IMG/VR virus record: IMGVR_UViG_3300037247_000311
Location: 1-61,863 of that record
DNA: 61,863 bases
Direction: 5' to 3' (one strand)
Source: a virus
This document shows, piece by piece, positions 1 through 61,863 of the stretch; position 1 is the first letter of the stretch; each line of letters starts with the position of its first letter. The translations under genes were made by a program, and so were the position numbers. The notes beneath the pieces were generated by a model. The model saw nothing but the letters and a program-made list of their open reading frames with translations. It searched no databases and was not told the origin of the DNA.

Positions 1-127
1 GCACGTGCATGGCCAAACCGTGCTAGCTCCGATTGCTGGCCAAGAAGGTTGGCCGTCTCCTCAAAAGGAGCAGCTTCCTCATCAGCACGTAGCGCCCTAT
101 CGAGCTGGCTTGTAAACCCTGGTGTCA
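1..127. repeat. Terminal direct repeat, copy 1 (circular closure)
   Basis: The first 127 bases are identical to the last 127 (61737-61863). The repeat lies inside one continuous minus-strand reading frame, so it is best read as the overlap left when a circular or circularly permuted genome is written linearly. Exactly 127 bases is a common assembler k-mer length, which favours an assembly overlap over a real short terminal repeat. Confidence 0.95.
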
Positions 128-257
128 GCCGTGGTGGTGGGGGAGGGGGTACAGGCGTAGGCGTAGGCTCATCTGGAGGGCGAATAATAGACTGTGTTGC
201 CCTGCGCCGTGGCCTAGGGAAGACCGTGCGCCCATCTGGAATAAAGCGGAAAGGCGT
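1..257 (-). CDS. 5' part of junction-spanning virion protein; start codon unclear
   Basis: This is the N-terminal part of the protein encoded at 60095-61863, read through the circular junction. The frame is open from the TAA at 273-275 and codes for a Pro/Arg-rich stretch (TPFRFIPDGRTVFPRPRRR, then a run of prolines), then an Ala/Glu-rich helical part. No ATG, GTG or TTG exists in this frame before 61669. A good SD (TAGGAG at 266-271) lies just upstream of ACT ACT ACG, so a non-standard start such as ACG at 257 would give 632 residues. A base error near the start, or use of the ATG at 61669 (524 residues), are the alternatives. Confidence 0.6.
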
Positions 258-268
258 AGTAGTATCTC

Positions 269-427
269 CTACTTACGTGAACGTCTAGGCTTAAACCCGT
301 GGTCAATCGCCCTCAGAAGACGTGCCTGGCTCTTTGCCTTCTTTTTCGTAGTAGATTTAGCTTTTGTGCCACCTGGCGTACTGACGCGATAACGGCCCTC
401 ATCCGTCTTACGGATTTTAACGGGCAC
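269..427 (-). CDS. Small basic protein (52 aa)
   Basis: A GTG start at 427 overlaps the TAG stop of the upstream gene by one base, a typical coupled junction. The product begins PVKIRKTDEGRYRVSTPGG and carries a Lys-rich middle (KAKSTTKKKAKSQ) and a basic tail (FKPRRSRK). Short proteins with this 'read-out strand plus TKAKSTT...RLLRA' pattern occur in virion operons of other phages, but I know of no assigned function. It sits between two virion genes. Confidence 0.75.
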   Translation of the reverse strand: MPVKIRKTDEGRYRVSTPGGTKAKSTTKKKAKSQARLLRAIDHGFKPRRSRK

Positions 428-735
428 TAGGAGACCTTTGCAACGCCCGTCTCACCTGCGCCAACTCCGGCCTCCTGGGGGGAGAACTTGAAACGGGATG
501 CCTTGTGCTCAACCTCTAGCCACTTCTCAATAGTATCCTTCCCGTGGCCCATGACTCCCATGAGTTCCATCTCTGCATCTACTTCTCGCATGAACTCAAC
601 AGCGTCCGCCCGCGTCGGAAGAGATTTCCCAACAGGCGAATTATCACGGGTGTCAAAGACCTGATACCGTGATCCAACCTTGATAACATCAAAGATGTAG
701 TGGTAGTGTACTCCCTCTGGCTGAGCATGTGCCAT
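427..735 (-). CDS. Hypothetical protein in virion operon (102 aa)
   Basis: ATG at 735 is preceded by AAGGAT. The N-terminal half looks like a small beta-hairpin domain (YHYIFDVIKVGSRYQVFD) followed by a helix; the C-terminus is Gly/Ala-rich. No family recognised. Its position between the terminase-portal block and the internal virion proteins makes a virion or assembly role likely. Confidence 0.75.
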   Translation of the reverse strand: MAHAQPEGVHYHYIFDVIKVGSRYQVFDTRDNSPVGKSLPTRADAVEFMREVDAEMELMGVMGHGKDTIEKWLEVEHKASRFKFSPQEAGVGAGETGVAKVS

Positions 736-736
736 A

Positions 737-1435
737 TTAAAATCCTTCTGGTCTAGCGGCCTGTTGCTGGAAGATTACGTCCTCAGGGCGCATCCCAAAG
801 CTCTGGAGCAGCCCTAAGAGCGACTGCACAATCACGGGACTCGTATGTCGAAAGAAGGCAGGATCGATCTGATTCAGCAGAGGCGCAACACCCCGCTGAA
901 GTTGCCCCAGGCCCGCGATGCTAATAAATGGGTTGTTTTGCACAGCACCGGCAAGAAGCCGTGCAGCTTCGGCAGTTTGGCCAGTACCCACAGCACGACT
1001 TGGATCAGGGCGGATATACTCTAGAGCCCTTGCATACCCCAAACGGTCGTTCCGTCGTAGGTCCTCTAGTTGGAGAAGCGCAGGATCAACACCAGCCGAA
1101 CGCTGAGCAGCCTCCCCCAAGCTCAATGCATTAATCGTAGGGATATTTGTCGTCCCACCAGTCTGTCCAAAGAAACGGCCTACGGTAAAGGGGTTGTCGC
1201 TCGAAATCAGAAACGGGCCATCAGGGCCAAAAGCTGCCGTTGCCGCAATAGGAGTAGCGGGAGTAGGCAATTGCGGAGGAATAGTTGCCAGCGTACGTGC
1301 GCCACCTGGTCTACTAGGCGCCTGCAAACTAGGTGTCTGAGGCAGCTTCCGAGTAAACGGGGATGTGTCAAAGAGCGCAGTACGTGTCTGCGGGTTCTTG
1401 CTCCGTTGTCGTGCAAGAGATGTCGTATGGGGCAT
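737..1435 (-). CDS. Hypothetical virion-operon protein (232 aa)
   Basis: Start ATG overlaps the stop of the upstream gene (TAATG). The first 75 residues are Pro/Thr-rich and look disordered; the rest is mostly helical with several Leu/Gln-rich segments. No family recognised. Together with its two upstream neighbours (1435-2004, 2006-2695), which have similar low-complexity plus helical composition, it may form part of the ejected internal virion set; this is inference from position and composition. Confidence 0.75.
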   Translation of the reverse strand: MPHTTSLARQRSKNPQTRTALFDTSPFTRKLPQTPSLQAPSRPGGARTLATIPPQLPTPATPIAATAAFGPDGPFLISSDNPFTVGRFFGQTGGTTNIPTINALSLGEAAQRSAGVDPALLQLEDLRRNDRLGYARALEYIRPDPSRAVGTGQTAEAARLLAGAVQNNPFISIAGLGQLQRGVAPLLNQIDPAFFRHTSPVIVQSLLGLLQSFGMRPEDVIFQQQAARPEGF

Positions 1436-2004
1436 TAGCGGCGGGCCTCTTGTCTCGCCAGTTGGTCTAGCGCAGGCGACACAGATACCGTATACGGGCC
1501 AAACCGGCCCTGCACAGTCTGGAGCCCACCACGCCTACTCTCATCAAGACTAATAATTCCAGTCTCATTACCTCTCCCCTGTCCTGATGGCAGCCTCACC
1601 CTTGCCCACGGCCTTCCATTCCGACGGAACACGCCTATCACCTTGGCCTGCGGTGGTCCTGTAGCAAACATGCCTGCGTTCTGTAAAAGTTGGCTTGCTA
1701 GATCACCAAAGGCAGCCGGTGCTGGACGCCCCGCCCCGCCAGTACGAGCAAGATCAGTCGCAGGAGCGAGCACGCCCCCACCACCTGCCTGCCCTCCAGC
1801 TCCAAAAGCTGTTAACGCGGGAACAATACTAAAAGGATCACGTTGAACATCTAAGAGCTGCTGAAGCAGGCTCCGCCCAAACTCCTGCCGTGAAAGCTCA
1901 CTCTGAAGGGCGAGACGCTGCGCGTCTAGGTCCAACTGTGCTAAGTTGAACCCGCCAGCAATATTAAACGAACCGCTACCGCCGAAGAGATTAGATAGGG
2001 ACAT
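1435..2004 (-). CDS. Hypothetical virion-operon protein (189 aa)
   Basis: Begins MSLSNLFGGSGSFNIAGG, continues with a predicted helix rich in Leu and Gln, then a Gly/Ala-rich linker (AGGQAGGGGVLAP) and a C-terminal beta-rich part (KVIGVFRRNGRPWARVRL). SD GGAAGAG precedes the ATG. No family recognised; a structural or ejection role is inferred from context only. Confidence 0.75.
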   Translation of the reverse strand: MSLSNLFGGSGSFNIAGGFNLAQLDLDAQRLALQSELSRQEFGRSLLQQLLDVQRDPFSIVPALTAFGAGGQAGGGGVLAPATDLARTGGAGRPAPAAFGDLASQLLQNAGMFATGPPQAKVIGVFRRNGRPWARVRLPSGQGRGNETGIISLDESRRGGLQTVQGRFGPYTVSVSPALDQLARQEARR

Positions 2005-2005
2005 A

Positions 2006-2695
2006 CTATACTCTTCCTATACCTGCAAGCATTTGAGACACTTGCGGTGACACTGGGCCAGGCTGTGCAAGAGCGCCCACGTCAAACTCCTGCTCAACAA
2101 CAGGAGCACCCCCAAATGGTAGACCAAAGGTCTGTGACACTTGTGCAAGAGCCCCTGTAGGCTCCATTCCAGGAAAGAACTCAGTCCCCTTCGGGGTCAG
2201 AAACCCAGCAAGTTGGCGGGCCTGATCAACCGCACTAAGACGCCGCTGATCTGCAATATCTTGGGCAGTGTTAAAGGCTGTTAGGGAGTTAAGGGCGCGG
2301 TCGAGAGTTATCCGACGGGTCGCAAGAGCCTCTTGTGCGAGGTTTGTCCGCTTCTGTTCAGCCAGTTCTGCTTGGAGAAGCGCGAGTTCACCAGGGCGAA
2401 ATTGGGGCGATCCGCCACCTGGGACTCCTTGGCCAAATGTAGGGTCGCGTATATACTGATAGTTACAAGGGCCTCCAGGGTACTCCTGGTTAGGGATTCC
2501 AACAAGCCCAGCAGCACTATAGTCTAGGGGACACTCGCTACCACCGTCTGCTGGATCATCCCCAGTTCCTCTTAGAGCGTCAAGAAACTCCGCCGCAAGA
2601 CCTCTAGGCTGCTCTCCAGAGACCCCCTGGAAGTCAAACGGGCTCCCTCCTTGCAGAAGGGTGTCAGGCGTAATTCCTGTAGGTGGATGAGACAC
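2006..2695 (-). CDS. Hypothetical virion-operon protein (229 aa)
   Basis: GTG start at 2695 with AGGAG five bases upstream. Pro/Gly-rich N-terminal half with a short Cys-containing patch (ECPLDYSAA ... GPCNYQYI), then a long charged helix with likely coiled-coil character around residues 100-160. No family recognised. The 70-base gap upstream (2696-2764) holds a small hairpin (GAGAC-GAAAA-GTCTC) and no gene. Confidence 0.72.
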   Translation of the reverse strand: MSHPPTGITPDTLLQGGSPFDFQGVSGEQPRGLAAEFLDALRGTGDDPADGGSECPLDYSAAGLVGIPNQEYPGGPCNYQYIRDPTFGQGVPGGGSPQFRPGELALLQAELAEQKRTNLAQEALATRRITLDRALNSLTAFNTAQDIADQRRLSAVDQARQLAGFLTPKGTEFFPGMEPTGALAQVSQTFGLPFGGAPVVEQEFDVGALAQPGPVSPQVSQMLAGIGRV

Positions 2696-2764
2696 AGCAA
2701 CTCCTAATTGCCGCGCCTCCAGAGACTTTTCGTCTCACGGCCTACTATCTATAGTTTAACACAA

Positions 2765-3058
2765 TTAGGGGGTCCGGGTCAACTGCCTTGGAATCCCCAG
2801 TCTCTCGGCCTCATGAAGAAGCTCAGCCTGTCCGCCCAAGGTCGGCTGCGATTCCAGCATTTCCTGAAACTCCTCAGTACTAAGTTTCTCAATGTCAGGC
2901 TTAGTCACAGAAGTCTCAAGTGGCCCGTAGCCGTCTGCATAGATAGACGCAACCATGCGGTCAATAAGCTGAGTTACCCCATCAAGGACATTGATGAACC
3001 GATCGTTGATCCACGCACTCGTCATTAGCTCGTTGAATCTCCCGACTTTAGATGGCAT
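2765..3058 (-). CDS. Hypothetical protein following portal (97 aa)
   Basis: Overlaps the 3' end of the portal gene by 11 bases, so probably translationally coupled. Predicted all-helical (RFNELMTSAWINDRFINVLD, then acidic helices). No family recognised. The position just after the portal could fit a head-tail connector or head-completion part, but nothing in the sequence proves that. Confidence 0.72.
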   Translation of the reverse strand: MPSKVGRFNELMTSAWINDRFINVLDGVTQLIDRMVASIYADGYGPLETSVTKPDIEKLSTEEFQEMLESQPTLGGQAELLHEAERLGIPRQLTRTP

Positions 3059-5138
3059 TTGGCAGCGCCTCTACTGGCTCAGGTGATCGTGGGCCAAAAT
3101 CACTCGTACCTTGCACGACCGGCATCCCAACTCCCGGCAGCCTCACCTGATCCTGCGGTTGTCCTGGCGCACCACCTCCGCCTGCTAAGCCCGTTGCGGG
3201 ATCAATTCCCAAATCAAGTGGCAGCTGATCCCCGCCTTCGGCCGGTACCCCCGCCGGTTCGGGATTAATCATTTCCTGAATGCGCCGCTTGCCCTGTGCA
3301 ATAGCTAGTTCAGCAAGGACAGGTTCAAGGGACTCCATTATACGAATAAGCAGCTTACCCTCGAAGACTCTTGCTATCTCCTCTTCGGGGTCTTCCGTAT
3401 CTGACTGCTCTACGACAGTCTGGTAGCTTGCCGTGCCTTGTTCCATCCGCTGCGCCAGTGCTTGCCACTTGGCGTACTTTGTAATAGGCGTCTCAGCGCC
3501 AAGAGCTACAATTATATCAAAGGGTAAATCTGCCATCTCAGGCGTAATCTTAGCAGGATCGGCGACACGAACCTTATCACCCTTGCGTGCATCATCCGGA
3601 AGCGTTGGGATATAAACCGGAATCCCGTGCTTCCGCACAGCGTAGATAATGCCCTTCATGATCGCCGCGAGAGCCTCAGCCCGCACGTTCTGGTACGGCA
3701 CCATCTGGATGTCAGCCTGTGCAACCTGAATCGCTAACCTGTGCCCAGATGTATCCGACGAAGCCTCACCTACCTGAGACTCTGCCATCTGGTAGAGTTC
3801 GGTCTCTGAGAGTAGCCGCGCTTCAGCCTTGTCTATATCCGCGTTAGGGGTCTCAACACGCTTGATCTCACCTGCAATGGTGGGAATAGCACGGTTCTCC
3901 TGGCCTACCTCTGGAGTCTTCTCCTCGTCCGAAGGCAGCATAGGCTGATCCGAAGACACCTTCACGTACGCAGGCGCGAGAGCTTCCTCAATAGACGCAG
4001 ACAGCCGTGCGGTCATCAACACGTTTAGCGCCTGTGCCGTAGACAGAACGCCCTCAATTACTGGCTGATACTTATAGGCTGGATCATCGTCCGTCGTCAC
4101 ATCGCCAGGCACAAGAGCATAGCCCGTAGTATATGGGCCAAATGGATTCGGAAACGAGAAGACAACACCCCGACCGCCTCGGCGCCTAGACCCCTTACGG
4201 AGCTTCGGGTGCTCGATCATAATAAAGATATTGTCTCGTGTACGAACTTCAGTGTAGGACACCGAGGCGCTCACATTACTTGTGGTAAAGAATCGGGAAG
4301 ACCCCGTATCCTGCGCTGGATAGGTACGTGATCCGACAGCCTCGGTTGTTTCTTCGTCTATAAATATCTTACCTGTGTCTTTGTCAAAGCGGAGCCCATA
4401 ATCACTAAAGGCTTCTAAGAGCGGGTTAAGCGCCTTCTCCCCCGTTTCGACCATGATAGCAATACCATCATCGTCCTCATGCCAGTAGCAGTTCAGCGGG
4501 TCTACGGCAATCAACCTAAACGGGGGGAACTCAGCACGGAGCGCGTCATCGGTGACTGCCTTAAAGGCATCCCCATCATTTTCGGTCTTAGATCGAGCAG
4601 CACGAAAAGCAGCACGGGCCTTGTTCCGCTCAGTGGCCCCCTCAATTGCATCATCCTCATCTGCGGCAACAATGTCGTCCAGGTTAAAGTCCTTTAGAGA
4701 CTGCCCGTGATCTGGCAGGAAGTCTACACGGATAATCCCTAGACCGTCTCCCTGCTGGTGCTGTGTGAGCTTCCAGTCGAAGGTAGGATTCCCACGGCTC
4801 ATCCACTTACCAAGGGCCTTGACACCGTTTTCTAGCTCCTGAGCTAACGTCTGTAGACCACCCCCAGAACGAAGGAGGATCACCTCATATTGAGGCTTGT
4901 TAGCAATAAGGCGCTTGGTACGCTTGTGAGCCTCCTGGTTAGGCAACTCGGTCTGATAGACCATAAGGGCCGTATCTTGTACCCTAGAGTTCAGAGGAAG
5001 TGACTCAAGAGCTGGCCCCATTCGACGGTAGCGTATTTCCCGCCGGTTGTCCCAGAGCGTATCACGAGTAATAAAGTCCTTCTTTATCTCGTCTCTGAGT
5101 TTCCAGAGTTCCGTATCGGAGGCGTTCTTTAGAGTCAT
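3048..5138 (-). CDS. Portal protein
   Basis: A 696-residue protein directly downstream of terminase, with the layout expected of a phage portal: helical charged N-terminus (KKDFITRDTLWDNRREIRYR), a conserved-looking early segment (NQEAHKRTKRLIANKPQYEV), a long alpha/beta core, a region of helices with Gln/Ala (TSGHRLAIQVAQADIQMV) that fits the stem/crown part, and a Pro/Gly-rich tail. Portals form the dodecameric ring through which DNA is packaged and ejected. Its length is close to portals of podoviruses. Called from position, size and composition rather than a catalytic motif. Confidence 0.85.
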   Translation of the reverse strand: MTLKNASDTELWKLRDEIKKDFITRDTLWDNRREIRYRRMGPALESLPLNSRVQDTALMVYQTELPNQEAHKRTKRLIANKPQYEVILLRSGGGLQTLAQELENGVKALGKWMSRGNPTFDWKLTQHQQGDGLGIIRVDFLPDHGQSLKDFNLDDIVAADEDDAIEGATERNKARAAFRAARSKTENDGDAFKAVTDDALRAEFPPFRLIAVDPLNCYWHEDDDGIAIMVETGEKALNPLLEAFSDYGLRFDKDTGKIFIDEETTEAVGSRTYPAQDTGSSRFFTTSNVSASVSYTEVRTRDNIFIMIEHPKLRKGSRRRGGRGVVFSFPNPFGPYTTGYALVPGDVTTDDDPAYKYQPVIEGVLSTAQALNVLMTARLSASIEEALAPAYVKVSSDQPMLPSDEEKTPEVGQENRAIPTIAGEIKRVETPNADIDKAEARLLSETELYQMAESQVGEASSDTSGHRLAIQVAQADIQMVPYQNVRAEALAAIMKGIIYAVRKHGIPVYIPTLPDDARKGDKVRVADPAKITPEMADLPFDIIVALGAETPITKYAKWQALAQRMEQGTASYQTVVEQSDTEDPEEEIARVFEGKLLIRIMESLEPVLAELAIAQGKRRIQEMINPEPAGVPAEGGDQLPLDLGIDPATGLAGGGGAPGQPQDQVRLPGVGMPVVQGTSDFGPRSPEPVEALPNAI

Positions 5139-5141
5139 AGT

Positions 5142-5345
5142 TTAGCAGCCGTAGAAGTCCCCATGCGGCGTACGCACCAGAAAAGCCATACATCTATCGC
5201 AGTGGAACTCATGTGCAACATAATCACACTTGCGTACCCCAGGGTGACCAAAAGCCTGATGCCAGCCCCTACGGAGCCACAAGGTAATATTCCTCAGACA
5301 AAAGCCTTGTCGTGTATAGTGTGGCCCAATCTTTACATATGGCAT
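5142..5345 (-). CDS. Small Cys/His protein between terminase and portal
   Basis: 67 residues from the ATG at 5345, chosen because GGAGGGG lies eight bases upstream; an in-frame GTG at 5354 would add three residues. Contains Cys and His pairs (KCDYVAHEFHCDRCMAFL) that could bind zinc. Function unknown; it is co-transcribed with terminase and portal. Confidence 0.7.
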   Translation of the reverse strand: MPYVKIGPHYTRQGFCLRNITLWLRRGWHQAFGHPGVRKCDYVAHEFHCDRCMAFLVRTPHGDFYGC

Positions 5346-5377
5346 TACAAACACCCCTCCACTCTAAGTATAACATA

Positions 5378-7567
5378 TTAGCGCGTAACGATGCCTCCCG
5401 GCCCAATAGCGTACTCTCTCTGGATTCCCCGCCGCCCTGCACCAGAAAACGCGTGTCTCAGCCCATAGCGAGCAGCGTCAGGGGCATGGTCTTCGCCATC
5501 TGAGTCTACGTCCTCTACGTTGTGCTCGTCTACAATGAGCAGCGGAAGCGTCCGCACAAGGTTCACGCAGGTATCAAAAACAAAGAACCTAGGCGGCGAA
5601 CTAACTCTTCCAGTGGGGTCTTCCGTCCAGTCCACCATCTCCCGCATGAGTCGCCAGCCCGGAACACGCTCGTTGTTCCCCTTGAGCACAGGCGCTATGC
5701 CTGCAAAGCCCCTTTTCCAGTCATCGGCCATAGACTCGATCTGTTCTCCCTTTACGTTCACCTTGCTAAAGAGGGACGGATCAAGAACCACCGCACGAAG
5801 AGTCTCAGAGGAGTCTGCTACTACTTGCTTTGCACGATAAATCTGTTCGCTCAGTTTCACGCCTTCCCCATACTGCTCACGGTAGAAGTATGCTACCTGA
5901 GTACCAGGGGGCCTCGCAAACCACAAGGTTGCATGGGGAGCACCATACCCATAGTCATTACAAAGGAACCTATCCCAATCAGGAGGAATATCAAAAGGCT
6001 TCACTACATGAAGCTCCGGACGCCAGCGTACGAAGAACTGGCCCATAAAGACTTCCCAGTCTCCCATTGCAGCGCGATATTCTTCATAGGGAAGTGCTCT
6101 CAGCCGCTCCGTATAGTTTGGGTCAGCCTTCATGAGAGTGTCGTTATCTGTAACCTTAGCAGGGATATATTGACGAGTCATACCGCCTTCAGCTACGGGG
6201 CTTCGCCAGACTTCTCCTGGTTTAGCAGGATCGTACCAACGGGCTTTCACCCAGCCATGTCCACGTCCAAGAGGAGTTGCCCCCGCACGTATACGAGGTC
6301 CCGGCCACCAGGGCTTAGTAGAACGACAACGGCTGGTGAGATACGTGTAGATGAACTGCGTAAAGTGCGTTAGCTCATCTAGGAGGATTGCGTCGAACTC
6401 GGCTGTATCATATGTATTCTGAGACGATAGACCCGATGCAACATAGGTATCACTACTAGACGAAAGGAGTGCCACAGGTCGATCAACGATCTCATCTACG
6501 GCGACAACAACGACTGACTGTGCACGGCTTTGAGGCACAGGAAGAGATTTTCCTAATAGTTTTGCCCACTTATCAAGTAGTCTGGGCGGGCGCGTCTCTA
6601 TAAGAAATCGAATAATCTGATCCATACCAAACAGGCGTACTTGATATGTATTACGGTGAGGAAGACAAGGATCAACTACAGAAATCCTATAACCCCTCTT
6701 AGTAAGCATACTCTTAACTGCACTAAGAAACGAGTTATCCTTCTGTGAGAAAGTTAGCATTGCAGAGCCGCCCGATATTGACAAACACCCGTCTGCATCA
6801 AATGCAGCAGCTAAGAATCCACTCTCATAATCCCGCCCCAAGTCTGTAGGGGGCGCAATCTGCCTAATTGCAACCTTCTCACCTTGCTTTATCCGCTTAT
6901 ATATCTCATCAGTTCGGAGCCAGTGGGGGCCATATCCCCTATCAACAAGCCATTTGTGTTCTGGATTAGCATCAATTGGCTGTCTATCATCAAAGTGTAG
7001 CCGATGTGTTGGCATAGTAACAGTACTATTAGATGTAACTACTGCACGGCTTAATCTACGTCGGCCCCCACGCTTTAGCACATTCCTGTCAAACCCTAGG
7101 ATTTCATCCCCCGCTCTTAGTTTGTCCGCTCTGACCCAACGCAAGTCTGCCGTAAGTATTGGAGTGCCTATTCCCACACACCGGGCGTCTTCGTCTTTCT
7201 CACAAAAGCGGAGGTGGAGAATCGACCCATTCTTAAAGATCAGGTCGTGGGACTTAGATGAGTAATGTGCGATGGAGGCCGGTACTTCCTGCTGGATAGA
7301 GATAATGTGAGTCTCTTCCAGTTGCCGGTAGGACTGACGGAAGAGAACCACCCTCGCACCAGGGTACGTCATACAGTATCGTACGGCCCAAGCACGAAGC
7401 GCGTAGGACTTGCCTCCACCCTTAGCTCCACCATAGAGTACTTCTTCTGCTTCACTCTCCATAAAATTAGATTGGGGGCCAACATGTGTTTGGTAAAGCA
7501 CGCGTTTCTTCTCACCTCCACCACGGCGGATAGCGTGCTGCTGAGCTGAGAGCCTAGCTCTGGGCAT
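5378..7567 (-). CDS. Terminase large subunit, interrupted by an intein
   Basis: 729 residues including a 255-residue intein (residues 130-384), leaving a mature protein of about 474 residues, normal for a terminase large subunit. The N-extein carries Walker A (YGGAKGGGKSYALRA, residues 45-59). Walker B with its acidic pair (FDAILLDELTHF, 391-402) lies just after the intein. The C-terminal half looks like the RNase H-like nuclease domain: acidic residues in DYGYGAPHATLWF, a middle one in VVLDPSLF, and a final cluster near DGEDHAPDAARYGLRH. The enzyme pumps DNA into the procapsid through the portal and cuts the concatemer. The start overlaps the small-subunit gene by 14 bases. Confidence 0.93.
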   Translation of the reverse strand: MPRARLSAQQHAIRRGGGEKKRVLYQTHVGPQSNFMESEAEEVLYGGAKGGGKSYALRAWAVRYCMTYPGARVVLFRQSYRQLEETHIISIQQEVPASIAHYSSKSHDLIFKNGSILHLRFCEKDEDARCVGIGTPILTADLRWVRADKLRAGDEILGFDRNVLKRGGRRRLSRAVVTSNSTVTMPTHRLHFDDRQPIDANPEHKWLVDRGYGPHWLRTDEIYKRIKQGEKVAIRQIAPPTDLGRDYESGFLAAAFDADGCLSISGGSAMLTFSQKDNSFLSAVKSMLTKRGYRISVVDPCLPHRNTYQVRLFGMDQIIRFLIETRPPRLLDKWAKLLGKSLPVPQSRAQSVVVVAVDEIVDRPVALLSSSSDTYVASGLSSQNTYDTAEFDAILLDELTHFTQFIYTYLTSRCRSTKPWWPGPRIRAGATPLGRGHGWVKARWYDPAKPGEVWRSPVAEGGMTRQYIPAKVTDNDTLMKADPNYTERLRALPYEEYRAAMGDWEVFMGQFFVRWRPELHVVKPFDIPPDWDRFLCNDYGYGAPHATLWFARPPGTQVAYFYREQYGEGVKLSEQIYRAKQVVADSSETLRAVVLDPSLFSKVNVKGEQIESMADDWKRGFAGIAPVLKGNNERVPGWRLMREMVDWTEDPTGRVSSPPRFFVFDTCVNLVRTLPLLIVDEHNVEDVDSDGEDHAPDAARYGLRHAFSGAGRRGIQREYAIGPGGIVTR
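6416..7180 (-). other. Intein in terminase large subunit (LAGLIDADG type)
   Basis: Starts at Cys130 (CVGIGTPILTADLRWV; splicing block A) and ends ...DTYVASGLSSQN with Asn384, followed by Thr385 as the +1 nucleophile. Block B is NPEHKWL with its His. A single LAGLIDADG-like motif is visible (SGFLAAAFDADGC, residues 249-261), so the homing endonuclease is small. The usual penultimate His is Gln here. The insertion site lies next to Walker B of the ATPase, a conserved place where inteins commonly sit. The boundaries rejoin exteins as DEDAR-TYDTAEFDAILLDE, a normal terminase sequence. Confidence 0.92.
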
Positions 7568-7967
7568 CTACTTCTTGATACTCTTTGGCTTCTTCTGCTT
7601 CTTCGGATGAGGTAGTCCGTGTTTCGGCATCCATAACTCCATCTACAAGCTGCGGTTTATCGGGTACGCCCGGCAACCAGGGTACGATCTCCAGTGGTCC
7701 GCCCCCCTCCCCTGTCAATTCCTGTCGTTGTGGAACCTTTCCGAGCCCATGCTCAATAAGGAACTCCAATGCCTGACGATCTGGTATCTGCTGATAGATA
7801 CGCGACTCCCCGCTCCGACCGTCCGTCTTCTCCACCCACACGCCTCTGGCAAGCTCTGCAAGCGTACTAATAAACTCCGGAAGATGCTTAATGATCCAGC
7901 TTTCCGTACGGTCAGCAATCTTACGGCGCCGTTTAGGGCTAAGGGCTGCACCCCCTTTATCGAGCAT
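7554..7967 (-). CDS. Putative terminase small subunit
   Basis: 137 residues from the ATG at 7967, which has AGGAAG upstream and overlaps the previous stop (ATGCTCGATAA). Predicted basic N-terminal helical domain (LSPKRRRKIADRTESWIIKH) that could bind DNA, then a helical middle. A stretch GLGKVPQRQELTGEGGGPL resembles the tail found in many small terminase-like DNA-packaging proteins. The C-terminus is very acidic (SSEEAEEAKEYQEVD). Its position directly before the large subunit, with overlapping ends, supports the call. Confidence 0.7.
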   Translation of the reverse strand: MLDKGGAALSPKRRRKIADRTESWIIKHLPEFISTLAELARGVWVEKTDGRSGESRIYQQIPDRQALEFLIEHGLGKVPQRQELTGEGGGPLEIVPWLPGVPDKPQLVDGVMDAETRTTSSEEAEEAKEYQEVDAQS

Positions 7968-8148
7968 CAACCACTTCCTGCTCAAAATCCTCCACCACGC
8001 CAAACTGCACCATCTCCTGCCAAATCATAGAATGCTTTTCCCTAGAAGATGCACGTGGCCAACGGTTCTCCGAATGTCTAATCATCCCCTCCAGCCGCCT
8101 CTGCTCCTGATCCAACCGCCTCTGTAGTAAGACTAAACGAGACAACAC
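7957..8148 (-). CDS. Small charged protein preceding terminase (63 aa)
   Basis: GTG start at 8148 with GAGG close upstream. Helical, Arg/Glu-rich (LVLLQRRLDQEQRRLEGMIR), probably coiled coil. The stop overlaps the start of the small-terminase gene by 11 bases. Function unknown; first clear gene of the terminase transcript. Confidence 0.6.
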   Translation of the reverse strand: MLSRLVLLQRRLDQEQRRLEGMIRHSENRWPRASSREKHSMIWQEMVQFGVVEDFEQEVVDAR

Positions 8149-8149
8149 T

Positions 8150-8243
8150 AGACCTCATAAGAAAGGGTGCTGGGGATTCCGCCCAGGAGGCAAGAGCAAA
8201 ACCCCCAGACTCACAGGCATCGCGCCTATGAGCATGCTTCACC
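8150..8243 (-). other. 5' leader of terminase operon, with hairpin and possible 26-aa ORF
   Basis: Transcribed region between the promoter at 8250-8279 and the first gene. It can form a five-base-pair hairpin (CTGGG-CGGAATC-CCCAG) that looks like a tRNA T-arm but lacks the TTCRANY loop. A 26-codon ORF (8155-8235, ATG preceded by AGAGGTG, product MLIGAMPVSLGVLLLPPGR...) ends five bases before the next start and could be a leader peptide. No other tRNA parts are convincing. Confidence 0.35.
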
Positions 8244-8249
8244 TCTGTT

Positions 8250-8279
8250 ATTATAACACAAGTCTTACCCTCACGTCAA
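8250..8279 (-). promoter_or_regulatory. Minus-strand promoter for terminase-portal genes
   Basis: On the minus strand: TTGACG (8274-8279), 18-base spacer, TATAAT (8250-8255). It carries the conserved box CTAACCTTGACGT found at other minus-strand promoters of this genome. Confidence 0.8.
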
Positions 8280-8288
8280 GGTTAGAGT

Positions 8289-8780
8289 CTAGGAAATGGC
8301 GATGGGGGGTTCTTCCTCTGGTGGTTCCACCCACCCAGGAGGTTGACCAGGACTATCTGGCGTTAGGGGAAGTTCGTCATCCTTCTTGATACCCTTCAGC
8401 ATCTCACTAGACCACGTAGCGTGGGGGTCGGCTGCAATCTCCGACGTACCAGCAATGTGCTGGCCAATATCAAGATACCAGAACCCACGGAAGAGTTGGA
8501 TGAGCAAATCTGTGCCTACTCCACCAAGGCCGTCAAAGCTAACGCTGGCATCTATCAGCCATGCTTCGGCCTCTGTACAATCAATACCTACTGTAGTTAG
8601 GTCTTCGTCAATCTGACGAAGAATCGTCGTGTTGATCTTCTGGCGCAGGCCACGCATAACTGCATCTATCTTCGCCTGTGGGGCCTCCGTTGGCCAGTCT
8701 ATGTCCATTCCAGGGCGAACAACTCCTCGAATGTACCACGCAGCATCACCAGTAAGGGTAAGTACAAATGTATCACTCAT
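8289..8780 (-). CDS. Hypothetical protein (163 aa)
   Basis: Begins MSDTFVLTLTGDAAWYIRGV; mixed alpha/beta with a Pro/Glu-rich disordered tail (PGQPPGWVEPPEEEPPIAIS). Start overlaps the end of the upstream gene by one base. No family recognised. It lies upstream of the late promoter box, in the group of small genes at the start of the minus arm. Confidence 0.72.
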   Translation of the reverse strand: MSDTFVLTLTGDAAWYIRGVVRPGMDIDWPTEAPQAKIDAVMRGLRQKINTTILRQIDEDLTTVGIDCTEAEAWLIDASVSFDGLGGVGTDLLIQLFRGFWYLDIGQHIAGTSEIAADPHATWSSEMLKGIKKDDELPLTPDSPGQPPGWVEPPEEEPPIAIS

Positions 8781-9295
8781 CAGAGAAAGCCCCTCTCTGC
8801 ATCATACTGGCCCTCATATTTCGCCCAGGCACGCTCCCAGCGAGCAACTAGGGCACGTTGGAGAGAGAAAGGAAGCGCCTCTAGGTCTACGCGGAGTAGG
8901 CTTCGACTCTCAAGGTCCTTGAACCCTTTTGGTGTAGATGCGTATTCCTTATATAGCACAATCCATTCACGGTGCCTATCCCGCCAGTCATCATCGAATC
9001 TCCACCCCCATAGCTCCCTTACCCAGCCCATCCACGGGTCTACGGGGAACTCCGGACTACCTATAACAGCAGTAGTATAGCGGGCCAACTCACGGTCTAA
9101 TGCGTACTGGAAGCCCTGTATACGATCACGCGCTTCATCATCAGAGATTTCCCTATCTGTCCAGACAGCTTCAAAGTGAAAATTGGGGTAGAGGTCAGGG
9201 TGGAAGTATTGGCAGACTTCTTGAGCAAGATCGGTTATATCCTGGGCAAGTTCCTCAGGAACGCTTTGATAAGCACGAAGGTTAAAGTCTGCCAT
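8780..9295 (-). CDS. Hypothetical protein (171 aa)
   Basis: ATG with AAGGGGG upstream. Helical, rich in Trp, Asp and Arg (DPWMGWVRELWGWRFDDDWR). No family recognised. Coupled to the following gene by a one-base overlap. Confidence 0.72.
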   Translation of the reverse strand: MADFNLRAYQSVPEELAQDITDLAQEVCQYFHPDLYPNFHFEAVWTDREISDDEARDRIQGFQYALDRELARYTTAVIGSPEFPVDPWMGWVRELWGWRFDDDWRDRHREWIVLYKEYASTPKGFKDLESRSLLRVDLEALPFSLQRALVARWERAWAKYEGQYDAERGFL

Positions 9296-9327
9296 TGTGC
9301 CCCCTTATAGTACTCCCTTAGTACGAG

Positions 9328-9477
9328 TTACTTACGAGGGGCTGTTCTGGTAACAGCGTCACGCCGCTGATCTGGACAGAGCCGTTTTGGTTCGTAATAT
9401 CTCTCTGGTGACGGCTTCTTATCTGGAGACTTCTCAGGAGCCTTTGGAGGGGCCTTCACAGGCGCTTCGGTTGGCAT
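9328..9477 (-). CDS. Pro/Lys-rich small protein (49 aa)
   Basis: Start chosen at the ATG at 9477, seven bases after GGGAG; a longer upstream frame lacks an SD. The product is mostly Pro, Lys, Ala and Glu (KAPPKAPEKSPDKKPSPERY) followed by a basic tail, and is probably disordered. Function unknown. Confidence 0.6.
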   Translation of the reverse strand: MPTEAPVKAPPKAPEKSPDKKPSPERYYEPKRLCPDQRRDAVTRTAPRK

Positions 9478-9517
9478 TAGGGTACTCCCTTCGTACCTTC
9501 CATTGTAGCATAAGGTA

Positions 9518-9715
9518 CTACTGTGTGTCAATAGGGGGGCTCTCTTCCTGTAATCCTATTTCCTTGTCTACATCCTTTAGCGCCGCACATACCGAACAAG
9601 GGGAATCGTGATACTGCTGACCAATAGGGATCATATCTCCATACTCAAGGGCAAGGCTCGCGTGTTCCTCTAAGAGCGCCACATATAGCTGGCGTAGTAG
9701 ACTATCTTCAGTCAT
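9518..9715 (-). CDS. Small acidic protein with CxxC (65 aa)
   Basis: Start ATG at 9715 overlaps the upstream stop (ATGA). Helical N-terminus (MTEDSLLRQLYVALLEEH), a CSVC pair at about residue 44, and an acidic tail. Function unknown. Confidence 0.65.
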   Translation of the reverse strand: MTEDSLLRQLYVALLEEHASLALEYGDMIPIGQQYHDSPCSVCAALKDVDKEIGLQEESPPIDTQ

Positions 9716-9933
9716 CCAAATACCCTCTCCATTAGCCAGAAACCCAGCCCTGCACTCAGACCCGCTATAAATCCAGCGATTACACGTTCGGTTATGTCCT
9801 TCCAGTTCCAGGCACCACGCCAACGGAGGAAGCCAAGGATATGAGACTCAGTCTTAGGCTCCCAGCGACCATAGACGGGGTCAGGATGTTGAACCCACTC
9901 TAAAGGGTCAGGATCAGGATGCCGTGTAGACAT
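9712..9933 (-). CDS. Small membrane protein (73 aa)
   Basis: A soluble N-terminal half (HPDPDPLEWVQHPDPVYGRW) is followed by one clear transmembrane helix near the C-terminus (VIAGFIAGLSAGLGFWLMER). Starts inside the previous gene by 20 bases and shares ATGA with the next. A role in host takeover, lysis timing or membrane anchoring is possible; no family recognised. Confidence 0.68.
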   Translation of the reverse strand: MSTRHPDPDPLEWVQHPDPVYGRWEPKTESHILGFLRWRGAWNWKDITERVIAGFIAGLSAGLGFWLMERVFG

Positions 9934-10453
9934 CTGGATCCTCCCACGGATTGGCCGCTTTCTCCGGTAATGGGTTCAATGCGTCTGCCCTCTCCAGATC
10001 ACTTAGCCAGAACCCGTCCATGTTCGTGAACCGTCGCTGGTATCTCCCTTGCAGCTTCCATTCCATTAGGTCATCAAGGAGTGTCCCATAGGCTATGCAG
10101 AGTTTCTGCTGGCATTCATAGTCCTCGTGGAACACAGCAGGACACCGGAGGGAAGTCTTCGGTAGGGCCTTAGTACAGTGGAGAAGTCCAACCTTACCAT
10201 ATTCACAGTGAATCCTAAAGGCCCTCTCTGCGTCCTCCAGAGACTTAGGAACATACCGCCGACACTGACGATCCTCCCATATACGAGCGCCCGCCTTTAC
10301 GCGATTCCTGTAGGTACGCATAGAGACTCTCTTCGCATGGCGGTCGTCTATGTATCGCCTAGGAGCGCCAACACGTGGTTCTTCCGTAAAGGACTCACCA
10401 CAACCACAAGCACATATGATCTGCTGGTTCCAGGGTGAGCGTTTGTCAGTCAT
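9914..10453 (-). CDS. Cys-containing protein (179 aa), possible DNA-binding
   Basis: The N-terminus has a CACGCGESF knuckle followed by PRRYIDDRHAKRVSMRTYRN, a pattern often seen in phage proteins with a zinc knuckle joined to a basic helix. Later Cys residues (C, HCTKAL, RCPAVF, ECQQKLC) are scattered. No catalytic motif seen. Nucleic-acid binding is an inference. Confidence 0.65.
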   Translation of the reverse strand: MTDKRSPWNQQIICACGCGESFTEEPRVGAPRRYIDDRHAKRVSMRTYRNRVKAGARIWEDRQCRRYVPKSLEDAERAFRIHCEYGKVGLLHCTKALPKTSLRCPAVFHEDYECQQKLCIAYGTLLDDLMEWKLQGRYQRRFTNMDGFWLSDLERADALNPLPEKAANPWEDPDVYTAS

Positions 10454-10655
10454 CAGTACTAAGGGCGTCTATGCGATCACGTAGTTCTTGGATGTCAGAG
10501 TCTCTAGCCCTACCACAAGAGCCGATACATATAGCATCGTTTAATAACTCGCCGAGCAGATCGCGCAGCGCAGGAACCATATCCGTATACCAAAGGGCCA
10601 TGGGGCGAGAAAGCGTACGACGTACCGTTTCCCATGCTTCTTCTAGTTCAGCCAA
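10446..10655 (-). CDS. Small helical protein (69 aa)
   Basis: Start chosen at TTG 10655 because AGGAGG lies exactly seven bases upstream; the longer frame to 10733 has no SD. Begins MAELEEAWETVRRTLSRPMA and ends with an acidic coiled-coil-like helix. Function unknown. First gene after the structured leader at 10656-10916. Confidence 0.62.
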   Translation of the reverse strand: MAELEEAWETVRRTLSRPMALWYTDMVPALRDLLGELLNDAICIGSCGRARDSDIQELRDRIDALSTDD

Positions 10656-10916
10656 TTGTGTGCCTCCTAAAGTTCCCACCCGATCTCTAGGTATCCCCAG
10701 AAACCATACCAATCCCGTCCGTTCTAGGCCCATCTAGCAGACCTATTGTAGCACGGATCACACTATTGGGGAGAAGACCTCCCCAGTTTCAACAGGCCCC
10801 GCCTTGGCTAAGCCTGTTAGCTCAGGGTTGTCCTGCCAGACCACACCTGAGGAGAACAATGCGCCCCACACCACACATCCACTACCACTCCAAAAGTGGG
10901 GCGCTTTCCTAGGAAA
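10656..10916 (-). ncRNA. Long structured leader RNA region
   Basis: About 260 bases without a convincing gene, downstream of a strong minus-strand promoter. Three perfect inverted repeats are visible: 10861-10869 with 10896-10904 (nine pairs), 10791-10797 with 10812-10818 (seven pairs), and 10768-10773 with 10779-10784 (six pairs, five-base loop). No T-run follows any stem, so these are not simple terminators. A leader or small RNA is the natural reading; function unknown. Confidence 0.45.
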
Positions 10917-10922
10917 CTACTA

Positions 10923-10952
10923 ATTATACCACGAGCCAATCTCGTTTGTCAA
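10923..10952 (-). promoter_or_regulatory. Strong minus-strand promoter
   Basis: On the minus strand: TTGACA (10947-10952), 18-base spacer ending in TGG, TATAAT (10923-10928), both boxes at consensus. Starts immediately after the 3' end of the tRNA-like element. Confidence 0.85.
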
Positions 10953-10958
10953 GGGGAG

Positions 10959-11026
10959 TGGAGGCGGTGTGAGTTGAACACACGTTTGACAGCGGATTAC
11001 TCCGTTGCCACTTCCCCGTCGCCCCC
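10959..11026 (-). tRNA. tRNA-like element or degenerate tRNA
   Basis: A seven-pair acceptor stem (GGGGGCG with CGCCTCC, one G-U) plus discriminator A, and a perfect T-arm (GTGTG-TTCAACT-CACAC) with the invariant TTC and A positions. The middle is too short (about 36 bases) and has no good D-stem; the anticodon stem (around CGGAGTAATCCG) is imperfect and no anticodon can be assigned. No CCA is encoded. It is probably a tRNA remnant or a tRNA mimic. Confidence 0.5.
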
Positions 11027-11031
11027 ACATG

Positions 11032-11244
11032 CTACGCCTCTGATTTTACGTATTTTCGTATTTGTACAACCAAATCCGTAAAGGCCTCATCGTCCAATGA
11101 TAACTGAACGCGATCAGTTGCAAGAGTCTGCATTTTATCATCTTCGTAGAAGCCTTCTAGTGGCTTGTCCACCATAACCCCAACCAGCCCCGTTATAGTG
11201 ACAAGTACCGAGTCTTGGTCCTCACGTTCGATTTCCACGCACAT
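11032..11244 (-). CDS. Small protein of minus arm (70 aa)
   Basis: ATG at 11244 with AGGAGG five bases upstream. Predicted beta strands then helix (DSVLVTITGLVGVMVDKPLE ... VVQIRKYVK). No family recognised. Own promoter candidate at 11262-11290. Confidence 0.75.
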   Translation of the reverse strand: MCVEIEREDQDSVLVTITGLVGVMVDKPLEGFYEDDKMQTLATDRVQLSLDDEAFTDLVVQIRKYVKSEA

Positions 11245-11261
11245 AGATACCTCCTACTTAC

Positions 11262-11290
11262 AGTCTACTATATTACTCCCCAGAAGTCAA
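11262..11290 (-). promoter_or_regulatory. Minus-strand promoter candidate
   Basis: TTGACT (11285-11290), 17-base spacer, TAGACT (11262-11267), placed just upstream of the gene at 11032-11244 and overlapping the end of the gene before it. Confidence 0.55.
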
Positions 11291-11455
11291 GGCCCCTTTG
11301 ATCGGTTCTTGACACCAACACGCCCTTCCTGTCCACTGTCCAGCATAGTCAGTATGATCCTTCTTACCACATTTCTGACACTCTCGATGGCAGATGGGCG
11401 GATTTGTGTCTATAAGAATCGGTGACCGCTTCCATTTGTGATCACAATTCTCCAT
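11273..11455 (-). CDS. Small zinc-ribbon-like protein (60 aa)
   Basis: ATG with GAGGA upstream. Cys/His pattern CDHKWKRS ... CHRECQKCGKKDH ... CWC suits a small zinc-binding fold. Such phage proteins often modify or bind host factors, but no function can be assigned. First gene of the minus arm. Confidence 0.75.
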   Translation of the reverse strand: MENCDHKWKRSPILIDTNPPICHRECQKCGKKDHTDYAGQWTGRACWCQEPIKGALTSGE

Positions 11456-11473
11456 GGTTCCTCCTCACATTCC

Positions 11474-11503
11474 ATAGTAACACGGGATACCTCCCAAAGT
11501 CAA
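11474..11503 (-). promoter_or_regulatory. Minus-strand promoter for first leftward gene
   Basis: TTGACT (11498-11503), 18-base spacer, TACTAT (11474-11479), ending about 20 bases upstream of the gene at 11273-11455. Confidence 0.6.
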
Positions 11504-11755
11504 GGATAGAGTAGGGGAACATATGTGCTACCCCTTACCCCTCCCCCAAAACCTGAGATTTCTACGACTGAGCAGGCATACATCCTCCTACGTGCGCGCT
11601 CCAGGTGCGCCCCCCTTCGCATGCTCGCTATGTGCATATGGGGGGTGGGGGGGTGTGATCGTACACGGGGGTATAGGGGGGTAGAAAGATGGTCCTCCAG
11701 GGTATATATGTATGTATAGAGAGGACAGCACGATGCCCGCCCTGACCACCCTTCT
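11504..11755. other. Non-coding part of divergent control region (left)
   Basis: No believable gene. It is downstream of the outer minus-strand promoter and contains pyrimidine-rich blocks on the minus strand (CCCCCCTATACCCCC, CCCCCCCACCCCCC) and a TATATATGTATGTATA stretch. A long minus-strand frame at 11500-11784 starts upstream of the promoter and has no SD, so it is not counted. Confidence 0.5.
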
Positions 11756-11784
11756 AGTGTAACATATATAAATGGCTTTGTCAA
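11756..11784 (-). promoter_or_regulatory. Outer leftward promoter
   Basis: TTGACA (11779-11784), 17-base spacer, TACACT (11756-11761) on the minus strand. Its first bases, TTGACAAAGC, are the same as those of the rightward promoter at 12259, so the two arms may be controlled together. Confidence 0.65.
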
Positions 11785-12216
11785 TACCTAGCTTACCTAT
11801 ACATGTCGGTCGTGCTTAGGGGGTTTATCCGGAGAAGCCATGATACCTAGGCTACATAGGTATACCCGTCTATATAGTGATGATGGAAGGGAGGGTATGT
11901 GAGTGAGGCTACACTAACTCCCGTATCTAGCATATACTTACTTAGGCACTTAGGGTGTACTCATTGTAGCTCTTAGTATGTACCTATCTATGAATGGACC
12001 GTATGCTTACCTGGAGACTTAGTATGGACTTCCTTATACGCGCAGGCGCGATTAGAATAGACTAGGAGAACCTTAACGTTGACGTACGGGTTAGGGTCAT
12101 AGGGGGCTGCTTATCTTAGTCGGTGCTTGGCTAGGGGGTACTAAGGATAGGGTAGCATCTGGGAGTATTTAGTAGCATGACTATGGGATTTGACGCATGA
12201 GGGTACCTGCCAGCTA
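11785..12216. other. Non-coding divergent control region, possible origin
   Basis: About 430 bases without genes between the two arms. It holds an inverted repeat ATACCTA/TAGGTAT (11843-11863), repeated ACTTAG and CTTAGTATG words (around 11930-12030), GCGCAGGCGCG, and a TTGACG near 12080 without a clear -10. Repeats in a divergent intergenic region suggest operators or an origin; neither is shown. Confidence 0.4.
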
Positions 12217-12225
12217 TGGTATAAC
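12217..12225 (+). promoter_or_regulatory. Extended -10 promoter candidate
   Basis: TGGTATAAC matches the extended -10 (TGnTATAAT) seen in other promoters here; no good -35 at the right distance. Confidence 0.35.
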
Positions 12226-12258
12226 GGATTCCCGGGCTGCGGATGGCTGCCAACAGGT

Positions 12259-12287
12259 TTGACAAAGCATGGGGGATCAGCTATGCT
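12259..12287 (+). promoter_or_regulatory. Rightward early promoter
   Basis: TTGACA (12259-12264), 17-base spacer, TATGCT (12282-12287), 40 bases upstream of the first plus-strand gene. It is the first good promoter of the plus arm. Confidence 0.7.
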
Positions 12288-12327
12288 GTATCCAGATGGT
12301 CCAGACCAGACGGATAGGAGGTCTCAC

Positions 12328-12561
12328 ATGGGAAGGACGCCAGAACAGGCAGAAGCAGAGGGGCGAGTATTCTACGTCACCGTCCTTGACGCCAAGCGTA
12401 GAGGATTCCTACTTGGCCCATACGATACGCACCAAGAAGCGAGAGCGCACGTAGGTAGAGGGCGAGACTTAGCCTGCGCCAGCAATCTCCAAGCCCACTT
12501 CTACGGCTATGGCACATGCAGTGCACCCCGCAGCTTGGTGATCAATACAGTATTTAACTAG
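12328..12561 (+). CDS. Small early protein (77 aa)
   Basis: Start chosen at ATG 12328 because AGGAGG lies six bases upstream; the longer frame would begin ahead of the promoter. The core YVTVLDAKRRGFLLGPYDTH resembles short proteins found in early regions of many phages, which have a beta-hairpin plus helix, but no function is known to me. Confidence 0.75.
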   Translation: MGRTPEQAEAEGRVFYVTVLDAKRRGFLLGPYDTHQEARAHVGRGRDLACASNLQAHFYGYGTCSAPRSLVINTVFN

Positions 12562-12686
12562 CAGCCAAACCATCGACCAAGTCACGCGGCGGAAAGGCTA
12601 GGTGATTAGGGGAATGCCGCTAGACGGTGGTAGGGCTGAATGATTCGCAGTAGACCATGTGCTTACGCACGTGTAGGAGGAATAAC

Positions 12687-13301
12687 ATGGAAAGCAAGAC
12701 AGAGACAGCAATCCTTGAGGCCATCACAGCACAACAAGACGTACTCAAGGGCATCACTACGCGCATGGACGTGCTAGAGGAACAGGCAAGGGTGGTTACG
12801 GTCACGTCGCATGATGTGGCTGTAGCATCGCCGAAGACTATTGACAGACCGCCGAAGAGTAAGGGCCACAAGGTTACGACGATCAAGGCCGACGACCCAG
12901 AACTGCTATCCCTTCGCGGACAGATCACACGCGAGGGCAAGGCTAGGCTGATCGACAAGTGTGCAGCTCACAGCGTAGACGCGCTTCGGACGCTGATTCT
13001 CGCAGGCGGTAGGGCTGCCCGAGAGTTCATGGCCGACAAGCGTACGGCTGCCACAGCGGATGAGGAGTTCCACCTGGTAGACTCAGCCAACGGGCGCTAT
13101 GCCCACGCGCGGCTAGGCCGGATGGAAAGCGGCAAGGGACCGACGGTCGTCATCTCACACACGAAGACAGTGGGCGCGGCCAAGATGACTGCCGACATGA
13201 CAGATGAGCAGCTTCTCGCGCATAGGCCAGTGGGCGCGTCGAACAAGTACGCCGCCCGTCACGCCTGGCTGAAGCGCACGAGGGCTAACCTGGGCTCGTA
13301 G
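12687..13301 (+). CDS. Early protein with coiled coil (204 aa)
   Basis: ATG 12687 with AGGAGG upstream. The N-terminal 45 residues look like a coiled coil (AILEAITAQQDVLKGITTRM), then a basic linker (RPPKSKGHKV), then a mixed domain with a short basic tail. No family recognised. A regulatory or DNA-associated role is only a guess. Confidence 0.75.
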   Translation: MESKTETAILEAITAQQDVLKGITTRMDVLEEQARVVTVTSHDVAVASPKTIDRPPKSKGHKVTTIKADDPELLSLRGQITREGKARLIDKCAAHSVDALRTLILAGGRAAREFMADKRTAATADEEFHLVDSANGRYAHARLGRMESGKGPTVVISHTKTVGAAKMTADMTDEQLLAHRPVGASNKYAARHAWLKRTRANLGS

Positions 13302-13302
13302 C

Positions 13303-13461
13303 TAGATGGGAAGCCCGCCCGTGCCTTTGGGCCGAAACCCTAGCTAGGTGGGGCGGGCTTCAAGGACAGTTCCGGGCACCTGTATTTGGTAGATTTGGGC
13401 TGTCTACAGGTGTCAGTAGTAGGCGGGCTTCCCCCAGTATATCCCCCCGCCACTGGGGGAG
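13303..13461 (+). ncRNA. Structured RNA region with competing hairpins
   Basis: Gene-free. An 11-base-pair perfect stem joins 13310-13320 to 13351-13361. The right arm sequence GGCGGGCTTC is repeated at 13422-13431, so the same left arm could pair with either copy. Between and after them are two more hairpins: 13378-13385 with 13405-13412 (eight pairs), and 13431-13438 with 13452-13459 (eight pairs). The last stem ends just before the SD of the next gene, so it could control its translation. Confidence 0.55.
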
Positions 13462-13479
13462 GCCCAGCGGAGGTATAAC

Positions 13480-13665
13480 ATGCGGCGACTACTCATTCCA
13501 CTAGTGATCTTTCTGGGTTTAGCAGTATTCCCAATCCAAGCCGACGCCAAGCCCCTACGTGGGGCGTCCGAGTGTGTACGGTTCTACGTGGAGCTGGCAC
13601 AGAACATGGACGGGCCGTCAACCTTTGTGGGACGAAAGGTACAGGCAGGCTGTACGGGGCGCTAA
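13480..13665 (+). CDS. Small secreted or periplasmic protein (61 aa)
   Basis: GGAGG lies nine bases before the ATG. Residues 1-23 form a typical signal peptide (MRRLLIPLVIFLGLAVFPIQ, then ADA as a likely cleavage site), leaving a mature peptide of about 38 residues with two Cys (ECVRFYVEL ... QAGCTGR) that may form a disulphide. Phages use such exported peptides for exclusion or envelope changes; function here unknown. Confidence 0.75.
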   Translation: MRRLLIPLVIFLGLAVFPIQADAKPLRGASECVRFYVELAQNMDGPSTFVGRKVQAGCTGR

Positions 13666-13716
13666 CGGATGGCGAATGGTAAGGGGCAGGGATGCCCCAT
13701 AGGTACGGAGGTACAC

Positions 13717-13911
13717 ATGGATGCCTTTGAGCAGCAGCGCGGGATGACAGCATACACCCAATGGTGGATAGCGCACCCCTGGCATGTTACCGGAACGCTA
13801 GAGAGTGGACAGGTGCCAGCGGACTGCAACTGTGGCTGCCAAGGGGCCACTAAATTGACGACATCGAAGAAGATGGACTCGCAACAAAGACGTGGAGGAG
13901 GACTAACATGA
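13717..13911 (+). CDS. Small Cys-containing protein (64 aa)
   Basis: Start at ATG 13717 with GGAGG five bases upstream; a longer frame from 13669 lacks an SD. Contains two Trp (TQWWIAHPW) and a CNCGC cluster near residue 46. Overlaps the next gene by four bases. Function unknown. Confidence 0.65.
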   Translation: MDAFEQQRGMTAYTQWWIAHPWHVTGTLESGQVPADCNCGCQGATKLTTSKKMDSQQRRGGGLT

Positions 13912-14060
13912 ACATACGCAGGTGCCTTGCCCGATGGCTAACACGCGTGGAGTGGCAGCTTGGTAGGCTGTCTTGGTGGCTTGACAGCCGGGAAGCGGAG
14001 CGAGTTTCACTCGCAGCTTATGATGAGTGGCGGGGACCTGCTGGACGTGGGCGGCGATAG
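13908..14060 (+). CDS. Small Trp/Arg-rich protein (50 aa)
   Basis: ATG 13908, preceded by GGAGGACTAAC, overlapping the previous stop by four bases. Product MNIRRCLARWLTRVEWQLGR..., likely an amphipathic basic helix. Function unknown. Confidence 0.6.
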   Translation: MNIRRCLARWLTRVEWQLGRLSWWLDSREAERVSLAAYDEWRGPAGRGRR

Positions 14061-14150
14061 GTGTGGAACAAACGACAGGTCGAAGGGAAGTAACTTCTGT
14101 AGGCCCTGTAGCGACACGTCCCACATGCAAGGAGAGGAAGGAGGACTAAC

Positions 14151-14264
14151 ATGATCACACCAGACCTGATATACATGCTTGACGCGATACGCCTAGAAAT
14201 CAAGGCCATGTCGCAGCAATTAGCTATCAGCCTTAGTAGAGGAAGCACCAATCGTAGCGCCTAG
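14151..14264 (+). CDS. Tiny protein (37 aa)
   Basis: ATG 14151 with GGAGGACTAAC, the same leader as the gene at 13908. Product MITPDLIYMLDAIRLEIKAM... is a single predicted helix. Function unknown. An inverted repeat (ACCTGT/ACAGGT) follows at about 14295-14325, ahead of the next gene. Confidence 0.55.
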   Translation: MITPDLIYMLDAIRLEIKAMSQQLAISLSRGSTNRSA

Positions 14265-14344
14265 TTACGAGCCCATAAAACGGGAGGTTGCTGTACCTGT
14301 GACGCGTGAACCAGTACAGGTGCGGTAAGGAAGGAGAACCATAA

Positions 14345-15385
14345 ATGACTAAACGCACATTTAATTATGGTCGGGTGGTAGCCCGTAGGAGCCTTGTGAG
14401 GTGCCTAGAAAGCTATCAGGCTAGCGTCGGGCAGGCACAAGAAGACCTAGATGCCTATGATCTTCCACGCCCTGAGGGGCCAACGCTTGATGAACTACAG
14501 GAACTTCCAGGTAGATGGCCGGAGCTAATGGGTATAGCCATCCGCAACAGGAAGATTCATGCCAAGTTTATTCCTGTATATTTTAGGAATAGCCGTGGTG
14601 CTAGGGCAATGAGTAGTGATCTACACGTAGTTCTTGACAGGGATGGGGAGCCTCGCCTAAATGGAGCACGTTCTCCCGGCATACATCCACACACACGTGG
14701 GTCTAATATATGTCGAGGAAATGTAACTAAACTTTTCTCCACTATGGTTGCTTCGAACCAAGTGATAGCATCGCTTGATCTCATTCGTCGGTGGCGTCTG
14801 GGCTATAAGTTGTCAGGTGTATATAGGGTAGGCTGGGAGGTGTGTGGGTGGCAATGGCTACATGATGTGCGGCAGGGTGTGGTTAAAACAGCCTGGGACA
14901 ATGGGCTAGTCCAAGATAACCGATCGGGTGTGGTACTCCCCTTAGAGGACGCTCTTGAAGGGAAAGTAGCTGACTATATTCATATGGGCCTACGCCAAGC
15001 GTGGGTACGCCCATCAGAGGTTAGAGACCCTGATGCTGCACCGCGTGAGTGTATTGGATGTCAGGGGCGTACGCTATTGTGCTCGTGTCATGAAGACCGT
15101 ACTTGTGTTGGCTGTCAACAGCGTCAAACTTGGTGCCTCTGTCAGGACTCAAGGTTTATTATAAACCGTGAGTTACGTTCTGGGGAGATACATGCAACTG
15201 GAGTTGTGCCCTCTGGTGAATATGATGGGCCATGTAGAGAATGTGGTGGCCCCGGCCCAAACATAGTTTACACAAGGACTGTGGGTGGTAGGGACAATTC
15301 TTCCTGCTACTATTGTGCCTCGTGTACAACATATGGTGCTGAGGCACTTAAGCTACGTGCAGAGATCGCAGGAGACGCTAAATGA
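14345..15385 (+). CDS. E2-like (UBC-fold) protein fused to zinc-knuckle repeats
   Basis: First gene of a ubiquitin-like cassette. Residues 70-160 have the layout of bacterial E2-like proteins: beta strands (IHAKFIPVYF, DLHVVLDRDG), then HPH at 114-116 and a Cys at 123 (NICRGN), then a helix pair. In that family the Cys accepts the ubiquitin-like protein from E1. Residues 236-271 hold two tandem 18-residue repeats of pattern CxxC-x6-CxC (CIGCQGRTLLCSC and CVGCQQRQTWCLC). Another CREC ... CYYCASC set is at 297-327. These probably bind zinc and might choose the target, like an E3. The stop overlaps the JAB start (ATGA). E2 assignment rests on short motifs plus the neighbours. Confidence 0.65.
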   Translation: MTKRTFNYGRVVARRSLVRCLESYQASVGQAQEDLDAYDLPRPEGPTLDELQELPGRWPELMGIAIRNRKIHAKFIPVYFRNSRGARAMSSDLHVVLDRDGEPRLNGARSPGIHPHTRGSNICRGNVTKLFSTMVASNQVIASLDLIRRWRLGYKLSGVYRVGWEVCGWQWLHDVRQGVVKTAWDNGLVQDNRSGVVLPLEDALEGKVADYIHMGLRQAWVRPSEVRDPDAAPRECIGCQGRTLLCSCHEDRTCVGCQQRQTWCLCQDSRFIINRELRSGEIHATGVVPSGEYDGPCRECGGPGPNIVYTRTVGGRDNSSCYYCASCTTYGAEALKLRAEIAGDAK

Positions 15386-16065
15386 TCTTACTCACAAAAG
15401 AAGCTCGTCAAATGATGGCCTTAGCCGTACAGAAGGCACCAGCACTAGAGGTATCTGGCTTTGGGAGAGCAGATATACAGGGGCACATGGTTGTCGTCCG
15501 CAGTATTTTCATTCCGCCACAGGAAGTTGATGCTGCACATACGGCTGTTACGGGCGATAACCTTCGTATAACTCTTGAAGCATTCATCCGTGCGGGCACA
15601 ACGCTTGCACAATGGCCTGTATGGTGGCATTCGCACTGTAGTATGGGCGTTATGCCGTCACCACAGGACTATACAACACTTGAGCTGTTAGCTGAAGAGT
15701 TACCAGACTTAGGCTGGTTTGCGGGTATTGTTACCAACACAAAAGGGGAGTACCACGGCTGGATAGAGATAACGAGACCACTACCGTTGTCTGCCGAAGT
15801 AGACGTAGTACATGATCTAGAACAAGTACCTAAGAAGCTACATACAAGGGTAGACGAGATGATGAAACAGGTTAAGCCAACGGTGTATGCTCCCGCTCGA
15901 AGGGGCATACCGAATGTTACACATCATGATATGTGTACTTGTACCACATGTATGGCTAATGCACAAGCTGACATTGCGGAGGGCCAAAACGAGGAGGAGC
16001 TTATACGAGAGATGCGAGCATCGGGTATGTTCTTAGGAACACGAGCGGGAGAGGATGAAGTATGA
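15382..16065 (+). CDS. JAB/JAMM-domain metallopeptidase of ubiquitin-like system
   Basis: 227 residues. The JAMM signature is complete: Glu23 (ALEVSG), then His83-Ser-His85, seven residues, Ser93-Pro-Gln-Asp96 (HSHCSMGVMPSPQD). These ligate the catalytic zinc in isopeptidases that trim ubiquitin-like proteins or remove them from targets. The C-terminal 60 residues add a CTCTTCM patch. The gene shares ATGA with both neighbours, so the E2-like, JAB and E1-like proteins are translated together. It is not the NlpC-linked JAB of tail assembly: it lies in the early arm, without an NlpC domain. Confidence 0.9.
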   Translation: MILLTKEARQMMALAVQKAPALEVSGFGRADIQGHMVVVRSIFIPPQEVDAAHTAVTGDNLRITLEAFIRAGTTLAQWPVWWHSHCSMGVMPSPQDYTTLELLAEELPDLGWFAGIVTNTKGEYHGWIEITRPLPLSAEVDVVHDLEQVPKKLHTRVDEMMKQVKPTVYAPARRGIPNVTHHDMCTCTTCMANAQADIAEGQNEEELIREMRASGMFLGTRAGEDEV

Positions 16066-16733
16066 TTGACGAAGGCACACGAGCACTACACTCGGAATCG
16101 AGGTTCCTCCGGCAACACCAGATCATCCATCCTCAGATGGCAGGCATGGAGGTGATTATAGCAGGCGCAGGGATGATAGGAGGATGGACAGCGCATGCGT
16201 TGAGCCGGGCAGTGAGGAGAGTCCACCTCTTTGACCCAGGGGATGTGGAGTTGGTGAATACGGGGAATCAGCCATACTCACCACATCATGTAACTATGTC
16301 TAAGGTAGATGCATTTGACCTACCCAACATTACGCCCCATGTTGAGGCGTTTCCTCGTAGGCGGGCATGGCCTGTTATGGGACAGGAAGTCTTTATCTCT
16401 GCCGTAGACTCCATGTCTGGGCGTAGGGCCAATGCTGAGTGGAGCAAGCATGCGAAACTGCCACTCTTCCTTGATGGCCGCATACGTGGAGAGTTGGCCG
16501 TCCTAGCTGTTGTTACAGACCAGCGGTATGATGAGTACCTAGAGGCGCTCCCCTCCGATGATGATGTTGAAGACGTACCATGTGGTATGGAAGGAAGCGC
16601 GTATGTGGGGATGCACCTTGCCGCCCGCATTGCTGCTACCATCAATGCTTGGTGCAAAGGAACACAGATACCAAGTATGTATGTCTATCATGTGGGGCTT
16701 GACCAGTTAGTGACGAAGAAGTTTCAAGACTAA
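16062..16733 (+). CDS. E1/ThiF-like adenylyltransferase
   Basis: 223 residues, close to ThiF/MoeB single-domain length. Nucleotide-binding loop GAGMIGG at 35-41, followed by VHLFDPGDVELVNTGNQ (Asp58, Asn66) as in the family's D-x-D-x(n)-N-x-x-R/Q stretch, then Lys81, and SAVDSMSGR (Asp116). Cys174 (VEDVPCGMEG) is placed like the catalytic Cys of E1 proteins. It would adenylate the ubiquitin-like C-terminal glycine using ATP and pass it on as a thioester. Overlaps the JAB gene by ATGA. Confidence 0.88.
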   Translation: MIDEGTRALHSESRFLRQHQIIHPQMAGMEVIIAGAGMIGGWTAHALSRAVRRVHLFDPGDVELVNTGNQPYSPHHVTMSKVDAFDLPNITPHVEAFPRRRAWPVMGQEVFISAVDSMSGRRANAEWSKHAKLPLFLDGRIRGELAVLAVVTDQRYDEYLEALPSDDDVEDVPCGMEGSAYVGMHLAARIAATINAWCKGTQIPSMYVYHVGLDQLVTKKFQD

Positions 16734-16740
16734 GGTACTC

Positions 16741-16754
16741 CACCCTTCGGGGTG
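16741..16754 (+). other. UUCG tetraloop hairpin
   Basis: CACCC-TTCG-GGGTG: a very stable hairpin eight bases after the E1-like stop codon. It may slow 3' decay or attenuate expression of the following gene; there is no T-run for a classical terminator. Confidence 0.6.
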
Positions 16755-16772
16755 TGTATCAAAGCTGCGGAG

Positions 16773-16788
16773 GGTCGTGATCACGACC
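16773..16788. promoter_or_regulatory. 16-base perfect palindrome, possible operator
   Basis: GGTCGTGATCACGACC reads the same on both strands. It lies between the E1-like and ubiquitin-like genes and could be a binding site for a dimeric regulator, or form a hairpin in RNA. Confidence 0.45.
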
Positions 16789-16825
16789 AAGAATCTCCCG
16801 AAGAAGATAGTACAGGAGGCAGAGA

Positions 16826-17077
16826 GTGAGTGGAGGAACGGTAACTGTCGGTACACCATCGAAGCAGGAGACCTATGGCATCAACGGTACTATGGAGACT
16901 GTTGGTGATGCACTTGGTAAGTTCTTCGATGGTGGACAAGACCCATTTAAGGACCAGTCCGTCAGTCTGAATAGTAGAGAGTTGACCACGGAAGATACAG
17001 ATCAGCCGCTCCGTAATAGTGACATTATCCTTGTCATGAGCAAGAGGCTCGCTAGTGGGGGCGTAAAGGGCGCATAG
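16826..17077 (+). CDS. Ubiquitin-like beta-grasp protein
   Basis: 83 residues; GTG start with AGGAGG seven bases upstream. The order of elements fits a beta-grasp fold: two strands (GTVTVG, ETYGI), a helix (VGDALGKFF), a strand (QSVSLNS), then the loop-strand end TDQPLRNSDIILVMSKRL, similar to the NGxxL...PLxxGDxVxV pattern of ubiquitin-like proteins. It ends SGGVKGA: a di-glycine followed by four residues, so the JAB peptidase next door could trim it to expose Gly-Gly for the E1-like protein. No Cys. It is the likely tag of the cassette. Confidence 0.78.
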   Translation: MSGGTVTVGTPSKQETYGINGTMETVGDALGKFFDGGQDPFKDQSVSLNSRELTTEDTDQPLRNSDIILVMSKRLASGGVKGA

Positions 17078-17164
17078 TTATTAGCCTTCCGCAGCAATTT
17101 AGGGGCGACCTACCTAGTGAGACATTGTTGGGGGTAGGCGGGGCCAGCAGGGGTATGACTGGCC

Positions 17165-17193
17165 TTGACAGACCGAATCACATCTGCTACCAT
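17165..17193 (+). promoter_or_regulatory. Plus-strand promoter candidate
   Basis: TTGACA (17165-17170), 17-base spacer, TACCAT (17188-17193), just before the SD of the gene at 17215. The rest of 17078-17214 shows nothing else clear. Confidence 0.5.
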
Positions 17194-17214
17194 GAAGCCA
17201 GGAGGAATCACACC

Positions 17215-17529
17215 ATGTCCGACTGGCCAACAGAATTGGAGTTAGCTATGACTCAAGCGGGAGTCTCAGGCCCGCCGCCTCCGGTTGATCCGCCATTGCC
17301 TCCGACAAGGCCAGGCGAGCAGCCGACGCATAAAGGCGACCATGTGTATGAGTTCAGGGGCGACTCAAAGACGCAGCCTTATACCCATGTATGGGGGTGT
17401 AGTGTAGTAGGGGTCAAGAGTGGGCGTGCGTGTGGGGAGAGACGGACGCTTCCTTGTACTAAGTTTACGGATCGGTATGCGCCTTGTGAGTGTTTTGGGA
17501 AGGAGGTAAGAGGAGAACAAGATGCCTAA
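17215..17529 (+). CDS. Pro-rich protein with C-terminal Cys cluster (104 aa)
   Basis: ATG 17215 after AGGAGG. Pro-rich segment (SGPPPPVDPPLPPTRPG) followed by HVWGCSVVG, ACGERRTLPC and APCECFG, a possible zinc site. Function unknown. Confidence 0.7.
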   Translation: MSDWPTELELAMTQAGVSGPPPPVDPPLPPTRPGEQPTHKGDHVYEFRGDSKTQPYTHVWGCSVVGVKSGRACGERRTLPCTKFTDRYAPCECFGKEVRGEQDA

Positions 17530-17710
17530 GTATAAGTACGAAGTGCAGGTGACGAGCACAGAACGGGGTACAGTAATCGTTGATGCCATTGACGAGGACG
17601 CGGCAGTAGATGCAGCACTTATATCCCCAGACGTGGTGTGGGAGGATGCTTTCTGGGACGATATTGAGGTTCGTGCTGTTAAGAAATTAGACGATGAAGG
17701 GGGCAGTTGA
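17522..17710 (+). CDS. Small acidic protein (62 aa)
   Basis: Overlaps the previous gene by eight bases. Begins MPKYKYEVQVTSTERGTVIV, a beta hairpin, followed by Asp/Ala-rich helices (DAIDEDAAVDAALISPD). Resembles small phage proteins of unknown function. Confidence 0.7.
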   Translation: MPKYKYEVQVTSTERGTVIVDAIDEDAAVDAALISPDVVWEDAFWDDIEVRAVKKLDDEGGS

Positions 17711-17961
17711 TGGAGATCATTCGTGATACACAAGGGAGATTGTCTAGTGTCCATTTCGGGAGTGCTCACCGCAACCTGTGGATTGGCAGAACCGGATTAG
17801 GCTTTGGTGGCCCGGTTTGTGGATACAACGCTCATTGGTACGACCTTCGCCATCCATGGGGGCGCTACAGCATAGGAGAGTTTCGCTTTGTTTTCTTTTG
17901 GAAGCAAATCTGGCGCGGGCTGCGGGAGTTCATTGTCGCTCCAGAGCATGTAGATGACTGA
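17710..17961 (+). CDS. Hypothetical protein rich in aromatic residues (83 aa)
   Basis: ATG 17710 overlaps the previous stop by one base (TGATG). Contains many Trp, Phe and His (YNAHWYDLRHPWGRYSIGEF). No transmembrane segment is convincing. Function unknown. Confidence 0.65.
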   Translation: MEIIRDTQGRLSSVHFGSAHRNLWIGRTGLGFGGPVCGYNAHWYDLRHPWGRYSIGEFRFVFFWKQIWRGLREFIVAPEHVDD

Positions 17962-18361
17962 GGGCGAGCACTACAACGACCGTTACATCCGTTACCACTC
18001 AGATATATACATGCCTGAGCATATCGTTGTTGCTGCATTAGGGTTTCTCCCTCCAGGTAGAATGCAGCTCCCCATGAGCAACCATTACGAGGGGCTGCGT
18101 GATGCTCGGCGGCTACCTCCGAGCCTCTCCATGCCGGACGACTTTGACATAGTAGATGTTACTATCATTCGTGACACGCTGGCCCTCTTTCGCGTGTGCA
18201 TACGTTTCTCGTGGCCAGGAACGGACATGCTTGATTTGATTATGGTACTAGAGGGCGACCACGAGGTCGTGAGCGCGTATTGGAATGCGCGTGATGATCG
18301 GCATGGTACGCTTGATCCGACTATGTATGTAAAGAATCCAGAGGAGTTTGATGACAAGTAA
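17954..18361 (+). CDS. Hypothetical protein (135 aa)
   Basis: Starts eight bases inside the previous gene. Mixed alpha/beta with a central hydrophobic strand pair (IIRDTLALFRVCIRFSW). No family recognised. Confidence 0.68.
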   Translation: MTEGEHYNDRYIRYHSDIYMPEHIVVAALGFLPPGRMQLPMSNHYEGLRDARRLPPSLSMPDDFDIVDVTIIRDTLALFRVCIRFSWPGTDMLDLIMVLEGDHEVVSAYWNARDDRHGTLDPTMYVKNPEEFDDK

Positions 18362-18794
18362 GTTAGTATCGCAAGCATGTATGGTGTGTACGGGCAAGAA
18401 GGTGCTGAAAGGGCGGCTATTGTCGGGGCTCAATATAGGTACTATCGAGTGTAACGAATGTGGTGGCGTAGGTGTCGTACCAACAGAGGGCGCCCTGGCG
18501 TCGTGGCGGGAGGAGATGGAGGCGCTACTGCGTTATCCGAACGCATACAGTTCTCTCTCCGTACTGGGCGATGTCTTGCGCCGCCACCTCGCCGCCATGC
18601 CCCAGCCCGCGAACGCGGAGCTGCCGGAGACGGTGGGCGACGATCTCACCCGCATCGGCCACATATTGAGCATGGCCTACTGGCACATACCAGAGGATGA
18701 CGCCCACTACCGGGGCCTACTTGAGGAAGGTTGCAGGCTTGTGGACAGTATCCGCGCCGCCATCGCCCAGGCCAAGAAGGGGGCGGCGTTATGA
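18351..18794 (+). CDS. Protein with N-terminal zinc-finger-like motif (147 aa)
   Basis: ATG 18351 after GAGGAG, overlapping the previous gene. CMVCTGKKV and CNECGGVGVV form a DnaJ-type CxxC pair of pairs at residues 10-40; the rest is helical (GDVLRRHLAAMPQPANAELP). Codon use is richer in G/C here (18480-18790) than in neighbours, hinting at a different origin. Function unknown. Confidence 0.7.
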   Translation: MTSKLVSQACMVCTGKKVLKGRLLSGLNIGTIECNECGGVGVVPTEGALASWREEMEALLRYPNAYSSLSVLGDVLRRHLAAMPQPANAELPETVGDDLTRIGHILSMAYWHIPEDDAHYRGLLEEGCRLVDSIRAAIAQAKKGAAL

Positions 18795-19216
18795 CTGAAC
18801 TAACGATCCGCATTATGGAGGGGCGGTATTACATAACGCATCCCAACGATGTGCAGGCAAGCTGCCGTATCGTGCTGAAGGTTGGTGACGTAAAGGCGCA
18901 GATCACCCACGTTTTGCTGCCTATCGAAAAAGGTGAGCATCTGCTTGGCCATGATGGCGATGATCCGGAGGAGTTGCTGCATGAAATCGTCAAGGCGGGT
19001 GAAGGTCTCTGGCTCTACTCCCCTGAGTATGACACGGCCAAAGCAATGCTCAAGCGCATCCGCGACAATGGCCAACTGGCACGGGACATCTGCCGCTCAT
19101 GGCTTACGGGAAGAGAGACGGGGCTAAGGAAGCGGCGAACCTCCATAGAAGAAGAGTTAGCCAAGATTGCGCGGTCGCTCGCCTGGCTCACCGAAGAGGA
19201 CCAGGAGCATGCTTAG
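18791..19216 (+). CDS. Hypothetical protein (141 aa)
   Basis: Start ATG 18791 overlaps the previous stop (ATGA). Begins MTELTIRIMEGRYYIT, a beta domain, then a long charged helical region ending TEEDQEHA. No family recognised. Confidence 0.68.
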   Translation: MTELTIRIMEGRYYITHPNDVQASCRIVLKVGDVKAQITHVLLPIEKGEHLLGHDGDDPEELLHEIVKAGEGLWLYSPEYDTAKAMLKRIRDNGQLARDICRSWLTGRETGLRKRRTSIEEELAKIARSLAWLTEEDQEHA

Positions 19217-19394
19217 TACCTACCCCTACTCCCGTTGTGACGACTGTAATACGCTTACGCATATCCACGAACTAGCCCGTATTGAGGGGCCATACAGAGA
19301 GTTCGGTGAACAGGGGACGATCTACTTGTGTTGGAAATGCTACATGGATAGACAAGATGAAGATATAGCAGCGGAGGTCATCGGTGATGAGTAA
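19209..19394 (+). CDS. Small zinc-ribbon-like protein (61 aa)
   Basis: ATG 19209 overlaps the previous stop by eight bases. Two CxxC pairs (SRCDDCNTL and YLCWKCYMD) fit a small zinc-binding fold. Function unknown. Confidence 0.68.
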   Translation: MLSTYPYSRCDDCNTLTHIHELARIEGPYREFGEQGTIYLCWKCYMDRQDEDIAAEVIGDE

Positions 19395-19476
19395 CAACAC
19401 CGTAATCCGATTAACGGAGCAGTTGTGTGACTGTGGTTGGTGTGAGGGCGAAGAGGGCCCGGAAGCGCCAGAATGA
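19387..19476 (+). CDS. Tiny Cys-rich protein (29 aa)
   Basis: ATG 19387 sits inside the previous stop region and its own stop shares ATGA with the next gene, so it belongs to a coupled chain. The middle is QLCDCGWCEGEEG; three Cys. Function unknown. Confidence 0.5.
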   Translation: MSNNTVIRLTEQLCDCGWCEGEEGPEAPE

Positions 19477-19676
19477 CAACGGATTGCTCTAGGTTTTCAG
19501 ATCAGGGAGAGTGCTGCGACTACTGTCACAGGGAGGGGCGCATATATAAGTCTGCTAGAGTATCTCCCGATATTGTGCGTATCTGTTATTGTCTTGCAGC
19601 AGATATGGGTCAGGGGTTTGTGCTTCACTACGAGAGAAAGTTTAGGAGGAAGCGTGAGTTGTCTGGCCCCGCCTGA
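19473..19676 (+). CDS. Small Cys-rich protein (67 aa)
   Basis: ATGA overlap with the previous tiny gene. DQGECCDYCHREGRIYK and a later CYC suggest metal binding. A basic tail (YERKFRRKREL) follows. Function unknown. Confidence 0.65.
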   Translation: MTTDCSRFSDQGECCDYCHREGRIYKSARVSPDIVRICYCLAADMGQGFVLHYERKFRRKRELSGPA

Positions 19677-20220
19677 TCTCCTTAACTGTACGCAATGTCC
19701 TCTCCATGCAACACGGAAGGCCGTTGTACCAGGACACGGAGACATACATGCTCGTATCATGCTAGTAGCAGAAGCGCCAGGAAAAGTAGAAGAGGAACAC
19801 CGCGAACCGCAACCGCTTGTTGGGCCAGCAGGTAGACGGCTTAATATGATCCTGGCAAAGGTACCACTGGATAGGGCAGAACTCTGGCTCTCAAACGTAG
19901 CGAAATGTAGGCCCCCTTCCAATGATCTCCGTCCGTATCCTAACACTGTGATCCTCTGCCCACAGCTATGGTTAGACGGTGAGATACAGATAGTGCAGCC
20001 CGCAGTTATTTTAGCCCTAGGAGCTACAGCAGGGGCACGTTGGTTCCCCGGCTATCAAGCAAGTGAGATGGCCGATATGCAACGTGTGCTCCCAGACGGT
20101 AGGGTTGTATGTGGGGCCTTCCACCCTTCATATGGATTGAGAAGAGGGGGTGATTGGAATAGTATTGATGAGAGTATCCGTAAGTCGTTACTGAGAGCTA
20201 AGGAGTTAGCAAATGCTTGA
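19654..20220 (+). CDS. Family 4-type uracil-DNA glycosylase
   Basis: 188 residues from GTG 19654, placed after AGGAGG; longer frames upstream overlap another gene. Four Cys for a 4Fe-4S cluster (CTQCPLH near the start, AKCRPP, ILCPQLW), the family's active-site region LVAEAPGKVEEEHREPQPLV with GPAGRRLN, and a C-terminal HPSYGLR loop. These enzymes remove uracil from DNA. In a phage this may protect its DNA from deamination, or act on host DNA. Ends overlapping the next gene by eight bases. Confidence 0.9.
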   Translation: MSCLAPPDLLNCTQCPLHATRKAVVPGHGDIHARIMLVAEAPGKVEEEHREPQPLVGPAGRRLNMILAKVPLDRAELWLSNVAKCRPPSNDLRPYPNTVILCPQLWLDGEIQIVQPAVILALGATAGARWFPGYQASEMADMQRVLPDGRVVCGAFHPSYGLRRGGDWNSIDESIRKSLLRAKELANA

Positions 20221-20413
20221 ACTAATAGTTGTACCCGGCCAGTATGAGGGCTACTATTATGACGATCTTGTTGCGTCACTGGCGGATAAGAAGGAGCGCC
20301 TAAGGTTTGAGGACTGGATGTGGGGCCAAACGTGTGCGATCCATAACAGTAAGTCTCTTGTGTATCGTTGGGATTGGGAGAGATACCTAGCAGGTTTACC
20401 TGTTATAGATTAG
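20213..20413 (+). CDS. Small acidic protein (66 aa)
   Basis: ATG overlaps the glycosylase stop. Begins MLELIVVPGQYEGYYYDDLV; includes a Trp-rich part (EDWMWGQTC). Function unknown. Confidence 0.65.
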   Translation: MLELIVVPGQYEGYYYDDLVASLADKKERLRFEDWMWGQTCAIHNSKSLVYRWDWERYLAGLPVID

Positions 20414-20549
20414 GAGTAGGAGATAGTTGGCTATGGATAGGAAACGCCTATACCCCTATGTAAGGAATGCGAGCGGCAACGATGAGCGGTCCTAGCGCGA
20501 CGGCTCGTGGCTGGCTAGGGGGAAGACTACTTGGCAGAAGGGCAGGCGC
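20414..20549 (+). other. Gap before DNA polymerase with two tiny ORFs
   Basis: No firm gene. A 20-codon ORF (20433-20495, or from TTG 20427 with AGGAG upstream) and a 23-codon ORF (20482-20553) overlap each other and lead into the polymerase start; they might be coupling leaders, but neither product is recognisable. Confidence 0.3.
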
Positions 20550-22928
20550 GTGACCCAGTATATAGACCTTCAATCTCTAGGCCCAACAGACACGCTTGCT
20601 GTTCTACGTGTACGGTTGCTTGGCCTATCGGGCACGCTGCTCCCAAGAAACGAACGAGGCAATGCACTGTATGCACTAAGGCGGGGCGACTCTATTACAT
20701 GTATGCCGTCTACTTACTTGTACTGGCGTCGCCTTTCGTCAGATATTCCGATTGTTAATGCGGAGGACACATCTGTGGAGGATGATCCGCGTAAGCGTAT
20801 CGACTCGTGGTTACAGTGGTGGTTGGCGGGACTGGGTATGTCACAGGGGGGCGCAGTGGCGCTCATGCGGAACCCCCCAAAGACTGACAAGCATCAGCAT
20901 TGGGACCGATGGCAGCTAGCTCTTGTGTTGGCGGAGCAGTATGAGCATGTGTGCCAAGGGCCACTGCCTACGGGTCTAGAGACTGTTGGTACTACAGTAA
21001 AGGTAGAACGGCCTTATCGTTGGACACTTGTACACAATGATGAGGACTACGTACGTGTTGCCTATTTGATAGACCATGAGGCTGTTGTTGGGCTAGATGT
21101 GGAGACAGATATTGCAGGCGCCGCGCCAAATGAGACAAGAGACGCACTAATTGGCGTCGGGCTTGCATTTAGTGATGAGTGCTTCTATGGTGATGCTAAG
21201 GACTGGTATGGGGGGAACCGATGGTTGGAGTTATTGCGCACGAAGCTATTTAGGATACCGCATGTGGCCTGGAATGCCAAATATGATGATGTTGTACTTC
21301 GACAACATGGCATTACCCCTGGTCCACTCCACGGTGATGGTATGCTAGCAGCCTACCTTGTAGGTGAGCACCGTGCGGCACTCAAGCCTTACGTTCTTCG
21401 TACATACGGGGTACGTATGATTGAGTATGACGACGTAATGGGCAGTAATAAGTCGCTACGTGATGTCCCAACAGAAACCGTTGCTGAGTATTGTAGCGGC
21501 GATGCGTTTTGGGCACTGAAGGCTGAAGCAGACCTACGACCGAGACTCAACCCTAAGGCTCTTGCGCTGTACGAGCAGACTGACCTCCCGATGGTGAATA
21601 CTATTGTGGATATGGAACTGGCGGGTATCGTACTGGATAGAAACAGTACGAGTGATGCTCTAACGGATACTAAGACAGAGCTAACACGCCTTAAAACGGC
21701 AATCACGCTACTCGTCGGGGCATCAGGCTTCAATCTTTCATCTACTCGTAAGGTATGTGGGGGCTGTCGTAATGGGAAGAACAAGAAACTTACCTGTACG
21801 GACTGTGATGGCAAGGGGGAGTTCTTCTATGAGAATCCTATTAACCCCGGCCCCTCACACCAACTAGTCCAGTGGTTACATGGACACCTGAAGATACCTA
21901 TCCAGGCTATATCTCAGAAGACACAGCAGCCGTCTGTCTCCTCCTTAGCGCTCCTCCGTATGCAACATAAACATGCGGCCATTCCTATAATCCTACGTTG
22001 GCGTACGCTAGAGAGATACCGGCAGTTCCTTGAGGACTGGTTGGCTGAGGCAGATGAGCAGGGCCGTATACATACGAGCTTCACGTTGGCTCATACCCAT
22101 AGTGGGAGGCTGTCATCTCGTAATCCGAACCTCCAACAGCTGGCTCTTGCATGGCGTAAGCACTTTGTAGCTAGTGATGGGAGGGTGCTTGTTGCGGCAG
22201 ACTACCATGCCTTGGAGATACGCGTGGCAGCATTTGTATCAAGAGACGAGGGCTTGATGTCCATCGTCAACTCTGATCCTGAGACGCCTGCTGGTGACAT
22301 CCATGCACAGAATGTGTATAAGCTCTTTGGGATTCCGTACGAAGATCAGCAAGATCATAAGGCTCTCCGTACTCGTGCCAAAAACTATATGTTTGGTGCG
22401 CTCTACTGGTCAAAGGGTTATGAAGTTGTTGAGGTGCTAGAGAAGCTCATCCTTGCTGACCCGTCTCTTGGTGTGCCTCCTACGTTGAAGGAGATCATGC
22501 GAGGGATACAAGATATACGTGCAACGTATCCACACTACTTCCTTGAGTGGGGGTCGTATATGATTGAACATGCGAGAGAGCAAGGGAATACCTCATATAC
22601 AGCCTTCGGACGCCCGCGTGTGCTACCTGATCTCGTATCACCCGTGAAGAGCCTCCGAGAGGCAGCCGAGCGTGCAACGTTGAACCATATCGTACAGGGT
22701 TCAGCCGCCGACCTCGCACGTATGGCCTGTAATGGGGTCACGAGGCTCGAAGGCGGTACGCTACTGCTCCAGGTGCATGATGAACTCCTATCAGAAGTCC
22801 TAGAATCAGAGGTTGACAGCTACGTCCCGAAGATGGTAGAATGTATGGAACTAGGACAGCCGCTAGAGGGGGTTCCACTGGTGGTGAAGCCACTCGTAGG
22901 GCGGACTTGGGAGGAGACACATGGCTAG
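20550..22928 (+). CDS. polA: DNA polymerase I (family A) with zinc-finger insertion
   Basis: 792 residues. 3'-5' exonuclease motifs are complete: LDVETD (183, 185), NAKYDD (about 242-247) and YCSGDAF (314, 318), so it can proofread. Polymerase motif A is DYHALEIR (551-558), motif B RTRAKNYMFGALYW (607-620), motif C QVHDELL (741-747). There is no 5' nuclease domain; the first 150 residues are not recognisable. Between FNLSST (394) and PSHQLVQWL (435), where other polymerases have an unbroken thumb motif, an insert carries CGGC and CTDC (Cys 403, 406, 416, 419). The enzyme should copy phage DNA. The GTG start has a weak SD, so the N-terminus is less certain. Confidence 0.95.
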   Translation: MTQYIDLQSLGPTDTLAVLRVRLLGLSGTLLPRNERGNALYALRRGDSITCMPSTYLYWRRLSSDIPIVNAEDTSVEDDPRKRIDSWLQWWLAGLGMSQGGAVALMRNPPKTDKHQHWDRWQLALVLAEQYEHVCQGPLPTGLETVGTTVKVERPYRWTLVHNDEDYVRVAYLIDHEAVVGLDVETDIAGAAPNETRDALIGVGLAFSDECFYGDAKDWYGGNRWLELLRTKLFRIPHVAWNAKYDDVVLRQHGITPGPLHGDGMLAAYLVGEHRAALKPYVLRTYGVRMIEYDDVMGSNKSLRDVPTETVAEYCSGDAFWALKAEADLRPRLNPKALALYEQTDLPMVNTIVDMELAGIVLDRNSTSDALTDTKTELTRLKTAITLLVGASGFNLSSTRKVCGGCRNGKNKKLTCTDCDGKGEFFYENPINPGPSHQLVQWLHGHLKIPIQAISQKTQQPSVSSLALLRMQHKHAAIPIILRWRTLERYRQFLEDWLAEADEQGRIHTSFTLAHTHSGRLSSRNPNLQQLALAWRKHFVASDGRVLVAADYHALEIRVAAFVSRDEGLMSIVNSDPETPAGDIHAQNVYKLFGIPYEDQQDHKALRTRAKNYMFGALYWSKGYEVVEVLEKLILADPSLGVPPTLKEIMRGIQDIRATYPHYFLEWGSYMIEHAREQGNTSYTAFGRPRVLPDLVSPVKSLREAAERATLNHIVQGSAADLARMACNGVTRLEGGTLLLQVHDELLSEVLESEVDSYVPKMVECMELGQPLEGVPLVVKPLVGRTWEETHG

Positions 22929-23085
22929 TGCGATAGAGCGTTTCAAGTGCTACTACTGCTGGACACTACGCTTGACTGAAGTAATGGCCCGCAGCTGTTG
23001 CGCCAGTATCCCTAGCAAGTATCTATGTGCGGAGTGCTCCAGACTGTTTGTCAATCAGGATGAGGCAGACGCATGCTGTACCTAA
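22921..23085 (+). CDS. Small Cys-rich protein (54 aa)
   Basis: ATG 22921 overlaps the polymerase stop by eight bases. FKCYYCWTLR, SCC, YLCAEC and CC: a likely zinc-binding module. Function unknown. Confidence 0.62.
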   Translation: MASAIERFKCYYCWTLRLTEVMARSCCASIPSKYLCAECSRLFVNQDEADACCT

Positions 23086-23159
23086 TCCTGATTGACCTCA
23101 CACTGCTTAGCCTAGCGGCCTGGTTACGTGTAGGGAAGGAGTTGCTCAGTTGGCAATAG
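23073..23159 (+). CDS. Tiny membrane peptide (28 aa)
   Basis: ATG 23073 overlaps the previous gene by 13 bases. MLYLILIDLTLLSLAAWLRV is a single hydrophobic helix followed by a short basic tail. Could be a membrane-acting phage peptide; function unknown. Confidence 0.5.
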   Translation: MLYLILIDLTLLSLAAWLRVGKELLSWQ

Positions 23160-23332
23160 TCACTATGTACACTATGACCTGGGTTGAACTGGAGCGTATT
23201 GAGGGCGGTTGTTGTAGGTGGGGCATATGGTTCGTTGGCCGTTTTGAGCATCAGCAGCATGGGGAACACCTTATACTTAGACAAGGGGCACGCTATTGGT
23301 GCTCTGGTATGGAAGAGTGGAGAGTTCTGTAG
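23150..23332 (+). CDS. Small protein (60 aa)
   Basis: TTG start at 23150 preceded by AAGGAG; ATG 23165 is an alternative. Contains ERIEGGCCRWGIWFVG and a Cys near the end. Function unknown; chained by overlap to its neighbour upstream and ending one base before the next start. Confidence 0.5.
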   Translation: MAIVTMYTMTWVELERIEGGCCRWGIWFVGRFEHQQHGEHLILRQGARYWCSGMEEWRVL

Positions 23333-23333
23333 T

Positions 23334-23585
23334 ATGACTGCAATGGATTTCCTCAAGTGGATGCGGGATGTGATGTTCTGTTGTCCACATACACGGGAAG
23401 GACCACTTGTGGGGAAGCCGTCTAACTCCGAACTACGGCGTTGGCTACGTAACGGTTCGATCTTGATAAACGACAATAATCCCCAACCAGGAGATGATGT
23501 CACTTGGCCTATTACACAGCTTGTATTCTTCCCAGGAACGGACTTGCAGGTTACGGTTATTGATAATGCCTTGTTACGATTTTGA
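23334..23585 (+). CDS. Small phage protein (83 aa)
   Basis: Start at ATG 23334 with GGAGAG nine bases upstream; the frame is open further upstream (to 23184), so it could be longer. Conserved-looking core KPSNSELRRWLRNGSILIN followed by DVTWPITQLVFFPG, a pattern I recognise from small early proteins in other phages, without a known role. Confidence 0.68.
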   Translation: MTAMDFLKWMRDVMFCCPHTREGPLVGKPSNSELRRWLRNGSILINDNNPQPGDDVTWPITQLVFFPGTDLQVTVIDNALLRF

Positions 23586-24045
23586 ATGTCCCGACGGTCA
23601 CGTGTATGAGGCCATTGCTGGGTACGACGATGCCGAGTTGCCCTGTACTTGGGGGGTACTTTCGCTTGGCTCATCACAGTATCATAGGTGCGGGCTACCT
23701 GCAAAGCGTCGTGCTGTCTATCGTGACCAGGGAGTAATCTTCAAAGGGGACGGCTTTACCAAATCAGTAATTGTACCTTCGCCTCCTAACCCACGTTCCA
23801 CACAGGGACTCACACCCGATGAAGCGGTAGAGGTCTGGGATGATACAGCGAAGGAGATATATAAGTACGATCAGAACGACCGACCTTATCTCTATGAAGA
23901 GGAGCAGAAGTTTGTAGCTAAGGAGGGGCTATCCATTGAGCAGGCAGCCGAAGCGGGGGCCAAAGGTAAGGCGCTCCCCAAGAAAGTTAAAGAGACCGCC
24001 AAGACGGCCCGCCGAAAGTACCGAGAGCATCGAGGAGGAACATAG
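23566..24045 (+). CDS. FmdB-like zinc-ribbon protein (159 aa)
   Basis: ATG 23566. The N-terminus MPCYDFECPDGHVYEAI with a later CGLPAKRRAVYRDQG fits the FmdB-type zinc ribbon, seen in many phages. The C-terminal half is a charged helical tail (EQAAEAGAKGKALPKKVKE). A second FmdB-like protein is at 47819-48157 on the other strand. Function in phages unknown. Confidence 0.7.
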   Translation: MPCYDFECPDGHVYEAIAGYDDAELPCTWGVLSLGSSQYHRCGLPAKRRAVYRDQGVIFKGDGFTKSVIVPSPPNPRSTQGLTPDEAVEVWDDTAKEIYKYDQNDRPYLYEEEQKFVAKEGLSIEQAAEAGAKGKALPKKVKETAKTARRKYREHRGGT

Positions 24046-24193
24046 GGTTTATGTACCAAGACCAACACATGACGAGGAGTGCGACTGCAAGGCGTGTGTT
24101 ACGTCTCTAGCCTTTTGGGAGCATCTAAAGCCCCTGCACGGGGATACGTGCGAGTGTGGTAGGTGTGTGATGGGAAGGCTGCCACATGACTAA
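23936..24193 (+). CDS. Cys-rich protein overlapping the FmdB-like gene (85 aa)
   Basis: The C-terminal half is clear: ECDCKACV and CECGRCVMG, two zinc-knuckle-like pairs. No in-frame start exists after the upstream gene ends; the best is TTG 23936 with AAGGAGGGG seven bases upstream. This makes a 110-base overlap and a very basic N-terminus (PRKLKRPPRRPAEST). The start could instead be a rare codon nearer 24030. Confidence 0.5.
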   Translation: MSRQPKRGPKVRRSPRKLKRPPRRPAESTESIEEEHRVYVPRPTHDEECDCKACVTSLAFWEHLKPLHGDTCECGRCVMGRLPHD

Positions 24194-24431
24194 ACCTGCA
24201 CGATGGAGCCTAAGGATGGCGGGGGGTATAACTCTTGTTGAGTGGTACGATGGCGCTCTACTGCCTGAAGTTAGGTTCCCTCCGGACATGTGGAAGCGGG
24301 GCTTTATAATAATTGGCAATAATCCATGCAGGGTGAATAAGTGGGTTAGGCTGTACCGCAATGGGCGTCTTCAGTGGAAGGTAAAGATCGGGGAGTCTCT
24401 AAGAAAGGGGCAGGATATTGAGTCACCCTAA
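24186..24431 (+). CDS. Hypothetical protein (81 aa)
   Basis: ATG overlaps the previous stop by eight bases. Beta-rich (SLRMAGGITLVEWYDGALLP) with a basic C-terminus. No family recognised. Confidence 0.65.
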   Translation: MTKPARWSLRMAGGITLVEWYDGALLPEVRFPPDMWKRGFIIIGNNPCRVNKWVRLYRNGRLQWKVKIGESLRKGQDIESP

Positions 24432-25125
24432 TAAGCCTCTCGGACATAGGGCCTATGGTAGTATCGGGCATCTCCCTACCAGCCGTCTAGGGCCGGGCGA
24501 TCATGCCGTTCACGAGGGCCAGGCTAGGATTTGTACGGAGAAGGCCCGTGATAAGGCTGATATTATTATTGTGCAGGAGAAGCTGGATGGCAGTTGCGTT
24601 GCTGTAGCTAATCACGATGGTAAGATTATTGCCCTTAGTAGGCGTGGGTATCTTGCTGACACGTCGCCATTCGAGATGCTCCACATGTTTGCCGATTGGG
24701 TGCGTGATAATGAGAGCCGCTTTGCCGCTATCTTGGCCCCCGGCGAGCGTTTAGTTGGTGAGTGGCTGGCTCAGGCCCACGGGACAAGGTATGACTTAAA
24801 ACACGAGCCACTTGTTGTCTTTGATCTGATGACAGCACATGATCGAGTTACGTTACGTGAACTGAGGGCACGTGTGGAGCCAAGTGCATTTATTACATCA
24901 TATCTTGTCCATGAGGGAGAGCCCGTTACTGTTGCTCAGATTCTTCCTTATTTAACTACATGGGGTCACGGGGCGCTTGATCCCGTCGAGGGTGCAGTGT
25001 GGCGGGTCGAACGCCACGGAAAGGTAGACTTCCTTGCTAAGTGGGTGCGTCCTGACAAGGAAGACGGCAGCTATCTGCCAGAGATCAGTGGCGAGGAAGC
25101 CGTGTGGAATTGGCGACCAACATAG
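24418..25125 (+). CDS. RNA ligase-like nucleotidyltransferase
   Basis: 235 residues; TTG start overlapping the previous gene. The nucleotidyltransferase motifs are in order: motif I VQEKLDGS (Lys55 would carry AMP), LSRRGYLADTS, motif III-like GERLVGEWLAQAHGTRYDL, motif IV EGAVWRV and motif V DFLAKWVR. The size matches T4 Rnl2-type catalytic domains without the C-terminal domain. It would seal RNA nicks or repair cut tRNA; no polynucleotide kinase is seen nearby. A DNA ligase role is less likely at this length. Confidence 0.8.
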   Translation: MSHPNKPLGHRAYGSIGHLPTSRLGPGDHAVHEGQARICTEKARDKADIIIVQEKLDGSCVAVANHDGKIIALSRRGYLADTSPFEMLHMFADWVRDNESRFAAILAPGERLVGEWLAQAHGTRYDLKHEPLVVFDLMTAHDRVTLRELRARVEPSAFITSYLVHEGEPVTVAQILPYLTTWGHGALDPVEGAVWRVERHGKVDFLAKWVRPDKEDGSYLPEISGEEAVWNWRPT

Positions 25126-25128
25126 GGC

Positions 25129-25157
25129 TTGACATTACCAGCCAAAGCTGGTAAACT
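25129..25157 (+). promoter_or_regulatory. Promoter with built-in operator palindrome
   Basis: TTGACA (25129-25134), 17-base spacer, TAAACT (25152-25157). The spacer and -10 edge hold the inverted repeat TTACCAGC-CAAA-GCTGGTAA (25135-25154), exactly between the two boxes, as expected for an operator that blocks RNA polymerase. Confidence 0.75.
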
Positions 25158-25175
25158 GAATCTAGGAGGCACAGA

Positions 25176-25451
25176 ATGGTTGAACTACCTAGTAATCTGC
25201 ACGCCCCGAAGGGCGGCGGCGCTCTAGCAGGGGCTATCCCGTTGGATTCTCCAGTTGCCCAAGCATTACGGGACTTCACAGGAAAGGCTCTTACGTCCGG
25301 TTGTGTGGCCCTAGTAGCCATCGCAATAACCGAACAAGGGCAGGTTCTGGTAGCCCGTGTTGCACCTGGAGGAGTTGTGCAGTCTCTTGGGATGATCGCA
25401 CTTGGTAAGCATATGGTGCTGGGGAACGCGACACCAGCGGTGCAACAGTAA
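25176..25451 (+). CDS. Small protein under regulated promoter (91 aa)
   Basis: ATG with AGGAGG six bases upstream, first gene behind the operator-containing promoter. Gly/Ala-rich start (HAPKGGGALAGAIPLDSP), then alternating hydrophobic strands (CVALVAIAITEQGQVLVARV). No helix-turn-helix seen. Function unknown. Confidence 0.7.
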   Translation: MVELPSNLHAPKGGGALAGAIPLDSPVAQALRDFTGKALTSGCVALVAIAITEQGQVLVARVAPGGVVQSLGMIALGKHMVLGNATPAVQQ

Positions 25452-25612
25452 TGGCCGAGATTACTTGCAGTATTTGTTCTGACATAGATGGTGGGCCTGG
25501 CTATTATGCTTCAACCTGTTCTAAGGAGTGTGCTCGTATTGCCCGCCTTGTGGAAAGGCTCGATTGGAGGGCACAGACGTTACGCGAGATACTTATGGGG
25601 GTGCCACAATGA
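25451..25612 (+). CDS. Small Cys-rich protein (53 aa)
   Basis: ATG follows the previous stop directly (TAATG). CSICSDIDGGPGYYASTC then KECARI: the C-x2-C...C-x3-C spacing suggests a small zinc finger with a following helix. Function unknown. Confidence 0.6.
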   Translation: MAEITCSICSDIDGGPGYYASTCSKECARIARLVERLDWRAQTLREILMGVPQ

Positions 25613-25821
25613 ACGCGCTACAAGTAAGCCTATTAGGATTCGAGCGATGCCGCTATCGTTTAGCTTTGGAGACGCTTAAAGATCAGCTATACACACTGGC
25701 CAGCGAGAAAGAGGAGGAACGATTTAACCGTCTCTGGTTAATCGCTGTTGACGCTCTTGATTCTGAGAAGATGGCCGTGTCCGCTGCGAAACAGGGCTTG
25801 TTTCGGGACATGTTTGAATGA
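25609..25821 (+). CDS. Small helical protein (70 aa)
   Basis: ATGA overlap with the previous gene. Nearly all helix (ERCRYRLALETLKDQLYTLA). Function unknown. Confidence 0.62.
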   Translation: MNALQVSLLGFERCRYRLALETLKDQLYTLASEKEEERFNRLWLIAVDALDSEKMAVSAAKQGLFRDMFE

Positions 25822-25937
25822 ATAAGTGCCCACGGGGGAACACAGTGCACTGTTGGCATATCCCTAAGAAGGTCACATTGAAGGATCACTGCTTAGGTGC
25901 CAGCAGGTACTGTTGTAAGTGTGGATACGAACAATGA
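25818..25937 (+). CDS. Tiny Cys/His protein (39 aa)
   Basis: ATGA overlaps on both sides. MNKCPRGNTVHCWHIPKK and a terminal CCKCGYEQ give a likely zinc knuckle. Function unknown. Confidence 0.55.
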   Translation: MNKCPRGNTVHCWHIPKKVTLKDHCLGASRYCCKCGYEQ

Positions 25938-27586
25938 GAGTGCCCTCAACTCCTGCTAGCCTAGGTCTGCCTGCGAACAAGTATCCTACATGGTGGTCAG
26001 GCCAGCAACAGATGATAGACGACGTACTTACTGCCTTTGACGAGTATAAGTATGTGCTCCTCAATGCGCCTTGGGGATCAGGCAAAACGATAGTAGCCAC
26101 GGCTGTACAACGCTTGATGGACGTACGCTCAGTGAACTTAACGCACACGATTCAACTCCAGCGCCAGTATCTCGATACAATGACGTGGGCGAGTGTTGCA
26201 ACAGGGAGACGGAACCATGCTTGCGAACTAGACATATTGAAGGCCACAGGAGTCACTGCTGACGAGGCACCATGCAAAGTGGGAGCGGCGTGTGAGTACA
26301 TTCGGCCTGATGGGTGCTCTTACTACCAAGGGCTTTATGCGGCAGCAGCCAACCCGCAAGCGGTACTTAATTACTCTTACGCCGTGCGAATCCTACAGGG
26401 GCATGGCGTACTAAACGAAATACAGGGCAACCCCTTTCGGAGGGATTTGTTAGTTTGTGATGAGGGTGACTTGGCGGAGGCGGCAATTATTGATGGTGCA
26501 ACAATAGAGTTAGATAAAACATTTGTAGATATGTTCTCCGCACCGCCTCGAACGTCATTATGTGAGCGCTTTATAGCATGGGCACATGACATTAAAGATC
26601 GCGTAATGGCCTGGCTCCGAGGTGAGCAGGAGGGAGTCGTCTGTGACGATCATAGTCTTGTCCTCTGCGATGAATGTGACCACCACCCGTCGAGTAAAAG
26701 GATCAGCGCATTCCACCGTGCAACTGCATTTGTTGCAGGGCTAAGCGCTTTAGCAAAGATCAAACTAGCTAAGGACTGGACTGTTATTAGGGATAACTGG
26801 AAGGTTTGTGTTCGGCCTATCTGGGGTTGGGCAGTAGCACAAGATGTTGTTTTCTGCCACTTTAAGAAGGTGCTAATCATGTCCGCAACGCTGGGCGATC
26901 CAGCTACGCTTGCATGTAAGTTAGACCTAGCACATGGGGATTGGGTGGTTATCAACGTCCCGTGTATATTTCCTGTGGAAAACCGCCCTGTTCTCTACTG
27001 GCCTGTTGCGAAGATGAGCCGAAAGTCAACTGCCGCAGACTTTGACGCGCTCGCGTCAGCAATCAATTGGCTCGCGCACCAGGATGGGCTAGAAAATAAG
27101 AAGGGGATTATTCATACAGGTAGCTTTAGGCTGGCAGAGCAGCTCTTTAGTAGGCTTAAGCAGAGGAGTGCACGTTATATACTTCATGCTGCTGGGGAGC
27201 AAGACGCCAAAGATACTATTATATCCAAGTTGCGACACGACAAGCAGCCGTTAGTTGTTTTGTCTCCATCACTTGCTACGGGATTAGACGTGCCCTATGA
27301 AATAGGCTTTCAGATCGTGGCAAAGGTCCCGTTTGGAAACCTAGCCGACCCTGTTGTACGGGCGCGTAAGGACTATAAGCGTGGCACGGTCCCATTTGGG
27401 CAGATGAACTATGACAATGAGGCGATCAATGCGGTAGTACAGGCGTATGGGCGAGCTGTCCGTGCCCCCGATGATCAAGGGGTGACGTTTATCCTTGATG
27501 GCCACTTTTGGCCACTGTATAAGCGGACGTATACGCCAGAGTACTTTAGTGAGGCGCTGAGATGGTTAAGGAAGGATGGAAATTAG
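25934..27586 (+). CDS. DinG/XPD-like superfamily 2 DNA helicase
   Basis: 550 residues from ATG 25934. Walker A NAPWGSGKT near residue 50, Walker B as VCDEGD (DEGD instead of DEAH), motif III MSATLGD, motif V-like SPSLATGLDVP and motif VI QAYGRAVRAPDD. Four Cys between motifs I and II (CELDI ... CKVGAACEYIRPDGC) match the 4Fe-4S cluster of XPD/DinG helicases, which unwind DNA 5' to 3'. It may open forks or remove R-loops during phage replication. Confidence 0.88.
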   Translation: MRVPSTPASLGLPANKYPTWWSGQQQMIDDVLTAFDEYKYVLLNAPWGSGKTIVATAVQRLMDVRSVNLTHTIQLQRQYLDTMTWASVATGRRNHACELDILKATGVTADEAPCKVGAACEYIRPDGCSYYQGLYAAAANPQAVLNYSYAVRILQGHGVLNEIQGNPFRRDLLVCDEGDLAEAAIIDGATIELDKTFVDMFSAPPRTSLCERFIAWAHDIKDRVMAWLRGEQEGVVCDDHSLVLCDECDHHPSSKRISAFHRATAFVAGLSALAKIKLAKDWTVIRDNWKVCVRPIWGWAVAQDVVFCHFKKVLIMSATLGDPATLACKLDLAHGDWVVINVPCIFPVENRPVLYWPVAKMSRKSTAADFDALASAINWLAHQDGLENKKGIIHTGSFRLAEQLFSRLKQRSARYILHAAGEQDAKDTIISKLRHDKQPLVVLSPSLATGLDVPYEIGFQIVAKVPFGNLADPVVRARKDYKRGTVPFGQMNYDNEAINAVVQAYGRAVRAPDDQGVTFILDGHFWPLYKRTYTPEYFSEALRWLRKDGN

Positions 27587-27979
27587 ATGGCTAAGAGACA
27601 ACTAACAGCAGAAGAATTGTCTGTACTTCAAACTCTGATGACTACTTTTGTAGATCAGGTGGTAGAACTGGTACAGGAGCTACTTGAACGCAGGTCATTA
27701 GTCCAGAGTAGACCCGACCAAGACGAGCGCGCTGAGGCAGCCGAACACAACTTTGCTGTAGAACATGGTGCGCTCATCGCTTTAGAGGGGGATGTAAGTC
27801 GGGTTTATGATGAGGTTACCTTTGGTATGTTTTCTAAGCCAAACACATCGCCGTCTGCTATTATCGAACGGGTAGAGGAATTGCGGGCTAAGGATATAAA
27901 GGAGGCAGTAGCTCATGCTATAGATGTAGTCATGGATGAGTTTGAGTTGTGCTCCCACGATATAGATGAAAGGAGGTGA
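27587..27979 (+). CDS. Helical acidic protein (130 aa)
   Basis: Begins immediately after the helicase. Long amphipathic helices (TFVDQVVELVQELLERRSLV); acidic overall. No family recognised; perhaps a helicase partner, from position only. Confidence 0.68.
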   Translation: MAKRQLTAEELSVLQTLMTTFVDQVVELVQELLERRSLVQSRPDQDERAEAAEHNFAVEHGALIALEGDVSRVYDEVTFGMFSKPNTSPSAIIERVEELRAKDIKEAVAHAIDVVMDEFELCSHDIDERR

Positions 27980-27984
27980 AATAG

Positions 27985-28140
27985 ATGTACGTTAGATGGG
28001 AAGGCAAGAGAGCAGATGGCGAAATCGTTAGTGCAACGCTCCCGCTTGTTATAGCATTGCGAGGCCACGAGCCCATACTCCCTGGGGTTCTAGACGGATC
28101 GGTGTCTGCGAGAATTGTGGACGAGTTAGACGCGAAGTAA
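27985..28140 (+). CDS. Small protein (51 aa)
   Basis: ATG with a strong AGGAGGTGA upstream. Beta-rich (MYVRWEGKRADGEIVSATLP). Function unknown. Confidence 0.6.
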   Translation: MYVRWEGKRADGEIVSATLPLVIALRGHEPILPGVLDGSVSARIVDELDAK

Positions 28141-28159
28141 GACTAAGGAGGTAACACAA

Positions 28160-28990
28160 GTGACTGAAGACGAGAAGGTATTCGCAGGTATCAGCATTGA
28201 CCCGGATGACTATGAAGAGCCGAGCCAAACATGGCCAGCAGAGATCATTGTCAGTGAGTTTCGTATGGCATCAGAGGAGTATTGTATTGCAAAGCTAACG
28301 AAGTCTCCTGATCCTGCGAAGGAGGAACTCCCGCAGTGGAACCTGCAAGTCAGACGGTTGGACGCCGTTCGGCAGGAGTTGGATGGATCACAGTCGGATG
28401 ACATAGTGTACGGTCGAGGTTTCTATGGGGCTATCGACATGAAGCGGTGGAGCGACCGCACTAACGACGGTAAGGGGGGCCTTATTGCACTTGGCCCTCG
28501 GCACTTGAAGGATTGGTCGATCCTTACAGCGTACAAGGTGGTACTCGGCCAAGTACAGCCACCAAGTCTACTTGTAGGCAAGAAACTGACGTTTGAGTAC
28601 TTTCCGATCAAGGTATTCAATGGGTTCGCGGCTCGCCGCGTGCTCTATCCCCGGACAGTGCTTGATCCAGGTTTCGAGTTTACGGATGAGAAGTTCGTCT
28701 TTGTTGCACGTGAGCAAGAAGATGATGACACGCCGACAGAGGGTACGAACGTTCCAGCCACTGGCGGCTCAACTGATCTACTAAGCGAAGCGGATGCAAT
28801 GGCGCTACTTCCCGGATTGTTCGTTGGACAGAAGAGCGACGACGTAGCGGGCTTGATTGGAGTCATTCCACAGAACGCACGGCTTCCTGTGATTCTCAAC
28901 GCAGTAGCTACAGGAGACCTTGTGAAGCAGCTAGCAGCGGACGGTAAGCTAACCATTAACACTGAGACAGGTGTGATTGGAGCAGCCTAA
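28160..28990 (+). CDS. Hypothetical replication-region protein (276 aa)
   Basis: AGGAGG precedes the start. N-terminal beta-rich domain of about 190 residues (VGKKLTFEYFPIKVFNGFAA), an acidic linker (QEDDDTPTEGTN), and a C-terminal helical domain of about 75 residues. It sits between the helicase and the Cas4-like/Sak4-like pair, where phages often place a single-strand DNA-binding protein, but no such fold can be confirmed from sequence alone. Confidence 0.72.
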   Translation: MTEDEKVFAGISIDPDDYEEPSQTWPAEIIVSEFRMASEEYCIAKLTKSPDPAKEELPQWNLQVRRLDAVRQELDGSQSDDIVYGRGFYGAIDMKRWSDRTNDGKGGLIALGPRHLKDWSILTAYKVVLGQVQPPSLLVGKKLTFEYFPIKVFNGFAARRVLYPRTVLDPGFEFTDEKFVFVAREQEDDDTPTEGTNVPATGGSTDLLSEADAMALLPGLFVGQKSDDVAGLIGVIPQNARLPVILNAVATGDLVKQLAADGKLTINTETGVIGAA

Positions 28991-29205
28991 TGCTAAGGAT
29001 TGAGCCATCGCTATGTGAGGGCGGTCCCGTGTACGTCACGCTCGATCAACCAGGGGCGCATGTAGTCGTCGCGTTTCCATCTGACGCCGTTGTACGGGTA
29101 TGCCAATCAGCACGCGGTGCTAAGCAGGCCCCTGATGGATCATGGTACTGCCCGCTAGACGAATACTCCTTCTATTTTGAGAGGCTTGAGGATGGACTGG
29201 ACTGA
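28990..29205 (+). CDS. Small protein (71 aa)
   Basis: Starts at the last base of the previous stop. Beta-rich (GPVYVTLDQPGAHVVVAFPS) with an acidic end. Function unknown. Confidence 0.65.
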   Translation: MLRIEPSLCEGGPVYVTLDQPGAHVVVAFPSDAVVRVCQSARGAKQAPDGSWYCPLDEYSFYFERLEDGLD

Positions 29206-30139
29206 CGATTATACTATCGAATATGATTTCGAGTACACGGAGTACTCGAACCAGCGCGTCCGTGATAAGTATGGATCGTCTGGGCCGCGCAATGCGACTC
29301 ATGCATCTGACCTGTTTTTCTGTCTCAGGAAGGCGTGGCTCAAGCAGGCTATCTTACGAGGCGACATCGAGGCTACAGTTGATGGAGATGAAATCTCCGA
29401 TGCTACACTAGATGTCGGTGATGATACGATCCTCACCTGGTCAGGTGGGCTGATGTTTGAGGACCTCGTATCAGAAGGGGAACGCCAGCCTGCCTCAACA
29501 TACTGCTGGACATGCGGGGCAGTAGGCCGGATGCCCAATAAGGCTCCTGGTGAGCCTGAACAGGCACACTGTCCCGTATGTCGAAACCGCTGGTTGGTAT
29601 TCACCCCTGATTACATTGCCAATGGTATCGTACATGAAGCAAAGGAGACACGTAAGAGCCGTCGTCAGGGGCCTGCAAACGCTCCCTGGTGGATGGATCA
29701 GCTACGTACGTACTTCGCGTTTGCCAAGCAGGCAGGGTGGACGACGGCGCCGTATGCAAGGCTCGTTGTAAAGTGGCTTATGGGGGATTACGGGCGCAAG
29801 AAGAAGGGCCTGCGCCCACTTCCCCCATCTGCTGCACTAGACGCCTTTCGTATCGTGTTCGATGAGGATCGGCTATCAGAGTGGTTAGTAGAACTACGGC
29901 GAAGGTCAGCGATTACGGAGGGTAGTAAACTGCCGCCCCTCAATGGGATGGGCAGTGGTAGTGAGCAAGTGCCGGCCTACGACTGGGAATGCAGCTCCTG
30001 CCTGGTAGGTAAGGCTGCTGGTTGTGAGATGTGGAAATGGGACGCTGATGATAAGGAGATCACTGGAGTAGAATTGGAGGTAGTAGATGGCCCACGCGAG
30101 ACTGATCAAGACATGTCAGCTATGCCAGAAGACGATTAG
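29192..30139 (+). CDS. Cas4-like RecB-family nuclease
   Basis: 315 residues from ATG 29192. Cys early (SDLFFCLRKAWLKQ), GLMFEDLV, then DYIANGIVHEAKETRKS giving the Asp and Glu-x-Lys of the PD-(D/E)XK core, then QLRTYFAF (motif Q-x3-Y), and late Cys (WECSSCLVGKAAGC) that with the first could hold an iron-sulphur cluster as in Cas4/AddB. A middle CWTCG ... CPVC insertion adds a zinc ribbon. Likely a DNA end-processing exonuclease; the Sak4-like ATPase is two genes downstream. Confidence 0.82.
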   Translation: MDWTDDYTIEYDFEYTEYSNQRVRDKYGSSGPRNATHASDLFFCLRKAWLKQAILRGDIEATVDGDEISDATLDVGDDTILTWSGGLMFEDLVSEGERQPASTYCWTCGAVGRMPNKAPGEPEQAHCPVCRNRWLVFTPDYIANGIVHEAKETRKSRRQGPANAPWWMDQLRTYFAFAKQAGWTTAPYARLVVKWLMGDYGRKKKGLRPLPPSAALDAFRIVFDEDRLSEWLVELRRRSAITEGSKLPPLNGMGSGSEQVPAYDWECSSCLVGKAAGCEMWKWDADDKEITGVELEVVDGPRETDQDMSAMPEDD

Positions 30140-30314
30140 GGTTGACATTGTGCAGAATGGGTGTGAGAACAGCGACTGTAGTGACACACAGCGCGAGACG
30201 TTTGCGTATTGTCCAATCTGCCATAAGACTACTGACCAACTAGCCAGTCTGGTTCATATAGGTACGACTATACACCAGATTGATCAGCCGCTAGGAGGCC
30301 CTAATGTCAGTTGA
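30087..30314 (+). CDS. Small zinc-finger protein (75 aa)
   Basis: GGAGG six bases before the ATG; overlaps the nuclease end by 53 bases. CQLCQKTIRV, CENSDC and CPICHKTT give two or three Cys pairs. Function unknown. Confidence 0.65.
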   Translation: MAHARLIKTCQLCQKTIRVDIVQNGCENSDCSDTQRETFAYCPICHKTTDQLASLVHIGTTIHQIDQPLGGPNVS

Positions 30315-31143
30315 AGACGTACGATCCAGGTACGGTGCCGTCTCTGGTACGGATGTAGTCACCAATGGTGGGCCACTTACGTTCTCCATATCTGTAGAGG
30401 GCCTCGAAGGTACAGGGAAGACACGGTTCGGGCTCCTAACCTGTCCACGGCCTCTGGTACACGTGAACTTTGGAGACCGCGATGCTACACCATTGCTTTA
30501 TGATGCATCAGAGGAGCGCCGTAAGGACATCACGCTCTACGCTCAACATGCACAGTCGCCTGACGGCTGGACACGCGCAGAGGCTAAGGCATCTCTTGAG
30601 GCTCTAGCAGAGATCGCACGGGGGCACCTATCTGATGGAGGACTTGCCGGTGGAACCTTCATTATTGACTCAGGGTCTACATGGTGGGAAGCCTTACAGG
30701 AGGTGTATGTCGCTCCCGAGCAGGAGAAGCGCGATGCCGAAGGGGGCAAGCGCCGGGGCGGACTAGAGTACACCAAGGCCAATATGATTCTCTCTGGTGT
30801 CCTTAATTGGATCAAGAATCAAGGCGCCTTTCTGGTCATCACCCATACGAAGGCTCAGGAGTGGGACGCACAAGGCCCTGTACCTGGAAAGTATCGCGCC
30901 CGCCTAAACAACCGCGTACCATACATCGTCGAGGTACGCCTGGACTTGACTAAGGAGTGTGCCACCTGCGCTGCACCTGACTGTAAGGCCCACGTGGGGC
31001 GGAAGCACATCGGCCAGCTCATAAAGTTTGGCCGCAATACGGGCCTAGAGGGAATGAAGTTCGAGGGGAAGGCTGTCAGCTTTGAGATGATCTACAAGTT
31101 GTATACAGGTGGTGCGTTTCCAAATGAAGGGGCGTTGGAGTGA
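30304..31143 (+). CDS. Sak4-like RecA-family ATPase (recombination)
   Basis: 279 residues. Walker A VEGLEGTGKT at about residue 35, Walker B-like GTFIIDSGSTWW, then AFLVITHTK as motif 3, and a Cys set (CATCAAPDCKAH). The single AAA/RecA core and position beside a Cas4-like nuclease fit Sak4-type annealing proteins that promote phage recombination. Overlaps the next gene by four bases. Confidence 0.8.
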   Translation: MSVEDVRSRYGAVSGTDVVTNGGPLTFSISVEGLEGTGKTRFGLLTCPRPLVHVNFGDRDATPLLYDASEERRKDITLYAQHAQSPDGWTRAEAKASLEALAEIARGHLSDGGLAGGTFIIDSGSTWWEALQEVYVAPEQEKRDAEGGKRRGGLEYTKANMILSGVLNWIKNQGAFLVITHTKAQEWDAQGPVPGKYRARLNNRVPYIVEVRLDLTKECATCAAPDCKAHVGRKHIGQLIKFGRNTGLEGMKFEGKAVSFEMIYKLYTGGAFPNEGALE

Positions 31144-31961
31144 CTAAGGCTAAGCCTGCCCCCATCTCCCCTGTAGTTCTCGTAGATGACCGCGAGCCTG
31201 ATCATATGCCAGGGCTTCTAAAGTCTTACGGTGTGCAGCCTGTAGTTAGCCGTCTCAAGTACGGAGACTACATGTGCTATCCACATGGACTAACGATGCT
31301 TATAGAGCTAAAGAGCGTGTCTGATCTCCTAGGGTCTATGAGGTCGAAGCGTCTAGTCGCTCAAGCACATGGGATAGCCGAGACCGCCGATCTGGCTTTT
31401 ATCATGGTAAGAGGTCGCTACACAGAGGCTGGGGGCGTAGTCACATACCAAGCGCCGGGACACCCACAAGCCGACAGTGACGGCTGGGTACGCTCTGGCT
31501 GGAACTGGGATGCCTTCCAGGCTATCAAGACAGACATCACGCTACTGGGAGTAGACTTCATAGATTGCCCGAATGAGAACGACGCAGCACGAGAGATCGT
31601 TCGGCTGGTTACTACGCTATCCAAAGATGAACACAAGTGGTTGAAGCAACGGACACGACCAGAAGTCCTGACCCTTGACAAAGCTTACGAAAATGCGGTA
31701 TGGTCATTAGCGGCCTTTGACGGGATAGGGCCAGATACGGCTGAGGCGATGCTAAAGGCTTACGGGTCAGTAGCTGCAATCGTTAATGTAGCCTATGTAT
31801 ATAGTGCAAGTCATGGGTATGTTGAGAGCGCTAAGCAGATGGCTAGAAAGGTAGACGGCCTAGGCCCTAAGCGGGCGCAGCGGTTTATTGAGGAGGTAAC
31901 ACAACAGTGGAGTACAACCAATGAGCTAGGTGAGGCCCATGGCCTGCTGGTGAAACCTTAA
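31140..31961 (+). CDS. ERCC4-type structure-specific nuclease
   Basis: 273 residues. Nuclease domain: VVLVDDREPDHMP, then KYGDYMC and LIELKSVSDLLGSM (family form ERKxxxD; here Glu-Leu-Lys). The C-terminus has a helix-hairpin-helix (FDGIGPDTAEAMLKAYGSV) and a second LGPKRAQRF. Relatives such as XPF and Mus81 cut branched DNA. It would resolve forks or recombination joints of the phage. Confidence 0.88.
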   Translation: MTKAKPAPISPVVLVDDREPDHMPGLLKSYGVQPVVSRLKYGDYMCYPHGLTMLIELKSVSDLLGSMRSKRLVAQAHGIAETADLAFIMVRGRYTEAGGVVTYQAPGHPQADSDGWVRSGWNWDAFQAIKTDITLLGVDFIDCPNENDAAREIVRLVTTLSKDEHKWLKQRTRPEVLTLDKAYENAVWSLAAFDGIGPDTAEAMLKAYGSVAAIVNVAYVYSASHGYVESAKQMARKVDGLGPKRAQRFIEEVTQQWSTTNELGEAHGLLVKP

Positions 31962-32389
31962 TGAGAGTACGAGTCCACATTATTGGGTCTCTCCGTAACC
32001 CAGAAGTGCCTAACCTTGGCAACCGTCTGCGGTTTTTGGGATTTGATGTGTTCGATGACTGGTGGGGTGCAGGCGAACGGGCTGATGACTCCTGGCAGCA
32101 GTATGAGGACATACGAGGGCGCTCCTACAAGGAAGCCCTAGCTGGTGATGCAGCAGACAACATTTTCTCCTGGGATGTAGTCAATCTGAACAAGTCGGAT
32201 GTTGCTGTTCTCTTTCTTCCCGCAGGGAAATCTGGGCATATAGAATTTGGGTACATGGTGGGACAGAACAAGCCAGCGTTTGTGCTCTTTGACGAAGTAC
32301 CGAAGCGATATGACTTGATGTATCGGTTTGCGTCAGATGTCTTCTTTGATGTGGAAGACCTGCTTACTATGTTCGATAGGGAGTTTTAG
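31961..32389 (+). CDS. Nucleoside 2-deoxyribosyltransferase-like protein
   Basis: 142 residues, starting on the last base of the previous stop. VHIIGSLRNPEVPN at the start and FLPAGKSGHIEFGYMVGQNK later match the nucleoside deoxyribosyltransferase fold, where the Glu is catalytic. It would swap or hydrolyse bases of deoxynucleosides. A second member of this wider family is at 36810. Confidence 0.75.
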   Translation: MRVRVHIIGSLRNPEVPNLGNRLRFLGFDVFDDWWGAGERADDSWQQYEDIRGRSYKEALAGDAADNIFSWDVVNLNKSDVAVLFLPAGKSGHIEFGYMVGQNKPAFVLFDEVPKRYDLMYRFASDVFFDVEDLLTMFDREF

Positions 32390-32390
32390 T

Positions 32391-33029
32391 ATGTCCTACC
32401 TAGGCTTACAATCTGTACGCCACGGCAACTCTGGTGCCTGCATCGAAGACTGCTTCCGTATCCACTTTCCTGATGCTCAACTCGTCGCTGATCTGACATG
32501 GGGTGATGGGCGGTTCTGGAAGTGGCCGTCGGAAGACATCCAGCAGCCAACCTTAATTGGTCTAGACGCAGTTGCTCGACCAGGCGTAAGTATCCAGTCT
32601 GATTACCGCTGGATACCTCTTCAAGATAACAGTGTAAGCGTAACAGTTTTTGATCCTGCTTATATCTTTTCCCCGGGTCTTCGGGGAATTATAGGCGCGA
32701 AGCGTGGCTTTCGTGGGGGGCCTGATGCGTGCGTGCCTTATAATGCCCCTGATCTCCAAAGACATACGGCCCTTGCAATGGCTCAAATGCGCCGGATCGC
32801 ACGACAGGGGATGATCCTTAAAGGCCAAAACTTGATTACTAGCCAACACCCTAACTGGTGGACATATCAGGTTATGGAAACTGGGCAGAAACTTTTTGGT
32901 GTTTGGCCTGAGGATATACTCATTCAGGTAAGCCCAGCGGCTCGGATGATTGATCCACGATGGAAGAACCAGTATCATTTTAGACGATCTGAAGCATATT
33001 ACCTGATCTACAAGTGGAGCGATGACTAG
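32391..33029 (+). CDS. Putative SAM-dependent DNA methyltransferase
   Basis: 212 residues from ATG 32391 (GGGAG seven bases upstream). VADLTWGDGRFWKW resembles the SAM-binding motif and VTVFDPAYIFSP the DPPY-like catalytic motif (here DPAY). The order fits small N4/N6 methyltransferases. Target unknown; it may protect phage DNA from restriction. Confidence 0.65.
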   Translation: MSYLGLQSVRHGNSGACIEDCFRIHFPDAQLVADLTWGDGRFWKWPSEDIQQPTLIGLDAVARPGVSIQSDYRWIPLQDNSVSVTVFDPAYIFSPGLRGIIGAKRGFRGGPDACVPYNAPDLQRHTALAMAQMRRIARQGMILKGQNLITSQHPNWWTYQVMETGQKLFGVWPEDILIQVSPAARMIDPRWKNQYHFRRSEAYYLIYKWSDD

Positions 33030-33178
33030 TGGAAGTCCACAAAGAAGAACTCTGTATCGGTTGTAATCAGTTACGTTGGTGTGTCTTACTTGTACCCGAT
33101 CATATACCAACCCTCTGCCTTTGTATGGTCTGCCTCGCAGATGCGATGCTAGCCCTGGCAGATAGGGAGGAGGAGTGA
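33029..33178 (+). CDS. Small Cys-rich protein (49 aa)
   Basis: GTG 33029 overlaps the previous stop by one base. CIGCNQLRWC, CLCMVC: possible zinc-binding. Ends in the SD of the next gene (GAGGAGGAG). Function unknown. Confidence 0.55.
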   Translation: MEVHKEELCIGCNQLRWCVLLVPDHIPTLCLCMVCLADAMLALADREEE

Positions 33179-33471
33179 TAGTAGCTGATGAACACGGCTG
33201 GCAGTGGTCAATTCAGAACGGCGATCCTGTGGCCTCTGCAGGTGCCCGTCTAGCGCGTCTTGGCTACCAGAAGATCATCCTCCCGCGTGTTACAATTATG
33301 CAAGGTATTATGAATGGGGGGCCAACTATAGAAGACCTGGAATCTGACGCACGTGCATACGTGGCACTAGAAGATGTAGTGGACGACGACAGTAGAAAAG
33401 CCCTAGCTGCCGCCTTTCTACAGCGTATGACGCTCTATGACATCTGCAAGGCGCTGCCAGGTGTGCTATAA
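33175..33471 (+). CDS. Hypothetical protein (98 aa)
   Basis: GTG start overlapping the previous stop (GTGA). Acidic, helical second half (EDLESDARAYVALEDVVDDD). No family recognised. Confidence 0.65.
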   Translation: MIVADEHGWQWSIQNGDPVASAGARLARLGYQKIILPRVTIMQGIMNGGPTIEDLESDARAYVALEDVVDDDSRKALAAAFLQRMTLYDICKALPGVL

Positions 33472-33472
33472 T
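33464..33472 (+). promoter_or_regulatory. Extended -10 promoter candidate
   Basis: TGCTATAAT is a perfect extended -10 at the end of the previous gene, 20 bases before the next start. No -35 of quality is seen. Confidence 0.35.
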
Positions 33473-33492
33473 TAAGTGGTAGGAGGTTGTGT

Positions 33493-33903
33493 ATGGCACG
33501 ACGACGTACGAAGAAGACCCTCAAAGAACGTGTGAATAAGTACCTAGTTGAGTGGGCCGATTTCTTAGGGCTATCACAGACGTGGGAGATTAACTTCCAG
33601 TTTGTTGACGAAATTGAGGGTGAGACCGCAGGTGGTCATGAGGCGGGTGCAGTCATAGCTATATTCTTCCCCTACCAGCGGGCAGAGATACAAATACTTA
33701 AAGCTCTTGACAACCATACAGACTACGATATTGAGCGGTCTATATTACACGAGCTAACGCACATCCCTCTATCGTTTACGCTTGCCTACCTGAAGACTGC
33801 GGCGTCACAGGAAGTGTATGATGTTGTATGGGGTCAGATGGAAACCGTGGCTGACGTTTTTACGCGGCTGCTTCTTCGACAGAAGTATGAGGTGAAGCGC
33901 TAG
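33493..33903 (+). CDS. HExxH metallopeptidase-like protein
   Basis: 136 residues from ATG 33493. A zinc-peptidase motif HELTH lies in a helix (SILHELTHIPLSFTLAYL), with a basic N-terminus (MARRRTKKTLKERVNKYLVE). Similar short proteins with HExxH occur in phages (SprT- or ImmA-like folds). Substrate unknown. Confidence 0.65.
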   Translation: MARRRTKKTLKERVNKYLVEWADFLGLSQTWEINFQFVDEIEGETAGGHEAGAVIAIFFPYQRAEIQILKALDNHTDYDIERSILHELTHIPLSFTLAYLKTAASQEVYDVVWGQMETVADVFTRLLLRQKYEVKR

Positions 33904-34433
33904 TGATACTTCCCCCGGGCATGTTTCGTACTATAGTGGCCGATCCCCCTTGGGATTACGATAGAATGGGCAAGCGGCACAGAGGGCGCTCTCCTCGCCC
34001 TCAAGCACAAGACTACTACAACGTAATGACCATGGGCGATCTATTGGCCCTGCCTGTTTCAGAGCTAGCTGACCCAACCGGGAGCCACCTGTATTTATGG
34101 ACAACAAATGCCTTTATGGAGGAGGCACATATCTTAGCAAAGGTGTGGGGCTTTAGACCTATTACGATAGTAACTTGGGTTAAGAACAACATAGGTACTG
34201 GATGGTACTTTCGTGGACAAACGGAACATATGGTATTTGCGGTACGTGGGGTTTTGCCGATAGCGCCTGAAAGCCGTTCCTCTACTGTGTTTTACGCGCC
34301 TGCCGTACGGCATTCGGAAAAGCCCGCTCTAGCCTTTACAACAATCGAGAAGGCAAGTCCTAGTCCCAGAATTGAATTGTTTGCACGCAGTCCACGTGAT
34401 GGTTGGACCGTGTGGGGAGAGGAGGCAGTATGA
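33903..34433 (+). CDS. MT-A70-family adenine methyltransferase
   Basis: 176 residues. ADPPWDY (catalytic DPPW), then LPVSELADPTGSHLYLWTTN and GFRPITIVTWVKNNIGTGWY, the typical order of this family, which forms N6-methyladenine in DNA or RNA. Likely modifies phage DNA against restriction. Shares ATGA with the next gene. Confidence 0.9.
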   Translation: MILPPGMFRTIVADPPWDYDRMGKRHRGRSPRPQAQDYYNVMTMGDLLALPVSELADPTGSHLYLWTTNAFMEEAHILAKVWGFRPITIVTWVKNNIGTGWYFRGQTEHMVFAVRGVLPIAPESRSSTVFYAPAVRHSEKPALAFTTIEKASPSPRIELFARSPRDGWTVWGEEAV

Positions 34434-35215
34434 GTACAAAACCAATGCGCTGGTGTCAGCACGACCACTGTTGTCAATTTGAACCAGGGTCACATAATGC
34501 ACGCTTTTGCCCTGAACACCGCTGTAAGCGTAAGGCAGAGAGTGCAAGGAAGAGGCTGACTGCCCCTGAGCCTACTGATCTAGAGGAACTATGGCGACTA
34601 CAAGAGAACCGGAAGATTGGTAGGCTAGAGCAGGCCCAAGCAAAAAATGAGTGGCTTCTAGCGAAGTCAACCTTTGGGAGTTTCGACATTGAAAGTTCAA
34701 ACCTGGATGCGAGTATTGGACTAATGATCTGTGCCTGTGTTAAGGATCATCATGGGGCTATTCGTACGTTTATTGCAGGACAGGTGGACGGCGCTATTGA
34801 CGATCACCAGGCCGTGGTTGAGACAAGAGATTATCTTGAGTCTCTTGATTATGTTTATACATACTATGGTACGGGATTTGACATCCCCTTTATCAACACT
34901 CGTTTGATTGTGCATAACGAGCGGCCAATAGACCGCCTCCGTCATATTGACCTCTATTATGTTGCACGACACAGGCTAAAGCTCCACAGTAATCGCCTGG
35001 CAGTAGTAGCGGAGACGCTCTTTGGAGAGTCCGACAAGACCCGTGTGATTGGTCCCATCTGGACAAGAGCACTTGCAGGCAACAAGGAGGCGCTTACCTA
35101 TATCGTAGAACATTGTGAGATTGACACGGAGGTCCTAGAGAGAGTCTTTGACAGGTTGCGCGGATTCGTAAACCTAAGTGCTGTCAGATGGCGCAAGTTT
35201 GGAGCGAGCTACTAG
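34430..35215 (+). CDS. DEDD 3'-5' exonuclease with N-terminal zinc module
   Basis: 261 residues from ATG 34430. N-terminal Cys/His (CQHDHCCQFE ... CPEHRCKRKA) then an RNase H-like fold: TFGSFDIESSNLDASIG (motif I, D-x-E), YTYYGTGFDIPFINTR (motif II) and YIVEHCEIDTEVLERV (motif III). Resembles YprB-type ribonuclease H-like exonucleases. Might degrade RNA or DNA ends. Confidence 0.8.
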   Translation: MSTKPMRWCQHDHCCQFEPGSHNARFCPEHRCKRKAESARKRLTAPEPTDLEELWRLQENRKIGRLEQAQAKNEWLLAKSTFGSFDIESSNLDASIGLMICACVKDHHGAIRTFIAGQVDGAIDDHQAVVETRDYLESLDYVYTYYGTGFDIPFINTRLIVHNERPIDRLRHIDLYYVARHRLKLHSNRLAVVAETLFGESDKTRVIGPIWTRALAGNKEALTYIVEHCEIDTEVLERVFDRLRGFVNLSAVRWRKFGASY

Positions 35216-35218
35216 GGC

Positions 35219-35247
35219 TTGACAAACCTACAAATATTTGGTATACT
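35219..35247 (+). promoter_or_regulatory. Strong promoter before lysis genes
   Basis: TTGACA (35219-35224), 17-base spacer ending TTTGG, TATACT (35242-35247) with extended -10 TG. It is followed by AGGAGG and the GTG start at 35268, so it directs the lysis group. Confidence 0.85.
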
Positions 35248-35267
35248 AAAGTTTAGGAGGAACACCA

Positions 35268-35435
35268 GTGCAGTGGGAACGTAACTCCTTTGAGTTTCAG
35301 TCTTGTAGCAAAGAAGACTACCACGAGCCTCACTTTACACCAAAGCCTATACAGCATGCTGGGTCAATCATTCAAGCATGGTACGTCTGTCTAGGCACAA
35401 AAAATACTCTAGGGGGTATGAATGCAGCTAAGTGA
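35268..35435 (+). CDS. Small protein before lysozyme (55 aa)
   Basis: GTG 35268 behind AGGAGG and the promoter. MQWERNSFEFQSCSKEDYHE...; ends overlapping the lysozyme start by 14 bases. Function unknown. Confidence 0.6.
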   Translation: MQWERNSFEFQSCSKEDYHEPHFTPKPIQHAGSIIQAWYVCLGTKNTLGGMNAAK

Positions 35436-36093
35436 CAACGGGCTACGGCTCATAGCGAGCTTCGAGGGATTTGTTGATCATCTCTATGATGATCCTGCTG
35501 GGCACTGCACGATTGGGTATGGGCACCTGGTTCATACAGGGCGGTGTGATGGGCGTACTTCTGAATCGTTGTACGCAGGAACGGTTAGCCAAGGCTACGG
35601 CTTGATGGTGCTCCGTGCTGATGTGCTGCGCTTTGAGGACTGCGTTAATCGTCTCGTCATACGAACCCTCAACCAGAACCGCTTTGATGCCCTTGTTAGT
35701 TTCGCCTTTAATATCGGATGTAGTGCCTTTGAGGCATCTACGCTTCTACGTAAACTGAACAATGGCGAGTACCATAGGGTGTGTGACGAGTTAATGCTTT
35801 GGGTTCACGGCGGGGGGAATGTCCTCCCCGGATTGGTTCGGCGCCGTGAAGCTGAGTGTGAGTTATTTAATCGTCCACATAATCCACCCGTTATAATACC
35901 AATAATAGAAGAGGAGAATGACATGGCTGTCTTACTGTTTAATAAGGACAATCCACATGGAACCTATTGGCTGTCCAACTTAGTACACAAGCGGAAGGTA
36001 CTAGACGTACAGGAGCTGAACGAACTACGGTATATAGGAACACGTAGTTGGGGCATCAGCGCAAGGCGTCTGAACGCTATACGAGACGCATAG
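35422..36093 (+). CDS. Endolysin (GH24 T4-type lysozyme)
   Basis: 223 residues. Catalytic Glu in LIASFEGFVDHLYDDPAGHC, with Asp in YDDPAG and Thr in TIGYGH: the E-x8-D-x5-T arrangement of phage lysozymes that cut peptidoglycan. FNIGCSAFEASTLLRKLNNG follows as in the family. The last 55 residues (from about 165) form an extra domain, perhaps wall-binding. No signal peptide, so a holin is needed for release. Confidence 0.93.
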   Translation: MQLSDNGLRLIASFEGFVDHLYDDPAGHCTIGYGHLVHTGRCDGRTSESLYAGTVSQGYGLMVLRADVLRFEDCVNRLVIRTLNQNRFDALVSFAFNIGCSAFEASTLLRKLNNGEYHRVCDELMLWVHGGGNVLPGLVRRREAECELFNRPHNPPVIIPIIEEENDMAVLLFNKDNPHGTYWLSNLVHKRKVLDVQELNELRYIGTRSWGISARRLNAIRDA

Positions 36094-36107
36094 GAGATAA
36101 GAAAAAC

Positions 36108-36293
36108 ATGAAACGTATACTAAGCCGTAAGCTAATTGGAGCTGTCGCAGGCATGGCCGCTATTGTAGGTGTTGTGCTTGGATCAGCCGTTGTTGGTAGT
36201 GTACCAGGTGACGTACAGCTCTACGCTATTGCACTCATTGCGGGCCTAGGTGGGTTCCAGATTATGAGGCAAGCACAGATTGATGAACAGTAA
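36108..36293 (+). CDS. Putative holin (two transmembrane helices)
   Basis: 61 residues. A basic start (MKRILSRKLIGAVAG), a first helix (AAIVGVVLGSAVVG), a short loop (SVPGDVQ), a second helix (LYAIALIAGLGGFQIM) and a charged tail, as in class II holins. Directly follows the endolysin. Confidence 0.7.
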   Translation: MKRILSRKLIGAVAGMAAIVGVVLGSAVVGSVPGDVQLYAIALIAGLGGFQIMRQAQIDEQ

Positions 36294-36392
36294 ATGGTAG
36301 ATTGGGGCCTAGTCATTGGACATGCGCTCGCGGGAACCCTTGGTGCAACGATTGCTATTACCTTGTATGAATTTGTAAGGGGGCAGATGTGA
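36294..36392 (+). CDS. Tiny membrane protein of lysis cassette (32 aa)
   Basis: ATG follows the holin stop directly. MVDWGLVIGHALAGTLGATI and the next residues form one transmembrane helix. It may be a second holin or antiholin; shares GTGA with the next gene. Confidence 0.55.
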   Translation: MVDWGLVIGHALAGTLGATIAITLYEFVRGQM

Positions 36393-36817
36393 ACGATTGG
36401 ACGCATTGTCCTCATTGTGGGGTGCCTGATGGCAAGTCTGCATGTGCGGCGTGTGACTGTCTAGTAGAGCAAGGTATGCGTGAAGGGGCGCCGGTTGGCC
36501 GTAAGGACGACTCCTCCAAACTTCGCTACGATCTTATCCCGCCCTATGCTCTTGAAGCTCTTGCACATGTCTACACGATTGGCGCAGCAAGGTACGGCGA
36601 CGGTAATTATCTCAAAGGTATGGATTGGAGTCGTGTAGGGGGTGCTCTCATGCGGCACTATGAAGCGTGGCGCAAAGGGGAGAGTCTTGATAAGGACGAT
36701 GGGCAACATCATCTTGCATCCGTTGCGTGGTGCGCGTTTACTCTAATGGTCTACGAGGATCAGTGTATTGGTAGTGATGATCGCGGCCTAGTTATTGAGG
36801 GGGCTACGGATGGATAA
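36389..36817 (+). CDS. dATP/dGTP diphosphohydrolase-like (DUF5664) protein
   Basis: 142 residues, GTG start. N-terminal CPHCG ... CAACDC zinc module, then the helical domain with LRYDLIPPYALEALAHVYTI, YGDGNYLKGMDW, MRHYEAWRKGE and DDGQHHLASVAW, which matches the family known as dATP/dGTP diphosphohydrolase N-terminal/DUF5664. Probably acts on nucleotides; exact activity uncertain. Confidence 0.75.
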   Translation: MNDWTHCPHCGVPDGKSACAACDCLVEQGMREGAPVGRKDDSSKLRYDLIPPYALEALAHVYTIGAARYGDGNYLKGMDWSRVGGALMRHYEAWRKGESLDKDDGQHHLASVAWCAFTLMVYEDQCIGSDDRGLVIEGATDG

Positions 36818-37226
36818 AACATACACGTATATCGCTGGTCCCTACCGTGCATCCAATGGTGGACACGACTATCAGTCATACTACGATATTGACCAGCACA
36901 TCAACGAGGCCCGTATGTGGGCAACGAGGTTAGCAAACGAGGGCATCCCGTTCTTCTGTCCACATCTTAACTCAACCCACATGGAGGTTATTGCCCCAAA
37001 TGTTCCACCGGAGTATTGGTATAAGCTCGACATGCTAATCCTTGAACATGCGTCGGCGCTCCTGCTGATACCTGGGTGGAGAGACTCTAAAGGGGCACTA
37101 GCGGAGAGGGATCGTGCTAGAGAGTTAGGCATTACCTGTTACACGACTAGTATATTTGCTATGCTTGTTCAGGACTGGGGAAGTGAGTACGTTGTGAAGG
37201 AGCTGGCAGGTGTCTCCCTACATTGA
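36810..37226 (+). CDS. Deoxyribosyltransferase-like (DUF4406/DUF1937 type) protein
   Basis: 138 residues from ATG 36810, overlapping the previous gene. YIAGPYRASNGG, PFFCPHLNSTHMEV and LLLIPGWRDSKGALAE are the hallmarks of the family related to nucleoside deoxyribosyltransferases. Likely nucleotide or nucleoside metabolism, next to a nucleotide hydrolase-like gene. Confidence 0.78.
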   Translation: MDKTYTYIAGPYRASNGGHDYQSYYDIDQHINEARMWATRLANEGIPFFCPHLNSTHMEVIAPNVPPEYWYKLDMLILEHASALLLIPGWRDSKGALAERDRARELGITCYTTSIFAMLVQDWGSEYVVKELAGVSLH

Positions 37227-37491
37227 CCAGAACGCCCGTGACCTTCTTGCGGCTGGCCGTCAGCCAGAGACTCTTGGTGAGCTGAACTATGCCATTACGC
37301 GGCTATGTCTAGGCTGGTTGGCTGACTATGGGGATAACTACGGTGCATATGCCGCTATAGTTGGTGTCCTCGAAACCGCTAAGCTGGAACTATACAGGCG
37401 TGTAGTTGTGCCCTATGAACAGGACAAATGTGAGATCAATGGCGACGTTTATCCGGTCCCAGAGTTTGATGAAGGAGATATAGATGAGTAA
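37210..37491 (+). CDS. DUF6899-type protein (93 aa)
   Basis: GTG 37210. GELNYAITRLCLGWL, then IVGVLETAKLELYRRVVVPYE and CEINGDVYPV follow the pattern of the DUF6899 family common in phages. Function unknown. Confidence 0.7.
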   Translation: MSPYIDQNARDLLAAGRQPETLGELNYAITRLCLGWLADYGDNYGAYAAIVGVLETAKLELYRRVVVPYEQDKCEINGDVYPVPEFDEGDIDE

Positions 37492-37945
37492 GAAAGACCG
37501 CCAAGCTATCCTGGAGGGTCTTGCGTCCCGTATTGATCCAACTGAACACGCACAACACCTAGAGGAACAACTAAAGAGCCTCAAGAACCAGGCATCCCGT
37601 GTGATGGTCGCCGTCCAGCAAATCGAGGAAGACCCCCACGCACAGGAGACTGAGAAATCCCAAGTGGAGGATGGCTACCGTCAGTTGGAGTCGCTTCTGT
37701 GGCGCATTAAGGACATTGAGGAGCGCCTAGAAGGCATGACGCAAGCACATGTGACATCTATCGCAGGCTTGAATCGTGCTCAGCGAAGGAACGCGGAACG
37801 GCAGGCTGCTAAGCAGAGTAAGAAAACTAAGGTAACAAAGACCACAGAAACACGAGCCCTAGCCGAGCGTGATGTACCGGATGACCTCAGCGACGATGAT
37901 GAGGACGCTCGTAATGGCGGCGACGATCCCCCCGCTACGGGCTAG
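37484..37945 (+). CDS. Coiled-coil protein with acidic tail (153 aa)
   Basis: Last gene of the plus arm. Coiled coil (EHAQHLEEQLKSLKNQASRV ... RIKDIEERLEGM), basic middle (RRNAERQAAKQSKKTKVTK), and a very acidic end (DDLSDDDEDA). Its last 87 bases overlap, on the opposite strand, the end of the gene at 37859-38116. Confidence 0.75.
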   Translation: MSKKDRQAILEGLASRIDPTEHAQHLEEQLKSLKNQASRVMVAVQQIEEDPHAQETEKSQVEDGYRQLESLLWRIKDIEERLEGMTQAHVTSIAGLNRAQRRNAERQAAKQSKKTKVTKTTETRALAERDVPDDLSDDDEDARNGGDDPPATG

Positions 37946-38116
37946 GGCTAAGCGACTGGGGGAACCATGATGATTATTTTCGTGGACAGTAAGAGAGTCC
38001 ACGATAGACGCTAACAATCGCGTATCTGCGGTGTGTTCATCCTTGTGTTGTACTATCCAGCGCTTGATCTCAGCCAGATCATCTTCAATAAGGCTTAGGA
38101 CATCTTCTATTGCCAT
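37859..38116 (-). CDS. Membrane protein with coiled-coil N-terminus (85 aa)
   Basis: Last gene of the minus arm. Helical soluble part (DVLSLIEDDLAEIKRWIVQH) and one transmembrane helix (GGIVAAITSVLIIVAEVIRY) at the C-terminus, a layout seen in small phage holin-like or tail-associated membrane proteins. Converges with and overlaps the plus-strand gene by 87 bases. Confidence 0.68.
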   Translation of the reverse strand: MAIEDVLSLIEDDLAEIKRWIVQHKDEHTADTRLLASIVDSLTVHENNHHGSPSRLALARSGGIVAAITSVLIIVAEVIRYITLG

Positions 38117-38117
38117 C

Positions 38118-38315
38118 TTAAATCCTCAGTATACTCTCCGCTCGGCGCCATACATGATCTGCCTCTAGCACAGCAAAGGCCGCAAGTACGGCAGATGCTA
38201 CCCATTGTAGGTGCCGTTTATATTGTAAGGCTTGGCGAGCATGTTCAGCGCTCATTGCTAGAGTCACCGCAGCAGCAAGAGCGCTAAATGCTCCTCGGAT
38301 CATCTCTGTTCGCAT
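38118..38315 (-). CDS. Small membrane-associated protein (65 aa)
   Basis: Two hydrophobic helices (GAFSALAAAVTLAMSAEHA and WVASAVLAAFAVLEADHVW). Coupled by a one-base overlap to the gene upstream. Perhaps a second holin-like component, expressed with the tail genes. Confidence 0.65.
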   Translation of the reverse strand: MRTEMIRGAFSALAAAVTLAMSAEHARQALQYKRHLQWVASAVLAAFAVLEADHVWRRAESILRI

Positions 38316-39550
38316 TAGTAAATCCCAGCACTGGCGCTACCCAAAGCACCACTATGGGCTACAGGACGAGCGACGACTGGCGGGTCGTGGCTTAGGCCGA
38401 CTAGGGTGAAGACGATGGCGGCGCACTCGGTGTTTGCCTCGTTGCCACCATTCCCGTTTAGCATTCCAATCTTGAGCCCGTCCGCCTCACTCTGGCTCCA
38501 CGCGCCGCCCGCCGGTGCGTTGGGGAAATAGATATGACGGCTGAAGAAGGTCGTCGATCCGAGGTTGGCAAGGCCCCTGCTCTCTGCACTCGTTCCATCA
38601 TAGATACGGGCAAGCGACGCTACCGTCTTCCCCCCGACGTTCGCCGCGCACACCCCCCGCCAGTATCCACCTCCGATGGTGTGGCCGCTAGTGAACGTCT
38701 TTGTCACGGTATCAACCGTCTGGGAGTCTTCATGTCCCGCCTGATCGCACCAGAAGGTGGACGTAATTACCTTGTCGGAGCCATCCAGCGCTACGTCGCC
38801 TATCTCTGCCGTTGTGCTCCCGGCGGTACAATCTCCGTCGTCGCCCCAGCCCGCCTCAGACTCGCTGCCGCCAGTATCCACCTCGAAGTCATGCACCTCC
38901 GCATCGTCAGAGCCGGGGCGGTCGGTTCCACTAAGGGACATGCTGAGGGAGCCTCCGGCCCAGTAGTGTTCGACGCTGGAGGATGCGGTGGGACGCACTA
39001 GCGTAATCCCCCTGTCATCTATACGATAGACCCAAGCTCCTTGTATCTCCAGCGTTCCGTCTACCCAGAGCTTCCAGGTTGTGCCATTGGTCTCGATGCG
39101 TATATGGTATTTTGTCTCAGTGGTCAGCTCGCTTGTGTTCCCAATGGCCGTACCCCCGCCTGCGCTATCAGTCCTTAGTTGGATCGTATATCTGTCGGTG
39201 CCTGACCCACGAATGATCCGTAGCGCTAGACCAACACCACCAGCCTCATCGGTGAGAAGCTGGAGATAGTCTGCTGCATAGCCAATGGGGATCGTCCCCT
39301 CGATCACGAGGTCTCGCTGCACGTACCAGACATAGGTATCCGGCGAGAAGCTATTAGTACGGCAGAAGATTGTGTTCGCGCCCGCCGTATCGTCTGTCTT
39401 GAACCAGCGTCTCGCATCCGAAGGGCTAAGGCTACTTGTCGTCGTCGTGGGGGCCGATTTACCCGCTGTTGACGCAGAGTCCGTGTTGTTCGCCCAGATG
39501 CGAGGGTCGTCAGCGCCGGGCTCAAAACCACAGAGGACGTTTAGCGTCAT
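38315..39550 (-). CDS. Virion surface protein with lectin-like (LamG-like) domain
   Basis: 411 residues, almost all beta strand, Ser/Thr/Gly-rich. Segments such as HIRIETNGTTWKLWVDGTLE have the spacing typical of concanavalin/LamG-like domains that bind sugars. Near the end of the tail gene block, so a receptor-binding or fibre-tip protein is likely. Unusually G/C-rich compared with its neighbours, which may mean recent exchange. Confidence 0.65.
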   Translation of the reverse strand: MTLNVLCGFEPGADDPRIWANNTDSASTAGKSAPTTTTSSLSPSDARRWFKTDDTAGANTIFCRTNSFSPDTYVWYVQRDLVIEGTIPIGYAADYLQLLTDEAGGVGLALRIIRGSGTDRYTIQLRTDSAGGGTAIGNTSELTTETKYHIRIETNGTTWKLWVDGTLEIQGAWVYRIDDRGITLVRPTASSSVEHYWAGGSLSMSLSGTDRPGSDDAEVHDFEVDTGGSESEAGWGDDGDCTAGSTTAEIGDVALDGSDKVITSTFWCDQAGHEDSQTVDTVTKTFTSGHTIGGGYWRGVCAANVGGKTVASLARIYDGTSAESRGLANLGSTTFFSRHIYFPNAPAGGAWSQSEADGLKIGMLNGNGGNEANTECAAIVFTLVGLSHDPPVVARPVAHSGALGSASAGIY

Positions 39551-40044
39551 CTGGGCCTCTCCGGTATCGCTGCGATCACGGCATCAATAGTGGAGCGGGC
39601 CTCCTGCATCGAGGGGTTGCGTGGACTGACGACGGACGTGACGCCGCCGAGCCAACTAGCATGTTCATCTGCCTGGCGCTTGGAGTCTGCCGAGCGCTCG
39701 GCCTTGGTATCACCAGCCCCCGGAAAGTTACCATAGACAGGCCACGGGCCAGCTACAGGGATTGCTTCTTTCACCGCACGGGCCGTTACACCAAGTATGG
39801 GGAGGTGTCGCCCTGGCCGGAACGCGCCCACCCAAACCCACCAGGGGATCGGTACGTCCTGTTCGGCGCGTCGTGGTGCCATTCGGCAGAGCACCGGCAC
39901 CATCGGATCGATGTAGACGAACTCCATCGGGTCGTCGAGAATGGCCTGGATAGTCTCCTCCTCCTCGTTGGGCGGGTTGGGTGTATCCGCCAACAGGCGA
40001 AGGATGAGCGCAATGTCGGCCTCGGTTGCTTTATGAATTGTCAT
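39547..40044 (-). CDS. Hypothetical protein, weakly GNAT-like start (165 aa)
   Basis: Begins MTIHKATEADIALILRLLAD, similar to the first helix of GNAT acetyltransferases, and has a Trp-rich core (IPWWVWVGAFRPGRHLPILG) but no clear acetyl-CoA loop. It sits between fibre genes; could modify or assist the fibre. Overlaps the next gene by four bases. Confidence 0.6.
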   Translation of the reverse strand: MTIHKATEADIALILRLLADTPNPPNEEEETIQAILDDPMEFVYIDPMVPVLCRMAPRRAEQDVPIPWWVWVGAFRPGRHLPILGVTARAVKEAIPVAGPWPVYGNFPGAGDTKAERSADSKRQADEHASWLGGVTSVVSPRNPSMQEARSTIDAVIAAIPERPR

Positions 40045-43000
40045 TAGTCGGAAATCGCATTCGTTGTGTAAAGTAGTTTAACTGCTAGAAGTCTTGCATC
40101 CTCAGCCATATCATCGTTGGCATCCGACACGTCACGGAACACGCGAACGAAAAGCATCTCAGGGGCGCTTGCTGTGCCACTAGGGGTAATATCCCCCGAT
40201 GCGGCTGTAACTAGGACATCACCAGCAACACCCTGGACATCATCTGTAACTACAACTGGTGTACTCCATGTGCGATCAATTACGTCGCTATCATCCAGTG
40301 AGATCATTTGGATAGCCCATGCTACGCCATCCGTATCGCTTGCGGTCGTCGTCCAATAGAAGATGGCCGTCATTACGCCACCATCATAGTTTGCGGGCAT
40401 TGGTATCGGCCCCCAAAAGGCGTACTCATCTGCGGATGCGTCGAAGTCCAACACCCAGTAGTCCACGTCGTTTGCTCCTGCTTCTACAACGGTTGCATCC
40501 GCACATGGAGTGGTGGTCGATGGCTGTCCCCCAGCGGCTGTCAACAGGATGGTACGCTTAGGTACTGTGGACACCACATCCGTGCCGTCGCCTCCCACAA
40601 GAGCGCCTGCGGTTTCTGCTGCTAGGCCCTCCCAAGCAGGAGTAGAGTTTACACGGAGAAACATTCCACGGGCTTCTGTGATAGCTGCTACGTCAGTATG
40701 GTCACTGATGGAGGCCGAACTGCCATGTCCGCCTCCTCCACCTGCGCCTGCTACCATTACGTTCCAGACTGTAGCAGTAGCATCATAGATTGCAATAGCC
40801 ATATCGTGATCTTCGTCTAGTGTAACATTAGCCTCACCATTGATCATGAGTGGCTTGCCAGCCGTAACCGTACCATTGTGGATAAGCGTAATGTCCTTAC
40901 CAGCAACGGGAGTAAGAAAGACTATCTGGCCTTCTGTGCCTTCGCCTATGCCGTCAAGGTTATCCGAAGCTCCTGCACTTGTCACGTAGAGCCAAGCAGT
41001 AGTTGGCACCGTAATCTCATCATTTGCATCAATAGTTAGGGTACTCTTCGTGGATATGAGTTCCTCTAGCGTAGTTGTGCCTGTAACAGTAAGCGTGCCA
41101 TCAATTATCATGCTATCGGGTGTTCGTAGAACGTTCTCGGCACTACGATAGATTTGTGCGTCTCCGCCCCATAGCGTACCGCCCCCACTACCAGTCGTAG
41201 GTAGTTTCAACTGCCCTGATGTCTCTACCAGCTCAAACTTCGAGCTAGATCCAAGGAAGACACTCCCCCTCGTTGCATTAGCCGTAGACTGCAACGTAAG
41301 GTCCTCTCCTGAGGCTGTGCCGCCTATAAGGGTCTGACCAGTACTTCGGCCTGCTAGAAGAGCATAAATGCTGTGGTCGTCATCTGAGAGGCCCCCCACT
41401 GCGCCATGATCTGCGGAGTGTACGTGATCCCGATGAGAGAACACCAAGGATGTTCCGGGTGCAAGTGATCCAATAACTGCTGGGTTCGTCCCATCAAGTG
41501 CGGTCTTCCAGGAAGGCCGAGCCTCTCCATTGTCTATCCCTAACACGTTCCGAACGTTGGCTGCTGGGACGGAGATAACCAACTCTGACCAAGCAGGTGT
41601 TACGTTACCAATGACGATTGACCCGTCAGTGACCCCCGCTGCCAAAGTGTCGCTGTGGGGGGTACTGAGTAGGGCATGGGCTTCATTATGATGGTCATCG
41701 GCGGACACATCGCTAATAGAGTCGTGGGAGATATAAGACTGGTCCGTCCATGCAGGCTTCCCAGCCGACACGCCTATAATCTGGTTGGCACCCCCCACAG
41801 CTAAGCGCCCGGCTACACCATTGGAAGAGGCGATGAAGATGTCTCCTGTCGTTGTCAAAATAGAGTGAAGGGCGTACTGCGTATGGTCGTCACCTCCAAG
41901 GCCCGCAAGGTTGCCATGGTCGGTGACGCCAAGAACGGCGAAGGGGGTGTCGAATGCACTTAGTATTTCAGAGGCGGTTCCCGCCAACTTCTGAAATATG
42001 AAGCGAGCCGCTAGAACACCATGTACTTGTAGCCTGTTGGGTAGGGTACTGGGAGATGCTTCTTCCCCCGCCTTGGCGGCGCTTGTGTACTGGGCTGTCC
42101 CGTAGACCATGACCAATTCACCATCTAGTTCCAAGTACCACCAAAGGTTGGCCCACTTACTGCTGCCCATGTTTGTAAGCGTGCCTGAACTGTCGTATTG
42201 CTCGTTTGGCCAGGCTGCCACACCTGTAGCCTCCTGCCCCCCTGCGGAGTACGTGTCAAAGGTAGCGGCTGCACCGCCAGGGTCGGTATCAATAGCACTT
42301 ATTGTGAATGAGGTGAGCCCATGCCATAGAGCCCCAATGGATACAACTACATTGCGCGTCCCTGATTCCGAGAAGATGAGCCCACCTACAACCTTGTCCC
42401 TAGCAATTGGGGATGTCCCACGAGAGCGCTGAATCATGGCACTTGCATGGTCGCCAATCTTCCACGGCGCGTTCTGAATGTGCAGGGTACCGCTCTCATT
42501 AACAACCGTACCCAAGATGAACGCGGTCAGGTCATTGAAGTTGTCGGTTTCACGAATCACAACTTGCGGGGAGCCATCATTGTACTCAACTCCAACATAA
42601 CGAATGTTGTTCGCAGTGATTGCCTGGCCACTAACCGATGACCAGTCAAAGAAGAGAAGTTGAGCGACTGTACTGGGGGAAGACCGCATAGCGCCAGTAC
42701 CCGCCGAAACATTTATAGTGGCTGACCCTGCGTCAGTAATAACTCCCCCACTGAACCACCCGGTTGAGTGGAAGAGGTTGTTCACGTGTTCCAGGTGTGT
42801 ATACGTTGGAGAGCCTATACGAGGGAGTTGCACGTCGTTAGCATCTAGGTAGGCGCTGTTGAGTAGGTCGAGCTTGGTACCGTTAAGTCTCATATATTCC
42901 GTCGAGCCGATACCCCAACTATAGTAGTTCGAGCTACGGTTGTATGTGAGAGAGTCATTGGTATCGAACGTAATAGTTGGATTACTGGCTGCAAGGGCGA

Positions 43001-43559
43001 GAGTGAAACGGTTGTCGTCGATAGCAAACGTGTCGCCGGAGGCCAGCGCAAGAGTATTGGAGGCATAACGGTAGAGTTGCGTATCGCCACCAATGATGAG
43101 GCCAGCGGTACTGCCCTCAGACGGCAGCTTCAGTTGGCCCGTTGTCTCAACCAGTTCAAACCTTATGCTTGACCCCAGGAAGATACTACCATTTACACCA
43201 TTAGAGTTGCCTCTGAGGGTGAAGTCTTCTCCTGATGCGGTGCCCCCCTGGAGAGTCTGCCCCCCACTTCGTCCCGCTAAGAGCGCATAGATACTATGGT
43301 CATCGTCTGAGAGCCCTCCAAGAATACCATGATCCGTACCTGCCATAGCGATCAGTGTCTGCCCGTTACTGTCGAGAAGATACAGCTCAGGGCCAGCCGT
43401 CACGTAGGCAATCGTGGGCTCGGATTTTGTAGCCGGAAGATCGCTGGTAGTAAGAACACGTAGGATTCCACGAGTAAGTGTGAGTTCCCTGTTCCAACTT
43501 TGCCTACGTTGGATGTCCCGTACGGCCTGTGTGAGTTCTAGATAGGTAGAGAAGCTCAC
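40044..43559 (-). CDS. Large tail fibre protein with DDH repeats
   Basis: 1171 residues, beta-rich. A repeated element, GGLSDDDHSIYALLAGR followed by QTL-GGTASGED, occurs near residues 80 and 735; a shorter form (GLGGDDHTQYALHS) lies near 570. Asp-Asp-His-x-x-Tyr motifs of this kind occur in trimeric phage fibres and may bind metal. Stretches of STxxFELVETxGQLKLP are also repeated. The C-terminal 250 residues differ and may form the receptor-binding tip. Confidence 0.8.
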   Translation of the reverse strand: MSFSTYLELTQAVRDIQRRQSWNRELTLTRGILRVLTTSDLPATKSEPTIAYVTAGPELYLLDSNGQTLIAMAGTDHGILGGLSDDDHSIYALLAGRSGGQTLQGGTASGEDFTLRGNSNGVNGSIFLGSSIRFELVETTGQLKLPSEGSTAGLIIGGDTQLYRYASNTLALASGDTFAIDDNRFTLALAASNPTITFDTNDSLTYNRSSNYYSWGIGSTEYMRLNGTKLDLLNSAYLDANDVQLPRIGSPTYTHLEHVNNLFHSTGWFSGGVITDAGSATINVSAGTGAMRSSPSTVAQLLFFDWSSVSGQAITANNIRYVGVEYNDGSPQVVIRETDNFNDLTAFILGTVVNESGTLHIQNAPWKIGDHASAMIQRSRGTSPIARDKVVGGLIFSESGTRNVVVSIGALWHGLTSFTISAIDTDPGGAAATFDTYSAGGQEATGVAAWPNEQYDSSGTLTNMGSSKWANLWWYLELDGELVMVYGTAQYTSAAKAGEEASPSTLPNRLQVHGVLAARFIFQKLAGTASEILSAFDTPFAVLGVTDHGNLAGLGGDDHTQYALHSILTTTGDIFIASSNGVAGRLAVGGANQIIGVSAGKPAWTDQSYISHDSISDVSADDHHNEAHALLSTPHSDTLAAGVTDGSIVIGNVTPAWSELVISVPAANVRNVLGIDNGEARPSWKTALDGTNPAVIGSLAPGTSLVFSHRDHVHSADHGAVGGLSDDDHSIYALLAGRSTGQTLIGGTASGEDLTLQSTANATRGSVFLGSSSKFELVETSGQLKLPTTGSGGGTLWGGDAQIYRSAENVLRTPDSMIIDGTLTVTGTTTLEELISTKSTLTIDANDEITVPTTAWLYVTSAGASDNLDGIGEGTEGQIVFLTPVAGKDITLIHNGTVTAGKPLMINGEANVTLDEDHDMAIAIYDATATVWNVMVAGAGGGGGHGSSASISDHTDVAAITEARGMFLRVNSTPAWEGLAAETAGALVGGDGTDVVSTVPKRTILLTAAGGQPSTTTPCADATVVEAGANDVDYWVLDFDASADEYAFWGPIPMPANYDGGVMTAIFYWTTTASDTDGVAWAIQMISLDDSDVIDRTWSTPVVVTDDVQGVAGDVLVTAASGDITPSGTASAPEMLFVRVFRDVSDANDDMAEDARLLAVKLLYTTNAISD

Positions 43560-45737
43560 CTAGAACCTCGGTTCGGCTGCTAGTGATCTCTCTTGTACAG
43601 AGTCTAACTTATCTGGCAGAACCTCAAAGTCGGCCTCGATCTCAGTTAGCGCTGGTTGAGTCAGCCGTGGGGTAGTAGCAGACTGACTCCAGCCCCAAGC
43701 CCATCGGAGACGATAACCACGTTGAGGCTGGTTAATCTCAAAATCTGCTGGAAATCTCTGAACTGTTCCTGCGTGGCTCCAAGGGTTTCCATAGTCCCAC
43801 GTGTAGTAGAATCTTCCCAATAAGTTAGGATCAGCTTCTTGGCCATTTATACGGACGTGCGTGAGGCGACAGAGATGGTTTGAGGCAGGAACTATGGACG
43901 GTGCCTCAACAAGTGCTTTATCATTGATAATCGGCACTTCTTCTGCACCTGGATGGTCCGTTGCGCTAATATCTACACGCCAGACACGGAAGCGTCCGAC
44001 TATAATAAGGCTTCGGTAACGATTGATTTTTGTTCCCCCTACGTTACCGTATAATATAGCTCCGATCTCGTCTGGCTCGTCTAAGGTCACCAGATCGTGC
44101 CATACATTTGTCTGGCGGTCTTTTGTACCTGCGATAACATGTGGAAAGACACCCGATTTGTCTAAACCATCTAGGGGAAAGTTTGTATCGTCCACAGATG
44201 GATGCCAGGGCTGGATACGCAAGTTGGTGGCCACAACGCCGCCTGAGAAACCAGCGCCCCAACTAAACCTTACCCAGTAGAGGTCATCTACGCTGTTTAC
44301 CGTATCGGCTGCCCAGTTTTGAGTCGCTACCGGATCGGCCCTCATTACGATCCTACCCGATTGTCCAAACGACGCGCCTCCTAGTCGCGTAAAGTCTCGC
44401 ACGGCTATGCTGTTCCACCCAGAGGCCCCGTCACTAACCTCTGCTGTGATAGTGCTTGCATTTGTTTGCACTGTACTGAAATCTATAGCGACTGCTACAA
44501 ATGGGCGAGCAAAACCAACATAGATATAGTCAGTTGTCTCATTTATCGTCCATGTTACAGAAGTTGTGAGATTTCCGCCCGCGAGATTACTAGAGCTGTC
44601 TGTATAGGTTGATCCATTATTGTCAAAGTGAAAGATTTTAAGTGCGGCGGCTGCTGCGGTCTCTTTGGTCTTTGGGGATGTTACTCCCATAAGCCAGTAC
44701 TTCATATTGCCGAGGACATCAATATGACTTGTTGTGGTATGAACATTTGGGGCTGCTTCAAAGCCTGCGGGGTCAAACTCTCGTATGTTGAAGCCGTCAA
44801 AGATGACAGCACCACCATCACCAAGAGGGATTACGGCCTGCTCACCAAGACTAAAGGAGCCCTTGCCGGTATCTAGGTGGATGAACGTAACCCAACCAGG
44901 TGTCCGGTTTACCCACCTGTCGAGGTCTTCATCGTACATGAAGATGCCCTCTGGCTTAACTGCTACAGGAAGATGCCGAACGGCTGTAATTGCAGTTATA
45001 TCTGTCGAAGCCAAGCCCACAAGTTGTGCGGCCCCCCAGTTAGCTGCCGTTATTGGATTGGCCCCAATAGGAAGGGTGCTGATCTGGCAGTTGGCCTCTC
45101 CGCTACTTGGTGTGAGCGTTCGGTACGCACGTCCGTTTAGGCTATAGAGCAAGTCGGCACGAAGCGTACCTCCGGCAGCGGTAACCGTAGCGTTAGTTCC
45201 GCCGGGAGTGAACCGTGTAGTACTTCGGATATTTTGTTCGGACGCGCCACCAAAGCCCACGTAGATAAGGGGTATGGCCGATCCATTGTCGTGCAGCATT
45301 GCACTGGTCGCGTTAGCACCAAGGGCATCTGCTACACCATTTTGTGTTAGCGTACCAAAGCGTAGTCCCCATATCTCATCCTGTACAATGATGTAGATCA
45401 TGGGATGGTTACCACCATCAACAGTCGTCCACTCACGGGCGAACACAGGCACTCTGTCCCAGTTGGCGTCGAGTGGTTGTACTTGGAGTCCCGCCCTTAT
45501 CTGATTTGGCCAACGAGCGTCTATGCTCCCATGTATGCGGTTATACCGGAAGTCTCGAACCTTCTGTGCATCACCATAACCAAGATGAGTAGACTCAAAG
45601 AGCTTAACAGTTACACGGGCTGGATCACCACTTGGCCCTCCGCCATCATCTTCCTTACGAGATATATCGCCACGGAGCTGAGCGATCTCTCCTTGCAGTT
45701 TGCGTAAGGTATCTGTTGTTGGGCCTGTAAGGGACAT
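43560..45737 (-). CDS. Large virion or tail protein (725 aa)
   Basis: N-terminal coiled coil (LRKLQGEIAQLRGDISRKED) and then a long beta-rich body with repeated-blade features (WVTFIHLDTGKGSFSLGEQA, VIFDGFNIREFD), reminiscent of propeller-like tail-nozzle proteins. It overlaps neither neighbour but is adjacent to the fibre start. Probably part of the short tail; no family recognised with certainty. Confidence 0.68.
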   Translation of the reverse strand: MSLTGPTTDTLRKLQGEIAQLRGDISRKEDDGGGPSGDPARVTVKLFESTHLGYGDAQKVRDFRYNRIHGSIDARWPNQIRAGLQVQPLDANWDRVPVFAREWTTVDGGNHPMIYIIVQDEIWGLRFGTLTQNGVADALGANATSAMLHDNGSAIPLIYVGFGGASEQNIRSTTRFTPGGTNATVTAAGGTLRADLLYSLNGRAYRTLTPSSGEANCQISTLPIGANPITAANWGAAQLVGLASTDITAITAVRHLPVAVKPEGIFMYDEDLDRWVNRTPGWVTFIHLDTGKGSFSLGEQAVIPLGDGGAVIFDGFNIREFDPAGFEAAPNVHTTTSHIDVLGNMKYWLMGVTSPKTKETAAAAALKIFHFDNNGSTYTDSSSNLAGGNLTTSVTWTINETTDYIYVGFARPFVAVAIDFSTVQTNASTITAEVSDGASGWNSIAVRDFTRLGGASFGQSGRIVMRADPVATQNWAADTVNSVDDLYWVRFSWGAGFSGGVVATNLRIQPWHPSVDDTNFPLDGLDKSGVFPHVIAGTKDRQTNVWHDLVTLDEPDEIGAILYGNVGGTKINRYRSLIIVGRFRVWRVDISATDHPGAEEVPIINDKALVEAPSIVPASNHLCRLTHVRINGQEADPNLLGRFYYTWDYGNPWSHAGTVQRFPADFEINQPQRGYRLRWAWGWSQSATTPRLTQPALTEIEADFEVLPDKLDSVQERSLAAEPRF

Positions 45738-47048
45738 TTAGACTCTCAATTGCGGAACCCGAATAAGCCGAGCCCGCTCTAGTCGTGCTTTTGGCTTAGG
45801 GCCATAGAGGCGTTCCTTGGCAGCCAGTTCGATGCTTGCCTGTGCAAGTAGATCGTCCCAGAACGCCTGTGCCCACGGCTGCTTCTTTCGGTATTGGCCT
45901 GCAAGAAGTGCAACCATTGCGGGCACTACGTAGTCGTCTGGACAGAGCGTTGTAGCCGCGTCTCCTGTAGCTCGTGCAGTGGCAGTGAGGTACGTAGCGG
46001 ACAGCGCATCATAGTAGGAGCGCTCCGTATAGAAGTACGGGCGATTCTCTAGGGGGTGGTCGAACCGTAGCTGCACATTGTCTGCAACCTGCTCGGCTCT
46101 CACGCCCTGAACCTCCGTCATTTGATCCTGCCCCCAGGTTTCGTCTACAATAGACGGATTGTGCAGAGCCTGTACGGGGCCAACCCACTCACGGCTGATA
46201 ACTCTCGCAGGAAGTCCAATCCGCTGCTGGTTTTGCCAGTGGAAATTGATCGGCCCCCATTCAACAATGTCGCTGGCTCCTTGTCCCGTGAGGCGAACAG
46301 TAATCTCATAGCAATCTGTTGGGATGTTCCCTGTAACCTCAATAGCTGTCCAGCCCCGCCCTGTCACGGTTGCTGTGCCTCCGAGAGTAATATTCGCGCC
46401 GCCTGTCACGTCACGGACAATCACTTGAGCCGTTCCTGTTCGTGCTGATACCGGCACCCAGAGATAGAAGTCTGCCCCTGGTCGTGGATAGATTGACGCC
46501 GATTCAGCAGCACCATTAGCCCCAGAGTTTGTAACTAGGAGGGAGTCCCTAGCAAACTCCTGTGGGAAACTCATCGTCTGCTTAGCAATCGTTGCAGAGT
46601 TGATTAGTTGCCAGTTAGTGGCTGCTAGGGTGTCCACGTAACCCGCATTAGGAAGCTCCGACAGGGGATGCAAGTACCACTGGCTACAAATACTCGTAAG
46701 TGCCTCATCTCTTGCACGATCTACGTCGTCAGGGTCTACGCCTGGCATGTATATTTCGTATGTAACAGCGTTCGTAGGAGCGCTTGTCCAGTCGGGAGTC
46801 ACATAAAGACGCCCATTAACGGTGTCAAGGTAGTCCACGCGGGTTTGCTCACCATCGGCAACACCACCAGCAGCCGACGCTCGCACGTAGGCACCATCAA
46901 AAGCTGTGGATGCCCAAGCGCTTGACTGGAGGCGCGTAGTGTCAGTCAGATAGGCCACTGCACCTGTTGCAGTCGCTTGCCCTAAGAGAGTAATAATCCC
47001 CCAGCGGACGAGTTCCTCGCGGATCGCCTGACCGCTAACTGTTGCCAT
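45738..47048 (-). CDS. Structural protein, possible tail adaptor with beta-sandwich insert (436 aa)
   Basis: The ends are helical (MATVSGQAIREELVRWGI; WAQAFWDDLLAQASIELAAK) and the middle (residues 150-290) is a beta sandwich with features of carbohydrate-binding modules (CYEITVRLTGQGASDIVEWG). This pattern, a helical adaptor interrupted by a decoration domain, fits a head-tail connector or tail adaptor. Overlaps the sulfotransferase-like gene by 14 bases. Confidence 0.62.
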   Translation of the reverse strand: MATVSGQAIREELVRWGIITLLGQATATGAVAYLTDTTRLQSSAWASTAFDGAYVRASAAGGVADGEQTRVDYLDTVNGRLYVTPDWTSAPTNAVTYEIYMPGVDPDDVDRARDEALTSICSQWYLHPLSELPNAGYVDTLAATNWQLINSATIAKQTMSFPQEFARDSLLVTNSGANGAAESASIYPRPGADFYLWVPVSARTGTAQVIVRDVTGGANITLGGTATVTGRGWTAIEVTGNIPTDCYEITVRLTGQGASDIVEWGPINFHWQNQQRIGLPARVISREWVGPVQALHNPSIVDETWGQDQMTEVQGVRAEQVADNVQLRFDHPLENRPYFYTERSYYDALSATYLTATARATGDAATTLCPDDYVVPAMVALLAGQYRKKQPWAQAFWDDLLAQASIELAAKERLYGPKPKARLERARLIRVPQLRV

Positions 47049-47733
47049 AGTTACCTACCAGGTCTGGCTTAGCGATTGATGTGTGGGCCTTCGTAAACTC
47101 TATTAGGGACGCACCCAAAACTGTATCAAGCGATGCTGTCTGAACAGTTAGGGGATCAATCTTCTCCCAGAGGTACTCTGCGTCATAGATCATACGAGGG
47201 TACTCCACTGTGACGTGTGGGATATGTGTCTCCTGGATCGTGTCCCAGAGCAGCCCAGAACGCATAGCCTGCCACGTATAGAGGGAGTAATAATCAAGCC
47301 ATTTGGTTTCACGGGTAAACGACATTGCAGTGTCTCGCAATGGGCGCGTGCAGACGATTACAACCTCTGGCCTGATACCACCTGCACGTAGCCAGGTATG
47401 TAACCACTGGGGCATGAGGGGGGACTTTACCACTTCTGGTATGCTCTCTAGAACGGCCTTTATATAAGGGGCCGGCATCTGATCACGAAACCGGAAGAAC
47501 TCGTCAATATGTGCGCCCTGAATATCTCCGTGTTTCGTTCCATATGCAGGTAGTGGGTACGGACTATACTGCATATCCCAATCTGTTAGCAACTGTGCTA
47601 GCGGAAGATGCTCCATACCACGAGGCCGCTCGATGGCATTTAGGCTGTCTCCCAAGTCACACCCTAGCTCCATGAACAGCCCGGCTAGAAACGTCGTACC
47701 ACAGGAGCCTACGCCTGTGATGAGCGTCTTCAT
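47035..47733 (-). CDS. Sulfotransferase-like P-loop protein
   Basis: 232 residues. LITGVGSCGTTFLAGLF resembles the 5'-phosphosulphate loop (usual form PRSGTTxL) and VVIVCTRPLRDTAMSF the 3'-phosphate site (R-x8-S) of PAPS-dependent sulfotransferases; VVKSPLMP is also typical. It would transfer sulphate to a sugar or tyrosine. Encoded amid tail genes, so it may modify virion proteins or host surface sugars. A kinase-like P-loop role is the alternative. Confidence 0.65.
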   Translation of the reverse strand: MKTLITGVGSCGTTFLAGLFMELGCDLGDSLNAIERPRGMEHLPLAQLLTDWDMQYSPYPLPAYGTKHGDIQGAHIDEFFRFRDQMPAPYIKAVLESIPEVVKSPLMPQWLHTWLRAGGIRPEVVIVCTRPLRDTAMSFTRETKWLDYYSLYTWQAMRSGLLWDTIQETHIPHVTVEYPRMIYDAEYLWEKIDPLTVQTASLDTVLGASLIEFTKAHTSIAKPDLVGNYGNS

Positions 47734-47760
47734 ACTCTCACCTTTACGTTAAGGTTAGAC

Positions 47761-47789
47761 TTGACAAGTGGCGGATTTCGTGGTATACT
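47761..47789 (+). promoter_or_regulatory. Plus-strand promoter inside the minus-strand late arm
   Basis: TTGACA (47761-47766), 17-base spacer ending CGTGG, TATACT (47784-47789) with extended -10, then GAGGTAGGAG. It closely resembles the promoter at 35219, yet no plus-strand gene follows; transcription would run antisense to 47819-48483 and beyond. Confidence 0.7.
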
Positions 47790-47818
47790 TGAGGTAGGAG
47801 ACCCTAAGAAAGCACCCA

Positions 47819-48157
47819 TTAGTCTACATCCGTCCCACGCTTGCTGGCAGTCTTGCTCATCTTGCTCATGTCCAGCTCACCTTGCCCCTGTTCGTTGTAC
47901 CGAAAGGCGTGACGGAGTTCGTCCACAGCGCGATCTCCATCCCAGCCGATCTTATGCATCTCCTTGTCCAGTTCGCCCTGAACTTCTACCATGTCCTCTG
48001 CGGGGGGCATGGCAGGAGATGTGATAATGTTCTGACGATAGACCGAGACGCGCTTAGCCATGCCCTTACAGGTCTTACAAACGACTATCGCATCGTCCAG
48101 ACCTGCCCGCATTTCGTAGGTTCCGCAATCCTTGCAAGTATAATTATACGTAGGCAT
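47819..48157 (-). CDS. FmdB-like zinc-ribbon protein (112 aa)
   Basis: MPTYNYTCKDCGTYEMRAGL and VVCKTCKGMAKRVSVY give the two CxxC pairs and basic loop of FmdB-type zinc ribbons. The rest is a charged helical tail. The function of these in phages is unknown; it lies between virion genes. Confidence 0.72.
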   Translation of the reverse strand: MPTYNYTCKDCGTYEMRAGLDDAIVVCKTCKGMAKRVSVYRQNIITSPAMPPAEDMVEVQGELDKEMHKIGWDGDRAVDELRHAFRYNEQGQGELDMSKMSKTASKRGTDVD

Positions 48158-48159
48158 TC

Positions 48160-48483
48160 CTATAGCCTCAGGAGCCTTCTAATGAGACTCTTAGGCTTCG
48201 GGGGAGGCCCTCCCATACCCATCATTCCAGCAATGGCTGCCCCTGCATTGGGGTTATCAGCAAACTTACCAGGGGCGTACTCCCCGTCCGGATAGACCCA
48301 CCAGTTGATGCGTTCGTCCTTATTCTGTGGACTGCGGCCTGTCTTTTCAGCCTTCGTACCACAGACACACTTTATAAATCTAGCCTCTTCGTTCCGTATT
48401 TTCTGGTCACGAATGGCCTCACAGCCTGGGCACTCGAAGCGAAAGCTCGGATGCTCCGCAACCTTTCTAGGTGCGATACTCAT
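48160..48483 (-). CDS. Zinc-ribbon protein with Gly/Pro tail (107 aa)
   Basis: AGGAGGAGG precedes the ATG. FECPGCEAIRD and KCVCGTKAEKT form a zinc ribbon; then WWVYPDGEYAPG, a Gly/Met stretch (IAGMMGMGGPPPKPK) and a basic end. Function unknown; paired with the FmdB-like gene. Confidence 0.7.
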   Translation of the reverse strand: MSIAPRKVAEHPSFRFECPGCEAIRDQKIRNEEARFIKCVCGTKAEKTGRSPQNKDERINWWVYPDGEYAPGKFADNPNAGAAIAGMMGMGGPPPKPKSLIRRLLRL

Positions 48484-48534
48484 GTCCTCCTCCTTCTGTA
48501 ACGGGGCAGCCTTGCGGCAAGACCGCCCAGTAGT

Positions 48535-49194
48535 CTAGTTAAATGCCGATTCGGCGATCTCTGCCCAGTGGATCAGAGAGAACCCAGTGCCAGTCGCATT
48601 GAACATAACTGTCACAATGGAGCCCGCATCAATTACGATAGGGGCAATCCCACACTTAGCCACGCTCCACCTGATATAAGGATCGAGGTCAATCGTGTCC
48701 AAGTCTTGTGCGCTCGACCAGTGGAAGAGCACCCGCTCTGTAGCGTCCACATTATCTGTTGCGGACGATACTGTGTGCATCGCAGTTGCGCCCGAACTAA
48801 CAGGGTTGTCAACCCGAAGGTTCAACTCAGAAACCTCAGTTTCTGTTCCACCAGTACCATTGAGAGCCGTAGTGACCATAGCGGACATGTGGCTTACAGT
48901 AGCAGCGTTCAGGTTGAAGTTGGTCTCGATGAGCAGCGGAAAAGCCGCTGTAGCATCGGGAATATCCACGGCAAGCGTCTTTGATCCGTCCGCATAGGTG
49001 CCCATCACAGTGACACCCGTAATGTCGTACTCCCCTGGTGCAGCCGCTGAGAAACAACGGCCTTCAAGCACCAGTGCTTGATACCACGGAACAGCAATTA
49101 GAGCACCATCACGAAGCGCGCGAAGGTTAGTCCAATCACCATCCGATGCACGGCTCACGTTTTGCTGTTGTATTTTTACTCGTGCGTCAGACAT
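48535..49194 (-). CDS. Virion surface protein, tandem paralogue 3
   Basis: 219 residues. Shares with the next two genes upstream (49210-49866 and 49885-50553) the line LRALRDGALIAVPWYQALVL, then EGRCFSAAAPGEYDITG, YADGSKTLAVDIPDA, NPVSSGATA and VERVLFHWSS-type segments, and a final WAEIAESAFN. The common fold is beta-rich and probably exposed on the particle (decoration or appendage). It is the most diverged copy. Confidence 0.72.
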   Translation of the reverse strand: MSDARVKIQQQNVSRASDGDWTNLRALRDGALIAVPWYQALVLEGRCFSAAAPGEYDITGVTVMGTYADGSKTLAVDIPDATAAFPLLIETNFNLNAATVSHMSAMVTTALNGTGGTETEVSELNLRVDNPVSSGATAMHTVSSATDNVDATERVLFHWSSAQDLDTIDLDPYIRWSVAKCGIAPIVIDAGSIVTVMFNATGTGFSLIHWAEIAESAFN

Positions 49195-49209
49195 ATTACT
49201 CCTTTCTAT

Positions 49210-49866
49210 CTAGTTAATAGCAGACTCAGGCAACTCGGCCCAGCCTACAAGGCCAAAGCCCGTACCTGATGTTGCAGCAGTCATGATCAAGGCTAGAGAC
49301 GATGAGTCAATAGCGACAGGGGCGTACCCTACGTCGGCAACTGTCCACGTGCGACGGGGGTTAATAACCGTTGCGTCGAGGTCCTGTGCTGTAGCGAAGT
49401 GGAACAGCACCCGCTCTGTACCGTCAATGACAGTCACGCCAGAGTTACTTGTGTGCTCCACTGTTGCACCAGAGGCAATAGGGTTATCAAGCCTCAAGTT
49501 TAGCGCGTTTGTTGGTGTTGAATCAGCCGTTCCGAATGGCTGAAGTCCAACAAAGAAGGCTGCATTGACAATGACCGCACCTGTAGCAAGGAAGCTGGCC
49601 TCTGCATAAAGAGGAATCGCGGCCAGGCCATCGGGGATGTCCACTGCAAGAGCTGCCTCATCAGTGGTAAGTGCTACCTTCAGCGTCATACCGCTGTGAT
49701 CATATATAGTAGGACCCGCTGCCGAAAAGCAGCGCCCTTCTAGGACAAGCGCTTGATACCAAGGGCAGACAATTGCGGCTCCATCACGAAGAGACCTTAG
49801 TGCTACAAGCTGTCCATCATTTCCACGTGATAGGTTTTGCTGTTGTGCAAATACACGAATATCCAT
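49210..49866 (-). CDS. Virion surface protein, tandem paralogue 2
   Basis: 218 residues. Same block order as its neighbours: LRSLRDGAAIVCPWYQALVL, EGRCFSAAGPTIYDHSG, LAVDIPDGLAAIPLY, NPIASGATV, ERVLFHFATAQDLD and GWAELPESAIN. AGGAGTAACAC precedes the start, as for the other copies. Probable product of gene duplication. Confidence 0.74.
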   Translation of the reverse strand: MDIRVFAQQQNLSRGNDGQLVALRSLRDGAAIVCPWYQALVLEGRCFSAAGPTIYDHSGMTLKVALTTDEAALAVDIPDGLAAIPLYAEASFLATGAVIVNAAFFVGLQPFGTADSTPTNALNLRLDNPIASGATVEHTSNSGVTVIDGTERVLFHFATAQDLDATVINPRRTWTVADVGYAPVAIDSSSLALIMTAATSGTGFGLVGWAELPESAIN

Positions 49867-49884
49867 GTGTTACTCCTTTCTATT

Positions 49885-50553
49885 CTAAGTAATGGCCGAC
49901 TCTGGAAGTTCGGCCCAAGCAACCAGCCCGAAGCCGGTCTCACCACCAGCGGCAGCTACGGTTGCAACAAGGTTTATCGACGCCGCATCCAACACTACGG
50001 GGGCGACTCCAGCCTCCCCTACATACCACGTGATTCGCGGGTCCATAGCAATGCCATCAATCTGCTGTGAAGTTGCAAAGTGAAACAGCACCCGTTCGGT
50101 GCCGTCCACATTATCTGTTGCACCTGAGACGGTCTCCATTGCGGTCGCGCCAGAAGATATGGGGTTATCGAGCCTCAGGTTTAGCTCAGCGAGTTCGTTT
50201 TCTGATCCGCCAAGACCGTTAAGTGCGGTATTAACCATACCAGAGGCGTGGGCAACGGCCCCACCAACAGCAAGGAAGCAGAACTCCATATACAGTGGGA
50301 TACCAGCAGTAGCATCAGGGATATCTACTGCGACAGTCTTTGAGGCGTCCGCATACGTGGTCATAATCGTAAGACCAGCATGGTCATACGTACCGGGGCC
50401 AGCAGCAGAGAAACAACGGCCCTCAAGAACGAGAGCCTGATACCAGGGGCAAAGAACAGCGGCGCCATCACGGAGAGCCCGCAAGCCCAGCCATGACCCA
50501 TCAGGAGACCGTGTTACGCTTCCTTGTCGTACAAGTCCGCGAAAATCAGACAT
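49885..50553 (-). CDS. Virion surface protein, tandem paralogue 1
   Basis: 222 residues, first of three tandem copies and first gene behind the promoter at 50632-50660. LRALRDGAAVLCPWYQALVL, EGRCFSAAGPGTYDHAG, TVAVDIPDATAGIPLY, NPISSGATA, ERVLFHFATSQQID and AWAELPESAIT. Highly similar to copy 2. Virion decoration or adhesion role inferred. Confidence 0.74.
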   Translation of the reverse strand: MSDFRGLVRQGSVTRSPDGSWLGLRALRDGAAVLCPWYQALVLEGRCFSAAGPGTYDHAGLTIMTTYADASKTVAVDIPDATAGIPLYMEFCFLAVGGAVAHASGMVNTALNGLGGSENELAELNLRLDNPISSGATAMETVSGATDNVDGTERVLFHFATSQQIDGIAMDPRITWYVGEAGVAPVVLDAASINLVATVAAAGGETGFGLVAWAELPESAIT

Positions 50554-50631
50554 ATATTACTCCTTTCTAGTCCTATGTTATATACCTAGGAGCGGGCCGC
50601 ATAACTGGGACTCAGTTACCGCCTCTAGTTA

Positions 50632-50660
50632 ATTATACCAAACCCTGACTCTTACGTCAA
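50632..50660 (-). promoter_or_regulatory. Late promoter for the three paralogues
   Basis: On the minus strand: CTAACCTTGACG box with TTGACG (50655-50660), 17-base spacer ending TTTGG, TATAAT (50632-50637), with extended -10. Confidence 0.85.
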
Positions 50661-50662
50661 GG

Positions 50663-51325
50663 TTAGTGTGATTCTACCTTTCCGTCGATAGGCTGTCCGA
50701 TGGCTCTTAGCCGTAGTTCTTCCTGAGATAAGAGCGTATCGACTTCTGGCACCCCGACGCTTGGTACTTCAAACTCTGCCCAATAGACCTGCGTGCGACG
50801 GGCACCGCCACTACCCCCCACGCGGCTTAGGATAAATCGAAGTTGAATGTCAGTGTAATCTGTAATTAGGGCAGCTTCGGTTGTGGTAAGACGCCTAACG
50901 TAGGTAGTCATACTGTCAGGTGTTGGTACGCTAATAGCAGTAATGAGTGTTCCAAGTCCAGCTACGGTCTCAGCCGAATAGCCCTGCCGTACTTCAACGA
51001 TACAGGCCAGTGTCTCTCCTCCTGAGGAGTTCTTACCAACAGCAACACGGAGGAAGTGATTACGGTCGCTTACAGGTGCTGTTGGGTTGTTGGTTTCCAC
51101 CGCAACAACTCCATGCTGCGCGTCTCCAGACTCAAAGTAGTCGGCGTTACTTCGAGCTACTTCATCAATGACCCCAAAGGCCGATGCGCCCGTAGAAAGT
51201 ACGGGGGCTTGACCTGGGGTAGTCATCATAATGATCTCAAGATTACCGCTGTTATCCCTCGACTGCTGCCGAAAGGGTAGGGTACTTCGTGTAATATCAG
51301 AACTTGGACGTATGAACTGAGCCAC
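50663..51325 (-). CDS. Virion protein, beta-rich (220 aa)
   Basis: Start at GTG 51325, seven bases after GGAGGG and overlapping the previous stop by one base; an upstream GTG at 51349 is the alternative. Beta-rich body and a charged C-terminal helix (DTLLSQEELRLRAIGQPIDG). ALITDYTDIQLRFILSRV resembles strands of phage decoration proteins. Function inferred from context. Confidence 0.68.
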   Translation of the reverse strand: MAQFIRPSSDITRSTLPFRQQSRDNSGNLEIIMMTTPGQAPVLSTGASAFGVIDEVARSNADYFESGDAQHGVVAVETNNPTAPVSDRNHFLRVAVGKNSSGGETLACIVEVRQGYSAETVAGLGTLITAISVPTPDSMTTYVRRLTTTEAALITDYTDIQLRFILSRVGGSGGARRTQVYWAEFEVPSVGVPEVDTLLSQEELRLRAIGQPIDGKVESH

Positions 51326-52161
51326 TATACGGCCCTCCGTTCTTGCCACGCCTGTACGTAGTCCAACCGTGTGTTATGGGTCACATCAGAAGCCCTATCC
51401 TGTACCATAAACCACAGGTGCATGTTTGCGCCTTCTCCATGGTCAGCAGCTTCAGTCGTAGCCCCATCACCAAAGGTTGCACTTACTGTACGTGGTGCGG
51501 TCTGGACGAACCCTGCCGGAACACCATTGATCCAGTAGCGGACTCCACCACCCTCAGTCATCGCTACCATAATTGAAATCGGCCCAGGAACACTCAATGT
51601 AGGTGCCCCAGACTGGGCGACAGCAGCTACGGTTCCTGCCGTTTGCGTAGTGAGATCACAGTTCGTGTCATCGTCAGTGTCGAAGACGGCAACTGCGAAC
51701 GACCCCACAAGATCGTTGGCCGTTGGCGTAGCCTTCACAAGTACCACGCCTGAGAGGGTCGCGGAATCCAATTCGATAGCCGGATGCACAAACCCGAACT
51801 CAAACTTGGCGCTCGTAAGGCTAGCTATATCAAAGGATGTCTGTGCTACGCACCGTCTCGCAGGAGACCACAATGCGTGCTTACTAAACAGCCGAATGTC
51901 CGAGTCGTCCACCCCGCCTGGATCGCCTTCGATGAACCCGTTGATGGCATCCTCAACGAAGTGGAAGTCTGTAATGTCATCTACTGGGGAGCCAATCTCG
52001 CCATGAGCGACCCCCCAGTAGTCGGAGAGATCATCTTTGTCAAAGTCGTCCTTGAAACTGTAGATGCTATCCGTGCAGAGGAACTCCAAGAGAGGCTCTA
52101 CGTCCTTCTGGAGGAGCTTCCTCGTTAGGTGATCGTTAGGAAGTCTAAATGCTGTTGGCAT
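51325..52161 (-). CDS. Virion protein with lectin-like domain (278 aa)
   Basis: ATG 52161 after GGGGAGG. From residue 40 a jelly-roll, lectin-like domain (FDKDDLSDYWG, FAVAVFDTDDDTNCDL, RLDYVQAWQERRAV). The next gene upstream (52174-53040) has matching lines (DYACIVYDTDDDTSVDL and YLDYILAWQERVRL), so the two are paralogues. Likely exposed surface or adhesion proteins. Confidence 0.7.
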   Translation of the reverse strand: MPTAFRLPNDHLTRKLLQKDVEPLLEFLCTDSIYSFKDDFDKDDLSDYWGVAHGEIGSPVDDITDFHFVEDAINGFIEGDPGGVDDSDIRLFSKHALWSPARRCVAQTSFDIASLTSAKFEFGFVHPAIELDSATLSGVVLVKATPTANDLVGSFAVAVFDTDDDTNCDLTTQTAGTVAAVAQSGAPTLSVPGPISIMVAMTEGGGVRYWINGVPAGFVQTAPRTVSATFGDGATTEAADHGEGANMHLWFMVQDRASDVTHNTRLDYVQAWQERRAV

Positions 52162-52173
52162 CAATCCCTCCCC

Positions 52174-53040
52174 TTAGTTTACGGCTCGCGGCAGACGGAC
52201 ACGCTCTTGCCAGGCTAGGATGTAGTCTAGGTACATGGTCTTGTCATTATCCGTGCCCCTAGACTGAACAAAGGCATAAACACCTAGCGGCTCCAGGTCA
52301 ATGTCAGGACTCGTTCCCCGAATCACGCCACGGAAGGTCGAATCAACCCAGAAGCGACACTCGTTTGCCTCGTTGACGGCAAGCATGAAGTCGTACCAGG
52401 TGTTAGTTACGAACGTAGAGTCCGTGCCCGTGAACACCGGACTGGAGGCGACGCTCGCAACAGTGGTATCTCCGCCGTCCGCGTGAAGGTCTACACTGGT
52501 GTCATCGTCCGTATCATAGACGATACATGCGTAGTCCGTTGCAGTCGAAGTAGGAGTATCCTTCACAAGCACCGCACCGGAGTTCTCACCGTTGTCCCCA
52601 AGGGCTGTCCCCGTGAAGCCTAGCTCAAATTTTGTAGTCGTAATGGAACTGAATATCTGTGCGCGGAAGAGCGCCACAGGGCGATGGTCAGCAGTGAAGA
52701 TTTCCTGTGACCGCATACGGGACGTACCATTATCGGCGTCCCCAGAGTCCAGCTCGATAACACCGTTTACGTCTCCAGTCGATGTAAGAGCCGTAGGATC
52801 GCGTGCGGCATTGCCCTCGTTGCCAGGCGTCCACATGATCTCTGTCTGACCAGAGTTATCAATAACGGTCAGGAAGTCATCAAAGACCGAGAAGACATCC
52901 CGCTTGCACTCAAGCATAAGCAAGTGGTACGTCGGGTCGTCTGGTCCGATCTTATCTCGGAGCATCCGTGCCCGGAAGATTCGTCCCTGAAGGCTGGTCT
53001 GGGGGTTGAGGGTCATCCCCCCTAGTGAACTTGTACTCAT
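52174..53040 (-). CDS. Virion protein with lectin-like domain, paralogue (288 aa)
   Basis: First gene behind the promoter at 53107-53136. N-terminal helical part (IFRARMLRDKIGPDDPTYHL), then the same lectin-like domain as its neighbour, ending LDYILAWQERVRLPRAVN. The shared layout suggests duplication and divergence. Probably a virion appendage. Confidence 0.7.
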   Translation of the reverse strand: MSTSSLGGMTLNPQTSLQGRIFRARMLRDKIGPDDPTYHLLMLECKRDVFSVFDDFLTVIDNSGQTEIMWTPGNEGNAARDPTALTSTGDVNGVIELDSGDADNGTSRMRSQEIFTADHRPVALFRAQIFSSITTTKFELGFTGTALGDNGENSGAVLVKDTPTSTATDYACIVYDTDDDTSVDLHADGGDTTVASVASSPVFTGTDSTFVTNTWYDFMLAVNEANECRFWVDSTFRGVIRGTSPDIDLEPLGVYAFVQSRGTDNDKTMYLDYILAWQERVRLPRAVN

Positions 53041-53106
53041 AATACTCCTTCCCCATCACGGGGAAACCTCGCTAGACTAGCTAGCGGAACTTGCCCCCTC
53101 TCTTAC

Positions 53107-53136
53107 ATTATACCTGAAATCGTACCCTTACGTAAA
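53107..53136 (-). promoter_or_regulatory. Late promoter before lectin-like genes
   Basis: CTAACCTTTACG box; -35 TTTACG (53131-53136), 18-base spacer ending CAGG, -10 TATAAT (53107-53112). Confidence 0.75.
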
Positions 53137-53138
53137 GG

Positions 53139-54095
53139 TTAGGCTTCCTCTGCTTCTCCCTTTGCGGCGGGCTGAAGATCGCCCGCATTACCGGAAATCT
53201 CCATACGTTTCAGCTCTTCCGAAATCGCAGCAAACCTTCCAGCATTAAAGGGCACTCCCTGTTCCCTCAGAATCAACGTAGCTTCCCGCCTGCTATACTC
53301 GTGGCGCCCATCCTCTGTGTTAGACCTTAGGTGCCGAAAGCAGGCCATCCCTGTCTCTGTGTCATCATCGAGCATCCACATGTCGTAGCGGTCGCAGTCT
53401 TCGCACTCAAAGTGTCGTACACGATCCTTAACGGCTTCATACTGAGGGAACACAACCCCCTCAAGCGGGGGGGCGATGTGCCACTTGTAGGTAAGCACTT
53501 GAGAAGCCGGAAACTCCCTTGCCCCGCCCCGTTCAAGCATCGGGACAAATGGGGCACCTGGGCCTAGGCTGTGGTATGCTGACGGGGGGGCACAGTTTCC
53601 ATAACCAGTAATAGGCTTCATCCCTTTTGTCATGTACTGCACAAAAGCACCACTATCACGCTGGCCCCGCTCGTTTGCCCCGCCAGGAGCGTAGACGATC
53701 CAGTCAGCCTGATCGCCATCACTTGGCCGCTTAAAATACTGCCACGGATAGCCAGACGGCCCTGAGTCTATGACTGCCCCACCACCTGTAGGCGCCTGTT
53801 GAATATCGGAAACCTGTGCACGGAGTTGTGCAATCTCTGCCTGAAGTTTGCCCATAATTTCCGCCGCAGCAGGACTATTAATGTCTAGCCCCTCAAGCGG
53901 ATGAACGGTCTCAGCGGGATTCTTCGTCTGCTTTGATATAGGGGGCCGCGTTAGCTTCTCCTGTAGCTCCTGCATAGCCTCTGCAACTGTGGGCGGCTCC
54001 TCACTAGGAAGAGCATCCAACATATCAGCCGGAGAGGCTCCTTTGCTCGTCGTCGATGAGTCGCTGGTCTTCGGGGGTCGGTCTTTTGTTGCCAC
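53139..54095 (-). CDS. Hypothetical head-region protein with Cys pair (318 aa)
   Basis: Start uncertain: GTG 54095 overlaps the previous gene by 71 bases, while ATG 54023 follows that gene's stop directly. A coiled coil lies at about AEIMGKLQAEIAQLRAQVSD. A Cys/His patch (HFECEDCDRYDMW ... CFRH) may bind zinc. Pro-rich flanks. It lies between capsid and surface genes; a head or neck role is inferred. Confidence 0.65.
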   Translation of the reverse strand: MATKDRPPKTSDSSTTSKGASPADMLDALPSEEPPTVAEAMQELQEKLTRPPISKQTKNPAETVHPLEGLDINSPAAAEIMGKLQAEIAQLRAQVSDIQQAPTGGGAVIDSGPSGYPWQYFKRPSDGDQADWIVYAPGGANERGQRDSGAFVQYMTKGMKPITGYGNCAPPSAYHSLGPGAPFVPMLERGGAREFPASQVLTYKWHIAPPLEGVVFPQYEAVKDRVRHFECEDCDRYDMWMLDDDTETGMACFRHLRSNTEDGRHEYSRREATLILREQGVPFNAGRFAAISEELKRMEISGNAGDLQPAAKGEAEEA

Positions 54096-54654
54096 GTGTA
54101 ATTGGTCCTCTCTGTACTCGCGGGTCTGACTTGGGATCACTATCGATCTCAGCCTCTCCCGGATAACTTGGGGTGCCAGGAAGTTGAATCCCCCCTGCAC
54201 CAAACGATGTTGGCTTCTTTGCCAGCCGTTCTTCGTCCCTGGCCTGCCCTGGATGCCTCAGCATCTCAATAGCAGTCTCTGGTGCCCAGAAGATTCCCAC
54301 AATACGGTACTCCACCATACCATCGGTCTCCTCTAGGCTAGTCTCTTTCTTGTTTGCTGTCTCAACTAGCCCCCCAGCAGTTTGTACTTTCTGACGCCGT
54401 TCACCAGTCCAGTCAATAGCATAGTTAGCACTAAGGCGCCCCTGAGAATCAGTAACCCATTGTGGGTTCACCTGACCCGCTGGTACCTTTGCCAGAGTAA
54501 GACCCCGGAGTTCCATCGAACGAATAAACGCTTCCTGTGCGCCTTGGAGGTTCCGTTCGAGTTCGGTTCCCTTGACCCCGTATTCGAGGTCAATAGAGCC
54601 AACCTTGCTTACAAGGCCGTACTCTGGCTCAGCTTCAATGCGAATCTGCGGCAC
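54025..54654 (-). CDS. Hypothetical head-region protein (209 aa)
   Basis: GTG 54654 overlaps the preceding stop by one base. Mixed alpha/beta (LERNLQGAQEAFIRSMELRG, YRIVGIFWAPETAIEMLRHP) with a disordered, Pro/Asp-rich tail. No family recognised. Confidence 0.68.
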   Translation of the reverse strand: MPQIRIEAEPEYGLVSKVGSIDLEYGVKGTELERNLQGAQEAFIRSMELRGLTLAKVPAGQVNPQWVTDSQGRLSANYAIDWTGERRQKVQTAGGLVETANKKETSLEETDGMVEYRIVGIFWAPETAIEMLRHPGQARDEERLAKKPTSFGAGGIQLPGTPSYPGEAEIDSDPKSDPRVQRGPITRGNKRPTPEDQRLIDDEQRSLSG

Positions 54655-54791
54655 TAGCGACGCCGCCGTTGGGTAGGCTTCCGTGCAGGGGATGTCCGCA
54701 CAGGGGGTCTAAAAGGCGGAATCGTTCGCCGTCGGCGTGCCTGCCTCGGAAGCGTTCGTGTGTCACGCCCTCTGCCTCGATTGTGTGGCAT
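54654..54791 (-). CDS. Arginine-rich small protein (45 aa)
   Basis: ATG 54791 overlaps the previous stop (TAATG). The product is about 40% Arg (RQARRRRTIPPFRPPVR ... TQRRRR), with Pro and no acidic patch. Strong positive charge and the location after the capsid gene suggest DNA binding inside the head; function not proven. Confidence 0.6.
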   Translation of the reverse strand: MPHNRGRGRDTRTLPRQARRRRTIPPFRPPVRTSPARKPTQRRRR

Positions 54792-54898
54792 TACTTCTTC
54801 CCGCTGTTACGCTTCATACCAGGCTGTTTTGTTGGCCCCTTTGAGGAGTCCTGACGCGTTGCGAGCTTGGTAGAGTTCTCTGTTCCTTTTTGTCCCAT
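54791..54898 (-). CDS. Tiny Lys/Ser-rich protein (35 aa)
   Basis: ATG 54898 with AGGAG upstream, right after the capsid gene. MGQKGTENSTKLATRQDSSK...; basic and disordered. Function unknown. Confidence 0.5.
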   Translation of the reverse strand: MGQKGTENSTKLATRQDSSKGPTKQPGMKRNSGKK

Positions 54899-54909
54899 AA
54901 TACTCCTTA

Positions 54910-55827
54910 TTAGCCGGTGCGGATGTACACACCGCCAACGTCAACCTTGGTCACGTTGGAGTCCCCGGCTGGTGCTTCACGGCTCCAGTTGGCCTCGTCC
55001 ACGGTGTAGAGGTTATACGCCACGATACCATCTGCGAGTTTCCGAATGTCGAACTGCTCACGGAACTGTGGCTTAACCTGCCGAAGCAGAATAATTGCTT
55101 CCTTGTGGAACAATGCACAGTCCTGCTGTCCCGTTGCGGGAACCCTTAACAGGTTCGACGCATAGGCCGTGTAGTTGTACAGCCTCGGAAGCGTAGCATT
55201 CTCGATAACCGAGGCGCCGTCTACGAAATCCTTACTCGTAAACTTGTTGTTCCCAAATAGGGCTGCAACGGCCCCAGGGCCAAAGACCCAAGAAGCGTTA
55301 TCATAGACGCCAGCAGCAGCAAGATACTGCCAACTGCGCCGAAGAACTGCGTCATCAGGGTCAGCGCCTAGGGTTCCAGTAATCTGACTAAAGCTCTGGA
55401 ACAATGCAGCGATACTAACCTCAACACCGCGCATAAGCGCGTAGCCTAGGCCGCGTGCAATGTTCTGTCGTTCGTCATACTTCGACTGCGCGGCAACAAC
55501 TGCATTGAGCAGTGCGGCAGCGTACTCAAAGGTGCTTACCGTTATGGCCTGGAAGTTTGCGCCTGGGCTGTTCCCTGCCATACTCTGGAACTTCACATCG
55601 TTACCGTGTGCTCCAGAAAGGCCCTCAGTCTTCGTCTGCGTGTCGTAGTTTGCACGCAGGGGGATGTTAAGGACTCTCCCAATGCTGAGGTCGTCCTCGT
55701 ACTGGGTGTTCGCCAGCTTTGAGAGAACCTCTGCGTACTTAATAGCATCCCTAGTGTCATTTGCCCAAACGTCGGGCAAAAAGTCTTGGTGTGTGGTGGA
55801 TGTCATCTCTGTGTCTGTGACAGACAT
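54910..55827 (-). CDS. Major capsid protein
   Basis: 305 residues, directly after the scaffold gene. Sequence features fit an HK97/P22-type coat fold: N-arm (THQDFLPDVWANDTRDAIKY), an E-loop-like strand pair (SIGRVLNIPLRANYDTQTKT), spine helix (GLGYALMRGVEVSIAALFQS), and an A-domain ending ...DVGGVYIRTG. Self-assembles into the icosahedral shell. Position, length and neighbours support the call. Confidence 0.85.
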   Translation of the reverse strand: MSVTDTEMTSTTHQDFLPDVWANDTRDAIKYAEVLSKLANTQYEDDLSIGRVLNIPLRANYDTQTKTEGLSGAHGNDVKFQSMAGNSPGANFQAITVSTFEYAAALLNAVVAAQSKYDERQNIARGLGYALMRGVEVSIAALFQSFSQITGTLGADPDDAVLRRSWQYLAAAGVYDNASWVFGPGAVAALFGNNKFTSKDFVDGASVIENATLPRLYNYTAYASNLLRVPATGQQDCALFHKEAIILLRQVKPQFREQFDIRKLADGIVAYNLYTVDEANWSREAPAGDSNVTKVDVGGVYIRTG

Positions 55828-55884
55828 CTAGCTCACTCTATCTCCATTCAGCCTCCTTTAAATACGTTTAGATATTAGCTAATA

Positions 55885-56910
55885 CTACCTAGAAACAGCA
55901 GCACCAGCTCCTCGCCTTGCGGCCCAGCGGTTGACGTACTCTTGTGTCTTCGCGTCGTCTCCCGCTTCCTTCATCTTCTGGTAGCCATCCTCGGAGAACT
56001 CCGGAACGGCCTGACGAGGTTCAGATTTCGGTGCGCGAGGCGGGCCTTTATCGGCCTCGATCTTAGCCCTGGCAGCCACAACAGCATTACTCCTAGCGAT
56101 GCTCTCTTTTACGGTCTTCTTAGAGCCTACACGGGTACGCTCTTGGGCAGCACCGTGCTCCATCCCCCGGCGGGCAACAAAGTTGAGAAGCTCCGACATC
56201 CAGTAGCCGTCTGCACGGGCGAACTGATTTTGGTCTCCACGCATACGGTTTACTGTGTTCGTAATCGTACCTAGCTCCTCGGCGTGTTCGTCTGACAACC
56301 CTGGTAGCACATCCCCAAAGACCTTATCGAACCCATCCTGGGCAGCGGTCTCAAGTACGTGACGCTCGTACATTGCTGTAGCAGAGCCATATTGCTCTAG
56401 CGATGACACGAACTCTTGGGAATTAAAGACATCTGGGTTGGCCTCTTCGTTCCGTGAGGCTTTCCCAAGTTCTGTCTTCGCATCTTCGGCAAGTTGATGC
56501 ATGTGCTGTGCGGCAGACCGCCCACGGTTGATAAGCTGATCGATCTGGGACTGAGAGTCAGTTGTGGACCGATAGTCCTGTACCTGACGAGCGACTTCTG
56601 CCTTAACCTCCGTTTTGATGGAGGTCTCCATGCCCTTGGTCTTACGGAGGCGCTCCCCATAAGCGTCCACAAGGGCATCAAGTGTCGCATCGTCCAGTTC
56701 TTGATCAGCTTCCTCTTCCTCAGTAGGCGTCTCCACAGGAGCCTCATCCGGAGCGGCTTCTGCACTAACTTCGGTATCCTCTGTCGCAACAGGGGTATCC
56801 TCAGTTGGCGTTTCTTCCGATTCCGGCTTATCGGAGTCCTCTGGAGTCGCCTCCGGAGTATCGAGATCAGCCGTGCTGTCTGGTGTATCGACTGTGTCAC
56901 TAACAGACAT
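55885..56910 (-). CDS. Scaffold protein
   Basis: 341 residues just upstream of the capsid gene. Residues 1-75 are extremely acidic and Thr/Glu/Pro-rich (TPEATPEDSDKPESEETPTE), then helices (LDALVDAYGERLRKTKGMET) and a basic Cys-free C-terminus (APKSEPRQAVPEFSEDGYQK). This charge layout and place are typical of phage scaffolds that guide capsid assembly and leave before packaging. Confidence 0.82.
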   Translation of the reverse strand: MSVSDTVDTPDSTADLDTPEATPEDSDKPESEETPTEDTPVATEDTEVSAEAAPDEAPVETPTEEEEADQELDDATLDALVDAYGERLRKTKGMETSIKTEVKAEVARQVQDYRSTTDSQSQIDQLINRGRSAAQHMHQLAEDAKTELGKASRNEEANPDVFNSQEFVSSLEQYGSATAMYERHVLETAAQDGFDKVFGDVLPGLSDEHAEELGTITNTVNRMRGDQNQFARADGYWMSELLNFVARRGMEHGAAQERTRVGSKKTVKESIARSNAVVAARAKIEADKGPPRAPKSEPRQAVPEFSEDGYQKMKEAGDDAKTQEYVNRWAARRGAGAAVSR

Positions 56911-56922
56911 GTTGCTCCTTTC

Positions 56923-56952
56923 ATTGTATCATAACCGTAACCCTTACGTCAA
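56923..56952 (-). promoter_or_regulatory. Late promoter for scaffold and capsid genes
   Basis: TTGACG (56947-56952), 18-base spacer, TACAAT (56923-56928). The upstream box is present with an extra TTGACC copy (CTAACCTTGACCTTGACG). Confidence 0.8.
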
Positions 56953-56960
56953 GGTCAAGG

Positions 56961-59900
56961 TTAGGGTGGTTGAAGTCGTGGCCTATCAGCCTGTGGTATA
57001 CTGGGTTGCGGCTGTAGTATCCCAGGCCGCCCGATGTCACCCTCGGCAAAGTCTCGATAGCCCCAACGATCCAGTAGTATGAGGATACTCGTGTGCTCTG
57101 CATAGAACCGCTGATTAGCATCTTGCTTTCGCTTCTGGTACTCGTCCAGGGTAGGATCGGCATCCTCAAACGCGTCTTGGTGCAGAGGGTTCGTAGGAAA
57201 GCGCCGTCGAGCTTCCTGTCCAAGCGCAGCCTCGTATTCACGACGCGTCTCTGGAAGTCTCAAATCCGAACGAGCGCGCCGCATCTCGTCCCATACATCT
57301 TGTCCGAGGTCAAACCAGCCTGCCTCACGAATAGTACGACGGTCTGCCTTTAATTGATCATACTCAGGTATCCCCTCCAAATTAAGTCCTAATTGGGCCT
57401 CCACAGCAGCCTCGCGAGCAGGGCTAATCCTGGCAAAGAAGCGCTCAATCTCATCAAACATATCGGAGCGTTGGACAACGTCCACACTAGCATCGGGATA
57501 ACGGTCAAAAATGTCAAAGTAGGCTTCAAGATCATCAAAGACAGGGCCTGCCCGCTCTCGTGCCTCAAGTCCTAACTCGTCACGTAACGTTTGCAGGCCT
57601 GCCCGCAAGCCCCGCTGTTGCTCGATAGTCGCGTCTACGCCCGCACGGAACTCGGCCCCATCTCTCGTTTGGGCAAAGATGTTGGCAGCCGTCTGGATAC
57701 CACTCTGAGCCTGTTCACGTCCAACGCGTCCAAGTTCCCCAAGAAAGGCCTGCTGTGTCCGCTCTCCCGCACGCTCGATAGTTCGTTCTGTGGACTCTTC
57801 TAGTTCTTGTAAGAGATTTGGCGCAAGCTCTCCAAACTGCTTACGGTCTTCTGGGAGTAGGTCCCCCATAGTCTCAGGCAGGTTATCATACTGATTCGGG
57901 TCGATCATGCCTTGCTCAAACATGTCAGCAATAATTTGTGAGGCTGCTGCTGTTCGGGTTTCGTATGTCTGGACCCCTACGCCCACAAAGGAGAGAAGGG
58001 AGATGAGGCTACTTAGCGGGGAACCAGCCTTGCTCAACGACGCCTCCTGAACGTCCTGTAGGAAGATAGGCACAAAGAGGTTTAACATGAGTGCCTCTGG
58101 CCCAAGCGCCTCACCAATGAAGGTCTCCCCTTCGAGTGCGGACCAAATCGTCCCACTCGATGGTGCCATCTTCGACCGTACAAAGTTCAGCACTGCTGCC
58201 TTACGGTCAATATCCTGGATGTCGCCTATCTCCGGCTTTCGTTGGCCACTCATAATCTGAGCCATATACCGGAAAAGGGGCTGCTGGCCACCCGTTATGT
58301 CGATTCGCGTATTACCCACCTTTACCTTTCCCCAGTCAGTTGAGCGCATATCCCATTCTACAGCAGCCACACCACTTGCGCTTATAATCCCCAACATAGT
58401 TGCAAACGTACCATAGAACTGGAGGAGCTTCCGCTGAGCCAATTGGCGCACAGGTTTGGATATACGTGGATCAACAGCAAAGCGTAGGCGTGTCACCTGG
58501 CCTGCCACAAAGCGTGGAGCAAAGAAGATAAAGTTAAGTGGCTGCGACCACCTGTCGAATGGCCCAAGAGCACCCCGTCCTGACGTTTCATTCCTAAACG
58601 CCATAAGATCACGCATAGTGCCCTCATTACCCTCGCCAATCCACTCACGTAGGACGACATCCTTTGCCTCCTCATCTACGGCATCGAGGTAACGTATGCG
58701 AGATTTGGCAGGCATCATATCCGTCCACCACTTCTCAACGATATTCTTACGGCTACCAGATATGTATACTGATGCACTACGGTCTGTTGCATCAAACATT
58801 CGGCCAAGAAGGGGGAACTTTCGTATTTGGGCAGCTAGTATACCCTTCTCTGCACCAGTGAGTAGAAGTTCCTCACCAGTGGTGGCCTGTCCAGATATAG
58901 GCATCGCAAGTCCGTACTCACGTGCTGTCCGGGACGTGGCTGCATCCATCATTTCCCTTGATGCTGCCTGTGCATAGTCTGCACTAGCAAAGGCACGAGG
59001 GTAGCTAGTAACTGTCTTTCGCCATGCGTTTGGTTCCGTAATGGCAGCAAAAAGGTCTTGCCGGAGCATAAACGACCAATCAAACAGCCCCGCCATAAAC
59101 CGTCGGGGGAGGTTCCAGATAGTAAGAGCACCAAAAAGGATTTCGTCTGACACACTGAGATCACGCGCCATCGCCTGAGTGAGAGCCATGTGGAAGTCGA
59201 ATCCAAGAGCTTCCTCAAGAAGTTCTAGTTTTGACTTTACGAGCTTGTCATAGTCACCGTCCAAAACGTTCTTCAGTGCGTCCTTTGCGTTATTCGCAGA
59301 CAGCGGCTGGTTCTTTCCTACCCTAAAGTACTGGTCTAACGCATTGGTGAGCGATTGCGTATCCTCAGGGCTTATACGTACAGCGTCACCAGTAATATCG
59401 GGCCGTAGTTTCCCTCGTAGGGCAGCACCCGTTCGAGCAAGCTGCTCCTCCAGTGTGCCTCCCCTCGCTTGTGCAGCGCCCGCCCGTCCAGCCTGCTGAA
59501 CCCTCCCAACACGCACCTCTGCTTCTGTTAGGGTCAGAGCTTTCTTGGCTGACATAACAGCCTGGGTCAGTCTATCTACGAGTTCCGGCTGCTCATCAAG
59601 AACCCTTGCACGAGCTTCTGAGGATCGGGCCTCTACACGTGCTCGATCCGCACGCCCGCCAACCGCCCTCCCTGCTCCCTCTTGCCTAATCTTTGCATCC
59701 CTAGCGGCACGGTTCGCACGTGTGGCCATCGTTGCACGGGCGCCCAGTACACGTTTGTTGGTCGCCTGAGTTTTCTTAATATCAGCGAGAGCCTCCCGGT
59801 GTAATCTCTTGGCCTTATTTAGTTCCTCCAGACGCTTACCCTTCTGGCCACGGGGCGCATCCGTATGGGCCTTTCTTGCACGATTGACGGCATTGTTAGC

Positions 59901-60095
59901 ACTCTGTACCTTACCCCGAAGAGGCTTCAGATCAGTCTGCTGAAATGTAGCACTGGGACTCCTCCCCTGCTCCAGAGCATCATCAATCTGTGCGTTTACC
60001 CCCCCACGGGTCTTAGCAATAGGGGCTCTATCACCAAGACCACGTAGGAAATCTTCAGCAGCCTGAAGGTCTTCGGGGGTACACTCAGTAGGCAT
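56961..60095 (-). CDS. Large internal virion (ejection) protein
   Basis: 1044 residues. N-terminal coiled-coil, Arg/Lys/Ala-rich region (residues 1-200). A long helical body follows, with hydrophobic patches (FIFFAPRFVAGQVTRLRFAV, LQFYGTFATMLGIISASGVA). The sequence around these patches, with APRF, is typical of large polyvalent phage proteins carried in the head and injected with DNA. The C-terminal third is again charged and helical. It overlaps the next gene by one base. Called from size, composition and place. Confidence 0.7.
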   Translation of the reverse strand: MPTECTPEDLQAAEDFLRGLGDRAPIAKTRGGVNAQIDDALEQGRSPSATFQQTDLKPLRGKVQSANNAVNRARKAHTDAPRGQKGKRLEELNKAKRLHREALADIKKTQATNKRVLGARATMATRANRAARDAKIRQEGAGRAVGGRADRARVEARSSEARARVLDEQPELVDRLTQAVMSAKKALTLTEAEVRVGRVQQAGRAGAAQARGGTLEEQLARTGAALRGKLRPDITGDAVRISPEDTQSLTNALDQYFRVGKNQPLSANNAKDALKNVLDGDYDKLVKSKLELLEEALGFDFHMALTQAMARDLSVSDEILFGALTIWNLPRRFMAGLFDWSFMLRQDLFAAITEPNAWRKTVTSYPRAFASADYAQAASREMMDAATSRTAREYGLAMPISGQATTGEELLLTGAEKGILAAQIRKFPLLGRMFDATDRSASVYISGSRKNIVEKWWTDMMPAKSRIRYLDAVDEEAKDVVLREWIGEGNEGTMRDLMAFRNETSGRGALGPFDRWSQPLNFIFFAPRFVAGQVTRLRFAVDPRISKPVRQLAQRKLLQFYGTFATMLGIISASGVAAVEWDMRSTDWGKVKVGNTRIDITGGQQPLFRYMAQIMSGQRKPEIGDIQDIDRKAAVLNFVRSKMAPSSGTIWSALEGETFIGEALGPEALMLNLFVPIFLQDVQEASLSKAGSPLSSLISLLSFVGVGVQTYETRTAAASQIIADMFEQGMIDPNQYDNLPETMGDLLPEDRKQFGELAPNLLQELEESTERTIERAGERTQQAFLGELGRVGREQAQSGIQTAANIFAQTRDGAEFRAGVDATIEQQRGLRAGLQTLRDELGLEARERAGPVFDDLEAYFDIFDRYPDASVDVVQRSDMFDEIERFFARISPAREAAVEAQLGLNLEGIPEYDQLKADRRTIREAGWFDLGQDVWDEMRRARSDLRLPETRREYEAALGQEARRRFPTNPLHQDAFEDADPTLDEYQKRKQDANQRFYAEHTSILILLDRWGYRDFAEGDIGRPGILQPQPSIPQADRPRLQPP

Positions 60096-61863
60096 TACTT
60101 ACACACTCTATCAAAGAGTTTCTGGGTATTACGTTTTACAGACTTAGGCTGTGATGGGTCATCAAGTATAGCTTGAAGTCGTGCTCTGACAGCCAAGGAG
60201 CGCTCCGTGAACTCCTTTGTTCCAGCAGCAGGTATATCCCGTGGAGTGGCTCTTGCAGGAGCGGCTCCAGGCTCCATGGGGGCGGCGCGAGCGGGCTCCA
60301 CAACAGCCGGTTCTACTGGCGTCTCTGGGCGAACAACAGGAGAAACATCCTCAACAACTTGAACTCGTCCACGAGACCTCAGGAATGCCGGTCCCGTATC
60401 TGGACGAATCGTCACCCCCTGCTCACTTTGAGCAATAACTCTACCAATAGACGCAGAAGGGGCGGTTCGTAGTGCCACAGTGTCACCTGTTCTGATCGAC
60501 ACATCCGGCGCAACACGAACTCCGGCAGGCTCCAGCAGTGATCCTCGTACGGGCGGCGCAATCTCAGCAGCAGGGTGCACAATCGCCGGATCGGCCTTCA
60601 GGTTATCAATTGCACGCCCCAGACCAGATAGTACCTCCGGCCCAAGTCCCCCGACTGCCAGGCCGAAGGCTAACATTGTGAGGTCTTCAACTGGATCAGG
60701 GGGCGGCTCCCTCCGTGCATCCTTCCCGGCACGGTTCTGCATTACATTGATAATGCCCTCCTGGACAGCTCGCGGAGCAGCACGACGGAGGAGACTCACC
60801 CCTTTTGTAGCCCTTGCAAATGGGACAGCCGACGTAGGAACAAGAACCTCCGATCCGTACTTAGCAATAGTTTCTGCATGTGGCACACGCGCTACCAGAA
60901 GGGCCTCTTCTAAGACGGGCCGAGTCAGCACAGCAATGGTCTGTTGCTCAGCCTCAAAGGGCACCTGCGCGAGGTCCTTCACGAACCGTGCTACGGTTGC
61001 TGGCTTGAGGTCTCTTGAGATCGAGAAGATCGGATCAGTAGGACCAGTGGGCTCCGTCAGGCCAGACTCACGTAAGACATCCTGTGGTATTGCTTTAACA
61101 TCACCATACTGATCAATGAGTTCGCCCAAGACTCGTGTTCGTCGTTCTCCCTCCGCTGCCTGGCTCTCATGTGCCGCGTCCCTAACAGCCTGTTCTGCGT
61201 CTGCCCCAGCCTTAGCCTCCCGTCCCTCTTCGAGAGCTTGTGTTGGGTCTTTCTGATCCTCAGGAATAAGTGGTGTCGTAGGATCACGAAAGGCCCTGCC
61301 TTCCCCTGCTTGGGTTTCAAGAATAACTGCAAGAATCTGGTTAGCCTTCTGTCGTTGGTGCTTTGAGAACTGATAGACCGATCCATCTTCCTGTTGTGCT
61401 GCCTCTATAATATCCTTAAAAGGCAAAGACGGCCCCACCTTGAGCAGTGCAGCCGCAAGAGGTCCCAGTGTTGCCCGCTGTGACGGATGCATATCGGCCA
61501 CTTGCCTACTGAACTCTATGGCTCGGCTCGTTCCTTCATTTAGGCGCTCTTCCTCAAGTACCTCGTAATACGGGCGATCCGTAGACCCAGCCCGAAAGGC
61601 GGCGGCCTGTTTCACATGTGTATCTAGGTCTTCAAGACTAGGCGCAAACCCATCACGGATAGCCTCCATCTGATTACGCTGATTCTCTTGTGCTGCCTCA
61701 AGTGCTTCAGCTTCAGCCCGACGCGCCTGGAAACTCGCACGTGCATGGCCAAACCGTGCTAGCTCCGATTGCTGGCCAAGAAGGTTGGCCGTCTCCTCAA
61801 AAGGAGCAGCTTCCTCATCAGCACGTAGCGCCCTATCGAGCTGGCTTGTAAACCCTGGTGTCA
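60095..61863 (-). CDS. Internal virion protein spanning the junction (main part)
   Basis: Continues at position 257 through the circular junction (bases 61737-61863 equal 1-127). The ATG at 61669 gives 524 residues; the full open frame gives about 632. Ala/Glu/Arg-rich helices, a central region of short strands (RKPATVARFVKDLAQVPFEA-like, IIDQYGDVKAIP), Pro/Ala-rich linkers (VVRPETPVEPAVVEPARAAP) and a C-terminal helix (LQAILDDPSQPKSVKRNTQK). Probably another ejected head protein, expressed just before the 1044-residue one. Only sequence composition and context support this. Confidence 0.72.
   Translation of the reverse strand, partial: TPGFTSQLDRALRADEEAAPFEETANLLGQQSELARFGHARASFQARRAEAEALEAAQENQRNQMEAIRDGFAPSLEDLDTHVKQAAAFRAGSTDRPYYEVLEEERLNEGTSRAIEFSRQVADMHPSQRATLGPLAAALLKVGPSLPFKDIIEAAQQEDGSVYQFSKHQRQKANQILAVILETQAGEGRAFRDPTTPLIPEDQKDPTQALEEGREAKAGADAEQAVRDAAHESQAAEGERRTRVLGELIDQYGDVKAIPQDVLRESGLTEPTGPTDPIFSISRDLKPATVARFVKDLAQVPFEAEQQTIAVLTRPVLEEALLVARVPHAETIAKYGSEVLVPTSAVPFARATKGVSLLRRAAPRAVQEGIINVMQNRAGKDARREPPPDPVEDLTMLAFGLAVGGLGPEVLSGLGRAIDNLKADPAIVHPAAEIAPPVRGSLLEPAGVRVAPDVSIRTGDTVALRTAPSASIGRVIAQSEQGVTIRPDTGPAFLRSRGRVQVVEDVSPVVRPETPVEPAVVEPARAAPMEPGAAPARATPRDIPAAGTKEFTERSLAVRARLQAILDDPSQPKSVKRNTQKLFDRVCK
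61737..61863. repeat. Terminal direct repeat, copy 2 (circular closure)
   Basis: Exact copy of positions 1-127. Joining base 61736 to base 1 restores an uninterrupted minus-strand open frame, which supports circular closure. Confidence 0.95.

Follow-up and report, generated by a model that had tools for sequence, protein, structure and literature searches.

Ubiquitin-like systems of bacteria and phages

To our knowledge, the ubiquitin-like systems of bacteria recognized so far are chiefly plasmid operons and antiphage defence systems. The PRTRC system of plasmids represents operon type 6d of Iyer et al. 2006 (PMC1779556). The Bil system comprises Ubl, E2, JAB and E1 components, with a JAB that must trim the Ubl; its hallmarks are a tandem Ubl (BilA), a CEHH after the Cys in BilB, and one inactive and one active adenylation domain in BilD (PMC11354881). 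In lambdoid tail assembly, the TAPI/TAPK proteins provide a phage-encoded JAB and a Ubl-like domain (PMC1779556).

A four-gene cassette in a tailed phage

The window, by which we mean the whole stretch of DNA analyzed, is the 61,863-base IMG/VR record IMGVR_UViG_3300037247_000311 (positions 1-61,863). Matches to PHROGs for the terminase large subunit, major head protein, tail fibre and endolysin identify it as a tailed phage. Four genes in the order E2-like, JAB, E1 and Ubl occupy positions 14345-17077 of the plus strand. Their open reading frames agree exactly in coordinates and order with those of an earlier sequence-only reading, and the ATGA overlaps that it described between the first three genes are present. 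Each of the four genes has a positive coding score and a Shine-Dalgarno-like motif, and RNA structure between the E1 and Ubl genes of the window was not significant (z -0.87). The features discussed below are as follows.

14345..15385, plus strand: E2-like gene (346 aa; core about residues 57-176), in the E2/PRTRC_B operon slot
14684..14713, plus strand: putative E2 active site, H114-P-H116 ... C123 (H116 and C123 invariant, 71/71)
15050..15334, plus strand: tail of the E2-like protein, rich in cysteine and putatively Zn-binding (16 Cys, four CxxC)
15382..16065, plus strand: JAB/JAMM metallopeptidase gene (227 aa; PADLOC JAB, hhalign, family profile)
15628..15669, plus strand: JAMM metal site, H83-S-H85 ... 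S93-x2-D96, together with E23 (kept in 70-72 of 72)
16062..16733, plus strand: E1/ThiF-like gene (223 aa; Pfam ThiF, independent family HMM)
16164..16184, plus strand: E1 nucleotide-binding loop GAGMIGG (family alignment)
16581..16583, plus strand: codon of the E1 catalytic Cys174 (invariant where aligned; shares a column with E. coli ThiF Cys184)
16826..17077, plus strand: Ubl gene (83 aa, GTG start; 55% identity to the sister phage Ubl, iterative HMM)
17057..17074, plus strand: Gly-Gly followed by the four residues VKGA, where JAB is predicted to cleave (LASGGVKGA, the same in the sister phage)
19654-20220 and 20775-22928, plus strand: uracil-DNA glycosylase (UDG) and DNA polymerase A, neighbours of the cassette (Pfam UDG and DNA_pol_A; synteny with the sister phage)

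Sister phage and the wider phage family

The same order of genes was found in a sister phage (IMGVR 3300005253_000610, L002), as the sequence-only reading had proposed to check by a search of phage genomes. Identity to the window is 29% for the E2-like protein (residues 57-172), 49% for JAB and 55% for both E1 and Ubl; the Ubl ends are identical, and UDG and the polymerase lie downstream of the cassette in both phages. A closer scan for the sub-branch of the window returned this sister phage only.

An alignment of five E1s located 144 related places in viral contigs. We read the best 80 of these 144, added FpV4, two crAss-like phages and the window, and ran iterative HMM searches over all open reading frames of the loci read. 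Among the resulting 84 loci with an E1, JAB was present in 84, the E2-like protein in 83 and Ubl in 81. The order Ubl-E2-JAB-E1 prevails (78 of the 84), and E2-JAB-E1-Ubl was seen in three loci: the window itself and two sister-phage contigs. Queries of named phages with a crAss-like E1 or E2 retrieved 74 records each, with matching make-up, from Bacteroides crAss-like, Flavobacterium and uncultured phages. The gene order of the window, which the sequence-only reading had not known from a phage in combination with a Zn-repeat E2, is a minority variant. The cassette itself, with 144 places and 74 named records, is not rare. In phiCrAss001, gp79 corresponds to Ubl, gp78 to the E2-like protein, gp77 to JAB and gp76 to E1; the record labels gp77 'metalloprotease' and gp76 'thiamine biosynthesis'. 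Related cassettes are usually annotated as 'thiamine biosynthesis' or 'hypothetical', and PQ006092 labels its E1 'E1 enzyme family protein'.

These data bear on the simplest alternative, that unrelated small open reading frames with coincidental motifs form a pseudo-operon. Although the E2-like and Ubl proteins of the window lack direct database matches, the identical gene order in a sister phage at 29-55% identity and the co-occurrence of the four genes in more than 80 loci refute this explanation, leaving it a negligible probability. Gene content, the conservation of catalytic residues and the joint inheritance of the four genes give good support to the phage ubiquitin-like conjugation cassette put forward in the sequence-only reading. 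On the same grounds, with catalytic residues that are invariant and co-inheritance that is almost perfect, the genes probably constitute one conjugation system.

When 84,980 genomes of cellular species were scanned with short patterns, no cassette and only three matches were found; since the patterns were short, distant cellular relatives may have escaped the scan. One match (L088) is a ketopantoate-reductase-like protein, another (L089) aligns over just 28 profile positions, and neither belongs to a cassette. The third (L087) is an archaeal E1, with JAB and E2 absent on its short contig. We found no paper on phage E1-E2-JAB-Ubl cassettes in the open-access literature, and claim no priority.

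Comparison with described systems

We compared the phage cassettes with ten plasmid PRTRC loci, in which the usual order is ParB-E-C(Ubl)-F-B(E2)-A(JAB)-ThiF(E1), with A missing or ThiF relocated in some. Most phage cassettes share the relative order Ubl-E2-JAB-E1 with PRTRC, with overlapping starts; the equivalent of C-B-A-ThiF occurs in 78 of the 84 loci read, whereas the window differs. The phage JAB family aligned with PRTRC_A (hhalign probability 95.5, E 1.4e-8), and HSHxxxxxFFSxTD is found in both. The phage E1 family aligned with PRTRC E1 at 1.5e-18, and the C-x-G-[SN] motif of PRTRC E2 also occurs in the phage E2-like family. The PRTRC_ThiF model of NCBIfam was matched by 44 of 45 family E1s (best 7e-14), with stronger matches to generic ThiF.

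In contrast, the phage E2 and Ubl families gave no hhalign match to PRTRC E2 and Ubl, and PRTRC E2 lacks the upstream H-x-H of the phage E2-like proteins. PRTRC resides on plasmids and the present cassette on phages; in the window, moreover, Ubl comes last and JAB has MPS instead of FFS. The window proteins matched no PRTRC family model above cut-off, four frequent phage neighbour families gave no match to PRTRC E or F, and no ParB-like cluster was recognized by inspection of the recurrent neighbours. A quick tree grouped the phage E1s with those of the window pair, apart from PRTRC, with moderate support (84).

The four components Ubl, E2, JAB and E1 are shared with Bil. However, the cassette Ubl is single and short (83 aa in the window), the H-x-H of the phage E2-like proteins precedes the Cys, with CRGNVTKLFSTMVASNQ in the window carrying no E/H/H set after C123, and the window E1 has 223 aa as against two adenylation domains in BilD. 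PADLOC gave no matches to BilA, BilB or BilC, and the E1 of crAss001 reached BilD at only 2.5e-5, below the CBASS E1-E2 models. Type II CBASS has a related E1 adenylation domain in Cap2 and likewise a JAB-type protease, but Cap2 is a fused E2-E1 whose target is the adjacent cGAS-like enzyme, whereas the phage cassette has separate E1 and E2 genes and its own Ubl; no cyclase (CD-NTase) was recognized among the cassette neighbours. The TAPI/TAPK proteins operate without E1 or E2, and in a tail module rather than the replication module seen here. The mismatch of E2 and Ubl on the one hand and the failure of the Bil hallmarks on the other rule out membership of PRTRC or Bil as these are defined. 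The cassette probably works like PRTRC-type conjugation and is probably its distant cousin.

The E1-like and JAB proteins

Conservation was assessed in alignments of 69-72 distinct rows, depending on the protein. The third gene of the window clearly encodes an E1/ThiF-like enzyme by sequence comparison. It passed the Pfam ThiF cut-off (33.2 bits versus 28.1), was detected at 1.3e-28 by a family HMM trained without the window sequences, aligned with the phage E1 family at 2e-29 in a profile-profile comparison by hhalign, and matched the PADLOC E1-E2 model of CBASS at 1.4e-5. The E1 family profile matched UBA5, MccB, ThiF, UBA6 and CBASS Cap2 in the PDB. The residues singled out in the sequence-only reading (the GAGMIGG loop, D58, D116 and C174) are all present; G35, G37, D116, D138-G-R140 and C174 are invariant where aligned, and position 58 holds D in 70 of the 72 family members and E in the other two. 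Cys174 of the window and Cys184 of E. coli ThiF occupy one alignment column.

The assignment of the second gene as a JAB/JAMM metallopeptidase is likewise well supported by sequence evidence. The protein matched PADLOC JAB at 1.9e-4 and the phage JAB family at 3e-6 (hhalign), and the profile of this family picks up Rpn11 and AMSH-LP in the PDB; a family HMM trained without the window sequences missed it. The five JAMM residues named earlier (E23, H83, H85, S93 and D96) were confirmed, E23 and H83 being present in 72/72 and S93 and D96 in every aligned row.

The ubiquitin-like protein

No match to the window Ubl was found in Pfam, NCBIfam, PADLOC or PHROGs, and the Ubl profile gave only chance matches to PDB sequences. 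It was missed by the family HMM trained without window sequences, and hhalign gave no link either. Its identification as a putative Ubl is based on its motif, its operon slot and conservation within the family, where one Gly is invariant (69/69 rows). The sequence-only reading had described a GG end; the GG is present but does not form the C-terminus, which reads SGG-VKGA, as in the sister contig. Since VKGA follows the Gly-Gly, cleavage would be required before the Ubl could be used. The family motif is not GG but K-[SA]-G, most often K-S-G with a single residue or a long extension behind it, and the residues beyond this glycine suggest processing there as well.

The E2-like protein

No E2 match to the first protein of the window was obtained in Pfam, NCBIfam, PADLOC or PHROGs, and as a direct query it matched nothing among phages or viral contigs. 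The E2 family profile gave only chance matches to PDB sequences. A family HMM trained without the window sequences missed the protein; the match obtained with them in training is circular. Although hhalign gave no link to the phage E2 family, the weak alignment between the two still superposes the H-x-H...C-x-G motif, and in the family H116, C123 and G125 are invariant (71/71 rows). We base its membership on the operon slot, the invariant residues and this weak alignment; the window as a whole is placed in the family by its E1, its gene order, its motifs and the sister contig. The segment HPHTRGSNICRGN of the window protein resembles the HPN...C active site of E2 enzymes.

The sequence-only reading had proposed structure prediction as a check for a UBC fold. 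The AF2 model of the window protein was poor (pLDDT 54), did not show this fold, and was uninformative in a fold search. A family representative (L010, 63 sequences) was modelled at pLDDT 90.5, in the UBC-like order of a helix, a four-strand meander, a loop with HSH and Cys128, and further helices. In a Foldseek search, this model gave zero PDB matches under an E-value of 0.001. Among the matches that missed this threshold, E2, UEV or RWD domains made up 12 of the top 50 PDB chains, the best four of them all within the top five; two kinetochore entries are counted in this group. These fold matches are support, rather than proof, for a UBC fold in the E2-like family, and we infer that the window protein may share it from its HPHx6C motif and the well-modelled representative.

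Alternatively, the first protein may be another Cys/His protein, such as a metal-binding enzyme, so that E1, JAB and Ubl would work with an unrelated partner. The lack of any sequence match to E2 families agrees with this, as do the sub-threshold fold matches, among which metallo-beta-lactamases are also listed. The latter, however, align over about 70 columns of the L010 model, whereas the UBC-type chains cover about 150-200; the protein further occupies the PRTRC_B E2 slot, shares the C-x-G-[SN] motif, and in the window has an HPHx6C spacing resembling the HPN...C of E2s. We consider this explanation improbable. As for the Zn-repeat E2 of the sequence-only reading, the Cys-rich part exists but is restricted to the window and is no family trait: it is absent from the sister phage and the family, whose E2-like proteins have at most one CxxC each.

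Proposed conjugation cycle

We consider it likely that the four genes encode a phage-specific, reversible cycle of ubiquitin-like conjugation. JAB would cut the Ubl precursor after the conserved glycine, which is followed in the window by VKGA and in relatives by a single residue or an extended stretch. The minimal ThiF-type E1 would adenylate the freed glycine and hold the Ubl as a thioester on Cys174. Cys123 of the E2-like protein would then receive the Ubl and hand it to an amine of the substrate protein, from which JAB may afterwards strip it.

A sulfur-carrier system would make different use of the same proteins, with E1, Ubl and JAB forming a Ubl thiocarboxylate in the style of CysO/Mec+ or PdtFGH for use by the E2-like enzyme. 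Among NCBIfam models the E1 is indeed closest to ThiF (best 1.2e-21), and bacterial sets of E1, Ubl and JAB without E2 do carry out sulfur transfer (PMC1779556). Neither a rhodanese domain nor sulfur-metabolism families occur among the recurrent neighbours, however, which are replication genes, and an E2-like protein with an invariant Cys accompanies 83 of 84 loci. We regard sulfur transfer as quite improbable.

Gene neighbourhood and candidate targets

GC skew and gene direction in the window change near 12 kb and 38 kb, which places the cassette close to where a rightward module begins; UDG, DNA polymerase A and a helicase belong to this module too. Of 71 distinct loci, 65 have a primase near the cassette, 50 have UDG, 49 a PD-(D/E)XK nuclease and 35 a Holliday-junction-resolvase-like protein; the clusters were named by reading motifs and the annotation of crAss records. 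Of the 48 loci longer than 12 kb, 47 have one or more genes of replication or recombination as neighbours. These counts are inflated by the common descent of many of the phages, yet the distant branch of the window has a similar replication setting. In 42 of the 71 loci, E1 is followed by a fifth conserved gene, which falls into two related clusters (hhalign probability 97.5).

Judged only from gene position, the substrate of the Ubl may quite possibly belong to the DNA replication or recombination machinery of phage or host. A tag placed reversibly on such a protein would be the simplest proposal. Phages group their early genes in any case, and a replication target is guilt by association. 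The same chemistry could instead serve counter-defence or host take-over, with host proteins, for instance those of defence, being tagged rather than replication proteins. Bil and CBASS employ such enzymes against phages (PMC10097602; PMC11354881), and the position near the start of the rightward module would allow early expression. Defence-related genes, on the other hand, are usually variable, while the cassette is kept with replication genes across very divergent phages, and a cursory look at its neighbours revealed no known anti-defence gene. We consider counter-defence or host take-over rather unlikely, and obtained no direct support for counter-defence or for the role in assembly suggested by the sequence-only reading; the context indicates a replication/recombination module.

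A further-reaching possibility, somewhat less likely than not, is a virus-specific Ubl system, not found in the cellular genomes sampled and shared by crAss-like phages, Flavobacterium phages and many tailed phages that are uncultured, which would reversibly tag replication or recombination proteins during infection. Such a system would be a bacterial-virus counterpart of the control of PCNA by ubiquitin and SUMO. In the lineage of the window, the E2-like protein would have gained its putatively Zn-binding tail, which might act in the manner of an E3.

Implications

If the proposed conjugation is correct, phages employ protein tagging within their own life cycle, by means of a complete cassette conserved in phages that include the cultured gut phage and laboratory model phiCrAss001 (gp76-gp79) and those of Flavobacterium psychrophilum. 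It would also provide a new explanation for abundant gut virus genes that are labelled 'thiamine biosynthesis protein' and 'metalloprotease', and the cultured phages would permit a direct search for the tagged proteins.

Terminase and other genes of the window

Window 5378-7501, minus strand: terminase large subunit, 707 aa, with matches to known terminases
Window 12687-13301, plus strand: upstream of the cassette, a gene for a 204-aa protein that the sister phage also conserves
Window 48535-50553, minus strand: a tandem array of three paralogues inside the tail region, each gene about 220 aa long

The known terminases align to the large subunit as two separate pieces. Because of this two-piece match, and because the middle segment starts with Cys (CVGIGTPILTADLRW...), ends with ...DTYVASGLSSQN followed by T and contains a DADG-type stretch, the terminase gene probably harbors an intein. 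The 204-aa product gave no database match, and its sister-phage counterpart is 40% identical. The tail-region paralogues have the sequence LRDGAxxxxPWYQALVLEGRCFSA in common.

Genes of the related phage loci and of an archaeal contig

L005:8696-9370: example of the fifth-gene cluster, immediately after E1
L087:4183-5125: archaeal E1-like gene on an Acidilobaceae MAG contig

Many phage Ubls, such as that at the related locus L044 (2607-3473), have K-S-G followed by a long C-terminal extension; SAP-domain matches were weak and occurred in two Ubl members among the relatives (best 0.052). On the Acidilobaceae contig, a small gene, possibly encoding a Ubl, precedes the E1-like gene, and no JAB or E2 gene is present. 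A fifth gene is retained directly after E1 in 42 of the 71 loci, including phiCrAss001, where it is gp75. It was not found in the window, and its proteins had no database match. The fifth gene product is possibly a substrate, an adaptor or an E3-like part.
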